A DNA stretch of 64,000 nt from Patellaria atrata CBS 101060 (Eukaryota; Ascomycota; Dothideomycetes; Patellariales; Patellariaceae): NCBI GenBank assembly GCA_010093705.1, contig MU006091.1, forward strand, positions 300,702 through 364,701. The letters run 5' to 3'. The notes under the pieces are model-generated. The model saw nothing but the letters and a program-made list of their open reading frames with translations, was not told where the DNA came from and searched no databases. The position numbers were made by a program, and so were the translations under genes. Below, one piece after another: positions 1 through 64,000 of this stretch. The stretch's first letter is position 1, and every line of letters begins with the position of its first letter.

Positions 1-657
1 TTTCCGTTTTACGTTGTTTGAGGAAGAGTGGGTTATGAGTCTGACCCGATGGCGATATGTGTGGATGCGGATCCGGGACGGGATGATACGGCCGGGGTCT
101 AAAGGGGTACTTTCTATCATGATATAACCGAACTTTGTATGTAAAGGTATGTATGCCTCTCTGTCTAGGCGGGAACGACACCCTCAACCCGGATGGAGCC
201 AAATTAGAAGGAACGATGGTACGTGGAGGTACGGAAACAATCCTTCGAGATCATGCAAGTGATTGAGGTGTGTCATGATAAACCTCCAAGCTCAATTAAT
301 AGACAGATATCATAAGCGGCAAGTGACGGAACGAGTAGGTATAACAAATACAGCTGAATATCATAAGCAGTAAGCGACGGGACAAGCAGCCATCAGAGGA
401 GTTACAGTTAAGGGGAAAAAAAAAAAAGAAAAAACTTTTCCCTCCTGTACTTCGCAGGGCATGGGATAGTATGGCCACCATGGCATACCGTAGCCGTACA
501 AAACCGCTCCGGGTTATATCCTCCTATCCCTCCCGTCCCATGCATATGCCAGCCATACCCACCCACCAAAACCCAAACCCAAACCCAAACCCTCCTTAAC
601 CCCAAACACCACCTACGCCAACGTAATCTCATCGCCAGTCCTCTCGCCAAACACCCC
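1..657. other. gene-poor left edge
   Basis: No convincing coding region is visible before the 3' end of the condensin gene. The stretch holds a poly-A/G tract near 417-435 and a short run of CCCAAA units at about 568-593. It may carry the 3' UTR and terminator of the condensin gene. Confidence 0.5.
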
Positions 658-3600
658 TTAAGCCAACGTAGTCTCATCCCCAGTCCCCTCACTCTCGACC
701 TCACTTCTCTCAAACTCACTCATCTCCCGCCTGAGCTGGGCGACCGTCTCATCCTCCTCCTCCTCCTCCTCCTCCACTTCCATGTCCATCTCCTCCATCT
801 CCCCTTCTTCCCTCTTAACGCGTATCGGGACCTGGACCGTCGTTTCCTCCTCTTCATCCTCTTGCTTCTCCACACGCGTATCCTCCACACGACCACCCAT
901 CCCCTCAGGCGCACTATCCCCCTCAGTGCCCTCATCCGGCGTCCCCGCATCCGGTGTAGCAGTAACATCCGTAACATCCGCATCCGCATCCCCCGTCTCC
1001 CTCGCAGCCTTAACAACCCTCCCAACAGCAGTAGCAAGTCTCGCAAGCGCATTCCGCGCCGTGGCGTCCGTAGCAACATTCGCCTCCGCAGCCTCGATGA
1101 CGAGAGCGTGGACGTTTTGCGCCAAGGACGGGGTGCAGAGGCGGGTATGCTGGGGTGGGGGGACGTGGAGTTTGGATAGCATGGAGGTGAATTGTTTTTT
1201 GGTTGTTTCTGTTTGGATATGTTAGTTTGGGTTCATGGTAGCTGATTGACTTTTTGGGTTGGGAAAAGGGAACCGTACTATTAACCTGCGGACTCACAAT
1301 CCTCTCCAACAGCTCCTCGGCCAGTATAAGATGAGAATCCGCGTCTCCCTCCTTACCGTTGTCTGAAGTTTCCCCACCGTCGCCGAATCCAACTACCCTC
1401 CGCGGATCCGTCCACTCGACCAACATACCCCCGACAACGCCCAACCCGACCATCCCCTCCATCTCGTCTTCTTCCAAGTCGTCCCTGACGCCGGCGACGC
1501 TGATGACGACTTGCACGGCGACTCTGGCCATGGCTTCCGCGTTCTGCCGCCTCGAGTGGCAGTACACGGGCAGGAAGTAGCTGAGAGCCTGTCTGACGCC
1601 TGGGTTCTCCGCCGTCTCGGGGCTGAAGAAGGCGATGGTGATGTGTTTGAGGATCGAAGCCAGGACATCCGGGTCACGGAGGATATTGAGGAGCATTAGT
1701 TTCGCGAGGGCGGTTGTAGCTGTTAGAGAGACGGAAGGAGACGAGGAGCGGAGGGCACGAAGGAGGGATTTGGTTATTGGTTTGAGGAAGGGGGAGGGTT
1801 GCTCTGATGCCGTTTCTGTTGTGTCTTGTGCGGTTGTGGTGGTGAGATTTGAAGAGGGGATGGGAGAGAGGAGGGAGGGGTGTTGGGATAGGATGTCTGA
1901 GATTATTTGTAGGGCGATCATTTGGAGTGCGTCGTGGCCTTTGGTGAAGCAGTGGAGGAAGAGGGAGAGATTTTCTTCAGCTAGGTTCTTGCTGAGTAGA
2001 CAGCACAGTCCGAGACAAAGGAGGCCGCGCTCGCGGATTGGGGCTTCTTGACTCCGTACAGCTGGGACCACGAGGTTGTTGAGCATGGTTACTAGATGGG
2101 AGTTTGCTTCGAGGTCGCAGGAGACATTCTGGAGCATGCATTGTGCGATGTGGAGGCATTTCATGTTGACCATGATTTCTCTGATCGCCTTCTCCTCATC
2201 TATGGCTTCGTATTCGCTTTCGTCGACATCTGATTTTGACTTTTTGCTCCTCTTCTCCTTGGTTAGAGTGAGGTCCTCGCTCAGTTCCGATTGCGCGGAG
2301 TGAAAACTGTCGTCTCCCTCTTCTTCCAATTGGGAGGGCTCCTCGCCAATAATGGTATCATGCACTTCTGCTACGGCTTCAAGTACGATGCCGCAGAACT
2401 CGCGTTCCCCGGCGGCATTGCTCCCGCAGACGGTTCGTAAAACCTCAACCGCAAGCTTGGTGCATTCTTCTGGGAGCTCGGCAATAGCGAGTGCTTCGCG
2501 CATGACGGAGAACATCATTCTTCTGCCCACTTCATCCGAGTAGTCGAGGGTGAGGGCAATATGGAGGAGTTGCTCGACGCAAAATTCCTGCTGTACGGTG
2601 TCTTCCTCTACTTCGACGTCCTCTTGGAGTGCTACTTTGCGAACGTCTTCGATGAGGACGTTGAGATGTTTCTGGAGTAGATATGCGAACTTCGTGACTT
2701 CGGGCATCTTATCTTCTACCATACCTTGGAGCTTGGTATTCTCACCCTGGCGGCAGTAATCGTTGAATGTTCGTGCGATAAAGATGCCTTCCGGTGTCAA
2801 CTCGTCCCAGAAGGAGTCGGGGAAGGAGACGTAGTCGCAGTAATCGGGTCTTCCGTCCCAGAACTGCTTCATGGCCTCAAACGCCACACCACCTTCTACA
2901 CCAGAGTTCACCACATCAATACGTTCGAGCAGCTCGAGCAAGGCGTCTAAGCTTGGTTTTGAGACCTGGGGTCCCGGATTTGCGCATTCTTCGGCTGCTT
3001 CTTTCAGCCCAGCGCAGTCCTCGATCCATCTTTCTCGAAAGAGGCGTGCGGTAGCCTTACGGACATTCTCATCGCGATCTCGAAGACCCCATCTAAGGAG
3101 TTTCTCCCTATGTGTAAGGGATAAATGTCTAAAGTCTCCCAGAGCCGGAAGAAGACGAGCATAGAGTGCCCTACGGGTGGCGGGATCAAAGTCTCGCGCT
3201 CGCTCTAACAGGAACGGAAGCGTTGAAGGTGTAAAAGGTAAGTTCAAGAGTAAAGATCGGCGCACATCAGCGCTAGGATCATTCTGTAATACGTCTAACA
3301 GTTTCTCAAGAACTCCACCTGAATCTTCATCATCACTGTCTTCGTCTTCATTCTCTTCACCTTCACCCGCGAGGCGGCCGAGACCTAGGATGGCTTGAAC
3401 TCGTACACTACTCTCCTTGTCTCTGAGTCGTCTTAATAACCCCAATCTTACAAGGCCGAACAATTCATCGTCGATAGAGTCTAGTGTGTTTACAATATGG
3501 GCGATTATCTGCGTCGCTCGGAACCGTACTGTCTTATCTTTAGCCAGTAAGAGTGGTAGAATCATCGTGATGATATGAGATGTCAATCGTGTAGCAGGTG

Positions 3601-4099
3601 TTTCGGGGAATGCATCGGTGGTATCCGCATCATCTGTCTGTATGAGAGCACTATCTTTATCACTTGCGTGCTTCAAAAACAGCCCCAGAAACCGCACAAC
3701 CTTATCCCCAACCGGTTCACTTTTCTTGACTGGAAGAACTCTGAGCATACATCTTCCAATCTCTTCATTGAACTCAGCTTCTCCGAAGTCCTCCTCTTGG
3801 TGCTTCTTTTTAGGCTTAACAGGTTCATAGCAGCATGCTTCATGAATTTTTCTTAGATTGATGACAAGCTTTCGCTGAATTGCAGTCGATCGTTGCGTAT
3901 CTGTAAATATAGAAGATATCTGGTTTCGTAGTGATGTATCAGGACCTTCATCAGGTATATCGACCGCATGCGCGGAGGTGCGGGTTGAGGATGCGCGTGT
4001 CTTCAGACCTTCCTTGGAAGATTTTCGCGAGACCGCAGAAGCATCGGAGCGTCTTGCAGCTTCACGGCGCGCCGCTCGTATAGAGACTCGTCCTGGCAT
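658..4099 (-). CDS. cnd3: condensin complex subunit 3 (Cnd3/Ycg1/CAP-G family)
   Basis: HEAT-repeat subunit of condensin, the complex that compacts and resolves mitotic chromosomes. Two exons, 4099-1279 and 1208-658, flank a 70-base intron (GTACGG donor, CTAAC branch, CAG acceptor), giving 1123 aa. The N-terminal part (about residues 55-120) carries the segment IFTDTQRSTAIQRKLVINLR that leads into the first HEAT units. Tandem HEAT units follow (for example RATQIIAHIVNTLDSIDDELF and RVQAILGLGRLAGEGEEN), interrupted by acidic linkers. A family-typical middle region has WDELTPEGIFIARTFNDYC. The spliced junction restores QFTSMLSKLHVP, which is why this splice phase was chosen. The C-terminus is very acidic with runs of Glu. 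It is divergent from the cysteine-synthase gene, with start codons about 190 bases apart. Length fits the family (about 1000-1100 aa). Family assignment is strong; the exact splice is inferred. Confidence 0.9.
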
Positions 4100-4291
4100 T
4101 TTCCTGGTATGGTATTGGATAATGGTGGGTGTTGCTGCTGCATGTTTATGTTATAGAAGCGGGATGTAAACAATACCAAGAAAAGATTCTGCCGTCTGAC
4201 ACCGCTTTTCAATGCCGCGGACATCGCGATATTGCGCCATCTCAAAAAATCAGTGGACGAAAACTTTCAAGACCTTAAAAACATTTTCAAA

Positions 4292-5493
4292 ATGTTCAAA
4301 TCTGTAACTAGAGGCGCTACTCAGATTGCGTCTCGAGTATCAATGTCTTCTTTATCCGAGCAGTCGGCTCGATTTCTACATATAAAAGAGGTCTCAAAAG
4401 CTCAAGGCATAGGACAAGATGGCTTCATCAGCGGTAATAGTTGATTGAACCGGTTACTACATGGATGCAACGACTGACGTATTGAATCCGAATAGCCATT
4501 GGAAAGACTCCTTTGATCAAGCTGAAAAAGCTATCTGAAGAAACTGGCTGCGAAGTACTAGGCAAAGCAGAATTTCAAAACCCCGGTGGATCCGTCAAGG
4601 ACCGCGCAGCCCTCTTCGTGGTTGAAGATGCTGAGAGACGTGGTCAATTGAGACCTGGTGGTACAGTTATTGAGGGTACTGCTGGTAATACTGGAATTGG
4701 CCTTGCACATGTATGCCGATCGAAAGGATACAAGCTTGTCATCTATATGCCAAACACCCAGTCACAGGGAAAAATAGATTTATTGCGGCTTCTAGGTGCT
4801 GAGGTCTTCCCTGTTCCCGCCGTAGCATTCGACAACCCGCAAAACTATAATCATCAGGCGAAGAGGCATGCTGAAAATCTTGATAACGCTGTTTGGACGA
4901 ATCAATTCGATAATGTTGCAAACAGACAAGCGCATATAGAAACAACCGGCCCTGAGATCTGGTATCAGACGGAAGGAAAGGTCGATGCCTTTACCTGCTC
5001 AACAGGGACCGCTGGGACATTAGCAGGCGTGACACGGTACCTTAAGGAGATATCAGATGGACGAGTGAAGTCGTTCCTTGCAGATCCTCCCGGTTCCGTA
5101 CTACATTCCTACATCCAAAGTGGCGGCAAGCTCATCGAAAGATCTGGCTCATCAATTACTGAAGGTATCGGTCAAGGGCGTATAACCGACAATCTAAAAC
5201 CGGATCTCGATCTATTGGACGGCTCATTACACATAAGCGATGAAAAGTCTATCGCCATGGTCTATCGATGCTTAGATGAAGATGGTTTGTATCTTGGTGC
5301 CAGCTCTTGCTTGAATGTTGTGGCTGCAAAGGAGGTAGCAGAAAAACTTGGACCTGGACATACGGTTGTAACAATGCTATGCGACGGTGCATATAGATAT
5401 GCGGATAGACTCTTTTCAAAGAAGTGGTTACAGGAGAAGAATTTGTTAGATGCTATTCCTGAGCATCTCAAGAGATATATCGTCCTACCTTAG
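4292..5493 (+). CDS. cysteine synthase-like PLP enzyme (mitochondrial type)
   Basis: Fold-type II PLP enzyme of the O-acetylserine sulfhydrylase/cystathionine beta-synthase family, resembling yeast YGR012W and fungal cysteine synthase 2. Exon 1 is 4292-4433 and exon 2 is 4496-5493; the 62-base intron has a CTGAC branch and ends in AATAG. The splice yields [16 protein letters not shown], the canonical start of the catalytic core. The PLP lysine is K82 in NPGGSVKDR; the phosphate-binding loop TAGNTGIG and the later GTAGTLAG motif are present. The 379-aa product has a basic, Ser/Thr-rich N-terminus of about 45 residues, consistent with a mitochondrial presequence. An in-frame ATG at 4232 would add 20 residues but 4292 looks better for a presequence. 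Exact substrate cannot be told from sequence; some homologues in yeast lack clear cysteine synthase activity. Confidence 0.88.
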
Positions 5494-6043
5494 CTGGAGA
5501 AGGTACTTTAACATCTGTCGATTGTATGTCTGGAGGTGAATGCTCACTGTCTTCTCCCTTTTCATTATTTCCAATTCCTCGGTTTGGTATACGCTCAACG
5601 ACCTGACCTCTAGTCTAAAGTACCGATGTATTTCAATACAGGTACAGTTTAGGTATTTGTACAGCTTACAGTTCCTTGTATAATTTTACTTCTTTACGTA
5701 TGGCGAGGTCAGAGTCCAATTTTAAAGCGCCATACAGCACGTTAGGAGTACCAGATCAAGCAAAGGGAGTAAGCTGTTCCATCTTTGTATATAAGTCTTG
5801 AGCAAACAAGAACATATTCATACCCAAATTACTCATAGCGACTGCTGTAAAAGATGGAAAAGTTAGGAAGCAGCGTCTTAGGCAAATTTAGGTCTCAGCA
5901 ATAAATCCCTTCGATTGTCTTTTTCAGTTCTTTCGTCTCTCAAACATTCTCTAACACTAGTTACATATTTACGTCTATCGTTATTTTCCCCAGGTAAAAA
6001 TATTCAGAAGTCTATCGTTGTATCTGTCTACATTGGTATCAAA
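5494..6043. other. intergenic, nothing recognised
   Basis: AT-rich spacer between the cysteine-synthase gene and the next reading frame. I see no coding potential or repeat. The last 130 bases are open in the frame of the downstream gene but have no ATG. Confidence 0.4.
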
Positions 6044-7084
6044 ATGCCCTTTCTATGTCTGAGCTTCCAATTCAGCTTTAATCATCCAAGCACTGACTGC
6101 TTTATAGTCCAATCAATTCGGTCTTTACAGCACCAACGGTCTCATGACACGAGCTCTACTACTATCCATCACCCCAGGTCCCGAAGGGGTGCTCGTGTCT
6201 ATACGGCAGAACGGTTACATGAAATTCAGGAAGCACCCTACAGAACTCGAACGATCCAGGCTGAGATTACTATCTATCATGCCCGCCTTCGTAACGAAAA
6301 TGACAGAGTTTTATATCCTCTAATTATTAAATTCCTTGCCAATCGCCTAGAACTCTTACGCATTGAATCGAGAAGAATGGACGTAACCCACTATTTCGGT
6401 TTCAATGAAGCTTGCAATCTTCTCCTCTTCGAAACAGCTGCTACCTTTCCGATGTTTCTAAACCCTTTGTGGTTTGAAGCTTTTCGGCCAACGGGCGTTG
6501 TATCCTCGATTAGTCTTCTCGCACACTATGTCTCTCGTATATGCTGGCACCCGATTTCTTACCAACAATGGAACCGATGCTCAAGAGCGATACAACGGAT
6601 ACTAGAAATTGTTGATGAGGGCTCGCCAATTACTTTGCGGGCAACGTCTCCCCAACCGCGTATTAATCACCTGTACCGACTCCTACCAGAAGATCCTTCC
6701 TCTCCCTTAGAAAGCGATGAGGTATCAGACAATGGTACCATTTCCAACCTGTACCGTAATGATACAGAACATCATTGTTTATTGATATCTGTCGACGAAT
6801 GGCTTTCTGATCAAGTTATTGAACGTGTTGAAGAGTACGAATCCGAGATCCACATGCTATCTGGCCGATTCCCTATTAACTTTGCTGGTTTTCTCAATTA
6901 TGATGAACCGGTGGAAGTAGTATTGGAGCTGGGACGGCGGTTGTTGACTTATCCGTGGTTATCTGCTCAGCAGAGAAGACAGATAAACTTCTACGTAGAC
7001 CAAGCGTACACCAGAAGGGGCAATCGGCACGGGGACGTTGTAGAAGATTGGGAGAGGAGGGATATGATCAGGAGAAATTGGTAA
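6044..7084 (+). CDS. unknown protein, 346 aa
   Basis: Single open frame; the first ATG in frame is at 6044, so I start there (the frame is open from 5915 without ATG). I do not recognise a family. The middle (about residues 70-190) looks globular and helical, with segments such as LIIKFLANRLELLRIESRR and FNEACNLLLFETAATFPMFL and many aromatic residues. The part near residues 200-235 is more polar. No signal peptide or clear membrane span, no zinc-finger pattern. F-box-like or fungal-specific regulatory proteins are possible but unsupported. Neighbouring genes give no hint. An N-terminal intron (AGGTAAAA near 5993) cannot be excluded, which would change the start. Confidence 0.55.
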   Translation: MPFLCLSFQFSFNHPSTDCFIVQSIRSLQHQRSHDTSSTTIHHPRSRRGARVYTAERLHEIQEAPYRTRTIQAEITIYHARLRNENDRVLYPLIIKFLANRLELLRIESRRMDVTHYFGFNEACNLLLFETAATFPMFLNPLWFEAFRPTGVVSSISLLAHYVSRICWHPISYQQWNRCSRAIQRILEIVDEGSPITLRATSPQPRINHLYRLLPEDPSSPLESDEVSDNGTISNLYRNDTEHHCLLISVDEWLSDQVIERVEEYESEIHMLSGRFPINFAGFLNYDEPVEVVLELGRRLLTYPWLSAQQRRQINFYVDQAYTRRGNRHGDVVEDWERRDMIRRNW

Positions 7085-7489
7085 TCGGGTAGTTGTATAT
7101 GCCGTACACATGTTTCGAAGCTAGTGGGCTTGTCCATTCATTTGTTACTAAAGGAAATTCCGTAGTCGATGTGCTTGACATTAATGCAAGCTCTTGTTAC
7201 TCGTAGGCTTCTTGGAACAGATAGGTTTTTCAAATATTGTAACTGTGATCACCACTTACAAGAGAAGAGTGTAAACTCGGTCAAATCCAGAGCAGTGAAG
7301 TATGATGATGCGTAGGTGATGCATGGGTGCTTCAATTCTGCGCTTATGGGCCGTTCCGGCAACCGTATCAGCCCTGAGGAAGTTCTCCATGTCGCGGATC
7401 ATATGGTCTGATGTCTCTACATCTTTCGACAAATTCGCAACCAGCCTCAATTGAATGAAATCTGTTCATCAACTTTTGAAAGAACAATT
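7085..7489. other. intergenic, nothing recognised
   Basis: Spacer upstream of the small DUF4748-type gene. No supported coding region; a 64-codon reverse-strand frame at 7256-7450 has no recognisable content. Confidence 0.4.
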
Positions 7490-8099
7490 ATGAATACAGT
7501 AAGGGATTTCACTTCTATTGATAAAATCGAACTTCTGCTAACCGTTTGACAACAGCTTAGATCAGTCGGGTTAGGACTTCCGCATTTTCTAACAAGATCT
7601 CCACAACAGTAACGTGAAGTGCTCGACTGATTCCTTCATTGCAGGTACGGTTGGGGCGTCCTAATTCTCGGTACATCTCCTATTATCTCCTGATATCTTT
7701 CTTCCCTATCCACGACCCTTCTTCAACTTCTCTCCTTCAATCCACAGTGCCACCACACACAAACACTAACACCCGTCTCCCACAGCCGGTGGTGGCGCCT
7801 ACTACTTCGCAAAAAAGAGCATCAATGCGGATCGCGCCGAACGAGCTGCCGCAGAGCGCGAGCGTAGAGCTCGATGGGAAGACGTCGAATACAACAACCC
7901 TTCACCCGCACGGATGAATCAGCCTGCGACACAGTATTCTCCGAGCTCGGTGTCGCAGGGGGGGAAGAACAAACCACCCAGCGGGGATGTGACGGGTGAT
8001 CCGGCGAAAGAGGCGAGTCAAGATCCGGCACCCAGCGGGGAGAAAGGGTATCAGGCGACAGAGCCGTGGAGGAGTAAGAAGGGGGATAGGTTTTCGTAG
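7490..8099 (+). CDS. small DUF4748-type membrane protein
   Basis: Four-exon model: 7490-7498, 7556-7608, 7645-7670, 7786-8099, giving 133 aa. Spliced product starts MNTLRSVGLGLPHFLTR, then a single hydrophobic span YGWGVLILAGGGAYYFAKKS, followed by the charged helix NADRAERAAAERERRARWED and a polar tail ending RSKKGDRFS. The span-plus-KKSINADR signature is the hallmark of small fungal DUF4748 proteins, probably mitochondrial inner-membrane; function unknown. All joins agree in phase. Intron 3 (7671-7785) has an ACTAAC branch, intron 1 (7499-7555) a CTAAC branch. Intron 2 would be only 36 bases, at the lower limit for fungi, but it removes an in-frame TAA and restores phase 2 on both sides. 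The core from residue 22 on is secure; the first two exons are inference. Confidence 0.72.
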
Positions 8100-10222
8100 G
8101 ATGTTGGAAAGAACAAAAAGAATGATAAGAGACTATGAGACTAAGAGGAAAAGTCATGACATGTTTCTCTTTGATGAGATGATCGAGCTGTATGATAGGA
8201 GGATTTAGAATCAAATCAAAAGTCTGTATATATGTTGAATGCATGATTTGCGTTCAGGGGAAAGAATATCTCAACTCAGGAAGACAATTTCCATTATTGA
8301 AGTAAGTTTGACCATAATACGAAGACTACTAATTGTCCAAGCATCGTCACCCCGCCACCCAAAAGCAAACCATACGCCAACCTAATGCCCATTTCAAGCG
8401 GCCGATTTGGTCTGGCCCTCCTCAAAACGCCAAAAGCGAGGCTATGTCACTCATAGTCATGCAAAATATGCAACAATATCGTTTCCCACGCTCAAAACCC
8501 ACATGTTACTCCAAACATTCGCTTTATCTTAAACCAGGGACTTGAAATGGCCCAGGTACGAATTTGATAGGAGGCCTACAACCAGAATATGGATCAGTTC
8601 ATCTTGCTTTCATAGTACACTAGCACGCGGCGCTCTACCACGCATCTCTCCCTTTAATGGAACCACTTACCGTGTCTTCCAACTCCCGTCCTTCTTCGCG
8701 CTTCGACTCTGCGCAATAGGATATATGAATGGTACTGTCAAGGCACTGACGAGGTATAGTGTACTCGCTGCCTTGAGCATGAAGGAGGGAGGGGTTGGTC
8801 TTGCGGAATAATGCCGCATATTGATCATGGTGTTGGTATGCTCTCCTACTTTCGAGAGAAAAGATATATTAAGTCGGTAGTCAGGAGAAGGAACACAACA
8901 AACGCCGCGAGGATTCGGAGGAAGCTTAAGACGACTTTTCTGGGGACAAGGCGTTTGGACTAGTGAACGGTTGTGGAACTACGTCTGCTTTTAAGGTCGA
9001 GTTCGGCGTGGTGTGCCTGGTAGGGGTAGATCTCAGGTAAGAAAGTCGAGGAATGATGTAAGAGAAGCTAGTGGCATGTGAATTAGGACCGTTACTCGGC
9101 TCGTAATGCGACTTAAGCAAGTAACTGTAAGCTTATTTTCGATCGAGTGATTGCGCAGTGGGATAGTCGTGTCTATCGCGCTTAGTGCGTGATTAGTGCG
9201 TGTTGATCCCTCCGATCTGAGGAGATATTAACCGAACAAATTCTGGGACGGGGAGGTAGAAAATCGAAGTGGAAGTTGGCAGTTGGGGTTTTATCTTTTT
9301 ATTTGTTTAATTGTTCACTTGCGAAGAGTTTATACCGCCCAGTCCCCCTTTGTGGGGACTGTTGAGGTTTGTGGTGTGATATATGTCCCACATTTGTGCA
9401 ATCAGGGTCAGCCATACAAGGCAAGGCGGGCAGAGACGGGTCAATGACCACATTACGCCGTGTTTGTTTGTTATGCAAAATTTCTCTATACAGTCAGCAC
9501 GGGAGAGAAAGCTGTTGGAGATCTTCTAGCTTTGCAAATCTCCCGTCTTTCTAACTTACTATCACTGCAAAACTACGTCAAATCATCTATTTACACTTCA
9601 ACGATGAAGTAACGACTATCTTTCAATCCGAAGATACAACCCGAAACCGAGAAATGACGAACTGTCCTCAACTAGGCAGAAGTTCTGGAATGATCAGGAG
9701 AGAAACTGATAAATGCAGTGAGGTCGGAGCCTGGTGCAGGAAGTTTGTAATATGATGTCGATGATTGGTCCAACAAATTCCTGAACAATGACCTTCGATT
9801 TGCAGGATTTGATTTATCATTTCAAGCTCAGACTCTACCTCGTACAGTGCGTTTACGATTATTCTCAGAGCACATGAACTTACAGGCCTGATCGTCCATC
9901 AAACGTTGAGTGGAACTGCACCTCACCAGTCTCCTCGGATGAGAAGGGCTCAGGATCGCAGTTGGTCACTGAAAAGCTTTGGCCAGATCAAAAGCCATTT
10001 CAGTATCACACAAGTAACGCAATAGGTACTCGATACAGATATGCTGTTAAGTTCTTGTACTGTACAGTCATTGGTGAAACCTTGAATTAGAAGTACTTTT
10101 TACTTTTGAAGATATATCTAATATACAATGAGCAGAACAAAAAAGCAACGTCTTTAACAAAAGGGTATATAACAGGACAGGAAGTATGAATATAAGAGAA
10201 AAGGTGTGACTTCTAGTCGCCA
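8100..10222. other. 2.1-kb stretch without a supported gene
   Basis: Several short open frames (for example 8542-8811 forward and 8926-9120 reverse) have neither recognisable motifs nor splice partners. The last 150 bases are probably the 3' UTR of the fusion gene on the minus strand. No repeats of note seen. Confidence 0.4.
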
Positions 10223-12376
10223 TTATGGCCCTAGCTCTGTCCCTATATGTACAGGACTCCAACCTACCCGTGACTTCGGAGGCAACGCTTCCAGAAATGA
10301 GTCGCATATATACTGAACCTGTTCCGACTTTAGGTAGGGATTCATTGGAAGGCTTAATATTCGTTCAGCTAACCAGTCGCTGTTCGCAAGTATTTGACCT
10401 TCCACGGTGTATTTCTCAAAAGCCAGATGCCGGTGTAAAGGCTTTGGATAGTATATTCCAGTCGAGATGCCTTTCAGTTCGAGTTCTTTGCGAATCTTCT
10501 CCCTCATATTCTCATTCTCGACAGTTACTGTGAACAGACCCCGGGCGTGTACATCTGTTTGGGAAATCTTCTGCACTGGGACTATTTTTTCCAGTTGGTC
10601 TTCATACATCTTTGCAACCCTCCTTCTCTCATGCAATTCTTCGTCCAGTATGGCTAACTTCGAAAGAAGTATTGCACATTGCATTGAGTCGAGACGCCCG
10701 TTAAGCCCAACCCGGATACTCATGGATCTAGCATCGTCCGTTCCGTGCCACCGTATAGATTTCCACCTTTTAAATCTTTCAAGGTCATCCGTGAATAGCG
10801 CTCCTCCATCACCGAATCCACCCAAAGATTTGGATGGGTAGAAACTAGTCGCCGTCATGTCTGCTAGAGTACCCACCCTTTGACCATTTTGCGATCCACC
10901 AAATGACTGAGCAGCATCAGCCAAAACAATCATCTGAAACTTTCGAGCAATTCGATTGATCTCTGCGTAGTTTGCGGGCAGTCCATACAGGTCGACTGCG
11001 ATTATAACTCTGGGTCTCAGTTTACCTTCGGTGACGACTCTCTGGATGGCGAGTTCGAGCGATCTGATGCAGATATTGCATGTATCTCGTTCTACGTCGA
11101 CGAAAATGGGTACCGCACCTGCTGTCAACACTGCGTTACACGTTGCGTTGTAGGTAAACGCTGGAATGAAAACAGCTTCATTTGGACCTAAATCTTCGCC
11201 CATCAGCGCTATCGTCAATGCAGTGGTCCCACTCGATACGGTCAGGGCATACTTTGCACCAGTGTATGAGGCCAACGATGCTTCCAACTCAGTCACCTCT
11301 GGACCGTTTATATATTGCATATGATCCAGGATCTTTGAGAGACTGCGTTCAATATCCGATCGCAAACGAACCGCGGGTGTTTGCATATCGAAAAGTGGTA
11401 TAGTCGTTATACCCGATTTAGGGGGCAAATAAGGGGATTGAGCCGCCTTCCCTTCTGATTTTGATGCGGCCAGAATATCCAACGTTACTTCTAGGGCACG
11501 CCTGCCATCTTCCCCGGTGATGCAGGGCTTACCCCTCGTCCTTACGCACTGAACAAACTTGCTGAGCGCAAGGCCCAAAGGATCGTATCGGACCTTGTCC
11601 GCACCATCCATCAGGTCGCTGAATTTTGCTTTGAGAGTTATCGGCCTGGTGTCTTCGATGTAACATACCAGGAAGTCGATAAACACAACACCATTTTCGT
11701 ATTGGATCAGCATGGTCCTTTCCCTCCTCTCAGCTCTTCGACTGGCAAAAAGCCGTACAGCACATTTACCAATAGAAAATGTTGCTCTAATGTCATCATT
11801 CGAGCTACCATTGGTGCGTGGGTCTACCTCCATATTCTGAATCTGTCCGTGAGCCAATTGAAGGGCCAGATCCACGTCATGAATGAGAAGGTCCAAGGCA
11901 ACATCCACGTCATTCCCACGACCCGTCCAGGTGTTTGTACGGTGACATTCAATACGAAGAGGAGTTTCATGTTTATCGAGGGACAATCGAGTGATAACGA
12001 AACGTTCCTGATGTCCAACCTGTAATATTCGACCGTTCTTTCTGGCAGCTTCCAAAATTCGGTCCGCATCCTGGAGTGTCGAGGCCAGTGGTTTTTCAAC
12101 ATACACATCTATTCCCTTCTTCAGGAGATGAACCGCTACCTCTGCATGGAATGTTGCTGGTGTGGTAATCGTAACCATATCGATCTGCCCTATGAACGGG
12201 TCCAATGTTGTCTGTGCAGAACAACCAAACTCGTTTGCAAGCTGGATAGCTCTATCAAGAGCTTTGTCGACAATAATCACCAGGTCAACATCTTCCATTG
12301 CTGCGTATTTGGTTGCATGATATCTGCCAAACATCCCGGCTCCAACAACGGCGGCTCGCAGGCGACGAGTTTCCAT
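10223..12376 (-). CDS. bifunctional GnnA-GnnB-like Gfo/Idh dehydrogenase-DegT aminotransferase
   Basis: Intronless 717-aa fusion. Residues 1 to about 310 are a Gfo/Idh/MocA NAD(P)-dependent dehydrogenase: Rossmann motif VVGAGMFGRYHATKY (10-24), catalytic-lysine motif VEKPLAS (K95) and LLIHDVDLAL (163-172) with the conserved His-Asp. Residues about 325-700 are a DegT/DnrJ/EryC1/StrS PLP aminotransferase: SSGTTAL (381-387), pyridine-nitrogen Asp D487 in LADAAQSFGG, Schiff-base lysine K516 in FYPSKSLGGFGDGG, and GLNGRLDSMQ (558-567). In bacteria the separate enzymes GnnA and GnnB convert UDP-GlcNAc via its 3-keto form to UDP-GlcNAc3N; WbpB/WbpE act likewise on the glucuronate form. All visible catalytic residues are kept. 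It is divergent from an LpxA-type gene 967 bases away. No introns, unlike nearly all neighbours, which suggests bacterial descent. The exact sugar substrate is inference. Confidence 0.9.
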   Translation of the reverse strand: METRRLRAAVVGAGMFGRYHATKYAAMEDVDLVIIVDKALDRAIQLANEFGCSAQTTLDPFIGQIDMVTITTPATFHAEVAVHLLKKGIDVYVEKPLASTLQDADRILEAARKNGRILQVGHQERFVITRLSLDKHETPLRIECHRTNTWTGRGNDVDVALDLLIHDVDLALQLAHGQIQNMEVDPRTNGSSNDDIRATFSIGKCAVRLFASRRAERRERTMLIQYENGVVFIDFLVCYIEDTRPITLKAKFSDLMDGADKVRYDPLGLALSKFVQCVRTRGKPCITGEDGRRALEVTLDILAASKSEGKAAQSPYLPPKSGITTIPLFDMQTPAVRLRSDIERSLSKILDHMQYINGPEVTELEASLASYTGAKYALTVSSGTTALTIALMGEDLGPNEAVFIPAFTYNATCNAVLTAGAVPIFVDVERDTCNICIRSLELAIQRVVTEGKLRPRVIIAVDLYGLPANYAEINRIARKFQMIVLADAAQSFGGSQNGQRVGTLADMTATSFYPSKSLGGFGDGGALFTDDLERFKRWKSIRWHGTDDARSMSIRVGLNGRLDSMQCAILLSKLAILDEELHERRRVAKMYEDQLEKIVPVQKISQTDVHARGLFTVTVENENMREKIRKELELKGISTGIYYPKPLHRHLAFEKYTVEGQILANSDWLAERILSLPMNPYLKSEQVQYICDSFLEALPPKSRVGWSPVHIGTELGP

Positions 12377-13343
12377 TTTGAAAGAATCCTATTGATATCA
12401 GAATTTTAATGTTACTGGACGCTCTGAGACACTCACTAAACGCACTGACATGCAGCGTTCAGTCCGAACCATTTTTCACTGAACAGGTTATGGAAAGTGT
12501 AGCGTCAGAACAGCCAATAGTCGCTTGTGCACTTCAGTTCGTGGGACACTAGTATGTCTTTCAAATAGTAACCTTACAGTCATCAAGGAATATCACAACA
12601 AGGAAGAGATAGTCATGGACAAACGAACATCGAAAAGGGTTTCAAAGTTGTATCGATAAAAGCTTTAAATAATGATCTATTTCGCGCATTACGTTGAGAC
12701 AGCATCGTAGAGGTCATAGTCTCTGCTAGTGTTGGGAGCTGTCAAAGCAAGCGACTGGGTTCCAGATTTCTTTGAACCTTCCAACAACACATGTGAGCTT
12801 TATCTTCTCTCTTAATGCGTTGATTATACCTTGGAAAGGGCTGGTTGCGGAGCCACTTTCCATTTGCGCAAATCAACAGCTATTCCTCTTTGCTCAACGA
12901 TTTTTCACCACTTTTTCTACCTTCGGTCCTCCTTCTATCTATAGAAGATATATGGAGCCTCTTTCCATTTACGCTAATCAACCGCTATCTATTTTCTCGA
13001 CGATTTCTGCATCTTTAAACCGTACTGGGCCATCCTCCCACCTATAGAAGGTCTATGGTAACATCTAACGTGAGACATTCTTTATGCTTGTAGGAATAAG
13101 TATAAGTGATAAGTATAACATATATACTAATCATTCTCAAGTTCGTTTCAAAAACATACGTACCTTAACATGAAAATCCGAATTCTACAATAAGATGGCG
13201 AGAAGATATATTTCATGAAATAGAAGAAGTAAAGAATAAGTACAGCTAAGCGAAAAGACATATCACAACTCATTCTGCCAATACGCTCCATCTTTTCCGT
13301 TTTCATTGCACCCATTTCTGTACCAGACCACCCAAACCTCAAG
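12377..13343. promoter_or_regulatory. divergent intergenic region between fusion gene and LpxA-type gene
   Basis: This 967-base region must hold both promoters of the divergently transcribed pair. It is AT-rich compared with the LpxA-type gene and contains a direct duplication (12849-13058). The stretch just before the LpxA start is pyrimidine- and CA-rich, as in many fungal 5' UTRs. Shared regulation of the two genes is an inference from the head-to-head arrangement. Confidence 0.5.
12849..13058 (+). repeat. 105-bp tandem direct duplication in the divergent promoter
   Basis: Two imperfect copies, 12849-12953 and 12954-13058. Both begin GGAGCC, then CTTTCCATTT, AATCAAC, GCTAT, and both end with CTATAGAAG and TATGG. 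They lie about midway between the two start codons. They could be duplicated transcription-factor sites or simple slippage. Confidence 0.75.
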
Positions 13344-14171
13344 ATGTCTGCTCCGACTTCAACTCTGGTAGCACCTCCCCTTATTCACCCTACCGCCATC
13401 ATCGATCCAAGCTGCACCCTTTCCTCCAGCGTGGAAATCGGTCCTTTCTGCTTCCTCGGTCCCAACGTACACATCGGCCCCGGGAGCAAACTCGTTTCTT
13501 CAGTTACCGTCATCGGCTCCACCACCATCGGCGCAAACTGCACCATCTGGCCCTCCGCCGTTCTCGGCAGCCCAGCTCAAGTCCGCAACTTGGGCTCTAC
13601 CGGCGGTGCCCTGGTGATCGGCGACCACTGCATCATACGCGAATGCGTAACCATCGGCCTCTCCTCCCTAGGCAAGGAGAAGCCAACAAGGCTCGGGAAC
13701 AGAGTGTACATCATGACGAACGTGCACGTTGCGCACGATTGCGTGATCGGCGATGATGTGACTATCATCCACGGTGTTGGGTTAGCAGGACACGTCACGG
13801 TGGGACGGGGCGCGACTATCGCTGGCCTTACGGGCGTGCATCAAAATATTGTTATCGGGGAATTGGCGTACCTTGCAGGGGGTGCGTTTGTGGGGAGCGA
13901 TGTGTTGCCTTTCTCTCTGGTGAAGGGGAATAGAGCGCGTACGTTTGGGGTGAACGGGGTAGGATTAGTGAGGGTGGGCTGGACCGAGGAGAGGATAAAG
14001 AGGTTGGCAGAAGCGGTGGAGTGGCTGTCTAAGGACCCAAAGAATATAATGGAAATGGAACAGGAGGAAGACGGGGATATCAAGAGGGTGGTGGAATTTG
14101 CGATGGAAAGCAAGAGAGGTGTTTGTTTATGGGAAAGTGTCTCGACTAAAGGGAGTAGATTAGATTTGTGA
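13344..14171 (+). CDS. lpxA-like: LpxA-type UDP-N-acetylglucosamine acyltransferase
   Basis: Intronless 275-aa left-handed beta-helix acyltransferase. Residues about 14-185 are hexapeptide repeats (for example IHPTAIIDPSC, EIGPFCFLGPNVHIGPG). LpxA signatures are intact: NVHVAHDCVIG with H128 and the catalytic-base position H131 (E. coli H122/H125), GLTGVHQ with H166 (E. coli H160), and the late motif KGNRARTFGVNGVGLVRVGW followed by a C-terminal helical domain. E. coli LpxA is 262 aa, so length fits a full enzyme. In bacteria LpxA moves a 3-hydroxyacyl group from ACP to the 3-position of UDP-GlcNAc, or to the 3-amine of UDP-GlcNAc3N where GnnA/GnnB are present. No signal or targeting peptide is obvious. 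The gene is visibly more GC-rich than its flanks. Alternative: a 3-N-acetyltransferase of the QdtC/WbpD kind, but the FGVN/GL.R.G tail favours LpxA. Confidence 0.9.
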   Translation: MSAPTSTLVAPPLIHPTAIIDPSCTLSSSVEIGPFCFLGPNVHIGPGSKLVSSVTVIGSTTIGANCTIWPSAVLGSPAQVRNLGSTGGALVIGDHCIIRECVTIGLSSLGKEKPTRLGNRVYIMTNVHVAHDCVIGDDVTIIHGVGLAGHVTVGRGATIAGLTGVHQNIVIGELAYLAGGAFVGSDVLPFSLVKGNRARTFGVNGVGLVRVGWTEERIKRLAEAVEWLSKDPKNIMEMEQEEDGDIKRVVEFAMESKRGVCLWESVSTKGSRLDL

Positions 14172-14440
14172 TATCCGCGTCATACGAATGAAAATAGAAG
14201 ATTCCTCGTATGTGCACTATGTACACTTTGTTTTACGTGTTAGTTATACTCGACTCACTTAGGCCCAATACTATTAATACTACTCTAACTCCTATGTTAC
14301 GGTAGAGAAAAGGCCTTGACGCCCGCTCGCTTGCAAGATAACTGGACGTACAAAACGATAAGGGGTCCCCCTACTCGCTATTTATTAAAAATAAAGGAGC
14401 AGGCATAGAAAGAAACTCGAGAGATAAATCATCGGCAGAA
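14172..14440. other. 3' flank of LpxA-type gene
   Basis: Short spacer, probably 3' UTR, before the SINE-like element. Nothing else recognised. Confidence 0.4.
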
Positions 14441-14633
14441 AAAAAAAATCGCAAAACAGTTCCCACCCCTCCGAAGAGGGTGTGGTACATCTGCTGCCCT
14501 CAACTTAGGGCCCAAGATATGGGGGCTTTTTGCCCCCTCGGGGAATCGACCCCGGGGTTGTCGAGATATGCCCAGTGGTAACAACCACTGGGCTACCCCG
14601 GGAGATGTTAAGTAGTTGCTGGATTATTGTTTA
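14441..14633 (-). mobile_element. tRNA-related SINE-like repeat, copy 1
   Basis: Read on the minus strand it starts with an A-box-like TAGCCCAGTGG and, about 40 bases on, a B-box-like GGTCGATTCC in a T-arm-like hairpin, so internal Pol III control is likely. The D-arm region forms a 9-bp stem GCCCAGTGG/CCACTGGGC. Further hairpins follow (GGGGGC/GCCCCC, GCCCT/AGGGC, one with an UUCG-type loop), and the minus-strand 3' end is T-rich as in Pol III terminators. A second copy lies at 59651-59860. No clear target-site duplication was found. Confidence 0.75.
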
Positions 14634-14982
14634 TTACGTTACTAATATGAAACCTGCCGGCATGCAGCACGAGTGCCAAGGCAGTCACATGGAGAGTGAA
14701 TGGTAACTTAACTCACGTGTTAGTCATTGTATTTAAGAATGTTGACTACCTGGGGTATCACTTCGAAATATGGCTTATACAATGGTAAACTTGGTTGGCT
14801 CACCCATGAATGCAATGGTCGAAAATCGAATACTTTCTCAAATATCTACACACTAACTCATCACCCACTGTTGAAAATGCTTAAGAATAATTAAGTAATA
14901 TGGTATTCACTGTACCTAGCTAATATTAGACCTTCTCAACATCATAGAACCACACATTAACCATCACTACACCAGCGAAATA
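14634..14982. other. intergenic, nothing recognised
   Basis: AT-rich spacer between the SINE-like copy and the broken AIG2-like gene. No features seen. Confidence 0.4.
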
Positions 14983-15941
14983 ATGGTCCTCCCCAACGAG
15001 TTAGATCGCATGGAGACAAATGCCTCTAATGCATTCAATGACGACGAACCCCCAGACAAACAAATATTCTAATGGATTACCTTGTTTGAGTACACACCAG
15101 ATCAAGCCCGGACAGAGATAAAGCGTCAGCATGCTCACAAGTCCAGAGCGCGAGTGTTAGACCACCTCTGGAGCTCCGTACATGAGGAATTAGAAGGATA
15201 TGGACACGACCGCTTCTCTTTCGAGCATCAACTTGCTCTGACAGCTCAGCGCCAACGTACCGTACAATCTGCTACCAAAATCTCATGGAAACCCCACAAT
15301 GGCTCGTGGTCCTCGGGGAGACTCTTGATACCCCACAAGCGGTGCGGGCCGCTGCATCCTTAGCTCGAAGTCTAGCGGTTCTTTTGAGAGTCGATGACGA
15401 GGGGAGGGAGGTACGGTGCTGCAAGATCAGCACCTCATCCAAGACAGCGATCGAGAAGTGGTGTGCTGCCCAAGGAATCGCGAGGCCGGAATTTGCACCG
15501 TACGATGTGGCTGAGAAGGAATTCGAGGCCTATACGGTGTACCCGACTTTAGGTGTGGATACGACGATTCCGCAATTCAGGGGGACCGTTGGGGTAATGC
15601 CATCACCGATGGAGGACGAGTACCCGGTTTGATACATTTTCTATAGTAGGTTGGCGGATGAGGAGAAGTTAGATTCGCTTCTTGGATTAGAGGAAGAGCC
15701 GGTTCTTAGACAGGCTACTGTACGGGGAGGATTTCTGAAGCAGATGGGGGAGTATAAAGGGCTCTTTGACGCGCCGATGAGTGCGAGCGTAGAGGGGTTT
15801 GCTTATTGGGTGCAGTCTGAGGAACACGAGGATAGATTGAGAGATTATGAGTCGGCGGCCTATAAGGTCGTGAAGTGTATGACTGAGTTCGGAGATGGAT
15901 CTTGCACGAAGGGGTGCACATTTCGATGGGCTTCATAGATA
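14983..15941 (+). pseudogene. broken AIG2/gamma-glutamylcyclotransferase-like gene
   Basis: Conserved fungal protein with an AIG2/GGCT-like fold, recognisable in pieces. An N-terminal helical part is in one frame (about 15073-15284: LFEYTPDQARTEIKRQHAHK and a QLALTAQRQR motif). The middle is in another frame (15285-15629: METPQWLVVLGETLDTPQ, YPTLGVDTTIPQFRG). The cyclotransferase-like core follows (15633-15941: FYSRLADEEKLDSLLGLEEE, EGFAYWVQSEEHEDRLRDYE, GCTFRWAS). Between them I see an in-frame TAA near 15071, a frame change near 15285 and an in-frame TGA at 15630-15632. No fungal-size intron with proper signals removes these. The gene therefore appears inactivated, though a cyclotransferase-core fragment could still be translated. 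An intact version should exist in relatives. Confidence 0.75.
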
Positions 15942-16694
15942 CCTTTCCAGTTACTACTGCACATACTATATTTTTAAGAACAGTACTATCAATATGATTT
16001 CTTAACAACTCATATTTACTAGGTGATCTGGAAATCACAATCTCGACTAGAAATGGACGAGGATGGCGTTGATATCTATGATGATTTACGGTACAACCTG
16101 ATTAAGGTGGTGAGGTTGAGATCCTCAGCCACTCCAACTGAAATTTAGCTTTTTTCCAGCCACTGATTCAGATTTCTTGTTTCGACTTCACCCCTCATCA
16201 ACATCGACTGCTATTTCGACTGCGCATACTCCAAGGGCCAACAAATGTCTAAAGAGAACTACCGCGGCCTCGACCGGAACAACCTCTGGTTACGATGGGT
16301 CTGAAGATGGTATAGTCACGGAGGGCTTCCCATCAATACTCCACTCCGTCTGCTACCCCTACCGATGATAAAGGAGCGAAGTCTTTCCTTGTGGGGAGTA
16401 TAGCTAGCCAAACCAAAATGAACGTAGTGCTCACATGGATTCCCGACTTTAACCAGAGAAAGAACTGTGATTTATCTTACGCACTTGAGGATATCAATGT
16501 AAGCTGAATGTAAGTCCATGTGTAGGACTTTTCTTCTTGCACTTACCTTCTCTTTTTCGTATCCTTTGTTACCAGTCCTACATAACTTCGATCTTTAAGA
16601 AATTCACGGTCCTTGGGTACACTATATGTGTGATGAGTTAACTTCACTTCTTCTCTTTGCGATGACCACAAAAGTGTAGTGGAGTATCGGAACG
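15942..16694. other. intergenic between pseudogene and transporter
   Basis: A 63-codon open frame (16177-16368) is low-complexity Ser/Thr-rich and not supported. The last part must hold the promoter of the transporter gene. Confidence 0.4.
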
Positions 16695-18306
16695 ATGCCC
16701 ACAGAACAACCTCCTCTTCCAACGCGGCAACTCTTAATTCTTTCGATATGTCGGTTCGCCCAACCTTGTACGTCTTCAAACTCATGTTTATCTACCTTTC
16801 TGATCAGCCTTAGTCGCTTTGGGATCTATATTCCCATGTATTCCAAACTACATTGAGGATCTTGGTATTCCACAATCGAAGGTTGCGATATGGCTCGGTG
16901 CACTAGCAGCGACTTTTGCACTTTGTGAATCTATGTTCGCCATTCCATGGGCATTTTTCTCTGATTATGCTGGCCGAAAGCTGGCCATCGTTATTGGGCT
17001 TCTGATCTCCATGGTTGCAAATATTTGCTTAGGTTTCTGCACATCAATCGCTCAGTCCATGGTTTGTTTTGCCGTTGCGGGCGCCGCAAATGGGAATCTC
17101 GTTGTGATGCGTACAACCATAGCTGAGCTTGTTCTGGAGAAAGAGTTACAGTCGACAGCGTATTCGTTTCTCCCTATCTCTGCGAGCATTGCTTCGATTA
17201 TAGGACCTGTGGTAGGGGGTAATCTGGGAAAGATTGTGCCGAGCGACCACAATCTTCTTGCCCTTTTCCAAAGTCATCGGTTTGTTTTGCCTAATCTCGT
17301 CTCTGGGTTTGTGTTTCTTCCTGGAATTTTTACAGCAATATTGCTCCTCGAGGTAATCACCATTGAATGAGGTTATTGCGTATTCCGCTGAAACGTCCAG
17401 GAAACCTGCCATGATCGGAGCTTGCGTCTATTTACCACCAATGGATACGAGACCCTTGAAACCAGCGACGCAAGCAACATTAACGATAGCTATGAAGCTG
17501 ACATTGCTTTGTTGAATCTTCATGAACCTACAGATGAAGAAGAGAGTCCGAAAGGAAGGACTAGACATCTCAATGATTTTGAAAACACTGAGGGTAAGAT
17601 TGTTACGGTCGACAACAAACGCCGTACATGGCAGCATTTTGCAAATATCTATATGTGGATCAATAGCCTCTCAGGCCTGCACACCACAGGATTCGATCAT
17701 CTCCTGCCTGTTTTCTTGCACTCCTCCACTGCACGGATACATTCTGGATGGAGTCTCATACAGTTTGCACATGGTTTTGGGAAAGGTGCCATTTCCCTAT
17801 TTCAACTGCATAGGCCATAACTAACAACAAGGAAAGACTCGCAGTCTATCGGCACCCTACTTGCGGGTTGCGGAATCATTCCTATACTCACGAATCTCTT
17901 TCTTTATCCTCGAGTAGCCCGTACCTATGGCCGTCTTAAGACTCTTCGATTAGGCCTTACTATTACCCCCTTCATTTACGCTACTTTTCCATTCTCAGTC
18001 GTCCCTTCACATCCAGCCGTGCAGATGATCTGTTTAATCGGTTTCTTACTCGTCAAAATAATAGTGTCAGTTTCAATCCTACAATGTTGCATGATCCTCT
18101 TAACCAATTCGGTCCCGCCAAGGGATCTCGCCTCTCTCAACGGGCTGAACTTTGCCGTTGCGTCGATTTGTCGAGGGCTCGGCTCGTTTATCAGCGGTCT
18201 GATGTTTACTTTCGGCATGAGCCATGGATATGCTATTCTACCTTATTGGGCTCTTGCCGGGTTTTCTTCTACTGTGATTATTCTTGCTTGTGGAATATCA
18301 TCTTGA
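16695..18306 (+). CDS. MFS transporter (DHA1/ZIFL-like)
   Basis: Twelve-helix-type major facilitator, 484 aa, resembling plant ZIFL and yeast YCR023C-type carriers. Four exons: 16695-16767, 16808-17352, 17401-17762, 17832-18306; introns of 40, 48 and 69 bases with branch sites, all in phase. Exon 1 gives LPTRQLLILSICRFAQP, the usual first helix, spliced to SLVALGSIFPCIPNYIEDLG. The MFS loop-2 signature region reads WAFFSDYAGRKLAIVIG. After a polar central loop of about 100 residues (ETLETSDASN region) the second half has PPRDLASLNGLNFAVASICRG. The donor of intron 3 (GTTTGC) is weak but restores the frame. Substrate unknown; this branch includes efflux carriers for metabolites, metals and drugs. 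It sits 2.5 kb from the LpxA-type gene, and a link to that module is only a guess. Confidence 0.85.
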
Positions 18307-19219
18307 ACCTTTCTTTACTTCTAAACGCGGTAGATATCTCTTTTCACAGATACTGGACGAAGCGTGATATATACTGTTGAGTTACCTCTAAAGGTCAGTT
18401 AGGGACAAAAACACGGTATGGTGATACCTGGCTCATTTCATTTCCCCCTTACCTCTCGTAACCGAGAACCGGGGATCTAATATGGGACTCCGGAGATAAA
18501 ATGAAAATGGACTCGGGAGCAGTACCTTACACAGATAGGTCTGTACGAGTTACGTATAAGGGAACACCCTCTATCAACGATTACGTTCTTCACGTACAAG
18601 CAGTCTCGAAGACCATTTTAGGAGCATGAAAGGACACAGTAATCCACGAGAACAGATTGGAAGATACTCGATATCATTCCACACGCCATCCATGACCCGA
18701 CACGGGACCATCAGAAACACAACCAACACTGGACAGGGGCACTTTCACCACCTCCTCAAGATTCCAATTCACGACACTCCTTCAGCGGAAACACAGACTT
18801 GGGTATTAAAATCTCCCTTATAACCCGTTCCTTCTAAACTATGACAATGGCTTATTACCGTACCGCACGAGGTGTTGTCAAAACCCATGGGACAGATCCG
18901 TGCCCACCTCAAAATCACACTTTTCCAACTCCAATCCAATAGCGCGAAGAGTGAGGAATAATTCAAAAATAAATAGTAAGTATTACACTCCCTATGCCCA
19001 ACTACATTCGGGAAAAGTTATAGATTATTCGAATTCATCTTGTCGTCTCGAGAGAAAGATTAACTTGCCAGGTGGATTTTAGGGTGTCCTACGAATTCTG
19101 ACCACATCTGGTGCCCGTAATTTTCCCCCGGTAACGACAAAATATCCCTGAGATCACTAGATTGCATTGCAATGTCCCGACGGATCCGTCTCCCCCTTCT
19201 CCTGCAGCCCCTGGCAGTA
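18307..19219. other. intergenic with a possible remnant of the duplicated unit
   Basis: No supported gene. Around 18445-18500 the sequence CCTCTCGTAACC resembles the upstream flank of the small-protein units at 20220 and 21640, so a decayed further copy may lie here. Confidence 0.4.
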
Positions 19220-19438
19220 CTACCGCAACGCCGCGTCGCGAGCCGCGTACTGGTCTGCCGCAGGCTGAGGGGCTGGCATCCCGTTATCGACGCCATATGT
19301 CGGGCGGGGAGCGGCGGTTGTTATGATCGGGGCTGGCATGTCCATGTTGGGCGTGTAGTGGGCTGGTACAGTCGGTGAGGGGGAGGGTGTTTTCATTGCT
19401 GCGAGGCTCGCGAGCAAGGCGATGAAGGAAGGGTTCAT
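19220..19438 (-). CDS. small secreted-like protein family, copy A (72 aa)
   Basis: Short frame starting MNPSFIALLASLAAMKTPSP. The first 14 residues are hydrophobic, like a short signal peptide or anchor; the rest is rich in Pro, Thr and Ala, with the repeated phrase MPAPIITTAAPRPTYGVDNG. The start is chosen because the MN(P/S)S(F/L)...SLA.MKTP beginning is shared by copies B (20865-21047) and C (26200-26367). The frame is open 79 codons upstream, but that part is not conserved among copies. No cysteines, no family recognised. Conservation of the N-terminus across three copies supports real coding. Confidence 0.6.
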   Translation of the reverse strand: MNPSFIALLASLAAMKTPSPSPTVPAHYTPNMDMPAPIITTAAPRPTYGVDNGMPAPQPAADQYAARDAALR

Positions 19439-20864
19439 CGTTGTTTTGTTTTGTTTGTTCGATTGTGTGATGGGTTCGTCGGTTGTGTTTGTTTTTGGAT
19501 GGTTTTTTGCTTTGAGGGTTCTGAGGTCGTGATGGACGAGGGGGGGGAGGGCTGATTTATGTAGTAGTGATATCTTTGGGGGGCGGAGGTGGACGGTTGA
19601 CATGGACAAAGGGGTGTTTTGTAGTTCTTTGAGGTGGGGTGGAAAAAGAGTCGGAATTCTATAACAAAGGGTCATTGTGAGTTTTACCGTCGTATTCCTA
19701 ACAACATCATTGTTTTATTCGGACGTGTCAATATTTTCCCCTTGTTTCCTTCTTTCACCCAGAACTAACTGAGGATATGGTACAGCCCCACGCGACTCTA
19801 TTTACCAATAGCGTTCCTTGAAAGAAATCTAGGTTCATTCTTAGTTGACCGTGCATTTCTCGCACGTTTAATGCGCATTTACGTGCGATAGTTTCTCACA
19901 ATTTTCTCCTCCCTTGCCTTGCGTCCTCCTTGTCAAAGAAAAGATTGGATAAAAAATTAGCAAAAACATGTTCTTTGTTCGTAGCGTGTGATAAGTCTTC
20001 GGCATGCTGGAAGTTTGATAAGTGGGTGTTAGACTTACGAATTCAAGTTCCGGATACTATCGTTCATAGCAAAACCAGCGCATTCCAAACCTACCGTCCA
20101 CACACTTAGATTAAGAAAACCCCCAACCCAACTATCAAAATAAAAGCAGAGACGGGACATAAATACCGTCAATATCGCACTACAAGCATCCAGTAAGGCA
20201 GATATAACCATTTAAACCCACCTCTCGTAACCAGACCAGACAGGAGAAACTGTTATTTTTTTTAGAAAAAGAAAAGAGGAACATATACTCCATCAATCCT
20301 ACCAGATAGAACCAAGCCGTCTCTTTAGGGGCTGTCTATGTATTTTAGAGGGGCGGACAGGAGGTGGACGTGTTTAGTGTTTGGTGTTCGGTATGATACG
20401 GTATGATATTTATCATTTCTTAGGTACTCAAAACTAAGCAAAAGTACTCTACTTACTTAGGTATTGACAAAAGGAGGGATACTTTATAGGAGTTTATATA
20501 GTTATTGTATCGTCTTGGTACAAGTATTGATTGCACCCCGCCTGCGGGAAAAGAGGGATCAGTCGAATATAAACATCTCACCAAACATGACAAAGCCACA
20601 ACCTCCCTCGCCTTCACACTTCTCCCCTGTATCCTCCAAAGCAGAAAGTGGAAGTCCTCCGTTCGCGACCAAACGCTGTAGTCCACCACACCACTATAGA
20701 CAGTCAGCCAATCAATCCGTCCCCCATCCTCACACAAAAACCCACAAATTCGAATCCCACAAGCACCCTAAATATACGCCGGATCATCCCAGTTCTCCGG
20801 GCTGGCACAGTGAACCCTCAGCTACCCCGGTTGGTAATCGATCAGATCAGGCGCCGGCATGCCG

Positions 20865-21047
20865 TTATCGACGACGGGCGTAGGATTCGGGCGCGGCCGT
20901 TACGGTCGGTGCTGTCATGCCGTCGAGAATCGCGGGGCGCGGGCGCGCTGTTACTGTTGCTGTTGCTATTGCCCCGGGTGTTGTGGTTGGAGTGGGTGTT
21001 TTCATGAGCGCGAGGCTGACGTAGAGGACGATGAAAGAAGAGTTCAT
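20865..21047 (-). CDS. small secreted-like protein family, copy B (60 aa)
   Basis: Starts MNSSFIVLYVSLALMKTPTP, matching copies A and C, followed by a Thr/Ala/Pro-rich tail ending ESYARRR. The stop falls where the relatives read VDNGMPAP: in the next frame the DNA continues with DNGMPAPDLIDY-like sequence and a segment LRVHCASPEN shared with the flank of copy C. This copy may therefore carry a one-base frame change near 20872 relative to the ancestral form. Family unknown. Confidence 0.5.
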   Translation of the reverse strand: MNSSFIVLYVSLALMKTPTPTTTPGAIATATVTARPRPAILDGMTAPTVTAAPESYARRR

Positions 21048-21253
21048 GGTTTTTTTTGGGAGGTTCCTGGGGTGGATTTGTGTTAGGATGGAGTTTGTTT
21101 GTTTTGGGTTGTGTGGTGGGATTTGTCGGGGTGGAGTTGTTTCCTTTGGGTGGTTCTGGGTTGTTATGGAGAACGGGGTGGTTTATGTGGTATTGATGTA
21201 TGTGGTATGAAGGTGGATGGTTGGCATGGATAAAGGACTATTGTAAAGTTCTT

Positions 21254-21400
21254 TGAAGCTGGTGATAAGAAGTAGGAGCTAATGACAGAGTAGAAGCTGG
21301 TGATAAAGAGTAGAAGCTGGTGATAAAGAGTAGAAGCTAGTGTTAAAGAGTAAAAGCTAGTGTTAAAGAGTAGAAGCTGATGATAAAAAGTAGAAGTCTT
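21254..21400 (+). repeat. 20-bp tandem repeat
   Basis: About seven imperfect copies of a 20-base unit of the type GAAGCTGGTGATAAAGAGTA, just upstream of copy B. A simple minisatellite; no coding role seen. Confidence 0.85.
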
Positions 21401-22039
21401 ACAAAAAGTCATTATAAGTTATAGGGGAGATCATACTGGAAGTCCCGACAAGTAGGTCTAAGACAACAGAGACACGTTCCTAGATACTGCTGGTCTATAG
21501 TAAACCAACGTATCCGAAATTTACCGTATACAAAATCAAGAGCACTCTTATTTAGCTCAAAAGATAAGCAAAGATGGCTGACAAACGGTTCGATGACCCA
21601 CTACCGGCATCCAGTAAGGTAACCAGTCAAACTCACCCCTCGTAACACGACCTAAGAGAGGAGAAATTCAAAACGAAAATGGGATACATACCTATCAACC
21701 CTACAGATACTGTATGTATCCCCGCCCCGTTCATCCCCCTCGACCTTACCCTTACAAGCTCAAGTCACAAACTAGATCAAACTGATTGATCGGGATGTCG
21801 GGAAAACGGGGTGTATCTCGTAAGGGGGGTTCTAGATTATGGGGCGGAGGGGAGGTAGATGTGTTTTTTATTTGGTAGGGTATTTGTTTATTATTTTTAG
21901 TAGTTGAAAGTGGTTTATATTCCCTACTATATGCTCGATGAGAAGGAAAATGAGAACGAGAATGAGGGATATTCCATAGGGAATTTATATGGTTAACACA
22001 CCACCAGCATGAGTCAGCAGCCATCTCTAAAATCTCTTT

Positions 22040-22660
22040 AAAAGGACGTGGATTTTTTTTTCGGTCAGTTACCTAACGCTTAGAGATAGAGTCAATCGAC
22101 ATAGTTATTTAGGATCTCGTCGAGAAATGCCGCAGATTCGTGTGCGATATAAAATTTTAGTTAGGGTGATAAAAGTTCAGTGATCGAAAAGGGTGGTATG
22201 AACTTAGGCGCCTTGGGTGCACATACCACCAACCCGACCGAACGGAATTATCTAAGATCACGGAGAAAAATCTCGACGATTAGTGTGCGATATAGATCTT
22301 TGACATGAATATGGTGGAAGTTCACTTTCCGGGACGTCGCCTCGCCCGATACGGAACTGCGACCCGGGCGTAGACTTGTGCCGAGCATCGGGTATTTGTC
22401 GGTGCGCGCACTGTGCGGTATCACCAGCACGAACTATATCCAAAATGTTGAACAAGTATTTAAAAAGGACGTGATTTTTTTGGTCGTCTATATAACGGTA
22501 AATAGAACAAGAAATCGACATACTTATCTAAAACCACGACGAAAAATCTCGACAGTTCGTGTGCAATATAAATTTTTGAGATGTAGGTGGTGGAAGTTCA
22601 GTTTCTCCATCACGTTACGCACTCGAGTACTCTTGGTATTGAAATCGTGCATTGCCCTAA
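22040..22660 (-). repeat. degenerate repeat array, inverted orientation
   Basis: About three units spaced roughly 270 bases apart, marked by GTTCGTGTGCAATATAAA-type blocks (22135, 22280, 22558) followed by GGTGGAAGTTCA-type blocks (22160, 22312, 22585). The same repeat occurs on the other strand at 26770-28480, on the far side of the GCP5 gene. No coding content. Confidence 0.7.
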
Positions 22661-22673
22661 AGGGGAATCCTCT

Positions 22674-22980
22674 CATTTTTCGTCGAACATCTACTGTCAT
22701 ATTTTATTTTTGACTGAACTCACTGTTGAGATGAAAACTATTTTGGGATGAAATCAATGTTCTGTGAAAGAAAATTGATTTTACAAGGTCATGTTGAATG
22801 ACTTCACCTCAAAATCAATTTCATCTCGAGATCGGTTTCACCCCCCACGTGCCCCCCTAAAATTGGTACTATCTCAAAACTGGTACTACGTCACATGAAT
22901 TTCATCTCAGAATTGATTTCATCTGAACATTGACAGCTGTCAGAAACTGAAATGAGATCGTAGATGTTCAACGAAAAATG
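22674..22980. mobile_element. MITE-like element, 307 bp with 21-bp terminal inverted repeats
   Basis: Termini CATTTTTCGTCGAACATCTAC (22674-22694) and its inverted partner (22960-22980) differ at one base. The interior has further inverted complementarity (GAGATGAAA...GGATGAAATCAATGTTC against GAACATT...TTTCATCTC), so the whole can fold back. No coding capacity. No clear target-site duplication was found. Confidence 0.7.
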
Positions 22981-23137
22981 TACAATTTACCTGTTTGGGC
23001 TTAATCGTCCGTGCGTTACCGAAACCCCCGCCCTATTCGAAGACCCCTGTTTCGTCTCTCGTTCTAACTACCAACGCGTATACTTAACGGCCAAAGGGAG
23101 TGGATATGTCCCGCATCATTCAGCTACATCATTCTAA

Positions 23138-25878
23138 ATGGCTCACCTGGCCAGGTTAACGAATCTCGCAGACGAGTTGGTCAGATCGTTAACTCCTTCA
23201 TCATTATCAGTACGCAATCCCTCCGTTTCGCATCATCCCTCCATGACTTATACTGAGTAGAAAAGCCCTCGTGAGTTCAAACAATGCAAAGATCAAGCTT
23301 TGAAAGGAATACGCTCCCAACAATACGCTCGTGTCGACCAATTCGACGTTCAGGCCCACTACGAGGGACTGGTGGAAAAGTTCGTTGTGCTCCATAGAGA
23401 AGAGCTAGCAACAGCGCTCGAAATAAGATTAGATGAATTGTCTAAACGGAGTTCCAAGTGGACACCTGAGATTTTGTTCTTATTTTTGAGTCTTTCTGAT
23501 CGACCTGCTGAGAAATCGGATGTCAAAGATCTGGAACTTCTGAAACCACCGCCGTCACCCCCGCAGTTGACTTGGGCGGAAATTATTGCAGACGATCCCC
23601 TAGATGAAGAGGGCGTCTGGGACGATATCGACTATGCTGCTCAGAGTTCAGATGATGAGCGAAGTACGAAGGGGCGTCACCGATCACCTTCTCTCGGGAG
23701 TAGTCCACCTCTCACGCCTGCAGAGGTTGGAGTTGATGCTTCTCCGAGCGATTATATCGTTGTCCCTGAAACAAGCATCCTTGACGGAATTGAAGATGCT
23801 CAATTCTGGAGAGAAGGCAAGGAAACACCAGGGAAGGCTGCTGAATCCACGCCTCACTCTAAATCAACTGAAATCAGCGAACTACAAGCCATCAGAGAGA
23901 TCCTCTTCATGTTAGCAGGACTACCGACTGCACTATTTCAATACGATGAACGTTCCGGTATTATAAGGTACGTTCCAAAATTTAGACTGAGTCATGCTAT
24001 GGTAGATACATTCCACCAAACTCTCGACTCTTTCTTAAGGATTGGTACCGCACTATGGCATCTACGGCTGTTCATCAAGCAACAGCAAAGCATCCCACTT
24101 CTTCAAACCTTTCATGCTGTCGTAACTCGCCGTCTTAGAGACTTCGATATCCGCCTGTCAACTATTTCTCAAAGACTGATGGGGCATGATAAGCCCATAG
24201 TAGTAAGCTTAATCCAACTACAGTCAGAGATATCTTCACTATCTCGAAATCTACTCGTGCTAGCTCGATTAGTCAATGATTTTGCTTTAGTAGCAGAGAC
24301 GCAGCCTTTCCTGCATCTGGAAGCATTATACCAACAGAGCAGTGAAGCACAAATGGTTGGGGATGCAGATGCATTGGAATTCTTCGGTACATTATTCTTC
24401 GAATGTCTTCAAACATATTTGAGGCCAATCCGGCAATGGATGGAAATGGGGGAATTAATACCGGATGACAAAATTTTCTTTATTTCAGTCATGGACCGTA
24501 GTAGTGAAGCTTCAAATCTATGGCATGATCGATACTCTCTTATGTACGGCAACAAGGGTCGTCTTCACGCACCAACATTTCTGCAACCGGCAGCGGAGAA
24601 GATATTCAAGTCTGGTAAAAGTGTGATATTTCTAAAAGAGCTTGGGAACAAGGCAAGCCATAATTCGAGGGTTGATACTGAGCCACCACTCACCTTTGAG
24701 AGTTTGTATGGATCTGATGAAATAAACCTTCTGTCTCCGTTCTCTGAAATGTTCAATACGGCTTTTCAAAAATGGATGGCGAGTAAATATAGCTTTGCTT
24801 CCACCATACTACGACAGCAATTGTACGATGAATGTGGCTTGTGGGATATGTTAGACTCTCTGGAATACTTGTACTTTTCTAGAGATGGAACAATCTTTCA
24901 ATCCTTTGCCGACACAATATTCGAGAAGCTTGATGGAGGTAGGGGTGTCTGGAACGATCGATTCGTCCTCACTGAAATTGCTCAGAGTATCTTTAGTACT
25001 ATTCCGTCTATTGACAGTGGACATATTTTCGTACGTACTACCACAAACAGTAAAGGACGTTCCGTGAAAGCTTTTTCTAGCATACGTATTGACTACACCG
25101 TAAGTCATTCAGTCTAATCTCTCTATTATAAATTAATGAAGAAAAGATCCCCTGGTCCATCGCCAACGTAATCCAGAAGTCCTCCATCGCCGTATACCAA
25201 CAAACACACACCCTACTCCTCCAAACCTATCGCGCGAAGTACGTCTTACGCAAGCTCGCACTTCGAACTCAAAAGTCCACAGCGCAAAGCTACCACCTCC
25301 GCCACCGCCTCCTCTGGTTCACCGATGTCCTCCACTCGCACCTGACGGAAAACGTGCTAAAGCCCATGTCCATCGATCTCCGCCAGAAAATGGACAAGGC
25401 GGAGGACATCGATGCTATGTCCTCTGTTCACGAAAATTTTGCAACAACAGTTCAATCCCGGTGTTTGCTCTCCGGAAACCTTGCGCCGATTCGTCAAGCT
25501 GTGGTCTCGTTACTTGATCTTGCGGTTTTGTTCGCGGATACGCAGGCTAAGGAGACGAAACTGTCGGCATCTAATACACCGGTCGAAGGTCAGCACCAGG
25601 TCTCCCCGTCCCGGGCTCGTCATTCTCGCAAACTGAGACGTGGCCAAACCTCAACCGAAGATGCCTACTCCGAGCCAGAATCTGAAGAAGAAGACTACGA
25701 CGCTCATTCTGATTCTGACATCGGGAGTCAGGGATCTTATGAGGAGAAATTGCGGAGGATGCGCGAGCACTTCGACAAGTTGAGATACTTCGTTACAGTG
25801 AGCTTGAGGGGTGTCAGTAGGGCGGGCGGAGAGACAAGCTGGGAGATGCTGGCGGACAGGTTGGAGTGGGAGAGCTGA
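23138..25878 (+). CDS. gamma-tubulin complex component 5 (GCP5/Mod21 family)
   Basis: Spc97/Spc98-superfamily subunit of the large gamma-tubulin ring complex, which nucleates microtubules at the spindle pole body and elsewhere. Three exons: 23138-23209, 23261-25099, 25147-25878, 880 aa; introns of 51 and 47 bases. Exon 1 gives MAHLARLTNLADELVRSLTP; the splice continues KDQALKGIRSQQYARVDQF, a GCP5-type N-terminus. The N-terminal GRIP1 region (about residues 90-400) includes FRLSHAMVDTFHQTLDSFLR and RRLRDFDIRLSTISQRL. The C-terminal part carries WSIANVIQKSSIAVYQQTH and FTDVLHSHLTENVLKPMS, typical of GRIP2. An acidic loop of about 55 residues (SEPESEEEDYDAHSDSD) is inserted near the end. GCP5 is not essential in several fungi. 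It is the only large gene inside a repeat-rich block. Confidence 0.88.
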
Positions 25879-26199
25879 TTGGGAGGTATGATTTTCGGCC
25901 TGTATGTCCTACCATAAGCTCCCGGTACGCTTACGGTAATCTCGTCCTGAGCCGAAGTCTCAAACAATGGTTCTTTGACCCATGATACCGAGTGAAAAAA
26001 ACTTTCAAACAATAGCCCTTCAAAGCACGATACATCCCACGAGTCAAAAAGCCCTTGTACGCATCATCTCCTTAAACAACCCGCTCCGCCCCTATTCCTT
26101 GCGCTCCCTAGATTCCACGCACAAAACTACTTTTCATAACTACATCACTCGAACCAACATACACACATACCCACCAAACACCAGACCAACGCACAAACA
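25879..26199. other. spacer between GCP5 and small-protein copy C
   Basis: Probably GCP5 3' UTR plus the promoter of copy C; CA-rich just before the ATG at 26200. Confidence 0.4.
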
Positions 26200-26367
26200 A
26201 TGAACCCCTCCCTCTTCGCCCTCCTCGTCAGCCTCGCGCCCATGAAAACACCCGCTCCCACACCCACACCCACATACGGCGTCGACAGCGGCATGCCCGC
26301 CCCGATCCTAACCACCGCCGCTCCCCGCCCAACATATGGCGTTGATAAATGGCATGCCCGCGCCTGA
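26200..26367 (+). CDS. small secreted-like protein family, copy C (55 aa)
   Basis: Begins MNPSLFALLVSLAPMKTPAP and contains a duplicated TYGVDSGMPAP / PRPTYGVD phrase, closely matching copy A although on the opposite strand 6.8 kb away. The frame ends DKWHARA. Compared with copy A (VDNGMPAP) there is one extra A near 26349; in the shifted frame the DNA reads NGMPAPDLTDYHTGQLRVHC and runs on to 26450. So this copy is either slightly truncated by a frame change or the real product uses a splice I cannot see. Family unknown. Confidence 0.5.
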   Translation: MNPSLFALLVSLAPMKTPAPTPTPTYGVDSGMPAPILTTAAPRPTYGVDKWHARA

Positions 26368-26769
26368 TTTGACGGATTATCACACCGGGCAGCTGAGGGT
26401 CCACTGTGCCAGCCCGGAGAACGCAGATAATCCGGTCTGTCGAACGATTTAGTGTGGTCGAGAGGTATAGGGAATTGTGAGGTTTTGTTTTTGTGTGTTT
26501 GATGGGATGGGGGATCATATCGTACTATACCTCTAACATAGAAATAGAGGGTTCTCCTACTACTATAAATTGGAAGCGTGAAGTGTGAAGTGTGAAGAGG
26601 GTTTAAGCGAACTTGTAATGACTTATCAGATGTTATCCACTTTCTGGGGTAGATCCTAGGAGTTCTGCAGTCAATGCATGTCGATTTGTCTGACTATTTT
26701 CGAACGGGTGGGATCGAAGGTTCGAGGGATTTGGATATCGGAGTCCATGCACCCAAGACGCCCAGGCCA
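26368..26769. other. flank of copy C
   Basis: Holds the out-of-frame LRVHCASPEN-like remnant up to about 26450, which is also present downstream of copy B. Otherwise nothing recognised. Confidence 0.4.
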
Positions 26770-28139
26770 TCTACACCGTTGCCCTTGGCAACGCGATTCT
26801 GTTCACGTCACCTTACTTTTTTTAGAAAACGGAACTTCCTCCACCATCAAATCTTAAAAATTTGATATTGCACACGAATCGATGACATTTCCCGAGGAGA
26901 TTGTTTATAATGATACGAATTTACTCTATCTCTACCTGGGAAGAAAATGACCAAACAAAAAATCACGCTCTTTCGAAGGATATTTTATAGACCTTCACGC
27001 CAAGACTTAGATATAGCTCGTACGTGCATCTAAATCTAAAAGCATTCGCGTGACGCGTCTCCGGTCTACTCTTCTAGGAAACTGAAATTTCACTACCAAA
27101 TCTTAAAAGCTCTATTGTACTCTGTCACGATCTGGATCTCAACGATCGTAACAGTGGTTAGTGGCACGATGGATTAACGTCGGTCTATAGGCCTTGGCAC
27201 ACATGTAGATATATCTTTCCCTACCACCACGTAGATAGCTCCTCAACTTGTTATCCTTCGTCAATAGTAGTATCGTTATGGCCAGCTCGCATCTGAAGAT
27301 ACTCGCTGTGACATACGCGAATCTACGAGATTTCTTCACGCGATCTTAGAAAAGTATATGGGTTTCCTCCATCTCTAACCGTTAAGTAAATAAGTAAAAA
27401 AAAAAAAGAAAAAAGAAAAATTACATCCTTTTAAGAGATTTTGGAGCTATATATTGAAAAAGATGTTTAGGTAGCCCTTTATTACTTAGAGTAACGTAAC
27501 TTCCTTTAAGTTACTTATAGAAAAGTGAACTTCGCCCGCTAAATATCAAAAATACTATACTATATAAAAATTTTTGAGATTTTATAATAAGGTCCTTAAT
27601 CACTATATAAAGTTCCTCTATCTTTACCCGCTAAGAAAATAACTAAAAGAAAATCACGACCTTTTCTAAGACTTTAGATATAGCTTAGGTCGGATCCCGT
27701 AACCTAGGGTAACGTACCTTCGTTCACGTCTCTTTTAGAAAACTGAAATTCTACCACCAAATATCAAAAATTTCATATAGCACATGAATCGATAAGATTT
27801 TTAAACGTGATTTTAGATAACCGTTTAGATTTCATCTATCTCTAACCGTTAAGGAGACAACCAAAAAATAAAATAAAAATCACGAGATTTAAGACCCGGC
27901 TCGGGCTAGCGATACTTCAGCTACATCGAGAAAAGACGCCTCGTAGGCCGTCTACCCCGTTGCCTAGGGCAACGCAACTTTCCACCTCATGTTCGTTCAC
28001 CTCACTTTCAGAAAACTGAACTTCAACCGGCAAGTCTCCAAAACTTTATATCGCACACTAATCCGTAAGATTTTGTAATGGGATTCTAAATAACTGCTTG
28101 AATTTGCTCCATTCCCAACCGTTAAGCAGATAACCTAAA

Positions 28140-28172
<33 letters not shown>

Positions 28173-28480
28173 CATAGTAATAATAATCACGCTCTTTCAA
28201 AGAACGTCTTAAGGACTTTCGACGCCAAGGCTGCGTATATACTTACGTCCGGGAGCTCCTGTCGTGGTGGCGGTACAGTACGTGCGTCCAAAATGGTTGC
28301 TATGGCAATACAACTTCACGTTCGCTCTTTCGGAAAAAGTGAACTTCCACCACTAAATCTTAAAAACATTAAACCGCACATGAAACGATGAGATTTTTTA
28401 GCGAGATTTTAGATAACTGTTTAGATTTACTCTATTTCTAATGGTTATAGAGATGACCAAAAAAATCCAGGTCTTTGAAA
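26770..28480 (+). repeat. degenerate repeat array, about six units of roughly 220-430 bp
   Basis: Successive units share a block of the type AAACTGAACTTCCACCACCA (at about 26830, 27080, 27518, 27735, 28014, 28335), a TATCGCACACGAATCGATGA block, a TTACTCTATCTCTAACCG block and AAAATCACG. Several units start with a small palindrome GTTGCC...GGCAAC. AT-rich, no open frames. The same family lies inverted at 22040-22660. Confidence 0.75.
28138..28190 (+). repeat. ATA/TAA microsatellite
   Basis: About fourteen trinucleotide units with one interruption, inside the degenerate array. Confidence 0.95.
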
Positions 28481-28818
28481 GGATATATCAAGGACATTTC
28501 TATGCGAAGACCCTCGCGCCACGATAGAGCGGGAGATAGTCTACCATTATACAACTTATCTATCAATAGTCATCACGGGATGGAACATGTAGAACCTGAA
28601 GATTAAATACCATATACGCATTGCTTTCTACTCTACCCACTTTTATGCTTCCAACAACCTAAAACCACGATTCACGCCCACACGAACACCAAATCGACCG
28701 TATACTATACAAATATGCCTCTCGAGCCCTCTCAGAAAATCAACGCCAACAAATGCACACAAAAGCACCACCTTCCAAGATGACTAAATGTACATGTGTC
28801 GAACAGCCAGCAAAACCA
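28481..28818. other. 3' flank of the Cyk3 gene
   Basis: Transition from the repeat array to the 3' end of the minus-strand gene; nothing else recognised. Confidence 0.4.
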
Positions 28819-31800
28819 TCACACACACTCCCACTCCGCAAAAACGCACCATCTCGCGCTTCGATCCGCGAGAACCAATCCCCTCCAAATCCCCCTCTCA
28901 CCGATCTTGATGACCGTCTCCCACGTGGTCCCATCACCGTTTTCGCCCGCTCCCATCATATGCTCGCTCTTGCGCGTGAACCTGATGATCTTGCCCGCGG
29001 GACTCTGTACCGCTAACTTTGCCGGCTTCACACTACCCGCGCTCCCCCCGGCACTGCTCGGGTTGGAATATTGAGAGCCGGAGGCTGAGGTGCTGATCAT
29101 GCTGAGGGCGGAAGTCGGTCGAACGAAGGGATTCGGGGTTGTGCGGCCGTTGTTAGTCGTACTGGAGGGATCCGGAGAAGAGGCGGTGGACGAGGGATTT
29201 TGGCGGACGGTGAAGACGAAGGTGTTGTTGACGGCAAGGCGGGCGCATTGAGGTTGGGCGACGTAGAGGTCGTGTCTTTGAGCGTGGGGTGTTGGATGTA
29301 AAATTAGGAAGTCGTAAGGTGGGTTGGTGCCGGAGTGGGTGAGGGGAAGAGCGAAGCTGAGAGGATGAGGATTGGATTTAATGGAGTGCTATAGATAATG
29401 ATTAGCGAAAAGGGTAGGCGAGGATTGAAGAAGCGGTTTAACTTACCATTAGGCCACGTTTGCCAGTATACACTTTGAGAATGGCTTGGCCTTCATCGCC
29501 TGGTAGGATTGCTTTGACTGTATAACGCTTCCTACCTCCTATCCACTCGGCTTGAGCGAGAGCTCTCTTCCTCACTAGCTCACCGCTTTCAAAGAAGTCA
29601 CCATCTGGATCCCTAGCAAATTGTCGAGCTTCCACTTCAGCCACACATTCCACATCTTCGGGAACATAGAAATTGATGTGGGCCATTTCTAGGTTGTCGA
29701 GGTTTAGCAGGCTAGTATCGAAGTCGACCAACTCCAACCCATTCTTGAAGTACGGCGGGCATGTACAAGGTAAAGCCATCAAAATATCATGTGCCAGTGG
29801 TGGGCAAATATGCTGCTGCTCTGGCAAGAGAGGGACATGTGTATAGCAGATCTCTGTCGGTCTGGTTAGGAACCACCATCCATCAGCGACATGAGACCCA
29901 GCGCTCGAATACTGCGACCGTTTCGGATTCGTGGGATTTGCTAACGAGCAATCCATGATACGCCATTCGCCATCAACAATGACCGTATTCCACCAGTGAT
30001 TTGGACGAGCGACCATATCAAAATCTAGGGCTTCTCCGGGACTTTTGAGATATCCACGGACTATTTCAGCATGAAGGCCCATAGCACTGCACATTTCTGC
30101 AACAAGAAGTGCAATTTCTTTGGAACAGCCTCGCTTGGTCTGAATTACCCTTCTGGAATCGATTTCACCCACAAAATCCTCTTCCCACGCGACACGCTCG
30201 CTAACCCAGGTGAAGATAGCACGTAACCTTTGGACATCACTCCTGTATGGTCTACAGACATAACCCTGGGCAAGACTTGCTGGAGTCGTCATTGGAGGTA
30301 GATTATTAATGAACCGGGAGCTTTTGTCGACTAGGGCAAGGTTGCAGAGCGTGAAATCTGTTGGATCGAGGATAGGTAGGCCGTCTAACCCTTCGTCTCC
30401 TTCGACCGTCTCAGTGAGTATGTCCACAGGATTGATGACTGCGATATCCATCATCTGGCACCGTTCTGCTCTTTCTACTTTCTCATTTTTACTCAATGAA
30501 TTCGATCGATTAACATCTCGTCGAACCTGTACCCAGTCTACGCAGCTTCCAAGGCCCATATCTCTCGCGGCTGCACTTGATCCCGGTCTGGATTGACCAC
30601 CAGAAATACCCGTAAAGCTACTAGGAATCATTTTGCTTTGCCGCGATACGGGCCTGCTACTAGGATTTGATGATATCGTAGTCCTTGCGCTCGCTGCTCC
30701 AGTTTTGGCTGATTCGATCATCTTCTTGAAAAAGCCGCTTTTCTTTGGTTTTGGTGCAGCCAGTCCGCCCAGAATCCCTCCCCCATCGTTAACGTTGGTT
30801 GCCCAATCTTCATTATTGGACCTAGAGTCGTGACTGCTGTGGTATGAAACACCCGTGAAAGGAGATTCTGGCCGATCATTGAACCCAACTATGCTGCGGC
30901 TTTGACGTGTATCCATAACACTTTGCGGTCTTTCTTTAATGGTGCCTCCAAGACCCCATTTTCTCCTAGCTAGACTACCCGCACTAGTAGCACTGACGCC
31001 GCCCGCCGAAGAATGACTCATCAAGCTTCTGTTGGTTGACTGGGTGGTGTTACTGCTGTTGGTAGTGGTGCTTTGTATGGTTTTGGTGGTAAAGGTTCTT
31101 CCTAAGGCTTCACGGCTAAGCTCATACGCAGATTTTCGATTCTTAAGCCTTCGGGAGTCTTGTCGTGGTGGTGCAGGATCTGATTGTTGGCTATCAGACG
31201 ATTGAGGTCTACCCATATACGGCGAGTTCTTGGGAGGAGGAGCTGGAGATGGTTCTGTAGTATCTGTAGGTAGGAAAAGCTCATCCTTATGTCGGCGCTC
31301 CTCTTGCTGTTGCATCTTTCTCAGTCTACTTTCCATCCGTCGAACATAGTTCTTAACTTGCGGAGGGCCATCATCTTGCCAGTCATCTTCATACTGACCG
31401 TTTTCTTCTGTGCCGTACCCACTATCCTGTGACATACCGATTCCCATAGATGTGTGCGCCCTTAACTTTCGAGTATTTGAGCTGTATGCTTGATCGAATG
31501 CTTCTGGTGACCACATTTCAGGGGATCCGGGTACTTGAGTGTTCTGTATTGAATTTTGGCGAGACACGCTCATGTCTTGTAGAGATGACATGACGTCGTT
31601 CATAGCATTTGTGAGAGGAGATGGAGTGAAGTTATTGCGCTCTGGCATAGGTGATGGCGGTCCTGGAGTGTGGTATCCGCTTCCATATTGATGGGTATCA
31701 TCGTACTGGGCCATGGGGGATGGAACCCGACTAGGGTTATATGCGACACGATGTGGTGGAGGCGCAGGCGGGGGAGGTGAGGATCCGACATCTTCGTATG

Positions 31801-32759
31801 GATTTGGGGACGGTGCGCGAGAATACTGATGTTGATGGTGAAACGGTACAGGTGAAGGTATTGGTGAATATGCCTGATATTGCTGCGGAGGAGCAGGTGA
31901 TGGCGCCCGAGAGCGACTGTTGGAATTCATTCGTTGGGGTGGTAGAGGAGAAGTTGCTCTAAAGTTCATCCTCTCGTTTCGTAGAGGGAGGGGGGATGGT
32001 GCCCGAGAGCGGCTATTTGAATCATTTCGAAGTGGGGGTAAAGGAGAAGTTGACCTAAGGTTTATTCTTTCATTTCTTGGTGGAAGCGGAGAAGTTGCCC
32101 TGGGGTTCATGTTTTCCTTCCTTGGAGGAAGTGGAGAGGTTGCTCTAGGGTTTATGTTCTCGTTCCTTGGAGGGAGTGGAGACGATGCCCGTCCTTCATT
32201 TGACGTCCGCTTCATTGAGGAATACGGCTTATGCTTGCTGAAACTGCCCAAATTCGGTGACCCACCCCCAGGGGAACCACTCTTTTGCTCCAATTCTCTC
32301 TTTGCAGCGGTAGGATTGGGCGCTCCCGCCTTATAGTATGCTTGAAATGGCTTCCTAAACGTACTCTTGGTCTTCTGCGGTGTTGGTTTCGCTGTCCCAG
32401 GATTTGGACTCACTCCTCTTGAGATGCTACCCCCGTTAGGTTTCGCAGCCAACGGGCTCACATTACGGCTCCAAGGTTGATAATCATCATCAAGAACTTT
32501 GACGAAGTTAGATGGAAACAATCCGATCATGCGCCTATCTCTCTTCAATCTTCCCATCCACCACGAACCGTCACCAGCATTGAGACATTCGATGAGGTCG
32601 CCTTCGATGAAGCCTAGATCCCGTTTCGTCTGATAGAAAATCAGTTAGTTGCTTGATTGAAAATATTGTGCTTTTCATCCCTACCTCTCCTCCCCATGAG
32701 TAGACAGCCTTGACCCAGCATGGGAAGCGCTGTGGGAGTGCTGGAGCAGGTGGAGGCAT
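28819..32759 (-). CDS. cyk3: Cyk3-like cytokinesis protein (SH3 plus transglutaminase-like)
   Basis: Acts at the contractile ring and septum in fungal cytokinesis. Three exons: 32759-32685, 32629-29447, 29388-28819; introns of 55 and 58 bases; 1275 aa. The splice of exons 1 and 2 builds an SH3 domain (about residues 12-70): FPCWVKAVYSWGGE, then TKRDLGFIEGDLIECLNAGD, SWWMGRL and IGLFPSNFVKVL. Residues about 70-650 are disordered and Pro/Ser-rich, with a short repeated phrase LPPR(N/K)E.(I/M)N.RATSP near 175-230, a site for SH3 partners such as Hof1/Inn1. The transglutaminase-like core (about 820-960) has TKRGCSKEIALLVAEMCS, ARPNHWWNTVIVDGEWRIMD and GSHVADGWWFLTRP, keeping Cys, His and Asp positions. 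The C-terminal beta-rich domain ends RSARWCVFAEWECV. Family assignment is strong. Confidence 0.92.
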
Positions 32760-33311
32760 TTTCGCAGTATATTGCCCACTGAAGAGTGGCTATCTAGTAG
32801 TTGAGTAAGATGCAGTGTTGTTCGAATGCAATCATGGTATGTGATGGATCGTAGTCGATGGACTCGGCGCTCAAGAGCTCAGATTGCGTTAGTAGTGTGT
32901 TGTGCACTGCACAATTGTTGATTCTTCGTCAAACCAGAAGATAATCAATTATAATATGTGAGCTGACTTGAATATTTTCATCCGGTATCCAAGATAAAGC
33001 GAGGGTATGAATTGGAGACTGTGTATCGATAATAGTTAGCTGTGCTAATGCTGGTCTGGGATGATATTGTTAGTGTTTGGATGGCTTGGCGATCGAGTTT
33101 CCGGAGCAACGTTCAGCCTCAATAACACTACGTCAGTCTTAAGATCACAACTCTTATCGTTCCAGTTTCAGCCTTGCGAAAACCAAGTTCTTTATATTAG
33201 AAACTAAGCAATCATTCGAGGCACACCATTTTCATCACGATTTAAAACCTGAGATAAAGGGTATTAGAATGATCTACTTCATTATATCTAGGACTTCCAA
33301 ATAGACATGTC
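32760..33311. other. intergenic, Cyk3 promoter side
   Basis: Upstream region of Cyk3 and downstream of the RING-like gene. No other features recognised. Confidence 0.4.
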
Positions 33312-34343
33312 TCAGTGATTTATAAGGTCGTGACACCCACTATCGTTGCAGTCCGGCACCTCAATATTCTCCTGTGCTAGTTGTCTCAAGGTGCTCCCTG
33401 TCCTCTCCATCCACCGCCAGTACTTGTGGTGTATAAAACTCTGCAAGTACGCGCTCTCCACGACGAAGTAGAGGATACACATCTTAATGATGCGAAGAGT
33501 TGTCTTCCTAGACAATTCTCCCAATAGAAAGTTCGAGAAGTGGTCCCTAATCTTATCAGAGAGATCTATGTAGAGAGACCGAACGGAAAAAATACGATGA
33601 TCTTCGGAAGATATGTATTCCGAGAAGCACTTCTTAAGGTCGCTCACATATCGGTGCTCTATGTACTTCTTACATGAAGTGCGTCCTTCGAACACCTTGC
33701 CCTCTTTAAAGGCCCGTCCAACTAGACGCTCGATGATACGTGACATATGTGGCCTCATCCACTTCTCGTATACCATTACGTACTGCCCCCTAGGAAGTTC
33801 TTCCCGCAAGCAAAACCTCGGGTTAACTTTCATGGCAAAGTACTCTCTGAGCTTGCCTTGAAGTGAATTCACAGGTACAGATAGCTGCATCGAGCGGATA
33901 GGTCGGATGAAACACACTCTTCTGCACATCGGGCACTTGTTTACCATACCATTTTGAAAGATTGGCACAATACACTTGCTTCCGAAGTGATGACCGCAAG
34001 GTAGTCGCACTGGATACTCCGCAGGCATTTTCACACGAGCTATATTCGGGTTCCTACTCAAAGGAAGCTCCGCTAGCAATTTGAGCGTCGCGATGTCGCG
34101 CTCAACCTCTTCTCTCTCGCCGTAATCCGATAAACAGCACGCACAGCGGCGGTCGTTGGCATCGAGATCGTCTATATTGATAGACTTTATGAGGTGGTGG
34201 AAAAAGTGAGGGTAGCTCGGTAGCCTGGACGGCGTATTGTTCATACGGGTAATGGACATGTTCATACGGCTAATAGACATCTTCATGCCAGTAATAGATA
34301 TGTTCATGCCGGTAATAGTCATGTTCATGCCGGTAGTAGACAT
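33312..34343 (-). CDS. RING-like zinc-finger protein with repeat N-terminus
   Basis: Single-exon 343-aa protein. A RING-type motif spans residues 67-140: CACC at 67-70, LPCGHHFGSKC at 114-124 and CPMC at 137-140. The CGH.FG..C form, with Gly replacing one ligand, is common in fungal RING-like proteins, so E3 activity is possible but unproven. The knuckles are separated by an unusually long linker (45 residues). Residues 1-36 are five copies of a seven-residue unit like TGMNMSI encoded by a 21-bp minisatellite, so the true start might be a later Met such as M34. The C-terminal half (about 150-343) is helical and basic with no family recognised. No intron seen. Confidence 0.65.
   Translation of the reverse strand: MSTTGMNMTITGMNISITGMKMSISRMNMSITRMNNTPSRLPSYPHFFHHLIKSINIDDLDANDRRCACCLSDYGEREEVERDIATLKLLAELPLSRNPNIARVKMPAEYPVRLPCGHHFGSKCIVPIFQNGMVNKCPMCRRVCFIRPIRSMQLSVPVNSLQGKLREYFAMKVNPRFCLREELPRGQYVMVYEKWMRPHMSRIIERLVGRAFKEGKVFEGRTSCKKYIEHRYVSDLKKCFSEYISSEDHRIFSVRSLYIDLSDKIRDHFSNFLLGELSRKTTLRIIKMCILYFVVESAYLQSFIHHKYWRWMERTGSTLRQLAQENIEVPDCNDSGCHDLINH
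34239..34343 (-). repeat. 21-bp in-frame minisatellite
   Basis: Five imperfect copies of a unit like TTCATGCCGGTAATAGACAT encoding the N-terminal heptads of the RING-like protein. Unit length is a multiple of three, so copy number can change without breaking the frame. Confidence 0.85.
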
Positions 34344-35392
34344 GCTTAATATTTCGGAATATTCTGAAGTTCACCAATATGAAGTTTCTTGTGCGATTGT
34401 ATAGAGGGACGTTACAGAAAACAATCCATTGGCATGAGCTACAATACTATTACATATGAAATTTATTGTATCCACATAATGACATTGTCTTGGGAAAGTT
34501 ACTCTGAACATTTCATACAACTACCGTCTCCGCCTTTGAGAGTACACCTTAAACAACGCTATGTTGCGATGCGCGGACCGGTATGGAATATGACCTAGGA
34601 CGTGGTGTAAGCAGAAGATAGCCGAACGGTCTGTGGATATAGTAATTGGCCAACGTTCGTATGGGGAATGTCTAATAACCATGGCGTGCAAACTGTACGG
34701 TACTGAGAATAAAATCAGTCATGCGGAAGGATTAAAGACGAATAAGATATACGATCTCAGATGCTACACCATCCTTCATGAGGGCTATAAAAGTTTCAAT
34801 TCGGACTGTCTTCCGATAATTGAGAAAGAGATGATAACGATGAGGAGACAATGGTCTAATATTGAAGACGATAATAGCAGACTTGCTGTTCAGCGGAGGA
34901 GCGCTTACCTGGATAATAAGAGGTATATAGAGGAACTAGCTCTATAGCATGTGTGTATTGTAAGCGTACCGTGAAACTGTTTGGAAGTGCGCTTCTGCAG
35001 GTACAACACAAGCGCTTCCAAATCCAGATATTGCGACGAACTTCATAATTGCTTTGAGGTGGGTTCTGATACAGGATGATTTCTTACACACTTTGGGAGT
35101 ATATAAATCAGAATGTAATGAACCGCTATACTGTAGTATAATATCGTCAAGTATGAGTGGGATTCAGCTGGGATCATTGTAGTAGGACGACAAGCTCAAG
35201 TCGCGCTGACGCGCCCAACCTACTAGACGCGTACGGTGTATTTTTTCTGATGTGAGCTCTCAATGTACTGTACAACAGCCTGATGTTTCTTGTTTTCGGA
35301 TATACGTCGTAGTTGAGGTGTTGATGTCATCACTTGAATCAACGATTGTTCGACCATCTCTTCAGTCGAGAGTACAGTAAGGGCAAGCGCTG
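34344..35392. other. 1.05-kb stretch without a supported gene
   Basis: An 88-codon frame from the ATG at 34681 to 34947 (MACKLYGTENK...) has mixed composition that could be coding, but I recognise nothing and see no splice partner. Rest unremarkable. Confidence 0.35.
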
Positions 35393-35393
35393 G

Positions 35394-35505
35394 TATCCAA
35401 GGCGAATGATATCCAAGGCGAATGATATCCAAGGCGAATGATATCCAAGGCGAATGATATCCAAGGCGAATGATATCCAAGGCGAATGATATCCAAGGCG
35501 AATGA
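35394..35505 (+). repeat. 16-bp minisatellite, seven exact copies
   Basis: Seven head-to-tail copies of ATCCAAGGCGAATGAT, apparently identical. The lack of divergence suggests recent expansion. Not a CRISPR array: there are no spacers. Confidence 0.95.
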
Positions 35506-36157
35506 TGATGGCTGTGAGAGAAGAATGAAGAGAATGATGTTCGAGTGTGAAAGAAATGGTGGATCGGGAGCCAATCCATAAATGATGAGCGAGTGCCTGA
35601 GGCAAAGCTTATGCAGACCCCTGTCAGTCGCGTAAATCACGTTGATGTTTACGGTTTGGTTAAATATTGCAGACACGCCATATCGCGGAGGCATCGCGCT
35701 ATAACACGAACACTTCTCGACTCCTTCACCCTCTTCTTGTTCACCAACCTCGATCCTGCATCCTACCGCCCGCCAATATCTGCACTCTTCACACCGTCGA
35801 ATCAGATTCTGCTACTACCCACATCGGCATTACACAGACCGTCGATCCAGTCCAAGTCTGCCGAATCCAATATACACCTCTAATCCCCCGCTCTCCTTTC
35901 CTCTCCTTCTTCAAGCTTGCTTCTCCAGCTTTCCTCGAAGTCCTTACCTTCAACTTATACGTTCACTCTCTCGATTCTTTTTCATGTGCTTTCACGAACA
36001 GGTGTAAGTCACGAGAGAGCTGCATCGGGACCGGGGAAACTGCAGGACGAACTAAAACACGACCTAGTCGCGTATATAAGAGCTCTTCTCTCCAAATCTC
36101 TTGAGTCCCAAAAACCTACAACTAAATCTACAGTCGAACTCAATCACATCAAATACA
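35506..36157. other. promoter/5' UTR of KEN-box gene
   Basis: Pyrimidine-rich, CT-rich stretch (35740-36000), typical of a fungal promoter with a long 5' UTR. Open frames here are low-complexity. Confidence 0.4.
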
Positions 36158-37579
36158 ATGGCAACTCAATTCCCCGCTCGTCAGCCCTTCGGTAGTTTGG
36201 ACAGCTCCCGCCTTCAGGCGCTCTCGAGCATCAAGAACAGGCAGAATGGTACGTGACCTGAGGATCGTATAGAACAAAGGCGGAGATGTAACTAACGAAT
36301 CTCATGATGCACAGCTCGCTCGGCACTTGAAAAATCTACTAAATCTTTCCCCTCCTTCGCTCCAGAGAAGCAGACTCTAGTATCGCCATTCAAGCGTAGA
36401 TACTCCCCAGACAACTACGGGGACTTGGATTCCGAGAACATCGACCCTTCAATCTTCAATTCCCCCACCAAACGTTCGAAGAACATTGACGGCACCCCGC
36501 TCAGGAAGTCGTCATTCATCCTCACAGACACACCAAAGTCCCAACCGAAACCTATTTCATCACTTACCAGTCGTCTCGAGGCCGCTTCTCAACGAAAGAC
36601 ACTTTCATCTCCGCCGACATCAGTCCCAACGCCAATCTTTTCAAGCCGCGGATCACCAAAACACAAACGTGTTGGACTGCTCTCCAAACGCAAATCGGCA
36701 GGTGGATCTCCTTTCCGTCGTATTGATCCGCCATCCTTTATGCGTGGTACTACTAATGGTACAACTGGTCTTCCTTTCTCGATCGATGCGGCGCTTAGCG
36801 GTACTATCTCATCTTACACTCCAAAGTCTACACCTGTAGAGAAAGAAGTCAAGATTTTGGAAGACTCAATGCCCAAGGGCTGGTTCTTTGATATTCACGA
36901 GGATACACCTGAACAAGAAGCTACCAACATGATGGAACACTCCGCATTACAATTGGATATCAGCTCAGACGATGATTGTATAACGAAACGCAAGAACGAA
37001 GAACGAGAGCGGGGCAAGGAGAATATCCCTCCACCGGAATGGGTAGCTATGTCCAATCCATCAAGGTCCCCTCGTATGAACGCCGATCTTGTATCTTCCT
37101 CCGGTGATGCTCTACCTGAATCTAAGTCTCTCAAGCGTCGTCATTCTGATATCGATGCCATGGTTGAGGATCGTTCCCCCCTTGGTAATCTAAATACTGA
37201 AGACTTCTATCCTGAAGGTCTCGACGCTTCTTCCACTGTCATTGTTGACGGTGATAAGTCTACATCTGGTCTGTCACAAGAATCAAACTTCAACTTCGAG
37301 GTTCCTGCTGCTCTTAATCAAGGTGAATCGATCATTGATGTAACCGAGACTCTTGCTGCAGTTGATGAGCAAGTCCAATCCATCATCTCTGCTGTCGAAG
37401 TTCCTGTTGTTCAAGAAGAAATCAAGGATGATCTCATAGAGGAGATTCCTATCTGGACTGATGCCGATTCTACTCTCGAAACTGCTAAGGCGGAGGAGGT
37501 TGTCGTCAAGAGTGTGCTATCTGAAAAGGTCGATGCTATCATCGCTGTTGAGGTTGTCGAGGAGAACATGATCTTGTAA
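36158..37579 (+). CDS. conserved fungal KEN-box protein, 451 aa
   Basis: Exons 36158-36248 and 36315-37579, intron 66 bases. N-terminus MATQFPARQPFGSLDSSRLQ followed by SIKNRQNARSALEKSTK. The protein is largely disordered, Ser/Pro-rich and basic in the first half (SPKHKRVGLLSKRKS), acidic in the second. A conserved-looking core reads KGWFFDIHEDTPEQEATNMM with LDISSDDD and then GKENIPPPEW, a textbook KEN box for APC/C-dependent destruction; ENIDPSIFNSPTKR and several SP/TP sites suggest CDK phosphorylation. The GWFFDIHEDTPE motif occurs in a widespread Pezizomycotina family whose function I do not know. A cell-cycle role is inferred from the degron and CDK-like sites. Last about 90 residues are rich in Val and Glu. 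Confidence 0.75.
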
Positions 37580-38283
37580 GGAGGGTTAGCTGTGTAGCTT
37601 TTCTTACGTCTAGGTGGTTTCATAGGTATCATCAGTGTCTGCTTGAGTGCTATATTCCCCCTTTCCTATCTTTCCTACCTCTCCTTGTCATCATTGGTCT
37701 AGCAGAGGGTTCGATATCAGTATCATGTTTCTTATATCTCCTTTCTTGCTAGGGTTTGTTTTGTGCTTGGGTATCCGGCTTTGTGTTTACCTCCCTCAGG
37801 TTAATCGGTTTATGTTTGCTGTCAGCGAGTTTGTCCTTCTTATCATTATCATTTCCTCCTTGCTTAGGTAATGCGGGCTTGTAACCGGTGTTTGGGTCTC
37901 TTGATACATGTCATTTACGGGTATACGAAGGGTTGGCGTTCTTGCAATGGGGTCCTTTAGTTGCTTGCAAATAAAAAAAGCTATTCAATACGATCGAATT
38001 ATTTCCGATATCACCGTCCACTGTGCCCTTCCATCGCGCCATATCTGCACATTCTCTAAATTTAACTATCTAAGCGGGTATCACAAACTAAAAAAACTAA
38101 CAACCCATCCAATCATCCAATCCATTCATCTCATCAAACACATAGCCGCCCTACCACCATCATCAAACGCTAAAGCTTCCCCAAGCTCTTCTCCACCACC
38201 TCCCCCTTACATCAACCTCCCCAGCAACCTCCCCATCAACCTCCCCATCAACCTCTCCATCAACCTCTCCATCAGCCTCCTTC
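37580..38283. other. intergenic with 12-bp repeat
   Basis: Contains six to seven copies of a 12-base unit like CAACCTCCCCAT at 38211-38281, just beyond the stop of the minus-strand membrane protein. Otherwise no supported gene; T-rich 3' flank of the KEN-box gene up to about 37900. Confidence 0.6.
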
Positions 38284-39965
38284 TCACCCATCTCCCCCGC
38301 GCCCCCCAAACATCTCCAAAATCCTCATCTCACTAACCCTCCTCAGCTCTGGCAGCACAGGCGCATCATCCACTCCCGTCCGCTCGCTCTTCCCATCGTT
38401 CGTCGTTTCTGCACCCGCCTGCACGTCCAGCTCCGTCACCAGATCCAACGACACCGCCGACTCCGAATCCGACCCCGAATCCGACCCCGCCGCCGCCGGC
38501 AAAGCCGGCAAACTTAACCCCGGCGGCGGGCCGGAGGGACTCCGTCCCCGCTGCTGCCGTTGGTGTAGTAGGGGCAGCCGTAGCGCGTCGAGGCCGCTGT
38601 GGACGCGGTAGGGATAGGGTGTGTAGGGGTACTGCTGCGTAAAGGAGTGCGGGTGAGGTAGTGTGTAGGAGAAAGCGGACGAAACGGACACCGAGCGCCT
38701 AAATAGCGGGTGCGTGTGCAGGGGTGGGGGTTTGATTGGGAGGATGGTGGAGATGCCTAACCCGAGACTGAGGGCGGATGGGAAGGGGGAGGAGGCGGAG
38801 GGCGTCGAGGGCGTGGGACAGGTTGTTTGGGTTTTGCCCGACGCGAGGGAGAGGGAGCGGGGGTGTGGGTGCTGGGCTTCGAAGGACGGTTTCCGATGAG
38901 GGGGGAACGCGGCGGTGGAGGGGACTCTGGATGTCATAGCCGGGGTTGCGGATGGTGTGCTCGACATGCTGAGGTGGGAGGGTCTGTGGTGGAAGAGGGA
39001 GGCTTCGAAGGGGCGGCGGATCAGGGTTAGGGTTGTGAAGAGGTAGAGGCTGGCGATTCTGTGAGAGACGTTAGTATGTCCTACCTAGCCGTCAATGGGG
39101 GAGGTAATGGTGATATGAAAAAGGAAATGGGGAAGGACATACAGACACAACACGCCCACCCCGGTGCCTACCCTCTCTACCACACATCTCTTCCCGTACT
39201 TCCAGTTCTCTGCCGTTCCTGGATTCGCGAAACTACACACTGGCGCCCTAGCTGCGACGACTAAACCCCATCCCACTGTCAGGATCCAAAGCGCACATAG
39301 CCCAACTACGAGGCGGAGGGCTATGTAGCACGTGTTCCTCCTCTCTGGCTGTCGCTGGTGAGATAGGGGGAAGAGTGGTAGCGAGATGTGTGAGCGGGCG
39401 ATGAGCATGTGCGTTGCGATGTATATGAGTGAGGCGAGGGACTGGGTTGATCAGTTAGTATCATGGTAGGCTAGGGTTGTACTGTCATGCGTACGGTTGT
39501 ATCGGAAAGGGGAGTAGTCAGTCCAAAGTAAACGAAGTAGACTCAAATCTCTTGCTACCGTTTGTCTGTACTGTACGGATGTTTTAAGCATGGTTGGATT
39601 GCTTGCCATAGAAATTTCCGTCCTGGTACAGCACAAAAATGGTAGCAAATGGTTTGAGTTTACTCTCATTACTTTAGACCGACTGCTCTCCTTTCTCATA
39701 CAACTCTAGTATCGTCGCCCGGCTGTTTCAGGGAAGGGCGTAAGTGGTAACTTACCGAAACCAGCCCCAGAATCTGCGTGCTCAAAATGCTACCGTCGCT
39801 TCCACTAACCGCCAGGAGGTATATGCTGCTTATAAAAATGAACGACGAGCTCCAGAGTAGAATTTGCAAACAAATAGTTATGATCCTCAGTGTCCAGCGT
39901 CGTCGGTAGCGTATGGAGAGGGTTGATTTTGTGGATGTAGATGTGGAAGGCGTCGTTGAGGACAT
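38284..39965 (-). CDS. predicted multi-span membrane protein, 427 aa
   Basis: Three exons: 39965-39756, 39441-39143, 39058-38284, joining in phase. Exon 1 has one clear span (IITICLQILLWSSSFIFISS) followed by LLAVSG; exon 2 has SLASLIYIATHMLIA and IALRLVVGLCALWILTVGWG; the junction of exons 2 and 3 makes GVLCLIASLYLFTTLTLI, so about four spans in all. From about residue 190 the protein is a cytosolic-looking Ser/Pro-rich tail ending RILEMFGGRGGDG. No family recognised; tetraspan fungal proteins of unknown role are common. Intron 1 is long for this genome (314 bases) and might hide a further small exon. Confidence 0.65.
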
Positions 39966-41061
39966 CTTTTCTCTGATAGATAAGGAAGATTATATGGTTT
40001 GATGGAGCAAGAATTACATAGGGAGGTTCAATTGTTTCTTGAGGAAGAAGGATAAAGTAGAGAGTGACTGACGGAAGTGGGATTCATACTCCTAAAACGG
40101 CCTCTTTCCAGCCTCAGCATGTTAGAACAGTAGCTAGACGCAACGTAATGTGAGCGGCTGGTACATGAAGTGTAATGGGAGGCCGGAGAGACGCCCCAGC
40201 AGTCGCGTTGCTCCAGTGGTACTATAGTACTTGCATTAGTTACATTCCATATGAGGGGGGGGGGGGGGGGACCCTTAGGCACTGAGGAATGTTAGTCATG
40301 ACGTGAAGCGGTAGACCGTATTGATTCAAAGAGAAAACGTGTGATAGTTCCTCTATAGCTCTATTTTACAGTCTAACGGACCATGGTCAATCTGCTACAG
40401 CATATTCCGCTAATGACCTTCCTCGCTATTGCTCCTTTTTATGACAATTGCCCTTATCGTTCCAGAAAATGACACACTTACATAGCTAAGGTGAACGGCA
40501 AAGCTGCGTGTCTCTGTACGGTTGCTATACACTCATAGACTCCCAGCAAATGCCTATAGAAATAGGATCCTCAGCAGAGTGTAGAATAAACCGCAAGGTT
40601 TTGGAAATATTGGAAGTATAGTGGACTGAAAGTCCATCAATTCGTCCGTCTCTTCTTCACGTCCTTCTGCTCATTCTTCCACTAAATTCCAATGACCTTG
40701 GATTCATAAAGACGGTCTTTCCTACTATAGCAACCTAGACACACATACCCATACCATGGCGAGGTTGACATCCGAAGTATTGGCGGTTGGTGCAACAGAT
40801 TGTTTGAGAAAAAGTCCCTTTTGCTCAGAGTTGGACACTTGAGTGTACAAGATGTCGGGAGGGGGGCTGAGCGCATCGAAGTTTGCTACGCGATGGACGA
40901 ATCGCACACCGTCATTCTCCTAGATGACCCACAACACTGACAACAGATCCTTTTGCTCACAGAAATGGACGAGATCGGTGGACGTCTTGTTGGGATACAA
41001 GATATCGGGATGAAAGCTGGACCGCTGGTCGCTGCTCCTTTGGTAATCGCTACTACTCCTC
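39966..41061. other. intergenic, with a G16 tract and a diverged duplication
   Basis: A run of 16 G lies at 40255-40270. Two related blocks, about 40800-40925 and 40945-41120, both contain CCTTTTGCTCA...ACAAGAT(A/G)TCGGGA and a GGTCA-type end, so the 3' flank of the alpha-box remnant is partly duplicated. No gene supported. Confidence 0.5.
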
Positions 41062-41276
41062 TCAGAAGGTACGGATCACTCTCCTGGGGACCGTAGGGAT
41101 CGGATTCTCTTGGGTGACCCAACCAAAAACCTCTAGATACGCATCCGCAGGGACGAGGCCGAGGTCAGGACACATGATGTTCAGGAACTCTTTCAGATCT
41201 ATGTTAACTCTGCCAACCGAGTCGCGGATTTCCGAATAGGCCTTCGCGATGATAGCCCATTTGTTCTTCGTGGGGT
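41062..41276 (-). pseudogene. MAT1-1-1 alpha-box exon fragment
   Basis: About 70 codons matching the second half of the mating-type alpha box: NKWAIIAKAYSEIRDSVGR, then LKEFLNIMCPDLGLVPADAY and LEVFGW. This fits the Pezizomycotina pattern KW.I.AKAYS.IRD..G....L..FL.....L.......Y......W. The fragment starts right after a good acceptor (CTGTATGCAG at 41286-41277), where a G of a preceding exon would complete the Asp codon. But no first half of the alpha box is upstream: the Tlg1 SNARE stop codon lies only 35 bases away. After VTQENPIPTVPRR the match ends and the frame stops at 41062. It is therefore a lone exon, most likely a relic of a MAT1-1-1 gene or of a rearranged mating-type locus. MAT flanks such as SLA2 and APN2 are not seen. 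Confidence 0.75.
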
Positions 41277-41310
41277 CTGCATACAGGTAGGTAGCCTGTT
41301 CAAACATCGT

Positions 41311-42152
41311 TCATAGTACCAAAACAAGAACTAGTAGAATGACAAGGACAAGAATGAGCAAACCGATGCAGCAGCTTGACATGGAATCTGGAGGTTGAAA
41401 AGTCAGTACGAGAGGACCTTAGACGGAAGTTAATTACTTACCCTCGTTCTTCTTGATAACCCAACCAACACTCTTAATACCAGTCTGTAGCTTCCCATCA
41501 ACACGGTCCGCAAGAGCATCAACCTCTTCCAAGATCTCCCTTTGCTCCTCAAGTTCCCTACCCATGTCCGTAGCCTGATTCTTCAAATTGCCTACAGTCC
41601 GAAATACGCTATCAAGCGTCTCATCCTGCTCTTGCATGATCTGCATCTGCTGCTCTTGCTCAAATTGTACGTAATAATCCTCGTCTCCAAAGGAATCCGG
41701 ATCAGGGAGCACGTCGCCGTTGATAACTGCTTTGCCCTTCTGTGCATCGTGAACTGTCTTCTGGAGTTCTTCTCTCATGTCTTCAATCTCGCCACCCACT
41801 TCTTCGACAAGATGGCGTCGCCTCTCGACCTCGTCAATCTCCAAACCGTAGCGGTAAGGGTCATGTTCAACAGCCTTGACGGTCTCGATCAGATCGCGGA
41901 GATCGGAGCTAAGGTCTTGAAGGGTGGACTCAAGCTCGCTCCGCGCTTCTATGAGTTCTGGCGAGTTGGGGGATGTGGCCGAGGATCGGATCCGAAGATA
42001 TGAGCTGAACAATGGGCGCGTGGTATTTAACAATGAGAGGACGTCACTAGATAATCGTGAGATTAGACAGGTACTCAGAAAGATATCACGAAGAGGTGTA
42101 CGCACGCTTGTACCTGGAGGAACGGATCCTCATCACCCGTTGAAGACATCAT
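41311..42152 (-). CDS. tlg1: t-SNARE of the Tlg1/syntaxin-6/10 family
   Basis: SNARE for endosome-to-Golgi traffic. Three exons: 42152-42106, 42046-41442, 41387-41311; introns of 59 and 54 bases; 242 aa. Exon 1 gives MMSSTGDEDPFLQVQA, then DVLSLLNTTRPLFSSYLRIR, the syntaxin-6 N-terminal helix. The Qc-SNARE motif lies at about 160-220 (QEQDETLDSVFRTVGNLKNQ, EVDALADRVDGKLQTGIKSV) with the central Gln layer in EQREILEEVDALADR's preceding helix region. Exon 3 supplies the tail anchor: SSCCIGLLILVLVILLVLVL, with two Cys at the membrane edge that could be palmitoylated. Divergent from the METTL25-like gene. The alpha-box remnant begins only 35 bases beyond its stop codon. Confidence 0.9.
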
Positions 42153-42423
42153 GGTCGCTATCTTACACTACAGCAATAGTCTTCAATTTGGTTGCTCAAA
42201 GTCGAGTGGATGGAGAAAGTAAAGTTGAAGGAAGCTGTCAGAGATGGACGTGCTTGATATCTGAGTTGGCTGGTCCGTGCGCTCGGTTCTCAATTCGGGC
42301 ATTCGGCTCGTTTGCACTCGTCTGATAGTTATTGCATAAAAAGTCCAACGAGCAGTTCCGTTTGACGTCCGATATGATAGAGACCCGCGGTTGGTCTTAT
42401 AGTCTGGAGCCCGTTGCTTGAGT

Positions 42424-44391
42424 ATGGCACACTATGAAGGCATGACCCCCCAACAAACTCTTCCTCTACCGCGGGAATTTGACGATGTTGATACATACGT
42501 CGAATCACTTCTGGCATTTGGGACTTCCTCTGAGCTGCTGCAGAGATTGTGTGGTGGTGTCCATATTCTGGACTTTCTGACGAGATCACCAGATTTGTAT
42601 TCTCAAGTCCTGCCGCAGGAATGGCGCGAATGGTTTCAATCACAGGACATAATGGAGCTATTAGATTTGATGATGAGAGATGACCTATCAAAGTATGGAC
42701 ACAAATCCCCCGGAAATGGCCATACAAACAACCCTGGTCCTCCAACGGACAGCAGATTTGAGCCACCTCCTAAGAGTCTAATTGAGTATATCAAACAGAT
42801 CAGGGAGCACTCATTAGATCGCACATTCCCCCCTAAGCGGGGTAATGTCTCATCAAATGAGAATATACCTCTACCAACTATGTCACGCAATATCTCACTT
42901 GGGATGAAAGTGAAGAAGGTGCATGAAGTAGACAACTTCGCAAGATATGTTTCGACCTTGGCCGCCGACTTGGAGAAAACCAAGGGGCGAAGAATCACAC
43001 ATCTCGTAGATTTTGGCTCTGGGCAGAATTACTTGGGCAGGGCTTTAGCTAACAAACCGTATGATAAGCATATCATTGCTGTTGAAAGCAAACAGCAGAA
43101 CATTGCAGGGGCAATGTACATTGATGTTTTGGCCAGACTAGCTCCAAAACCAGTAATCATGAGGAATAAGAAAGCATTTCGTGCAGAAGCCGGAGATAAG
43201 GCGAAGAAATGGAAGAGATCAGATGATTGTTGTACCCCTGAAGTAAAGGAGGCAGCCTCGAATGGCGTAGAGCGTAGTGTGGAACCATGGCGGTCGAAAA
43301 TCGAACACGCTTCCAAAAAAATGGATAGAGCGGGAGAGAGACATGATAACAGAGCAAGTCTTAAGGTCTCATCTGATAGTCGTGGGAGCATACAATACGT
43401 CATCCACAAATTACAGGACGGTAACTTAGCACCAGTGGTTGAACAGATCATCGACGACACCGCTATTGAAAGTGAAGTATCAAAACGCCAACTTTCCAAC
43501 AATTCAACACTCGAGAACGAGACGCTTACATTCTTAACCCCTCCGAAAGCGATGAAACCTTCCTTGATGGTCATATCTCTCCATTCTTGCGGGAACCTCC
43601 TTCACCACGGGCTCCGGTCTCTTGTACTTAACCCAGCAGTCTCTGCTGTTGCAATGGTTGGATGCTGCTATAATCTCGTAACTGAGCGGCTCGGCCCACC
43701 GACATATAAGCTACCATCGTTACGGCCAGCTCACCCACGCTTAGAGGAAACCGCCAACGCGTTCGATCCTCACGGTTTCCCTATGTCTGAGCATTTAGTC
43801 AATTATCAGCATTCCCACGGCAAGGGCGTCCGCCTGAATATCACAGCTCGCATGATGGCCGTACAAGCGCCGCAGAACTGGGGTCGAGATGATAGCGAAA
43901 AGTTCTTCACACGTCACTTCTTCCGCGCACTTCTCCAGAGAATTTTCCTGGACCGTGGTGTTGTATCCATCCCCAACGAATTGGACATCGCGAAAGGAGC
44001 CTCACCTTCCGGCTTTAGCGGTGGTTCCGATCCCATCATCATCGGAACGATGAAGAAGTTCTGCTATAGTGATTTCGTATCGTACGTACGAGGTGCGCTG
44101 GAGAAGCTGTATAGCAATTCGGAGAAGAAGCCGTTCCTGAAATCGAAGATGGAAGGGCTTACTGATGATGAGATCCGGGGGTACGAACAGCGTTACGGGG
44201 CGAGAAAGAAAGAGCTGAGTATTGTCTGGAGCTTGATGGCATTTAGTGCTGGTGTGCTCGAGAGTATGATAGTCGTTGACCGGTGGCTTTGGTTGAAGGA
44301 GCAAAAAGAAGTCGAGACTGCTTGGGTAGAGCCTGTTTTCAAATATAGCCATAGTCCAAGAAATCTCGTGGTTGTAGGTGTTAAGAAATAA
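42424..44391 (+). CDS. METTL25/RRNAD1-like methyltransferase
   Basis: 655-aa single-exon protein with a SAM-binding domain of the METTL25 (Methyltransf_32) type: the conserved pair NISLGMKVKKVHEVDNFARY and THLVDFGSGQNYLGRALA, followed by the acidic strand IIAVESKQQNIAGA. Later motifs are SLMVISLHSCGNLLHHGLRS and VAMVGCCYNLVTERLG, also family-typical. The C-terminal part (about 460-655) has RMMAVQAPQNW and FFRALLQRIFLDRG. A poorly conserved, charged insert lies at about 255-370. Start taken at the first ATG, 42424. Substrate is not established; proposed targets of relatives include proteins and rRNA. Divergent promoter shared with the SNARE gene (271 bases). Confidence 0.82.
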   Translation: MAHYEGMTPQQTLPLPREFDDVDTYVESLLAFGTSSELLQRLCGGVHILDFLTRSPDLYSQVLPQEWREWFQSQDIMELLDLMMRDDLSKYGHKSPGNGHTNNPGPPTDSRFEPPPKSLIEYIKQIREHSLDRTFPPKRGNVSSNENIPLPTMSRNISLGMKVKKVHEVDNFARYVSTLAADLEKTKGRRITHLVDFGSGQNYLGRALANKPYDKHIIAVESKQQNIAGAMYIDVLARLAPKPVIMRNKKAFRAEAGDKAKKWKRSDDCCTPEVKEAASNGVERSVEPWRSKIEHASKKMDRAGERHDNRASLKVSSDSRGSIQYVIHKLQDGNLAPVVEQIIDDTAIESEVSKRQLSNNSTLENETLTFLTPPKAMKPSLMVISLHSCGNLLHHGLRSLVLNPAVSAVAMVGCCYNLVTERLGPPTYKLPSLRPAHPRLEETANAFDPHGFPMSEHLVNYQHSHGKGVRLNITARMMAVQAPQNWGRDDSEKFFTRHFFRALLQRIFLDRGVVSIPNELDIAKGASPSGFSGGSDPIIIGTMKKFCYSDFVSYVRGALEKLYSNSEKKPFLKSKMEGLTDDEIRGYEQRYGARKKELSIVWSLMAFSAGVLESMIVVDRWLWLKEQKEVETAWVEPVFKYSHSPRNLVVVGVKK

Positions 44392-45779
44392 GGTTTGGTT
44401 TATAAGTCATTTGAACCCTCGGGTATCACCGGGTAGCCGTGAGACGGCCTTTCAGGAAGGTATTGTAGCATCATACCGTACCTATAGTATCGTGTGTTGT
44501 CACCTGGTAGTATTGCGCATGCTAAATCTAAGGGGCAATCCTCACTCTCATCTATTTACGCTGTTTGCGGTGAATTTATCGCACTATTCAAAATAGTGAA
44601 GTCCTAAGTCGATCACGGACTAATTACCCCTTAGTTTTAGCCTGCCCGATACCACCGGGTGACAACACTCGAGTGTGTACGGGTAGTTTTAAATCTTCGC
44701 CAGGGCGAGTTTAATTTACCATAGCTGCCACACAGGCATGTTTATCAGGGGCTGATTTCCCCTGTCTCCATAATCCAGAGTTGTTCGAGGTTAGGGTATA
44801 TAAAGGAACAGAGAGGTTAGGAGGCCGATACATCTCTCTCATGTAGCTAACATTCTCCTCACCATGATCTCCAGGCTCTATCATTTTCGTTCCGATCAAT
44901 ACCGCCTTCAGAGAACTGTAAGCTTCGAACGCTAGTCCCGCCAAAATATCTTCTGCAAAAGGCTTTTGTGCTTCTAGAATTGCATCAACTATGAGAACAT
45001 CCTGAGCGCATTCGACCTGAAAGATCTACTTACCTGCCAATTACTTGGGCCAACCGATCCCATTAACGAGTCACGAGAGGTCCAGCAACTGGAGCTCTTC
45101 TAGTAACGGGAAGCTGTTAGGGTATGCCAAAAACATCTACACCATCCATTTTAGCAATACAGGTGTTCATTGAGTGAAGATATTGCAAATTGACATGCCC
45201 TAATCTCGTGATTAAATCCCTTATTGAGCAGCCCCTCTTTAGTTCTAGTCAATATGTGTCGTACGTCAAAATATACTGTCACTGTTAGCTTTTCGGCAAA
45301 TTTCTATCGATGACTGGGTTAAAACACACGCCGGTTATTTTGAACGCCGATATCTATACGAAAGCGTGTGAGAGATCGTAAACCTGATACTATTGTCGAG
45401 TTGCTGTTGTTTGACCATTCGTCACTCGAATCCAAATGCCAAGGAGGCGTAGATTGAGTGAAGACGAGATAGATTACTCAGTGAACCGGAATTCTCGTTT
45501 CGGTCTTTATCATCGAGGGTATCGATAGTAATAGGAAGAATATCAGAGTGCAACATATCCATAACGCTTACAATGTAAATGTGGTAGTCTTGGGCCTATG
45601 AGATGTTATTTGGTAACAGCTGTCAATATCTGAATTTCTATTAGTTTGGATAGTTAGTACAGTGCTAGATCAAACTATGGAGAATAGTAGTATATAAATA
45701 CGTAGATTTGGTTTGAACGATTCTGAGAACCAAAATTATACTCCATACATAAAAGCTCAGCTCCTATCCTTTGATTGTC
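44392..45779. other. 1.4-kb stretch without a supported gene
   Basis: Holds the foldback element described separately and a 77-codon reverse frame (44711-44944) without recognisable content. The last 300 bases are the 3' flank of the aldehyde dehydrogenase gene. Confidence 0.45.
44496..44670. repeat. imperfect inverted repeat (foldback/MITE-like)
   Basis: Arms of about 43 bases, 44496-44538 and 44627-44670: GTGTTGTCACCTGGTAGTAT pairs with the inverse of ATACCACCGGGTGACAACAC, and GCTAAATCTAAGGGG with CCCCTTAGTTTTAGC. A smaller palindrome CACTATTCAAAATAGTG lies in the loop. No coding content or clear target duplication. Confidence 0.65.
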
Positions 45780-47384
45780 TCAGGAATCGATTTTGATAAC
45801 AACAGTCTTAGTCTCGGTGAAATTCTCCATAGAGTTGTGGATGCCTTCTCTTCCGAGTCCGCTAGACTTGATCCCTCCAAATGGCAAGTCATGGGTAGTG
45901 TTAGGACTCGTGCAATTTACACCAACAATACCAGATTCAAGATTCTTAGCCATTCTGAGTGCTCTATCAATATTCTTGGTGAACACAGCCGCAAAGAGAC
46001 CATATTCGGTATTGTTGGCCCTCGCAAGCACTTCTTCCTCTGTTTTGAAGGCGCTGATGTTGACGACTGGTCCGAATATCTCTTCGCGCATCATCTTTGC
46101 ATCGTCGGGAGTCTCAAGGAAGACTGTTGGTTTGATGACATAGCCATTTCTTTGAGTGTCTGCCTCGGCACCACCCATTTGCAATTTACCGCCAGCTTCT
46201 TTGCCTGACTTAATGTATTCATTGATGATCTCATACTGTTTTTCATCAGCTACAGGACCCAAAGCGGTTTCTTTATCGAGCGGATCGCCCGCAACAACAG
46301 CTTTCATTTCCTCGTTGAAAGCAGTGACGAATTTCTCAGCAATGGTGTCTTGGACGTAGATTCGGGAGTTTGCAATGCAGACTTGTCCGCTGTTCCAGTA
46401 CACACTTTTGGCTGTCGCTTTCACAGCATCGTCAAAGTTCGCGTCGTCGAATACAACAGCCGGACTCTTTCCGCCTAGTTCGAGGATAACGTTCTTAAGA
46501 TTTGACTTTGCCGCTGCCGCTTGAATGATACGGCCCGTACGTCCACTTCCAGTAAAGCTGATGACTCGGACATCCATGTGGGTAGACAGTGCGGATCCAG
46601 AGACAGGCCCATGTCCGCTTATAACGTTAATCACGCCAGGTGGAAACCCGACCTTTTCGATCAACTGGGCTACTTTGATCGACTGAAGGCATGTTAGTTT
46701 CCAGTCTACAAGTAAAGAGGGCTCCTACCTACTGTTAGAGGAGCCTTTTCACTGCTCTTCAAAACTATACAATTACCTGCCGCAATGGCGGGAGCGACCT
46801 TATGACCGAAAAACAGAAGTGGTAAATTCCACGGAATGATCGCAGCCGCAACACCAAACGGCTGTTTCAATGTTATGTTGATGAATCCAGGCGTGTGCAA
46901 GCTAGTGCTTCCGTGAAAGGCCATCGCAGCCTCTGAATAATATTCGAACTTCCACGCCGCAGCATGGCTATCGATGTAGGCAGAGACGGGCTTGCCCATT
47001 GATTTTGCTTCTAGTGCTGCCAATTCATCGTGGTTCTCTCGAATCAAAGCAGCTAGCTTCTTCATGTAGGCACCCCTTACAAAAGGTGATAGTGCTTCCC
47101 ATGCTGGCTGTGCTTTCTTTGCAGCTGCAACCGCCGCGTCAACGTCTTCTACCGTTGCTTCGGCAACTTCAGCCACTTGTTCCCGAGTCCTTGGAGAATA
47201 GAGTTTGAATGTGCCTTTGTCGGACGCATCTACGAACTATACGAAAGAGATATCAATAACCGGTATTGGACTCGACCTGATGGAGAATGCTTGCCTTGCC
47301 ATCGATGAAAAGTCTCGTCTCAATTGGATTTGCTACTGTGCCATTTGTCCCATTGGTCGACGTTCCATTTGTTGTTGCGCCCAT
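45780..47384 (-). CDS. aldehyde dehydrogenase (NAD(P)+)
   Basis: Class 1/2-type ALDH oxidising aldehydes to acids, 498 aa, the family's usual length. Exons 47384-47295, 47236-46733, 46682-45780; introns of 58 and 50 bases. Motifs: NAD-binding IIPWNLPLLFF, FTGSGRTGR, general base E266 in LELGGKSPA, catalytic C300 in NSGQVCIANSR and the late EEIFGPVVNISAF. N-terminus MGATTNGTSTNGTNGTVANP is low-complexity with no clear targeting signal, so cytosolic is likely. Intron 1 needs a GC donor (AAG|GCAAGC): an in-frame TGA near 47245 rules out read-through, and the splice restores FIDGKFVDASDK. Substrate range cannot be read from sequence. Confidence 0.93.
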
Positions 47385-48622
47385 GACGACTTCTGTTGTA
47401 TAAGTGTCAAACTATATGCGACAACCTAAGTGGTCTTGAACAGTGGCTTCAATGAAAATGGACTGATGATAATACGGTGACAAAATGAGAAAAAGAAATG
47501 TTAATCGTGGAAATTCCTAAAACTATCAGACTGAAAGAGAACTAAAAGACTTAATAAGTAAACTTCGGCCGAGGAAGTTGACCGATCATGGAGATTTATA
47601 TTGCTTCAACATTTCTGTTAGAAATTATGCTCTAGCAAAGCGTCGTGGTCCAAGGTGGGGTAGAAGAGTCTGAAGATGTGTTATAATTGGGGGAGATGTT
47701 ATTACCCTTGAAACGCCGGCAGTTGGGGACCTAGCTGCTGGTTTTGGTGCTTGGGAATGATATGATATTGCTCTTCTTGAGTTATCGCTCTACAGTAACT
47801 CAATAATCGCCTCAGTTTAATATGGACGATCGGCTAGATCAATTCTACCAAGACGAGGCCATAGCCCGGTTGAATCTGACAGAGACAAACACCAAAACCT
47901 GAGTTAAACATTTCTAATGAAGGTTTGGTACGTTTCTTGTATAGACTGATGTGTTATCGAGTTCCAGTTGCGTATGAAGGTAGAGATTCTTATTGAACGC
48001 TGTGGGGATACAGTGGGGGACGAGTCCCTGGGACAGTGACATGGAAATCCATTTCATATCAATCATCAGAGTGTACTGTACTGTACGATTAAACCTCCAG
48101 CTCGACGGTCGATAGGTCCTATTCAGATACTTTGAATGGCGAGTTTACTAATGAACGCTTTTTACCCATAGCGTCAGCCTATACTAACACTTTACCACAT
48201 ATGCCCCTAAAGCTATAGAGCTTCCGTATCTAGATGAGCATAAATCGGACTTTGTTCGTTGACATTCAGAACCGTAGGGTATAACAGCTAGCGGGGGAAA
48301 GATCCGGGTGTTGTACTGTAGAACAGAGAGCTGGGGGGTGACCGCATGCAGGGTGCATGTCAACCAGAAAACAACAATCGAAAACGGGTGAAAATACATC
48401 TGCGGAGTGAGATGTTTCGTTGATAGTGGCATCTCCTTGAACTAAAAGAACCTTTGTGTACTGAATGGCAGGACTACAATAGAGATGGGAACCGCGGAAA
48501 GGCTCCGCGTGCACCGTTGCGTCAGTACCGCGACAACCGACCCTCGATACTCCATACTCATCTGATCGACCAGTTCGGCTTAAGAAACATAGAAGAATGT
48601 CATCTACTTTCCGTCGGCAATA
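47385..48622. other. intergenic, nothing recognised
   Basis: Upstream of the aldehyde dehydrogenase and of the DUF1279 gene (divergent). Short frames at 48184-48514 on the reverse strand are unsupported. Confidence 0.4.
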
Positions 48623-49352
48623 ATGTTACGACAATCGATTCTTCGATCACAGCTTCGCATTCTTCAGAGAGCGCCGCGGTTCACTCGCCAGCGATATGTC
48701 TCGACAAAGGTTGGAGGTGAAAACCATGTTCCCAAATCACAATCGCGAATTGAACGTTTGAATGCTCGACGTATGTTTTTTCAATTCTTTAACTTTTTCG
48801 ATCGTCCTGTGGGACTTGATCCTTGCCTCCTCATGAATTGGCTAACGTCAACTCCCTAAGATAGTTCCTCGCTTCCTCCGTCATTTGATCACTCCCCTTC
48901 TGACTGCTCCTGTCTCCCATATCACCGCCTTCCTAATCCTTCATGAAATAACAGCCATTGTTCCACTCTTTGGATTTGCAGCTGCTTTCCATTACTTTGA
49001 CTGGCTGCCGCCATATTTGAGCGAAGGAGCTTGGGCCACGAAGGGAGTCACGATGTTTGGAAACTATCTCAGACGGAAAGGATGGATTGATCAGGAGGAA
49101 GGGCGTAAGAGTTGGAAAGAGAGAGGTTGGAATATAGGAGAAGGTGGGACGAGGGTGGTTGTTGAACTAGCTACCGCTTACGCAGTCACAAAGGCCCTGT
49201 TACCATTGAGGTTGATGGTCAGCGTATGGGGAACACCATGGTTTGCGAGAATATCCGTTATTCCACTTAGCCAAAAGGTCAAAAAAATATTCAGCAAGAA
49301 GAAGGTACAGCCATCTGATATCGTAAATGAGCATGGAAAGAATGTTCACTGA
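48623..49352 (+). CDS. FAM210/DUF1279 mitochondrial membrane protein
   Basis: Exons 48623-48770 and 48865-49352, intron 94 bases, 211 aa. N-terminus MLRQSILRSQLRILQRAPRF is a clear mitochondrial presequence. The DUF1279 core is at about 55-165: LITPLLTAPVSHITAFLILH, EITAIVPLFGFAAAFHYFDW, then TRVVVELATAYAVTKALLPL and a Trp/Pro-rich loop before WFARISV. Two to three membrane spans. Relatives (human FAM210A/B, fungal orthologues) sit in the inner membrane and affect mitochondrial translation or morphology; the exact role in fungi is not known. C-terminus is lysine-rich. Confidence 0.82.
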
Positions 49353-49888
49353 GAGGAAACTGCACGGGTGCTTATCTCGGTTTTGGTCCTTGATGCTGTC
49401 ATACCCGTACCTTCCTATGATAGAGGATGTAAAGTCGGCCGGGTGTCTCGTAAGGTATGCTTCTCACGATTCCTATACGGTAGTGCACCTACTCTCTGAA
49501 GTATTTCGAAAGGCATGAGGTGCTCTTACAGTATGGTCGATTTCCCCCCGGCCTACAGTAATCATCCCGTCGAATTATGGACAGACTGGAAGACTGGTAC
49601 GCCCCTTATAGGAGAAAGAGCTTTGTGCGAATCCGTCCGAGACCCTCTAAGATATTCTTTCCGAATACGGATTGCAGCACTTTCCATTCTATGCTTGCCC
49701 TTCTCAGGAAGAGATGGAAGGCACGCAGCAGCGTCTACAATAAAAGACCTTTCGTCTTCCCAAATCTTCCATTCTTCTTCTTCTCCAACAATCATCACAA
49801 CATTTCTATTGACCCAACATTTCATCCCAACATCGACTAAAGGACTGAACTGTTCATGTGAGTTGGCTTGCTCTTCTCGTCTAGACCT
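49353..49888. other. intergenic, promoter of secreted protein gene
   Basis: CT-rich before 49889. Open frames spanning this region in other frames are shadows of the neighbouring gene. Confidence 0.4.
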
Positions 49889-50864
49889 ATGCTCATCGTC
49901 ATCTCCAGCATGCTCTTCCCTCAATTCAGCACAGGTGCTGGCGTTTTGTGCCTCTTCGCAATCTTCGCAACCCAATGCTCTTCGTCTGTTCTGGGAAGAC
50001 AGTACTATGAAAACAGACAAGCAGACGTGAAGACACTTGCTCATGTCCAAGGTTTGTCCAACTTGTCTTCTTTCCTCTTAGCCGTTCGTCGCTAACTTAA
50101 CAATAGACAAACGTGCTAATCAGGCGACAACAACGATTCAAACCGCTCATACAACCTTGACGACTGCTCATCGTTCTACAACTGTCCAGACAACAGTCAG
50201 TCGAGCCACAACAACATCAGTCACTGGCAACTTCAACTTCATTTTTCCCACAGAGACGACAACTGTCCATGACCTCGTGCAGAAACCCGTGATTACCGTT
50301 TCCCCGAGCGTGATGACGATTGAAACCACAGCCTTCGTGCGCGTGTCTCCAACTGATGCAGTTTTACCTAGACGTGTTGCATCTGCTCAGGAAGATTTGT
50401 CTACTGTCACTTCTCATCACACTGTGGTGAAGACAACAACCGCAACTGATATCTCAGTCACTTCTACTAAGACGGAGATCCATTCCACATCGACAGCTAT
50501 CGTTCAACCCACGAAAATCCTAGAATTCCTCTCTCCTAGCACTATAACCAAAACCACAACCACCTCAATTACTGTCGATCCGAATTTCACCACGGTTTTT
50601 GTCCCACCACCTACGCTGAGCACGACGACCACCATGGTTAATCTTGTTCAAATCACCCGAAAGGAAAATCTGCCTAGGCAAACTCCTCCTCAGTGCTGCA
50701 GCCCTACAAGCAGTCCATCAACTTCCAGCACAACGATGGTTGAACTCCTGTTACCAACTTCAACTACGACTGTATTTGTTGATACGATTCGCACTACCGT
50801 CACCGATCCTACTCCTATCTCCACCATCACGAGGTTTGAGACAGTGTCAGCTCTGTGGCGCTAA
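49889..50864 (+). CDS. Ser/Thr-rich secreted or cell-wall protein, 306 aa
   Basis: Exons 49889-50051 and 50107-50864, intron 55 bases with CTAAC. N-terminal signal: MLIVISSMLFPQFSTGAGVL then CLFAIFATQCSSSVLG, cleavage likely near residue 40; the second Met (residue 8) is an alternative start. The mature part is dominated by Thr, Ser and Val, in beta-prone stretches such as TTTSVTGNFNFIF and STTTTMVNLVQITRK, ending TPISTITRFETVSALWR. This is typical of heavily O-mannosylated fungal surface proteins. No GPI-anchor-like hydrophobic tail is present and only a CC pair (about residue 252), so it may be freely secreted. No family recognised. Confidence 0.72.
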
Positions 50865-51517
50865 ATTTTGCTTGTTGAAGTTTTTCAACTATGGAGTTCA
50901 CTCTTGTTCTTTGTGAGTTTCCAAGACAGGTTCTGATGTTGATTGTTTTCAAAAAAGGGTGTGGGATTGGTTCATTTTGAGGGTTATTCAAGCTGTAGGA
51001 AATGCGTTTGAGTTGCTCTTTTATCGTCTGTTCAAGGTGATGAATAGCTGTTCCTTTAGTCTTTAGTCAATAGAATTCTCAGTAGATTGTCTGACCAAGA
51101 TTCTTTACGGTAGCACACTTTTGACACTATCATCGCGTATGCTGTAGAATTATTATGGATGGAGCACATTCAAAAGCTTCAGAGCATTCATAATCAGATA
51201 ATCCTTTATTATTCTCGCCCAATCAAGGTCAGTATTTCATATATCTAAGCAAATAAGTCCAGCCTAATTATTTAATACCTCATAACCGTATGTTCAGTAG
51301 ATTTTATTCAAGACCTCGGCAACTGAGTATCGTCTTCTTCGCGTCCCCGCGGCTTTGCTTTCCCGGCAACCACACGCGCACACCACTTCATAGCATGGAG
51401 CCTCTTTAATACCTCCATAATGTGAATACCATTGTAAATTCAGATATCATGCTTCAGCATGCCATTTGGCATCTTTCCATTTCCTAGACGTCAATTTTCT
51501 CAAGCCCTACCCACATC
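50865..51517. other. intergenic, nothing recognised
   Basis: 3' flank of the secreted-protein gene and promoter of the racemase gene. No features recognised. Confidence 0.4.
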
Positions 51518-52886
51518 ATGAGCTCCCCTCCACCCCTCACTGGCATCAGAGTGCTCGAGTTTGCCGGCCTAGCACCAGGTAAAACTCTCCCCGTACCAAT
51601 TGCCCCAATACCAGGAACTAATACCACACCAAGGTCCCTTCGCCGGCATGCTCCTCGCAGACTTCGGCGCCACCGTCCTCCGCATCGACCGCGCCAGTCC
51701 CGGCGCCCACACCTCGTTCCCCCCACCGGCGACTGAAGACCAACTCGTGCGCCGCAAGTCCTCCATCGCAGTCAACATCAAGCGGGCCGCCGGCGTCGCG
51801 CTCATCAAAGCGCTGATCCCGCACGTAGACGTCGTCATCGACCCCTTCCGGCCCGGCGTGCTCGAGAAAGCCGGCCTGGGCCCGGAGAATGTGCTGATGA
51901 AGCTGAACCCGCGACTGGTCGTCGGGCGCATGACGGGGTTTAGGCGCGATGGGAAGTATAGCGCCATGGCGGGCCATGATATCAACTATATCGCCGTGAG
52001 CGGGGTATTGTCGATGCTGGGGCGGAAGGGGGAGAAGCCGTATCCGCCTGGCAACATCTTGGGCGATTTTGCAGGCGGAGGCGCCATGTGCTTCTTGGGG
52101 ATCGTTTTGGCGCTGCTGGGACGGGAGATGACGGGTCAGGGACAGGTGGTCGAGGCGAATATGGTGGATGGGAGTGCGTATCTGGCGACCATGCCACGGT
52201 TCGGCACCAAGGGGGAGATTTGGCGCAGGCCGAGGGGCGAAAATATGTTGGATGGTGGGGCGCCGTGGTATGGTACGTACAAGACGAAGGATGGGAAGTA
52301 TTTCGCCATGTAAGTTGTCCTCGGCCCCCACCCTCCCCCCAGGCTTTATGAAGAAACCGCAAGATTACACCTCCTGAATCCACGAATGTAGATTCTCATA
52401 TTAACACTCCCCAGCGGCGCAATCGAACCCCAGTTCTTCGCCGCCCTCATGAAAGGCCTCAACCTCCCTACTCCCTCGGAATCAGACCGCTGGAACCGTG
52501 CCAACTGGCCCGCTCTCACCCGCCAAATCGAACAAGCTTTCAAGTCCAAATCCCGCACCGAGTGGGAAGCCGTCTTTGACGGCACAGATGCGTGCGCCAC
52601 GCCTGTCCTTACCCAGTCGGAACTCGAAGAGCAAGGGTTTGACCAGCGGCCTGTGGTTACGCTGAAGAGCACGCCGAGCCTGGCAATCAGCAAGGGTGAT
52701 CCGGATAGTAGAGAGCCGAGTACGGGGCAGGGAGAGGGGGTGGAGGGAGATGGATGGGATGCTGAGGGGTTGCGTCCCGGGTCGGGCGGGGAGGAGGTTG
52801 TGGAGAGGTGGGTGGGGTGGAGGAGAGGGAGGAATTATGTGATTAATGATGGAGGGCTAGAGAGGACGGAGGGGAGTAAGTTATGA
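51518..52886 (+). CDS. alpha-methylacyl-CoA racemase, CoA-transferase family III
   Basis: 402 aa from exons 51518-51578, 51634-52309, 52415-52886. Interconverts (R)- and (S)-2-methylacyl-CoA so that branched fatty acids can enter beta-oxidation. Family signatures: [20 protein letters not shown] across the first splice, [23 protein letters not shown], the catalytic-region motif [20 protein letters not shown] (His and Asp), and [20 protein letters not shown]. The second splice gives [20 protein letters not shown]. The protein ends in SKL, a perfect PTS1 signal, so it is peroxisomal. The tail before SKL is extended and Gly/Glu-rich compared with bacterial homologues. GC-rich coding sequence. Confidence 0.92.
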
Positions 52887-53476
52887 GGAACTCGTATCCT
52901 TCCGTGCATATATACACGACTTAAGGCCGCAGTATTTCTCTCTCTGGTTATTTTGAGCTGAAACGGATCATCCTAGAGGAGAACAGCAGTGTATAGTATC
53001 ATTCGACTGTTGTTGCTTGGTTGACCAACTATCTAGTCAATGGTCATAGTCCGACCCCTCTTATTCTGGTGCGTTACTGCCTCAGATAATCTCTCTTGCT
53101 TAGAGGCCCATCCCAGGCCTTTCCACCAGTCTAAGACTTTGCGTTATTCATAACCTTCCTCCTGCGCGAAGTCTACTCCAACCTCGGCCTCGCACACATT
53201 CCCGTTACTCATATAGTCGCGGCTCATACGGACTACTCCAGTCGGATGGTATCTGCGGAGGATCGTGAATGTAAGTCCGGTAGTTAGCTTTGGTGTTCAA
53301 CTGGCTCGATACATTAGGTACGGCTCTATATCCGAGCTCTTTTTCTTGTCCTCGCCGCTTTTGCATGAGGACTATTGCCGCCTGCGAAGGTTTGCCATCT
53401 CTAACAGGAAGTACAGTCGGATCTAGACAAATCGTCGTCGAATCTATGGTATCAAGAGCTCCTTGATCTAATTACC
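52887..53476. other. intergenic, nothing recognised
   Basis: Convergent 3' flanks of the racemase and ceramidase genes. No supported coding region. Confidence 0.4.
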
Positions 53477-54634
53477 TTACTCTAACTTATTCCCTCTTCT
53501 TTCATCTCCATCTTTCCCCAATAGCCCCTTTCGCCGCACGATAACCGGGACAGACGTAAAGAGCGAGGGCCAAATCAATTTCACCTCGTCCTGCATACCG
53601 CTCATGCAATACTGTAACCAGATAGTAGATGTCAAGTGATAGTAAGCGGAAAGTCCGGTCATGATGTGCCTGGAAACCGCATCAGTAACCCCTTGAGGAA
53701 CATACGCAATAAAATACGAGGTGCTCACCACCAACCATGGCCCTCTAGAAGGATTCCCCAAGGTAGGCCAATATCGTGGCGCCAGCGTCTCAGGGTCGAA
53801 CAAAATATGTTGTCTAGATTCCAGATGAAGAATCCGAATGCGATGAACCCCAAGCCGCATTTTTTTAGCTGCCATATTTCATTATAGATTTGAGTGTCAC
53901 GTCTTTCGAGACGTGCTCTCTCGACTATATCCCTCTGGACGTCGTTACCACTCTTTCGACCTACGTCATCAAATCCTTGATTAATAGTCATTGTGCGCCT
54001 TGACGGTTTGAGATATCGTTCAATCCTGTACAAACTGGTCAAGACAACAGAGACGGTGATCAACGCGAACGCGATCTGATGAAACACCGGATCCTTAAGA
54101 TAGTGATAGTACGCTGTAATGAAAGCAGCCAGTGAAACGACGAAAATGAGTACTACTGAAGCAGCGAATCTCGAACGCTGGAAAGAGAAGACAGCGTAGA
54201 ACATGGTGCACATGTTGTAAATCATTGACAATTCGTCGAGCAACTGCATTTCATCTAAAGCTTAATCAGTATATAATCTCGGCAATAATTATCTATATCT
54301 GACATTTGAGGCTCATGTGGAAAAGAAAGCTTCCTAACCCAATGAATAGGTAGGATAGAAAACCGACGAGGAAGACCGTAGCGTGTCCATTTCGAATGCA
54401 ATTTCGGATTCCCTTGTATGCTAGGAGTATGAAAACTGCGTTGGTAAAAGTGTTCACGATTTCTGCAACGTATATGGTCGCATAGTAGTCCTTGATTATA
54501 TGAGCTTTTAGGCTTTTATAAGTGATTTATTAGAACTCTCCTACCTCCTCACACCAGTTCAGAGTCGAGGTCACCGGATCCCAGTAGCCACTACGTGCTA
54601 GAGGATATGATATAGATGGTAGTGATATTGTCAT
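53477..54634 (-). CDS. alkaline ceramidase (Ypc1/Ydc1/ACER family)
   Basis: Seven-span ER hydrolase splitting (phyto/dihydro)ceramide into long-chain base and fatty acid. Four exons: 54634-54545, 54490-54304, 54254-53729, 53669-53477; introns of 54, 49 and 59 bases; 331 aa. Motifs: YWDPVTSTLNWCEEDYYATI and VAEIVNTFTN (Ca-binding N-terminus), GLGSFLFHMSLKYEMQLLDE carrying the Zn-ligand His and the Asp, and HGWWHIMTG with the later His pair. CREST-like spans in between. EMQLLDELSMIYNMC is restored only by the second splice. The loop with RRRTM...ERARLERRDT lies in the cytosol, ending in a basic tail. Acts in sphingolipid turnover. Confidence 0.93.
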
Positions 54635-55558
54635 CTTGGCGATAGAAGATGATGTTGTGAAATAAATAAAAGTAGAGGTGTAGAATACTAGAATTAAGGT
54701 AGGACGCACTTGGCGAACCCTGCAACCAATCCTGCGGTCAGCTGAAAAACCTCAGTGTCCATAATCCAAATCCGGTGAAAGTTTTCTCACTTGAGCTTCA
54801 AATCACAGAAAATTAAACATGATATCATGCCGTTGTATCCTGAGTATTGTTGCGTGCTCTCCATTTGATAGTATTATTGGTCTGATTGAACAACTTCATT
54901 TATGTGTTGACCCCTCAAGAATGCCCAAGCCCTTTGGCAATTTCAGATTGTTCTTGCTGGAGCATACTCCGTAGTAAGATCTTTGAATTTTTATCAGAGT
55001 ATTTTGCTTTTGTGATGCTAGGACTGGGTAACTATAATCATCAGCTGAAAAGGTGCAGGTGGTGTGTGCAGCATCCTACTGCATACCGTGGATAGCGCTA
55101 CTTCGCGTTGTTTATTATCCAATCCTCTTTATGTAATTAAATTTCCTTCGTCGTATCGAAGAATACCTGATGAAGTAAGATGTGTGTCTACGGGAGGGAT
55201 CACGCTATCCACCGTATGCAATAGGATGCTGTATGTTGAAGTTTCTCACTCTCCTGCAAGATACTTCTTCCATATTGGAATAGACACGCTTATCCGAACA
55301 GCGAGCCCATGTTACACCAGCGCAGGGGGGATGGTGGAAAAGTGAGGCTGTTATTTCATGGAGATCATGTTTGTATCTTCGGCTGCAGCACCCTTCATAT
55401 CCTCATATATGCTTCCGAGGACAGTCAAAGTGAGAAGCTTTCATTTACTCCTGATGTCATCTTTGTTATTTGGGATCTATCCGCATCTTTGATACAAGGA
55501 GAGCTTACCTTAACACTTGCAGTACAATCATCAGTCATTAAATCACCTTCGGCAAAGT
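54635..55558. other. intergenic with a short inverted repeat
   Basis: Contains the inverted repeat at 55070-55230. Open frames across 54886-55345 are not supported by motifs. Confidence 0.4.
55070..55230. repeat. 28-bp inverted repeat with 105-base loop
   Basis: AGCATCCTACTGCATACCGT at 55070 plus GGATAGCG to 55097 is the inverse complement of 55203-55230 with two mismatches. Could be a foldback element; no coding content. Confidence 0.7.
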
Positions 55559-56575
55559 ATGCGTGTGCTATTCGCCGTCCTTTTCGTTCTGCTCGTCTGC
55601 AATGGCTGTTTTACAAGAGGCGTGACGACGCAGTACCGCAGTTTGTATCCAGAGTTTGCGTTCATCTTCGAGCGTATCCTAGACGAGAACTGCAGTATAG
55701 AGTATGGTCGATATCTCACCGGCGAGCGTAACCTCACCTGACTCGAAGTTGACAGATGATACGGAGCAACCAAGACATCTTCTTTAGCACAGCCCGTGGC
55801 TGCTTGTATCATCAACCTGACTCCTGAATTTCTCAAAACAAATATGGCCAGCGCGGCCGTGATGCTCGGTCTAACTCCTTCTATCCTCGCAGTCCTAAGT
55901 CCAACAACTGTAGAGACATCCCTCCTTTTCATTGTGACCAGACGGCCACTGCTTGCACTTTGTCTCGCCGCTGGTTCCCCGGCAACGTTCTTGTCTCGTT
56001 CGGCGAATCATGCCGACCCACTTGAAGCTCTCGGTGGGCACCACAGCCAACTCTCTCCTCCAAAACTCTCAAATAATGGACATCGTATGGTCACGGTCGT
56101 GGAGTACCTCATAGCAATCGGTGCAATTATAAACATTGCATGGCTCAGCTATGAGCTGGGGATGTAGAGAACATGCACATTAGCTCCGCATGTCACATAT
56201 CTGCCCCTATTATGGGCATTCTTAGGGGTCCTGACACACCTATTCGGTGCATGGCATCTTCGGCTCCGTGTAGAATGCGAGAGGCCATACACCACACCAC
56301 TGCATTGGCTGAAGTTGCAGTTTACTCCACTAGCGCTACAGAAGCCACTTCGTGTACAGCCCATCAATGCGATTCCCCTCTATATCTTGGTTGGATGGTG
56401 GATCAGCGTTTATATCGCTTGTCAGATTACATTTGGCACTCTTATCTTTTCTAGAATGATGTTCATTTCGGTAAAGGTCAGTACAGCTATTATCGGTCGC
56501 TATATGTTGTCGGTGTTAAGCTGTAGGGCTGTTTTAATGTATGAGCTTGCAGTCCTGGGGGGACAAACAAAATGA
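55559..56575 (+). pseudogene. multi-span membrane protein gene with an in-frame TAG
   Basis: Exons 55559-55727 and 55788-56575, intron 60 bases, 318 codons. The N-terminus MRVLFAVLFVLLVCNG is a signal peptide. Then ENCSIEYGRYLTGE, a span region LKTNMASAAVMLGLTPSILA, the typical STVE/LRRP-type loop (here SPTTVETSLLFIVTRRPLLA), VTVVEYLIAIGAIINIAWLS, LPLLWAFLGVLTHLFGAWHL, and late spans. This order matches a conserved Pezizomycotina membrane-protein family of unknown function, and the match continues unbroken to the natural end. At 56165-56167 an in-frame TAG interrupts between YELGM and RTCTLAPHVTYLP. No intron of plausible size removes it. Either the gene is inactivated, the assembly has an error, or the stop is read through. 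Confidence 0.7.
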
Positions 56576-57383
56576 GGTCCCCGACTATGTTCCAGTAACC
56601 TCGGGTTAGCAATCGAATTTGTTAAGGGAGTATCCGGGACTCCTCAGCAAAGATTTTACAATGCAGAGATCGATCTCCAGGTTGTTAGTTATGTAAGAGT
56701 ATGTCTTATTGTTTTGTTTTGGTTCCTAGCTCTTCGAGACGAGATTTGATATTCTAGAATCTTGTCCACAGTCCCATAGTGTCCGTAGTCTTGTTTCGAT
56801 ATCGTTTTTTTCAATATCTTTCCTCGTTTTCACTGTACGTTCGCTTTTATAGTATCTTAAAGGAAAACCAGGAATGTATAATGATTGCAAACATATGCGG
56901 ACTAAACCTTACAGAAGTCGAGTGATGCCATTCATGTCAAAGAAGATGGAAAACAGTAGGCATGGGAGACTGTAGCTACAAGTAGGGCTCACCTCAAAGG
57001 TATTCACCTTCAAAATACAGAACTACTTTCCAAACTTTTTGAAGGTTTCATTCCCTTTTCCGTTTTGGTCTGACGTCATAAGCATGCGAAGTACCTGAAA
57101 CCCGATAGAAACGGTGTTATCAATGTAAATCATTGAAAGGTATTGAGCCAATCCATCGTTATGCGAAACTACCATGACAATGACAATCTGGTGATAGTGC
57201 TAAAGATGAAGATGCAGTACAAAAGTACGAAGTGATGTTTCCCACGCCTTGGCCAAAACTGGATAAAACTACGGAAGTGCCACAAAAGCCCGCACCGCCC
57301 ACCGTACAGTACAAGCTCATCAATATCAATTACGCCTTCTCGACTCTCCGCACACTGCTCTAACATCCTCACAACTAGCAAAT
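56576..57383. other. intergenic, nothing recognised
   Basis: No supported coding region or repeat; the last part is the promoter of the binding-protein gene. Confidence 0.4.
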
Positions 57384-58410
57384 ATGTCCATGCTCGCACA
57401 ACGGCTGTTTACCCTCACATATTTCAGACGCGCATTTTCAACGAGCACACGCACAATGGCATCGAGATTACGAATAGGCTACGTTCCGGGTATAAACCCC
57501 ACTTACTATATTTTTCCTCCGCTATAGCTATCAATTGACTCCCTGAATCCCAGAACACTTTTCCACGCCTCTATACTTCGCCTCGAAATATTACGATCTT
57601 TCCTCCGACCTCGTTCCCTTCCCCTCCGGCACTGGTCACATGGTTAAATCACTCCAGTCGAAAGAAATTGACGTCGGGATAGGTCTGACGGAGGGTTGGA
57701 TCGCTGGAATCGGAAAAGCAAAAGCGGAGGGCAAAGACCCGGGATACAGGCTCGTGGGTACATTTGTGGAGAGTCCGCTTCAATGGGCCATCAGTACCGG
57801 ATCTAAGCGCGAGCTAGGAGGTGTAGCGGATCTCAAGGGGAAGAAGATGGGGGTATCGCGAATAGGCAGTGGTTCCTATGTCATGGGCTATGTTCTCGCA
57901 GACCAACAAGGGTGGTTGGAGAAGGGGCAAGATGCACCCTTTGAGGTCGTGCCATTAGATACCTTTACGAAGTTACGGGAGGGTGTGAATAATGAAAGAG
58001 CCGATTTCTTCATGTGGGAGCATTTTACATCGAAGAGGTATTACGACAATGGGGAGATTAAGAGGATAGGAGAGATCTATACTCCATGGAGTAGTTGGAA
58101 GATCGTTGCGAGGGATCCGACGGATAGGAGGATGCAGGCCATGTCGGATAGCATCAATAAGGGTATCGAACGTTTTAAGAATAACCAGGATGAAGCGGTG
58201 GAGTATATTAGCACGGAATTAGACTACTCGAAGGAGGATGCGACTAGGTGGTCGGATACCGTCCAATTCGCAGACAATGTGAGGGGCGTGGATCCCGGTG
58301 TCATAAGCAAGACAATTGACATTCTCGCAAAGGCGGGAGTAGTTGAGAAAGATAAGTTGTCTAACGAGGATGTCATCGCTATCAAGCGGGTATCGAGAGC
58401 AGATTCGTAA
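57384..58410 (+). CDS. Ca3427-like periplasmic-binding-protein fold protein
   Basis: Exons 57384-57489 and 57554-58410, intron 64 bases, 320 aa. Type 2 periplasmic binding fold, similar to SsuA/NMT1-like ligand binders: RLRIGYVPEHFSTPLYFASK after splicing, FPSGTGHMVKSLQSKEIDVG, IGLTEGWIAGIGKAKAEG, then SPLQWAISTGSKRELGGVAD and KKMGVSRIGSGSYVMGYVLA (hinge and second lobe). In fungi this family is intracellular or mitochondrial; the first 30 residues (LAQRLFTLTYFRRAFSTSTR) look like a mitochondrial presequence. Ligand unknown; thiamine-precursor-like or sulfonate-like small molecules are guesses from the fold. Convergent with the Rrp15 gene. Confidence 0.82.
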
Positions 58411-58489
58411 TGACATGAGCGTAACGGTCGTCCGGGATACTATTGTAAATAGCTGTAATTGCTCATCATAAGTAATTGCATTAATCTTT

Positions 58490-59350
58490 TCACGTTTCCT
58501 CTGGAACCGTGTCCGGATCCGTCTTCTTGCCTCCGCCAGCAATCAGGTCTAGGAATCCCTTCTTGCTCATCTCTGTAACCTTCTCCTGCTTCTTGTCTAA
58601 CCCAACGACACCCTGTTTCCTCGCCTCTCTTGCCGCTTGTTCACCTTTAACCTGGGCTGCGCGGAACGCATTAAAGAGCTTAATAACACCTCTTTGCGCG
58701 ATCTTTCTTAGCTTTTTCTCCTTCTCAGTTATCTCCGCCGTAGACGTATCAGTGCTCTGCAACCCCAACACATCCGTGACCCTCCCCTTATCTAGAGCCT
58801 GTCTCTTCTCCTCCCTCAACTTATGCCGGGCTTTAGCTTCGAGTTTCGCATCCGCCAACTCCTTATTCGCCAATGCAGCGTCCTTGCTACGAGATAGGAC
58901 AGGGTCTGCACGTTTCGATGTCGATAACTTTGATGATAGAATCTTCTCAATCGACGTAGCGAATGCTTGCGGGTCATTCCGCTTTTTCATCTTCCTCCCT
59001 GGCGCACTCGTAGAATTGTCTGATTCCGAATCTTCAATATTCTCGTCTTCCCCTTCGGATACGCCAGTGGGATCGGTCAGCTCGGCATCCTTATCCATTT
59101 CGCTGCCCGAAGCGCCTTCTTCGGAACCTGAAGATGATTTTGCTGCACTTTTATTCTTCTTCGAATTTATTTCTTCCTTTTCGCTCTCAGAATCCTGAAC
59201 ATTCACCGCCGTAAAGTCTTGGCTGTCGTCTTCTTCATCTTCGGTTGAACTATGGTATGCTTTTTGCTTCTTGAACTTCTTAACCTTTTTTGGGGCTCTG
59301 TTTCGAAGCTGCTCCTCTGTTCTTCGACGCTTAAGTGTAGTTGAAGGCAT
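58490..59350 (-). CDS. rrp15: ribosomal RNA-processing protein 15 (Rrp15)
   Basis: Nucleolar factor for pre-60S maturation, 286 aa, no intron. Start taken at the second Met of the frame (MPSTTLKRRRTEEQLRNRAP) since the upstream 24 codons are not conserved-looking. N-terminal third basic with KKVKKFKKQK, then acidic (EDEEDDSQDF, GSEMDKDAEL). The Rrp15 domain is at about 135-255: FATSIEKILSSKLSTSKRAD, DPVLSRSKDAALANKELADA, then KKLRKIAQRGVIKLFNAFRA and AREARKQGVVGLDKKQEKVT, KGFLDLIAGG. These blocks are diagnostic. Confidence 0.93.
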   Translation of the reverse strand: MPSTTLKRRRTEEQLRNRAPKKVKKFKKQKAYHSSTEDEEDDSQDFTAVNVQDSESEKEEINSKKNKSAAKSSSGSEEGASGSEMDKDAELTDPTGVSEGEDENIEDSESDNSTSAPGRKMKKRNDPQAFATSIEKILSSKLSTSKRADPVLSRSKDAALANKELADAKLEAKARHKLREEKRQALDKGRVTDVLGLQSTDTSTAEITEKEKKLRKIAQRGVIKLFNAFRAAQVKGEQAAREARKQGVVGLDKKQEKVTEMSKKGFLDLIAGGGKKTDPDTVPEET

Positions 59351-59650
59351 TCTTTTGAGTCGTGTTCGTAGGGGTGTGGAGTTTGTAGAATAGTGGTGAA
59401 TATTTTGAACTTTTAGTTGCAATTTTTCGCGCCCGCAATAACTGACTAAGCGGTTAAACTTCCTCCTGATGCCCCATTATCACCAATCTCATCAAAACCT
59501 CACCAATGCTCTCTTTCAAGTCTTTCGTTTGTATCTGACTTTTGCACTCACTCAATAGATATTTACTTGGTCACTAGCCCAGTGCCATAGATTCCAAGAT
59601 AGTTAACTCGAGTAGATAAAAAAAAGTAAAAGGAAGCATAATAGAAGTGC

Positions 59651-59860
59651 AAAAAAAAAAAAAAATTAAAGAAAAATTGCAAAACAGTTCCCACCTCTCC
59701 GAAGAGAGGTGGTACATCTGCCGCCCTCAACTGAGGGCCCGAAATATGGGGGCTTTTTGCCCCCTCGGGGAATCGACCCCGGGGTTGTCGAGATATGCCC
59801 AGTGGTCGTTACCACTGGGCTACCCCGGGAGATGTTAGATGGTTGCGGAATTATTGTTTA
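59651..59860 (-). mobile_element. tRNA-related SINE-like repeat, copy 2
   Basis: Same element as at 14441-14633; core 59679-59860. About 17 differences by eye over roughly 180 bases. A and B boxes are identical in both copies. The first hairpin is a perfect 9-bp stem here (CCACCTCTC/GAGAGGTGG); copy 1 has a C-G pair where this one has T-A, a compensatory change, while the D-arm stem is unchanged and only its loop differs. Poly-A/A-rich stretch on the plus strand at 59651-59676 is the T-rich 3' end on the element's own strand. Confidence 0.78.
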
Positions 59861-60167
59861 TAAACCATTGGGGGAAGGAGCCATCGGGGAAAGTGACTGA
59901 GCTGTTTGTATCCCTTGTGACTTATTCTCTCTGCTAATAAATGCGTTGCATAGACTTCAAAGGGGTGTGTGCTCGCTGATTAGAACTACAATTTCGAACG
60001 AATTCCATCTATGAGACGCACCTAGCACTTTCCGATTATCTCTTTCAACTACAGACGATTAAGATATACAATACATTACATATCACAATAAGGCTAATCT
60101 TAAACCTAAAAAGCTAAAATCACTCAATCACTCAACCCCTAACCCGTCGTCCCTATGTTCCCTTCCC
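59861..60167. other. 3' flank of erg2
   Basis: Nothing recognised besides likely 3' UTR. Confidence 0.4.
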
Positions 60168-60992
60168 CTAAAACTTCCCCCTCAACAAATTCCCCAAAAT
60201 CTCCCGTCCATTTATCAAGACCGTCCTCCACAGTGTCGGGAAATCCAGCGTCGATGTAAACGTATCCGCAAACCCAAACGCCAGCATCGGGGGGATCCAG
60301 CCTCTCGCGTACTCAAGCGCAAAACACGTGGACTCCATCTTGTACTGCTTAACCTGACCGCGTTTCAGCAAGTGCACGCTACCCTGCGGGTAGACCTCTG
60401 CTTCGAAAGAGCCCGGAACGTGGGCGAGCTGCGTCCCGTGGAGGATGTGGAAGTAGTCATCGGCGGTGTGGCGGCCGGTGTGACCTTCGGTGCCTATGGC
60501 GGTGCCTGTGGCGGTATTAGAAGATTGAAAGGGGAAGAGGTGGGAATGATACAGACCGAAGATTATGACGTATTCAGTGATGCCTGGTCCTGATGTTAGT
60601 AAGGTAAAAAGGGGGTATGCACATTGGGAGCAAGATGAATCAAGAACGTGATTCCATGCTCTGCTCGTCTTCGTTCTCGGAAGAAGTTATCAGGCCGGGC
60701 TCTTACTGGAATGGATGATCCGCATTGCGCCCATTGCGCCTCCAGCATTGTTGAATACCCATTCTTCGTCGGTGTTGATATAACCGTTCGGGAATTTTTT
60801 ATCGAGGTCACGGACGATGGAATCAACGACACTGCGTGTCTCATTACCGTAAGCTTCTATTGCTTTCAGTGATAGATTCTGCAGATCAGTGGGATCAAAA
60901 ATATAAAATTTATGCAAATTTGCATTTAGATATGCGAACACAGCGACGATAAAGGCAAAAGTGAGTGCTATGTAGCGTATAGTTTGGCTCAT
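60168..60992 (-). CDS. erg2: C-8 sterol isomerase (Erg2)
   Basis: ER enzyme moving the sterol double bond from C8 to C7 in ergosterol synthesis; related to the sigma-1 receptor. Three exons: 60992-60707, 60583-60557, 60505-60168; introns of 123 and 51 bases; 216 aa, the family's usual size. N-terminal membrane anchor YIALTFAFIVAVFAYLNANL. Then INTDEEWVFNNAGGAMGAMR, IIHSSITEYVIIFG across the first splice, TAIGTEGHTGRHTADDYFHI across the second, GSFEAEVYPQGSVHLLKRGQ and EYARGWIPPMLAFGFADTFT. The 51-base second intron is a multiple of three and open, so it can look like a 17-codon insertion, but GT/AG ends and family alignment show it is an intron. Target of morpholine fungicides. Confidence 0.94.
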
Positions 60993-61543
60993 TTTCGGTA
61001 CAGTGAATTGACTTCAAAGAAAAGAAAATTCAAAAGACAATTGACGAATGATAATAGATACGTACATAAGTATTAATACTTCCCTTCAAATTACTGTCTA
61101 TTTTGCTACAGAAATGTAGTAGTCAGCTAGGGTAAATATAGATCAAGTATCAGTTCATCCGGAAGCGAGTTTCCCGATTCTCTCGGCAACAACGTTCAGC
61201 GTTATCCGTTCTCGGCACGAACGGCTTGGAACGGTAATGCTAGATGACAACATCTTCTATTCATAATTCCTCTCGTGTCCGCTTACAAGGCGTCCGCGGA
61301 CTCCGTCAACTATGATCAATCTACAGGGAGTGGATGCAATGCCATCTTATATCTCCTATGGGATATTGCTCTAGATCTACTGAATGTTGGAGTATAGATG
61401 TCTTCCCCTTTCGCCGTATTCTCCTTCTAATCTCTGACATTATAGTCTTTCGTGTATTTTCATCGATCATGTCTTGTCCACCAAACCCAGTTGAATGGTT
61501 CTAATATCCCGAATCTACGCTGATTCCTCTCTAAATTTCCCAC
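60993..61543. other. intergenic, nothing recognised
   Basis: erg2 promoter side and 3' flank of the sulfite oxidase gene. No other features. Confidence 0.4.
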
Positions 61544-63166
61544 CTATACCACTTCGAGATTCCTCGCTTCTCCGTAACCATTATATGCTACGCCTCTCAA
61601 GTTCCACTCAGGACATTCGACCTGCATATTTCCTCCCTTGTCTGTAGCTCGACTTAGGACTCTCTTCCCCTTCCCCTTCTCGGCCTTCACCCTTCCTCGC
61701 CAGAGACTCCAAGCCCATTTCAACCCGACATCTTTCGGTATCTCTAGCAATCGAGGCTCTCCATGCGCCGACAAGATCTCTGCTTCAACCCATGAAGCAC
61801 CCTCATCACCAGACAGTTCAACCTTATCTACCGGTCCGTGGTCTCCTGATGGGAGTGCATAACCCCGTACTTCGATGCATCCGTCTTCACCTAGTTCTAC
61901 GGTGCTGTCGTTAGCGGGGATTGCGACGACACTGTTTACCGGCATATCCTGGATCGCAGGGACTTTGTCCCACCATTCTTTCGCCTTCTCACCATCTGTG
62001 ACGGTGGGAGGAAGGATCTTGTAGTCGCGCTGCTGATAGAAGTTTGGAGATTCTGTTTCCGATACTGTGATTTTGTCGAGCCATTTCACAGATCGGGCGC
62101 CTGCGATTCCGGGAGCGATGATGCGTATTGGGGCACCATGGGCTGGTGGAATGGGTTTGCCGTTCATCTAATTGTTAATCAGAGGATACTATTCGCAAAC
62201 GAATGAATACTTGGGGAATTAATACCTTCAAAGCAATAATGACATCGGCATCCACCCTCATCGCCCTTGCCAGGGGAATGCTACCCCCGTAGTAACTGTC
62301 GTCCTCAGTAGGTTGCTGGTGACAGGCGAAGAGCACATGGCCCTGCTCTTCCCCTTCAGTTTGGACTTTACCCTCTCTTATCTTAAGCCCGGCTCTTAGG
62401 AGGACATCCCGTAGCCTCGGACCGGTCCAGATGCAGTTCATGACCGCTCCATCGAACCAGTCGATCCCTTGGACTTCTTTCAGTTGCGTGCGCATGGTGT
62501 GACGTCGGTTTCCAGCGCATTGTAGGGCACATATCACAGTGTGTTGGGGAAATTCGGTGGCCAAAGACGACACAGTAAGGGATAGGAGATTTTGGACGAG
62601 GCCATCCACTTGGAGAGAATGAGCATCTTCATTGATTACCGGGATGGAACTGGTATAGAAATCTTAGTATATCGAATAGAAGTATTGCAAAACTAAGTGG
62701 GAGAGAGACTTCGCGTACCTATGGTTACGATCGAAGCCATCCTTTTCCGTTATGAAGCTATGCAATGTCAGAGTTGTTCGGAGAGAGTTATACAGAGCCC
62801 TTTCTTTATGGTTGTCTCCATACGATTGCTGTACACATAACGGTATTCTATCAAGTTCGACTCTTTCAGATTGAACGTGTCTTATCTGCAAAGCCCATGC
62901 AGTTTCAACAATAGCGTACAGCACAGTAAGACAGCACTACGTGAGTATCAAGGGGATGTCGAACGTAACCTATAATTAAAGGGGAAATTTAGCTTGCTCT
63001 ACTTACTGAGCGATGAGTTGCTCCAATGGTGGTTCCCTATTCAAGGGCTCATCACCCGTATATATGTACTATATTCACAATTCCTGATTAGCTCCATGTT
63101 CAAATACAATTTACTATGTTTCCAGGTTGTGAATTGAGGAGGGATACATACAGTTTCGACTGACAT
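61544..63166 (-). CDS. sulfite oxidase-type molybdenum enzyme
   Basis: Molybdopterin enzyme oxidising sulfite to sulfate. Five exons: 63166-63152, 63068-63007, 62757-62719, 62649-62226, 62167-61544; 387 aa. First exon codes only MSVET; splices then give YIYTGDEPLNREPPLEQLIA, HFITEKDGFDRNHSSIPVIN and the Mo-domain. Mo-ligand Cys is C83 in ICALQCAGNRR; GIDWFDGAVMNCIWTGPRLR and HGAPIRIIAPGIAGARSVKW are cofactor and substrate-site motifs. The dimerisation domain follows (EVRGYALPSGDHGPVDKVEL, GNMQVECPEWNLRGVAYNGY). There is no cytochrome b5 domain and no presequence, so it resembles the plant-type, oxygen-linked enzyme; C-terminus NLEVV is not a PTS1. Confidence 0.92.
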
Positions 63167-63716
63167 TTCTAAGTGTCTTGTCAAACACCCCTAGATTAGT
63201 TCTCGAATGTGTCAGCCGAGTTCCTGGGTAGATATATGAAGTGTTATCAGTTTATGTTTCCAACCGTGTGGGTTCAATGCAATGTTCGTTGTCCGAAATC
63301 CTTCCGCAATTTTATGTACTGGAGAGGTAAGATGACTTGTCGAAGGTCAACTGGACGAAGCTAATTTTAAAGCTTGCAATTCCGACGCAAAGCGGGCATG
63401 ACGCGCAACTTCCTTTTCTGACTCTCATGATCTGATCACCTGTATGCTTACCTACCTTACTCCGTCATCGTGAACAAGACCTGCGCTTATTAAGATATTA
63501 GTTTCCGTTATTCAGGTCCGGTTGCTGACTGAAATGTATCGATCGAGACTTTAACATAAACCACCAATAGTTCTAACGGTCTCTCCCGACGGAAGGCTAG
63601 TATTCTGTTCAAAAGTCTTCCATCACTTAATGCTGTCTCTAGAAGGGATCTGGCTTACCCGTGCAGTCTCGAGATATATAATTCGTGTACGGATATTCGG
63701 AAACTATTCAGTCTAA
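63167..63716. other. intergenic, nothing recognised
   Basis: Between the sulfite oxidase promoter and the stop codon of the edge gene; AT-rich, no features. Confidence 0.4.
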
Positions 63717-64000
63717 CTACGAGAAATCTATCTTCCAACCCTTCGCAATCAGGACACCTGGATCCCTTACAACTGCCCAGCTACCCTTTCCACCAGCCGC
63801 TGCATGATATTGAAGACTTACTGATTTCTTCTTGCTACTATCTTTCGCTCCCTCCTCTGCAATACTAACCTGAGTTTTTGACTTCCATGAGTTAGGAGCT
63901 CCGACAATGATGACCCTCTCAACCCTAACCTTCGCCATCGCCTTTAGGTACGCTGCAGTCTTGCTACCCTTAGTACTGATATCCTCAGACGAGAGAATCC
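63717..64000 (-). CDS. C-terminal end of a GH31-type glycosidase (partial)
   Basis: Open at the window edge; the frame runs unbroken from 64000 to a stop at 63717-63719, about 93 residues visible. Readable segments: ILSSEDISTKGSKTAAYLK, KVRVERVIIVGAPNSWKSKT, VSLQYHAAAGGKGSWAVVRD and a C-terminus GWKIDFS. The beta-sandwich tail with VERVIIVGAP.SW and a final W.I.F resembles the C-terminal domain of fungal GH31 alpha-glucosidase/alpha-xylosidase-like enzymes. The catalytic domain lies outside the window, so the activity cannot be judged. Confidence 0.5.
   Translation of the reverse strand, partial: ILSSEDISTKGSKTAAYLKAMAKVRVERVIIVGAPNSWKSKTQVSIAEEGAKDSSKKKSVSLQYHAAAGGKGSWAVVRDPGVLIAKGWKIDFS

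Follow-up and report, generated by a model that had tools for sequence, protein, structure and literature searches.

What might a fungus make with two adjacent genes that look able to aminate a common sugar nucleotide and next to attach a fatty acid to it? Lipid A synthesis in bacteria opens with these steps, and if the genes act in this way, Patellaria atrata may make a sugar lipid of a kind not known from fungi. Among the matches listed in a search of open-access literature, with subscription papers mostly outside it, no report of fungal GnnA, GnnB, or LpxA enzymes was found. Here, we analyze the locus within a window of 64,000 nt, the whole stretch of DNA considered, from P. atrata CBS 101060 (MU006091.1, positions 300,702 to 364,701, forward strand). 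With modest confidence, we favor the explanation that a bacterial-type GnnA-GnnB plus LpxA module makes UDP-3-N-acyl-GlcNAc3N in this fungus. The preliminary description, for which the gnn genes of Acidithiobacillus lie between lpxA and lpxB, had proposed a transferred module of this kind, and its reading as a whole is partly supported.

Two intact divergent genes in a fungal contig

The pair consists of P0001, a GnnA-GnnB-like fusion of 717 amino acids on the minus strand (10223..12376), and P0002, an LpxA-type acyltransferase of 275 amino acids on the plus strand (13344..14171). Both are intronless and open from ATG to stop, and they diverge from a shared upstream region of 967 bp (12377..13343); the arrangement first described was thus confirmed, together with Pfam and NCBIfam matches. 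The domain and family matches of both ORFs are far beyond chance. The upstream region holds an imperfect duplication with a period of about 105 bp (copies at 12849-12883/12954-12988 and 12925-12955/13028-13058), and an A occupies position -3 in both start contexts.

The bacterial type of the genes and their lack of introns would fit bacterial contamination or misassembly, a danger to which the preliminary description had pointed, but on inspection we find this hardly credible. The window contains no N bases, the G+C content of the locus resembles its surroundings, and the host contig measures 1,828,131 bp in a 28.3-Mb assembly of 46 contigs. Since both genes lie within this 1.83-Mb contig and are flanked to either side by fungal genes, among them those for condensin subunit 3, a gamma-tubulin-complex protein, and a transglutaminase-like protein, contamination is unlikely. 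Moreover, one prokaryote scan returned no match to P0001 above 59%, no fused gnnA-gnnB gene was present in 17 bacterial loci holding both halves together, and a second GnnA-like stretch, decayed and carrying stops, lies elsewhere in this genome, on a different contig (C14:237245-237475).

Identity and origin of the fusion

GnnA and GnnB, which convert UDP-GlcNAc to UDP-GlcNAc3N, are described in passages of PMC8036547, PMC5644692, and PMC7663294 for Acidithiobacillus, Campylobacter, and Alphaproteobacteria; according to PMC5644692, the two genes adjoin in several Alphaproteobacteria, away from lpxABD. In P0001, Pfam and NCBIfam matches and invariant columns delimit a GnnA half (residues 1-312; 11441..12376, minus strand), predicted to be a Gfo/Idh/MocA-type sugar-nucleotide 3-dehydrogenase. 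A linker of about residues 313-325 (11402..11440, minus strand) joins it to the GnnB half (residues 326-717; 10226..11401, minus strand), a predicted DegT/DnrJ/EryC1 PLP aminotransferase according to Pfam, invariant columns, and phylogeny. The respective Pfam matches are GFO_IDH_MocA (residues 6-122, 1.6e-26) and DegT_DnrJ_EryC1 (residues 339-694, 8.4e-92). The UDP-GlcNAc 3-dehydrogenase model NF040723 scored the GnnA half at 145.9 bits, below its cut-off of 450. P0001 stayed under the curated cut-offs of all 16 NCBIfam models matched, as did gnnA and gnnB of the alphaproteobacterial loci L010 and L012, and none of the models matched bore the name GnnA or GnnB.

The GnnA half has the Gfo/Idh/MocA fold signature with the EKP lysine and the D...HD motif, and keeps 37 of 39 columns invariant in 15 rows, including K95 (12092-12094, minus strand), D162, H166, and D167. 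The GnnB half keeps all 44 columns invariant in 32 rows, including the PLP lysine K516 (10829-10831, minus strand), D487 (10916-10918, minus strand), and Q490. K95, D487, and K516, highlighted in the preliminary description, are invariant across the bacterial rows compared.

P0001 is matched nearly full length by the alphaproteobacterial loci L010, L011, and L012 (59, 57, and 48% in the best segment). Among 33 loci examined, gnnA lies directly upstream of gnnB on the same strand within 100 bp in 17, or in 16 of 32 when L061, the same gene pair as L010, is left out; in one of the adjacent pairs, L085, the GnnA-like neighbor is weak (26%). The gene order in P0001 is that of the alphaproteobacterial two-gene gnnA-gnnB operon, and in L012 both genes share one frame, parted by a single stop and one codon. 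The GnnB half groups with L010-L012 (support 100/100) inside a 15-row clade (100/100); of its 14 bacterial members, 13 carry gnnA immediately upstream. Placement outside this clade, a group named after the tree was seen, was rejected (p-AU 0.007); Brucella 4qgr sits in another group. The GnnA half falls into a 14-row group of gnnA genes directly upstream of gnnB (100/100), outside of which lie the further adjacent pairs L081 and L086; its branch is long, at about 40%, and the tree settles no sister within the group.

Thus, P0001 resembles bacterial GnnA/GnnB in domain families, gene order, adjacency, invariant residues, and phylogeny of the GnnB half, a likeness to operonic loci as distinct from biochemically proven GnnA/GnnB sequences. 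It differs in being one fused protein of predicted activity, in a fungus. Gene order, phylogeny, and invariant residues support the proposed identity as a GnnA-GnnB fusion. A transfer from Alphaproteobacteria is supported too, the source probably being a gnnA-gnnB operon whose two genes were fused.

The substrate of P0001

WbpE ranks among the solved structures closest to the GnnB half (E 2.4e-74), which raises the possibility of a WlbA/WbpB-WbpE-type route as set out in part of PMC10622841: P0001 would take UDP-GlcNAcA to UDP-GlcNAc3NA, with N-acylation afterwards. The WbpB-WbpE-WbpD/WlbA route to UDP-GlcNAc3NAcA shares C3 oxidation, transamination, and N-acylation with the route favored here but needs UDP-GlcNAcA and employs another aminotransferase clade, the GnnB half falling outside the WbpE-holding group (100/100). 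In the fungal genome, searched without intron models, the UDP-sugar 6-dehydrogenase family PF03721 had no matches among 7 candidates scored, whereas 13 of 14 control genomes gave matches; no UDP-GlcNAcA is therefore expected, which argues against a uronic-acid route and newly supports UDP-GlcNAc as the probable substrate of P0001. Furthermore, the solved structure that best matches the GnnA half is 7bvj, which we take to be a UDP-GlcNAc 3-dehydrogenase, and P0002 has an LpxA C-terminal domain, which WbpD-type acetyltransferases are not known to have. We consider this route quite improbable.

P0002 as an LpxA-family protein

P0002 combines Hexapep repeats with the LpxA C-terminal domain Acetyltransf_11 and passes both NCBIfam LpxA equivalogs, at 247.9 bits (cut-off 226) and 241 bits (cut-off 231.05); three bacterial LpxAs score 352-403 bits where P0002 scores 241-248. 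P0002 is distant from all LpxAs found; identity to bacterial LpxAs is 35-45% among the matches listed. The fold model (pLDDT 90.4) shows the full left-handed beta-helix and the helical C-terminal domain. Its first rank among 672 PDB matches is Leptospira interrogans LpxA 3hsq (TM-score 0.86/0.92), whose title names sugar-nucleotide selectivity and which is presumably selective for UDP-GlcNAc3N. This lead is slight, as other LpxAs reach the same TM-scores; by sequence, Moraxella LpxA comes first and 3hsq sixth. Plant LpxA (Arabidopsis 3t57) likewise occurs in a eukaryote, but P0002 is nearer to the bacterial proteins (Moraxella, E 8e-45, versus 3t57, E 1.7e-34). Plants also carry later lipid A genes, and their LpxA is not known to have a GnnAB partner.

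Residue roles in Escherichia coli LpxA were taken from parts of PMC6286764 and PMC6408518. The catalytic dyad is kept as H131 (13734-13736, plus strand; E. coli H125) and D132 (13737-13739, plus strand; D126), the oxyanion glycine G143 as G149, and the phosphate contact Q161, the uracil contact N198, and H144 as Q167, N204, and H150; counterparts of H122, Q73, and R204 are present as well. Conversely, K76 (ring oxygen contact) is replaced by N82 in the Q79-N82 loop (13578-13589, plus strand), R205 (uracil) by V211, and the water-binding H99 by G105. The claim that all recognizable catalytic residues are present therefore holds for catalysis, including the correctly named H131, but not for these substrate contacts. 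Of 41 LpxA columns that at least 93% of 62 bacterial rows share, P0002 keeps 34 and departs at 7, including G172, which is invariant in these rows. The passed cut-offs bear out the LpxA family of the partner gene, and P0002 is supported as a bacterial-type LpxA-family protein with an altered sugar-contact loop.

A non-functional or decaying transfer remnant would agree with the absence of introns and with the stops in the GnnA-like stretch on the other contig, one copy having died in this genome. Nevertheless, both main ORFs are intact and keep the invariant and conserved columns counted above; residues kept at 35-59% identity argue against an unconstrained gene, and we rate this explanation as very improbable.

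It is also conceivable, if improbable, that P0002 puts a short acetyl group on the 3-amine, so that UDP-2,3-diacetamido-glucose would supply a surface glycan instead of a lipid. The 2,3-diacetamido-sugar N-acetyltransferase 8e62 is among the fold matches (rank 42), and contacts to the 3-hydroxyacyl chain are partly altered (H99 to G105). However, P0002 is a whole LpxA, with LpxAs at structure ranks 1-30, rather than a short hexapeptide acetyltransferase, and it keeps Q73 and the chain-ruler glycine (G173, here G179).

Pairing of the two genes

Alternatively, P0001 would make UDP-GlcNAc3N while P0002, a diverged LpxA-like acyltransferase, would act on some other acceptor, be it UDP-GlcNAc itself or another compound, their adjacency being accidental. 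We deem this unlikely, though it deserves weight: the branch leading to P0002 is very long (3.28-3.54 changes per column), the sugar and uracil contacts of the protein are altered, and of 11 GnnA-positive genomes sampled from Alphaproteobacteria, 10 have gnnA and lpxA on separate contigs, including all 8 with operonic gnnA-gnnB most like P0001. In the remaining genome (G234), 2.1 kb separates the two genes, which are on opposite strands. On the other side, P0002 keeps the dyad, oxyanion glycine, phosphate glutamine, and uracil asparagine, two genes of one pathway, both rare and of bacterial type, stand 967 bp from each other within a genome of 28.3 Mb, and the three further matches to P0002 in that genome are weak (E 1.4e-5 to 7.8e-5). 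Across GnnA-positive bacteria, gnnA is within 2.4 kb of lpxA in 10 of 21. Esterification of UDP-GlcNAc without LpxC would, moreover, be uphill.

The proposed bacterial transfer is supported for the GnnA-GnnB gene, from Alphaproteobacteria, but not for one ready-made module. The trees place no donor of P0002, so the pair may have come together in the fungus.

A proposed route to an N-acylated diaminosugar

In the favored explanation, the GnnA half would, very probably, oxidize C3 of UDP-GlcNAc with NAD to UDP-3-keto-GlcNAc, and the GnnB half, as a PLP aminotransferase, would with similar probability turn the ketone into the amine of UDP-GlcNAc3N; as the two halves are fused, the keto intermediate could be handed over inside one protein. 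P0002, presumably a trimer, may then use H131/D132 to move an acyl chain from ACP or another thioester onto the 3-amine, yielding UDP-3-N-acyl-GlcNAc3N.

The preliminary description had seen no later lipid A genes, and the genome-wide search agrees: LpxC, LpxB, and LpxK had no matches in six-frame translation of the whole fungal genome, where introns could hide parts, while the controls for these models matched in 4, 6, and 3 of 14 genomes. A lipid A (Raetz) pathway in the fungus is thus argued against, and the product would not enter lipid A; together with the 6-dehydrogenase, likewise not found, this is consistent with UDP-3-N-acyl-GlcNAc3N as the end of the route. The equilibrium constant of O-acylation by LpxA is about 0.01, LpxC being the committing step (parts of PMC6408518 and PMC6286764). 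A C3 amide, unlike an ester, would need no LpxC to pull the step forward, so the product would be stable without it. The product would keep the 2-N-acetyl group and feed a glycosyltransferase that builds a glycolipid, a surface glycan, or a secondary metabolite. It is tempting to speculate, at somewhat less than even likelihood, that this is a truncated, re-purposed lipid A entry supplying the donor from which the fungus would make an N-acyl-diaminosugar glycolipid or glycan not described before.

The D74/K76 pair in bacterial LpxAs

The LpxA D74/K76 pair is missing in 20 of 21 GnnA-positive and 10 of 43 GnnA-negative genomes, an association that, like the 120-bit threshold, was picked after looking and is not significant after control for kinship, which leaves 3 independent pairs. 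K76 is missing in 16 of the 21. P0002 has V and N at the two positions and is mixed at other separating columns, for example sharing S at position 46 with GnnA-negative genomes. Loss of the pair offers a testable rule to tell UDP-GlcNAc3N-type LpxAs from ordinary bacterial LpxAs.

The two ORFs and their genomic setting

Both predicted ORFs of the preliminary description were recovered intact: P0001, the GnnA-GnnB-like fusion, at positions 10223-12376 on the reverse strand and P0002, the LpxA-type acyltransferase, at 13344-14171 on the forward strand. In a domain search, P0001 appeared as a Gfo/Idh/MocA dehydrogenase joined to a DegT-family aminotransferase. Both lie on a contig of 1.83 Mb in a fungal genome of 28.3 Mb, and the flanking genes include those for condensin subunit 3, a gamma-tubulin-complex protein, and a transglutaminase-like protein. 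The top PDB match of the condensin was 5oqr (E 2.3e-117), which we take to come from a filamentous ascomycete. Location within such a contig, among genes such as that for condensin subunit 3, makes bacterial contamination or misassembly very unlikely. A viral route found no support, since a pattern-based search of viral contigs returned no relatives of either protein. Plasmid records contained P0001 relatives with 29-41% identity (best 30 of 1,467 records) and LpxA matches with 33-38% identity to P0002 (best 20 of 56). Codon usage did not clearly set P0001 and P0002 apart from six host ORFs, and no targeting extension was evident by eye on either protein. GC3 was 0.462 in P0001 and 0.638 in P0002, the six host ORFs (0.40-0.58) all lying below P0002.

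Origin of the GnnA-GnnB fusion

P0001 is well supported as a GnnA-GnnB fusion acquired by transfer, and its neighbor is a diverged LpxA. One scan of a prokaryote genome collection yielded three near full-length relatives, all from Alphaproteobacteria MAGs (loci L010 to L012). There, GnnA and GnnB are encoded by two adjacent genes in the order of the P0001 halves, whereas the fungus has one fused ORF. In L012, the two genes share a frame, with just a stop codon and a single additional codon between them, so that fusion would need very little. In a sample of 385 alphaproteobacterial genomes, 143 matched P0001 at E <= 1e-60, most of the matches listed covering the GnnB half only. Among 33 loci examined, 30 from this sample plus L010 to L012, gnnA was located directly upstream of gnnB in 17, or in 16 of 32 after removal of L061, a second entry for the L010 gene pair; the adjacent pairs include L085, with a weak GnnA-like neighbor (26% identity).

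In the GnnB tree, from which L061 was left out, the fungal half clustered with L010 to L012 (100/100) inside a 15-row group (100/100), outside which Brucella 4qgr and WbpE fell. Thirteen of the 14 bacterial rows of this group have gnnA directly upstream; for the remaining one, L063, gnnA was not seen within the sequence stretch examined. Forcing the fungal half outside the group, which was named post hoc from the tree, was rejected (p-AU 0.007). The GnnA half fell into the corresponding gnnA group (100/100), on a long branch with no sister resolved, and the GnnA proteins of two adjacent gnnA-gnnB pairs, L081 and L086, were placed outside that group. L061, L072, L074, and L085 were left out of the GnnA rows, L072 being still present in an earlier GnnA tree. 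The GnnB half retains all 44 columns that are invariant across 32 GnnB rows, and the GnnA half 37 of 39 invariant across 15 GnnA rows, departing at D90 and L164. K95, D487, and K516, previously named as catalytic, are all among the retained columns.

The chromosomal neighborhood of bacterial gnnA-gnnB (L010 to L012 and L117 to L126) is partly shared and of a housekeeping type. By eye, it includes what we take to be genes for glutathione reductase, DAHP synthase, quinone oxidoreductases, and NAD synthetase, and presumably also gltX, cysS, and a citramalate synthase gene. No O-antigen cassette was evident by eye around gnnA-gnnB in these loci. According to a published study, gnnA is near gnnB and both are away from lpxABD in Phyllobacterium, Bradyrhizobium, and Brucella, and Caulobacter crescentus lipid A contains the diamino sugar (PMC5644692).

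P0002 as a diverged LpxA

Assignment of P0002 to the LpxA family was borne out by domains, fold matches, and both equivalog cut-offs. The protein combines a hexapeptide helix with an LpxA C-terminal domain and scored narrowly above the cut-offs, with 248 and 241 bits, whereas three bacterial LpxAs reached 352-403 bits. In a fold search with its model (pLDDT 90.4), ranks 1-30 of 672 PDB matches were LpxAs. Rank 1 was 3hsq, a Leptospira LpxA whose title concerns sugar-nucleotide and acyl-chain selectivity and which, we assume, prefers UDP-GlcNAc3N. Its lead is slight: other LpxAs equaled its TM-scores, and by sequence Moraxella LpxA ranked first and 3hsq sixth. Three further matches to P0002 in the fungal genome, which has other hexapeptide proteins, were all weak.

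LpxA searches gave matches in 262 of 289 genomes of the class (E <= 0.001) and in 37 of 398 genomes of the phylum (E <= 1e-46); among the matches listed, identity was 35-45% over most of P0002. Its branch was 8-10 times as long as the median terminal branch, and the long rows L090, L052, L024, L047, L113, L041, and L093 were removed ahead of the placement trees. The placement tests were indecisive: union with LpxAs of the donor lineage (p 0.355), Fusobacterium (0.355), E. coli (0.11), eight rows from gnnA-lpxA-linked genomes (0.78), or eight alphaproteobacterial GnnA-positive rows (0.81) was in no case rejected.

The catalytic dyad and oxyanion glycine are conserved in P0002, as are H122, H144, Q161, Q73, N198, R204, and G173 (E. 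coli numbering), whereas E. coli K76, R205, and H99 are replaced by N82, V211, and G105; residue roles follow PMC6286764 and PMC6408518. R197 in place of E. coli H191 is an ordinary change, arginine being common there in bacteria. P0002 agrees with 62 bacterial rows at 34 of the 41 columns that are conserved there at >= 93%. It differs at E. coli positions 47, 65, 101, 137, 154, 164, and 172, the last invariant in the 62 rows.

Linkage of gnnA and lpxA and history of the pair

In 10 of 21 GnnA-positive bacterial genomes, gnnA and lpxA were no more than 2.4 kb apart (G388, G415, G422, G426, G434, G448, G455, G469, G389, and G234), in eight of them on the same strand with a gap of 0.9-1.1 kb. 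In 10 of the 11 Alphaproteobacteria among these 21, the two genes were on different contigs, including all 8 genomes whose operonic gnnA-gnnB is most like P0001; these assemblies are fragmented, so that different contigs are no measure of distance. In the eleventh alphaproteobacterium, G234, the genes are 2.1 kb apart on opposite strands. The contig counts agree with the separation from lpxABD in the three genera, as given in PMC5644692. The counts imply that the adjacent, divergent fungal pair echoes a known functional pairing, in contrast to the arrangement in the nearest apparent donors. The three genes either already lay side by side in an unsampled donor or came together in the fungus. 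Thus, of the previously proposed transferred bacterial module, the GnnA-GnnB fusion is backed by its grouping with alphaproteobacterial genes, whereas joint transfer with LpxA is not, the placement tests of P0002 being indecisive.

Another contig of the fungal genome contains a decayed GnnA-like stretch of ~230 bp with stop codons (G000:C14:237245-237475; loci L014, L053, and L054). It shares 61% identity with P0001 over residues 159-207 (49 residues) and 74% over 243 nt, whereas none of 15 bacterial GnnA rows exceeds 41% across those 49 residues. Since the decayed copy is closer to P0001 than the bacterial rows are, the GnnA-type gene has probably been in the fungal lineage long enough for duplication and loss of one copy. 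The surrounding 19 kb contained no LpxA-like remnant; a nearby gene resembles, by eye, one for a mitochondrial assembly factor.

Proposed chemistry and substrate clues

The P0001 halves would oxidize UDP-GlcNAc at C3 and then aminate it, and from sequence conversion as far as UDP-GlcNAc3N appears quite likely. P0002 would then acylate the newly made 3-nitrogen, a predicted step that we favor slightly. The genome-wide check for lpxC, lpxB, and lpxK suggested in the preliminary description found none in the fungus by six-frame searches, which were positive in 4, 6, and 3 of 14 controls, respectively; a UDP-sugar 6-dehydrogenase was likewise absent from six-frame results (13 of 14 controls positive). 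These searches used no intron models and could overlook a gene divided among short exons. According to PMC6408518 and PMC6286764, ester synthesis by LpxA is thermodynamically unfavorable (equilibrium constant ~0.01) and LpxC is the committing step. With LpxC not found, an LpxA that makes esters would have little driving force, whereas one that makes amides would do without LpxC. By this chemical reasoning, amide formation would bring the fusion, its LpxA neighbor, and the lack of an LpxC match into one scheme.

D74 and K76 are both missing from P0002 and also from the LpxA of G001, a donor-like genome. GnnA was scored in the 64 genomes that supplied the LpxA rows (loci including L017 to L019, L129 to L133, and L092 to L112), 120 bits or more counting as positive; E. 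coli, Fusobacterium, and Paracoccus, where GnnA status was not searched, were excluded. The D74+K76 pair was missing in 20 of 21 GnnA-positive versus 10 of 43 other genomes (Fisher p 4.8e-8, kinship ignored), G205 being the sole positive genome to keep it; the residues and the threshold were picked after part of the data had been seen, and alternative residues are numerous. Kinship control left 3 independent contrasts, on average 2.2 as expected and 0.0 opposite, and with so few the association is not significant. Phe occupies position 170 in 18 of 21 GnnA-positive versus 6 of 43 other genomes. At other separating columns P0002 is mixed: its S at position 46 matches the GnnA-negative genomes, its N at 190 the majority of the GnnA-positive ones. 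Lack of the D74/K76 pair and presence of Phe at 170 may mark UDP-GlcNAc3N use by LpxA, and for the substrate of P0002 the D74/K76 pattern is a lead, not proof.

Similar systems in the literature and further features of the locus

The two-gene nucleotide-sugar cluster of Wangiella (PMC4059230) is not this system, comprising a UDP-GlcNAc 6-dehydrogenase and a chitin-synthase-like gene, whereas the Patellaria locus pairs a GnnA-GnnB fusion with LpxA. In a study of peroxisomes that mentions LpxA (PMC12316961), the subject is a domain of an LpxA-like superfamily; the available part of a lichen genome paper (PMC6652019) holds nothing relevant to this locus.

The shared upstream region carries an imperfect duplication at 12849-13058 with a period of ~105 bp, in two blocks (89% and 77%). 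A strong G+C-rich hairpin at 14530-14605 looks tRNA-like by eye, with no match in ARAGORN or Rfam. Downstream of P0002, exons of an MFS-type transporter extend over 16819-18306, with MFS_1 detected in 16819-17370 and the later part recognized by eye.
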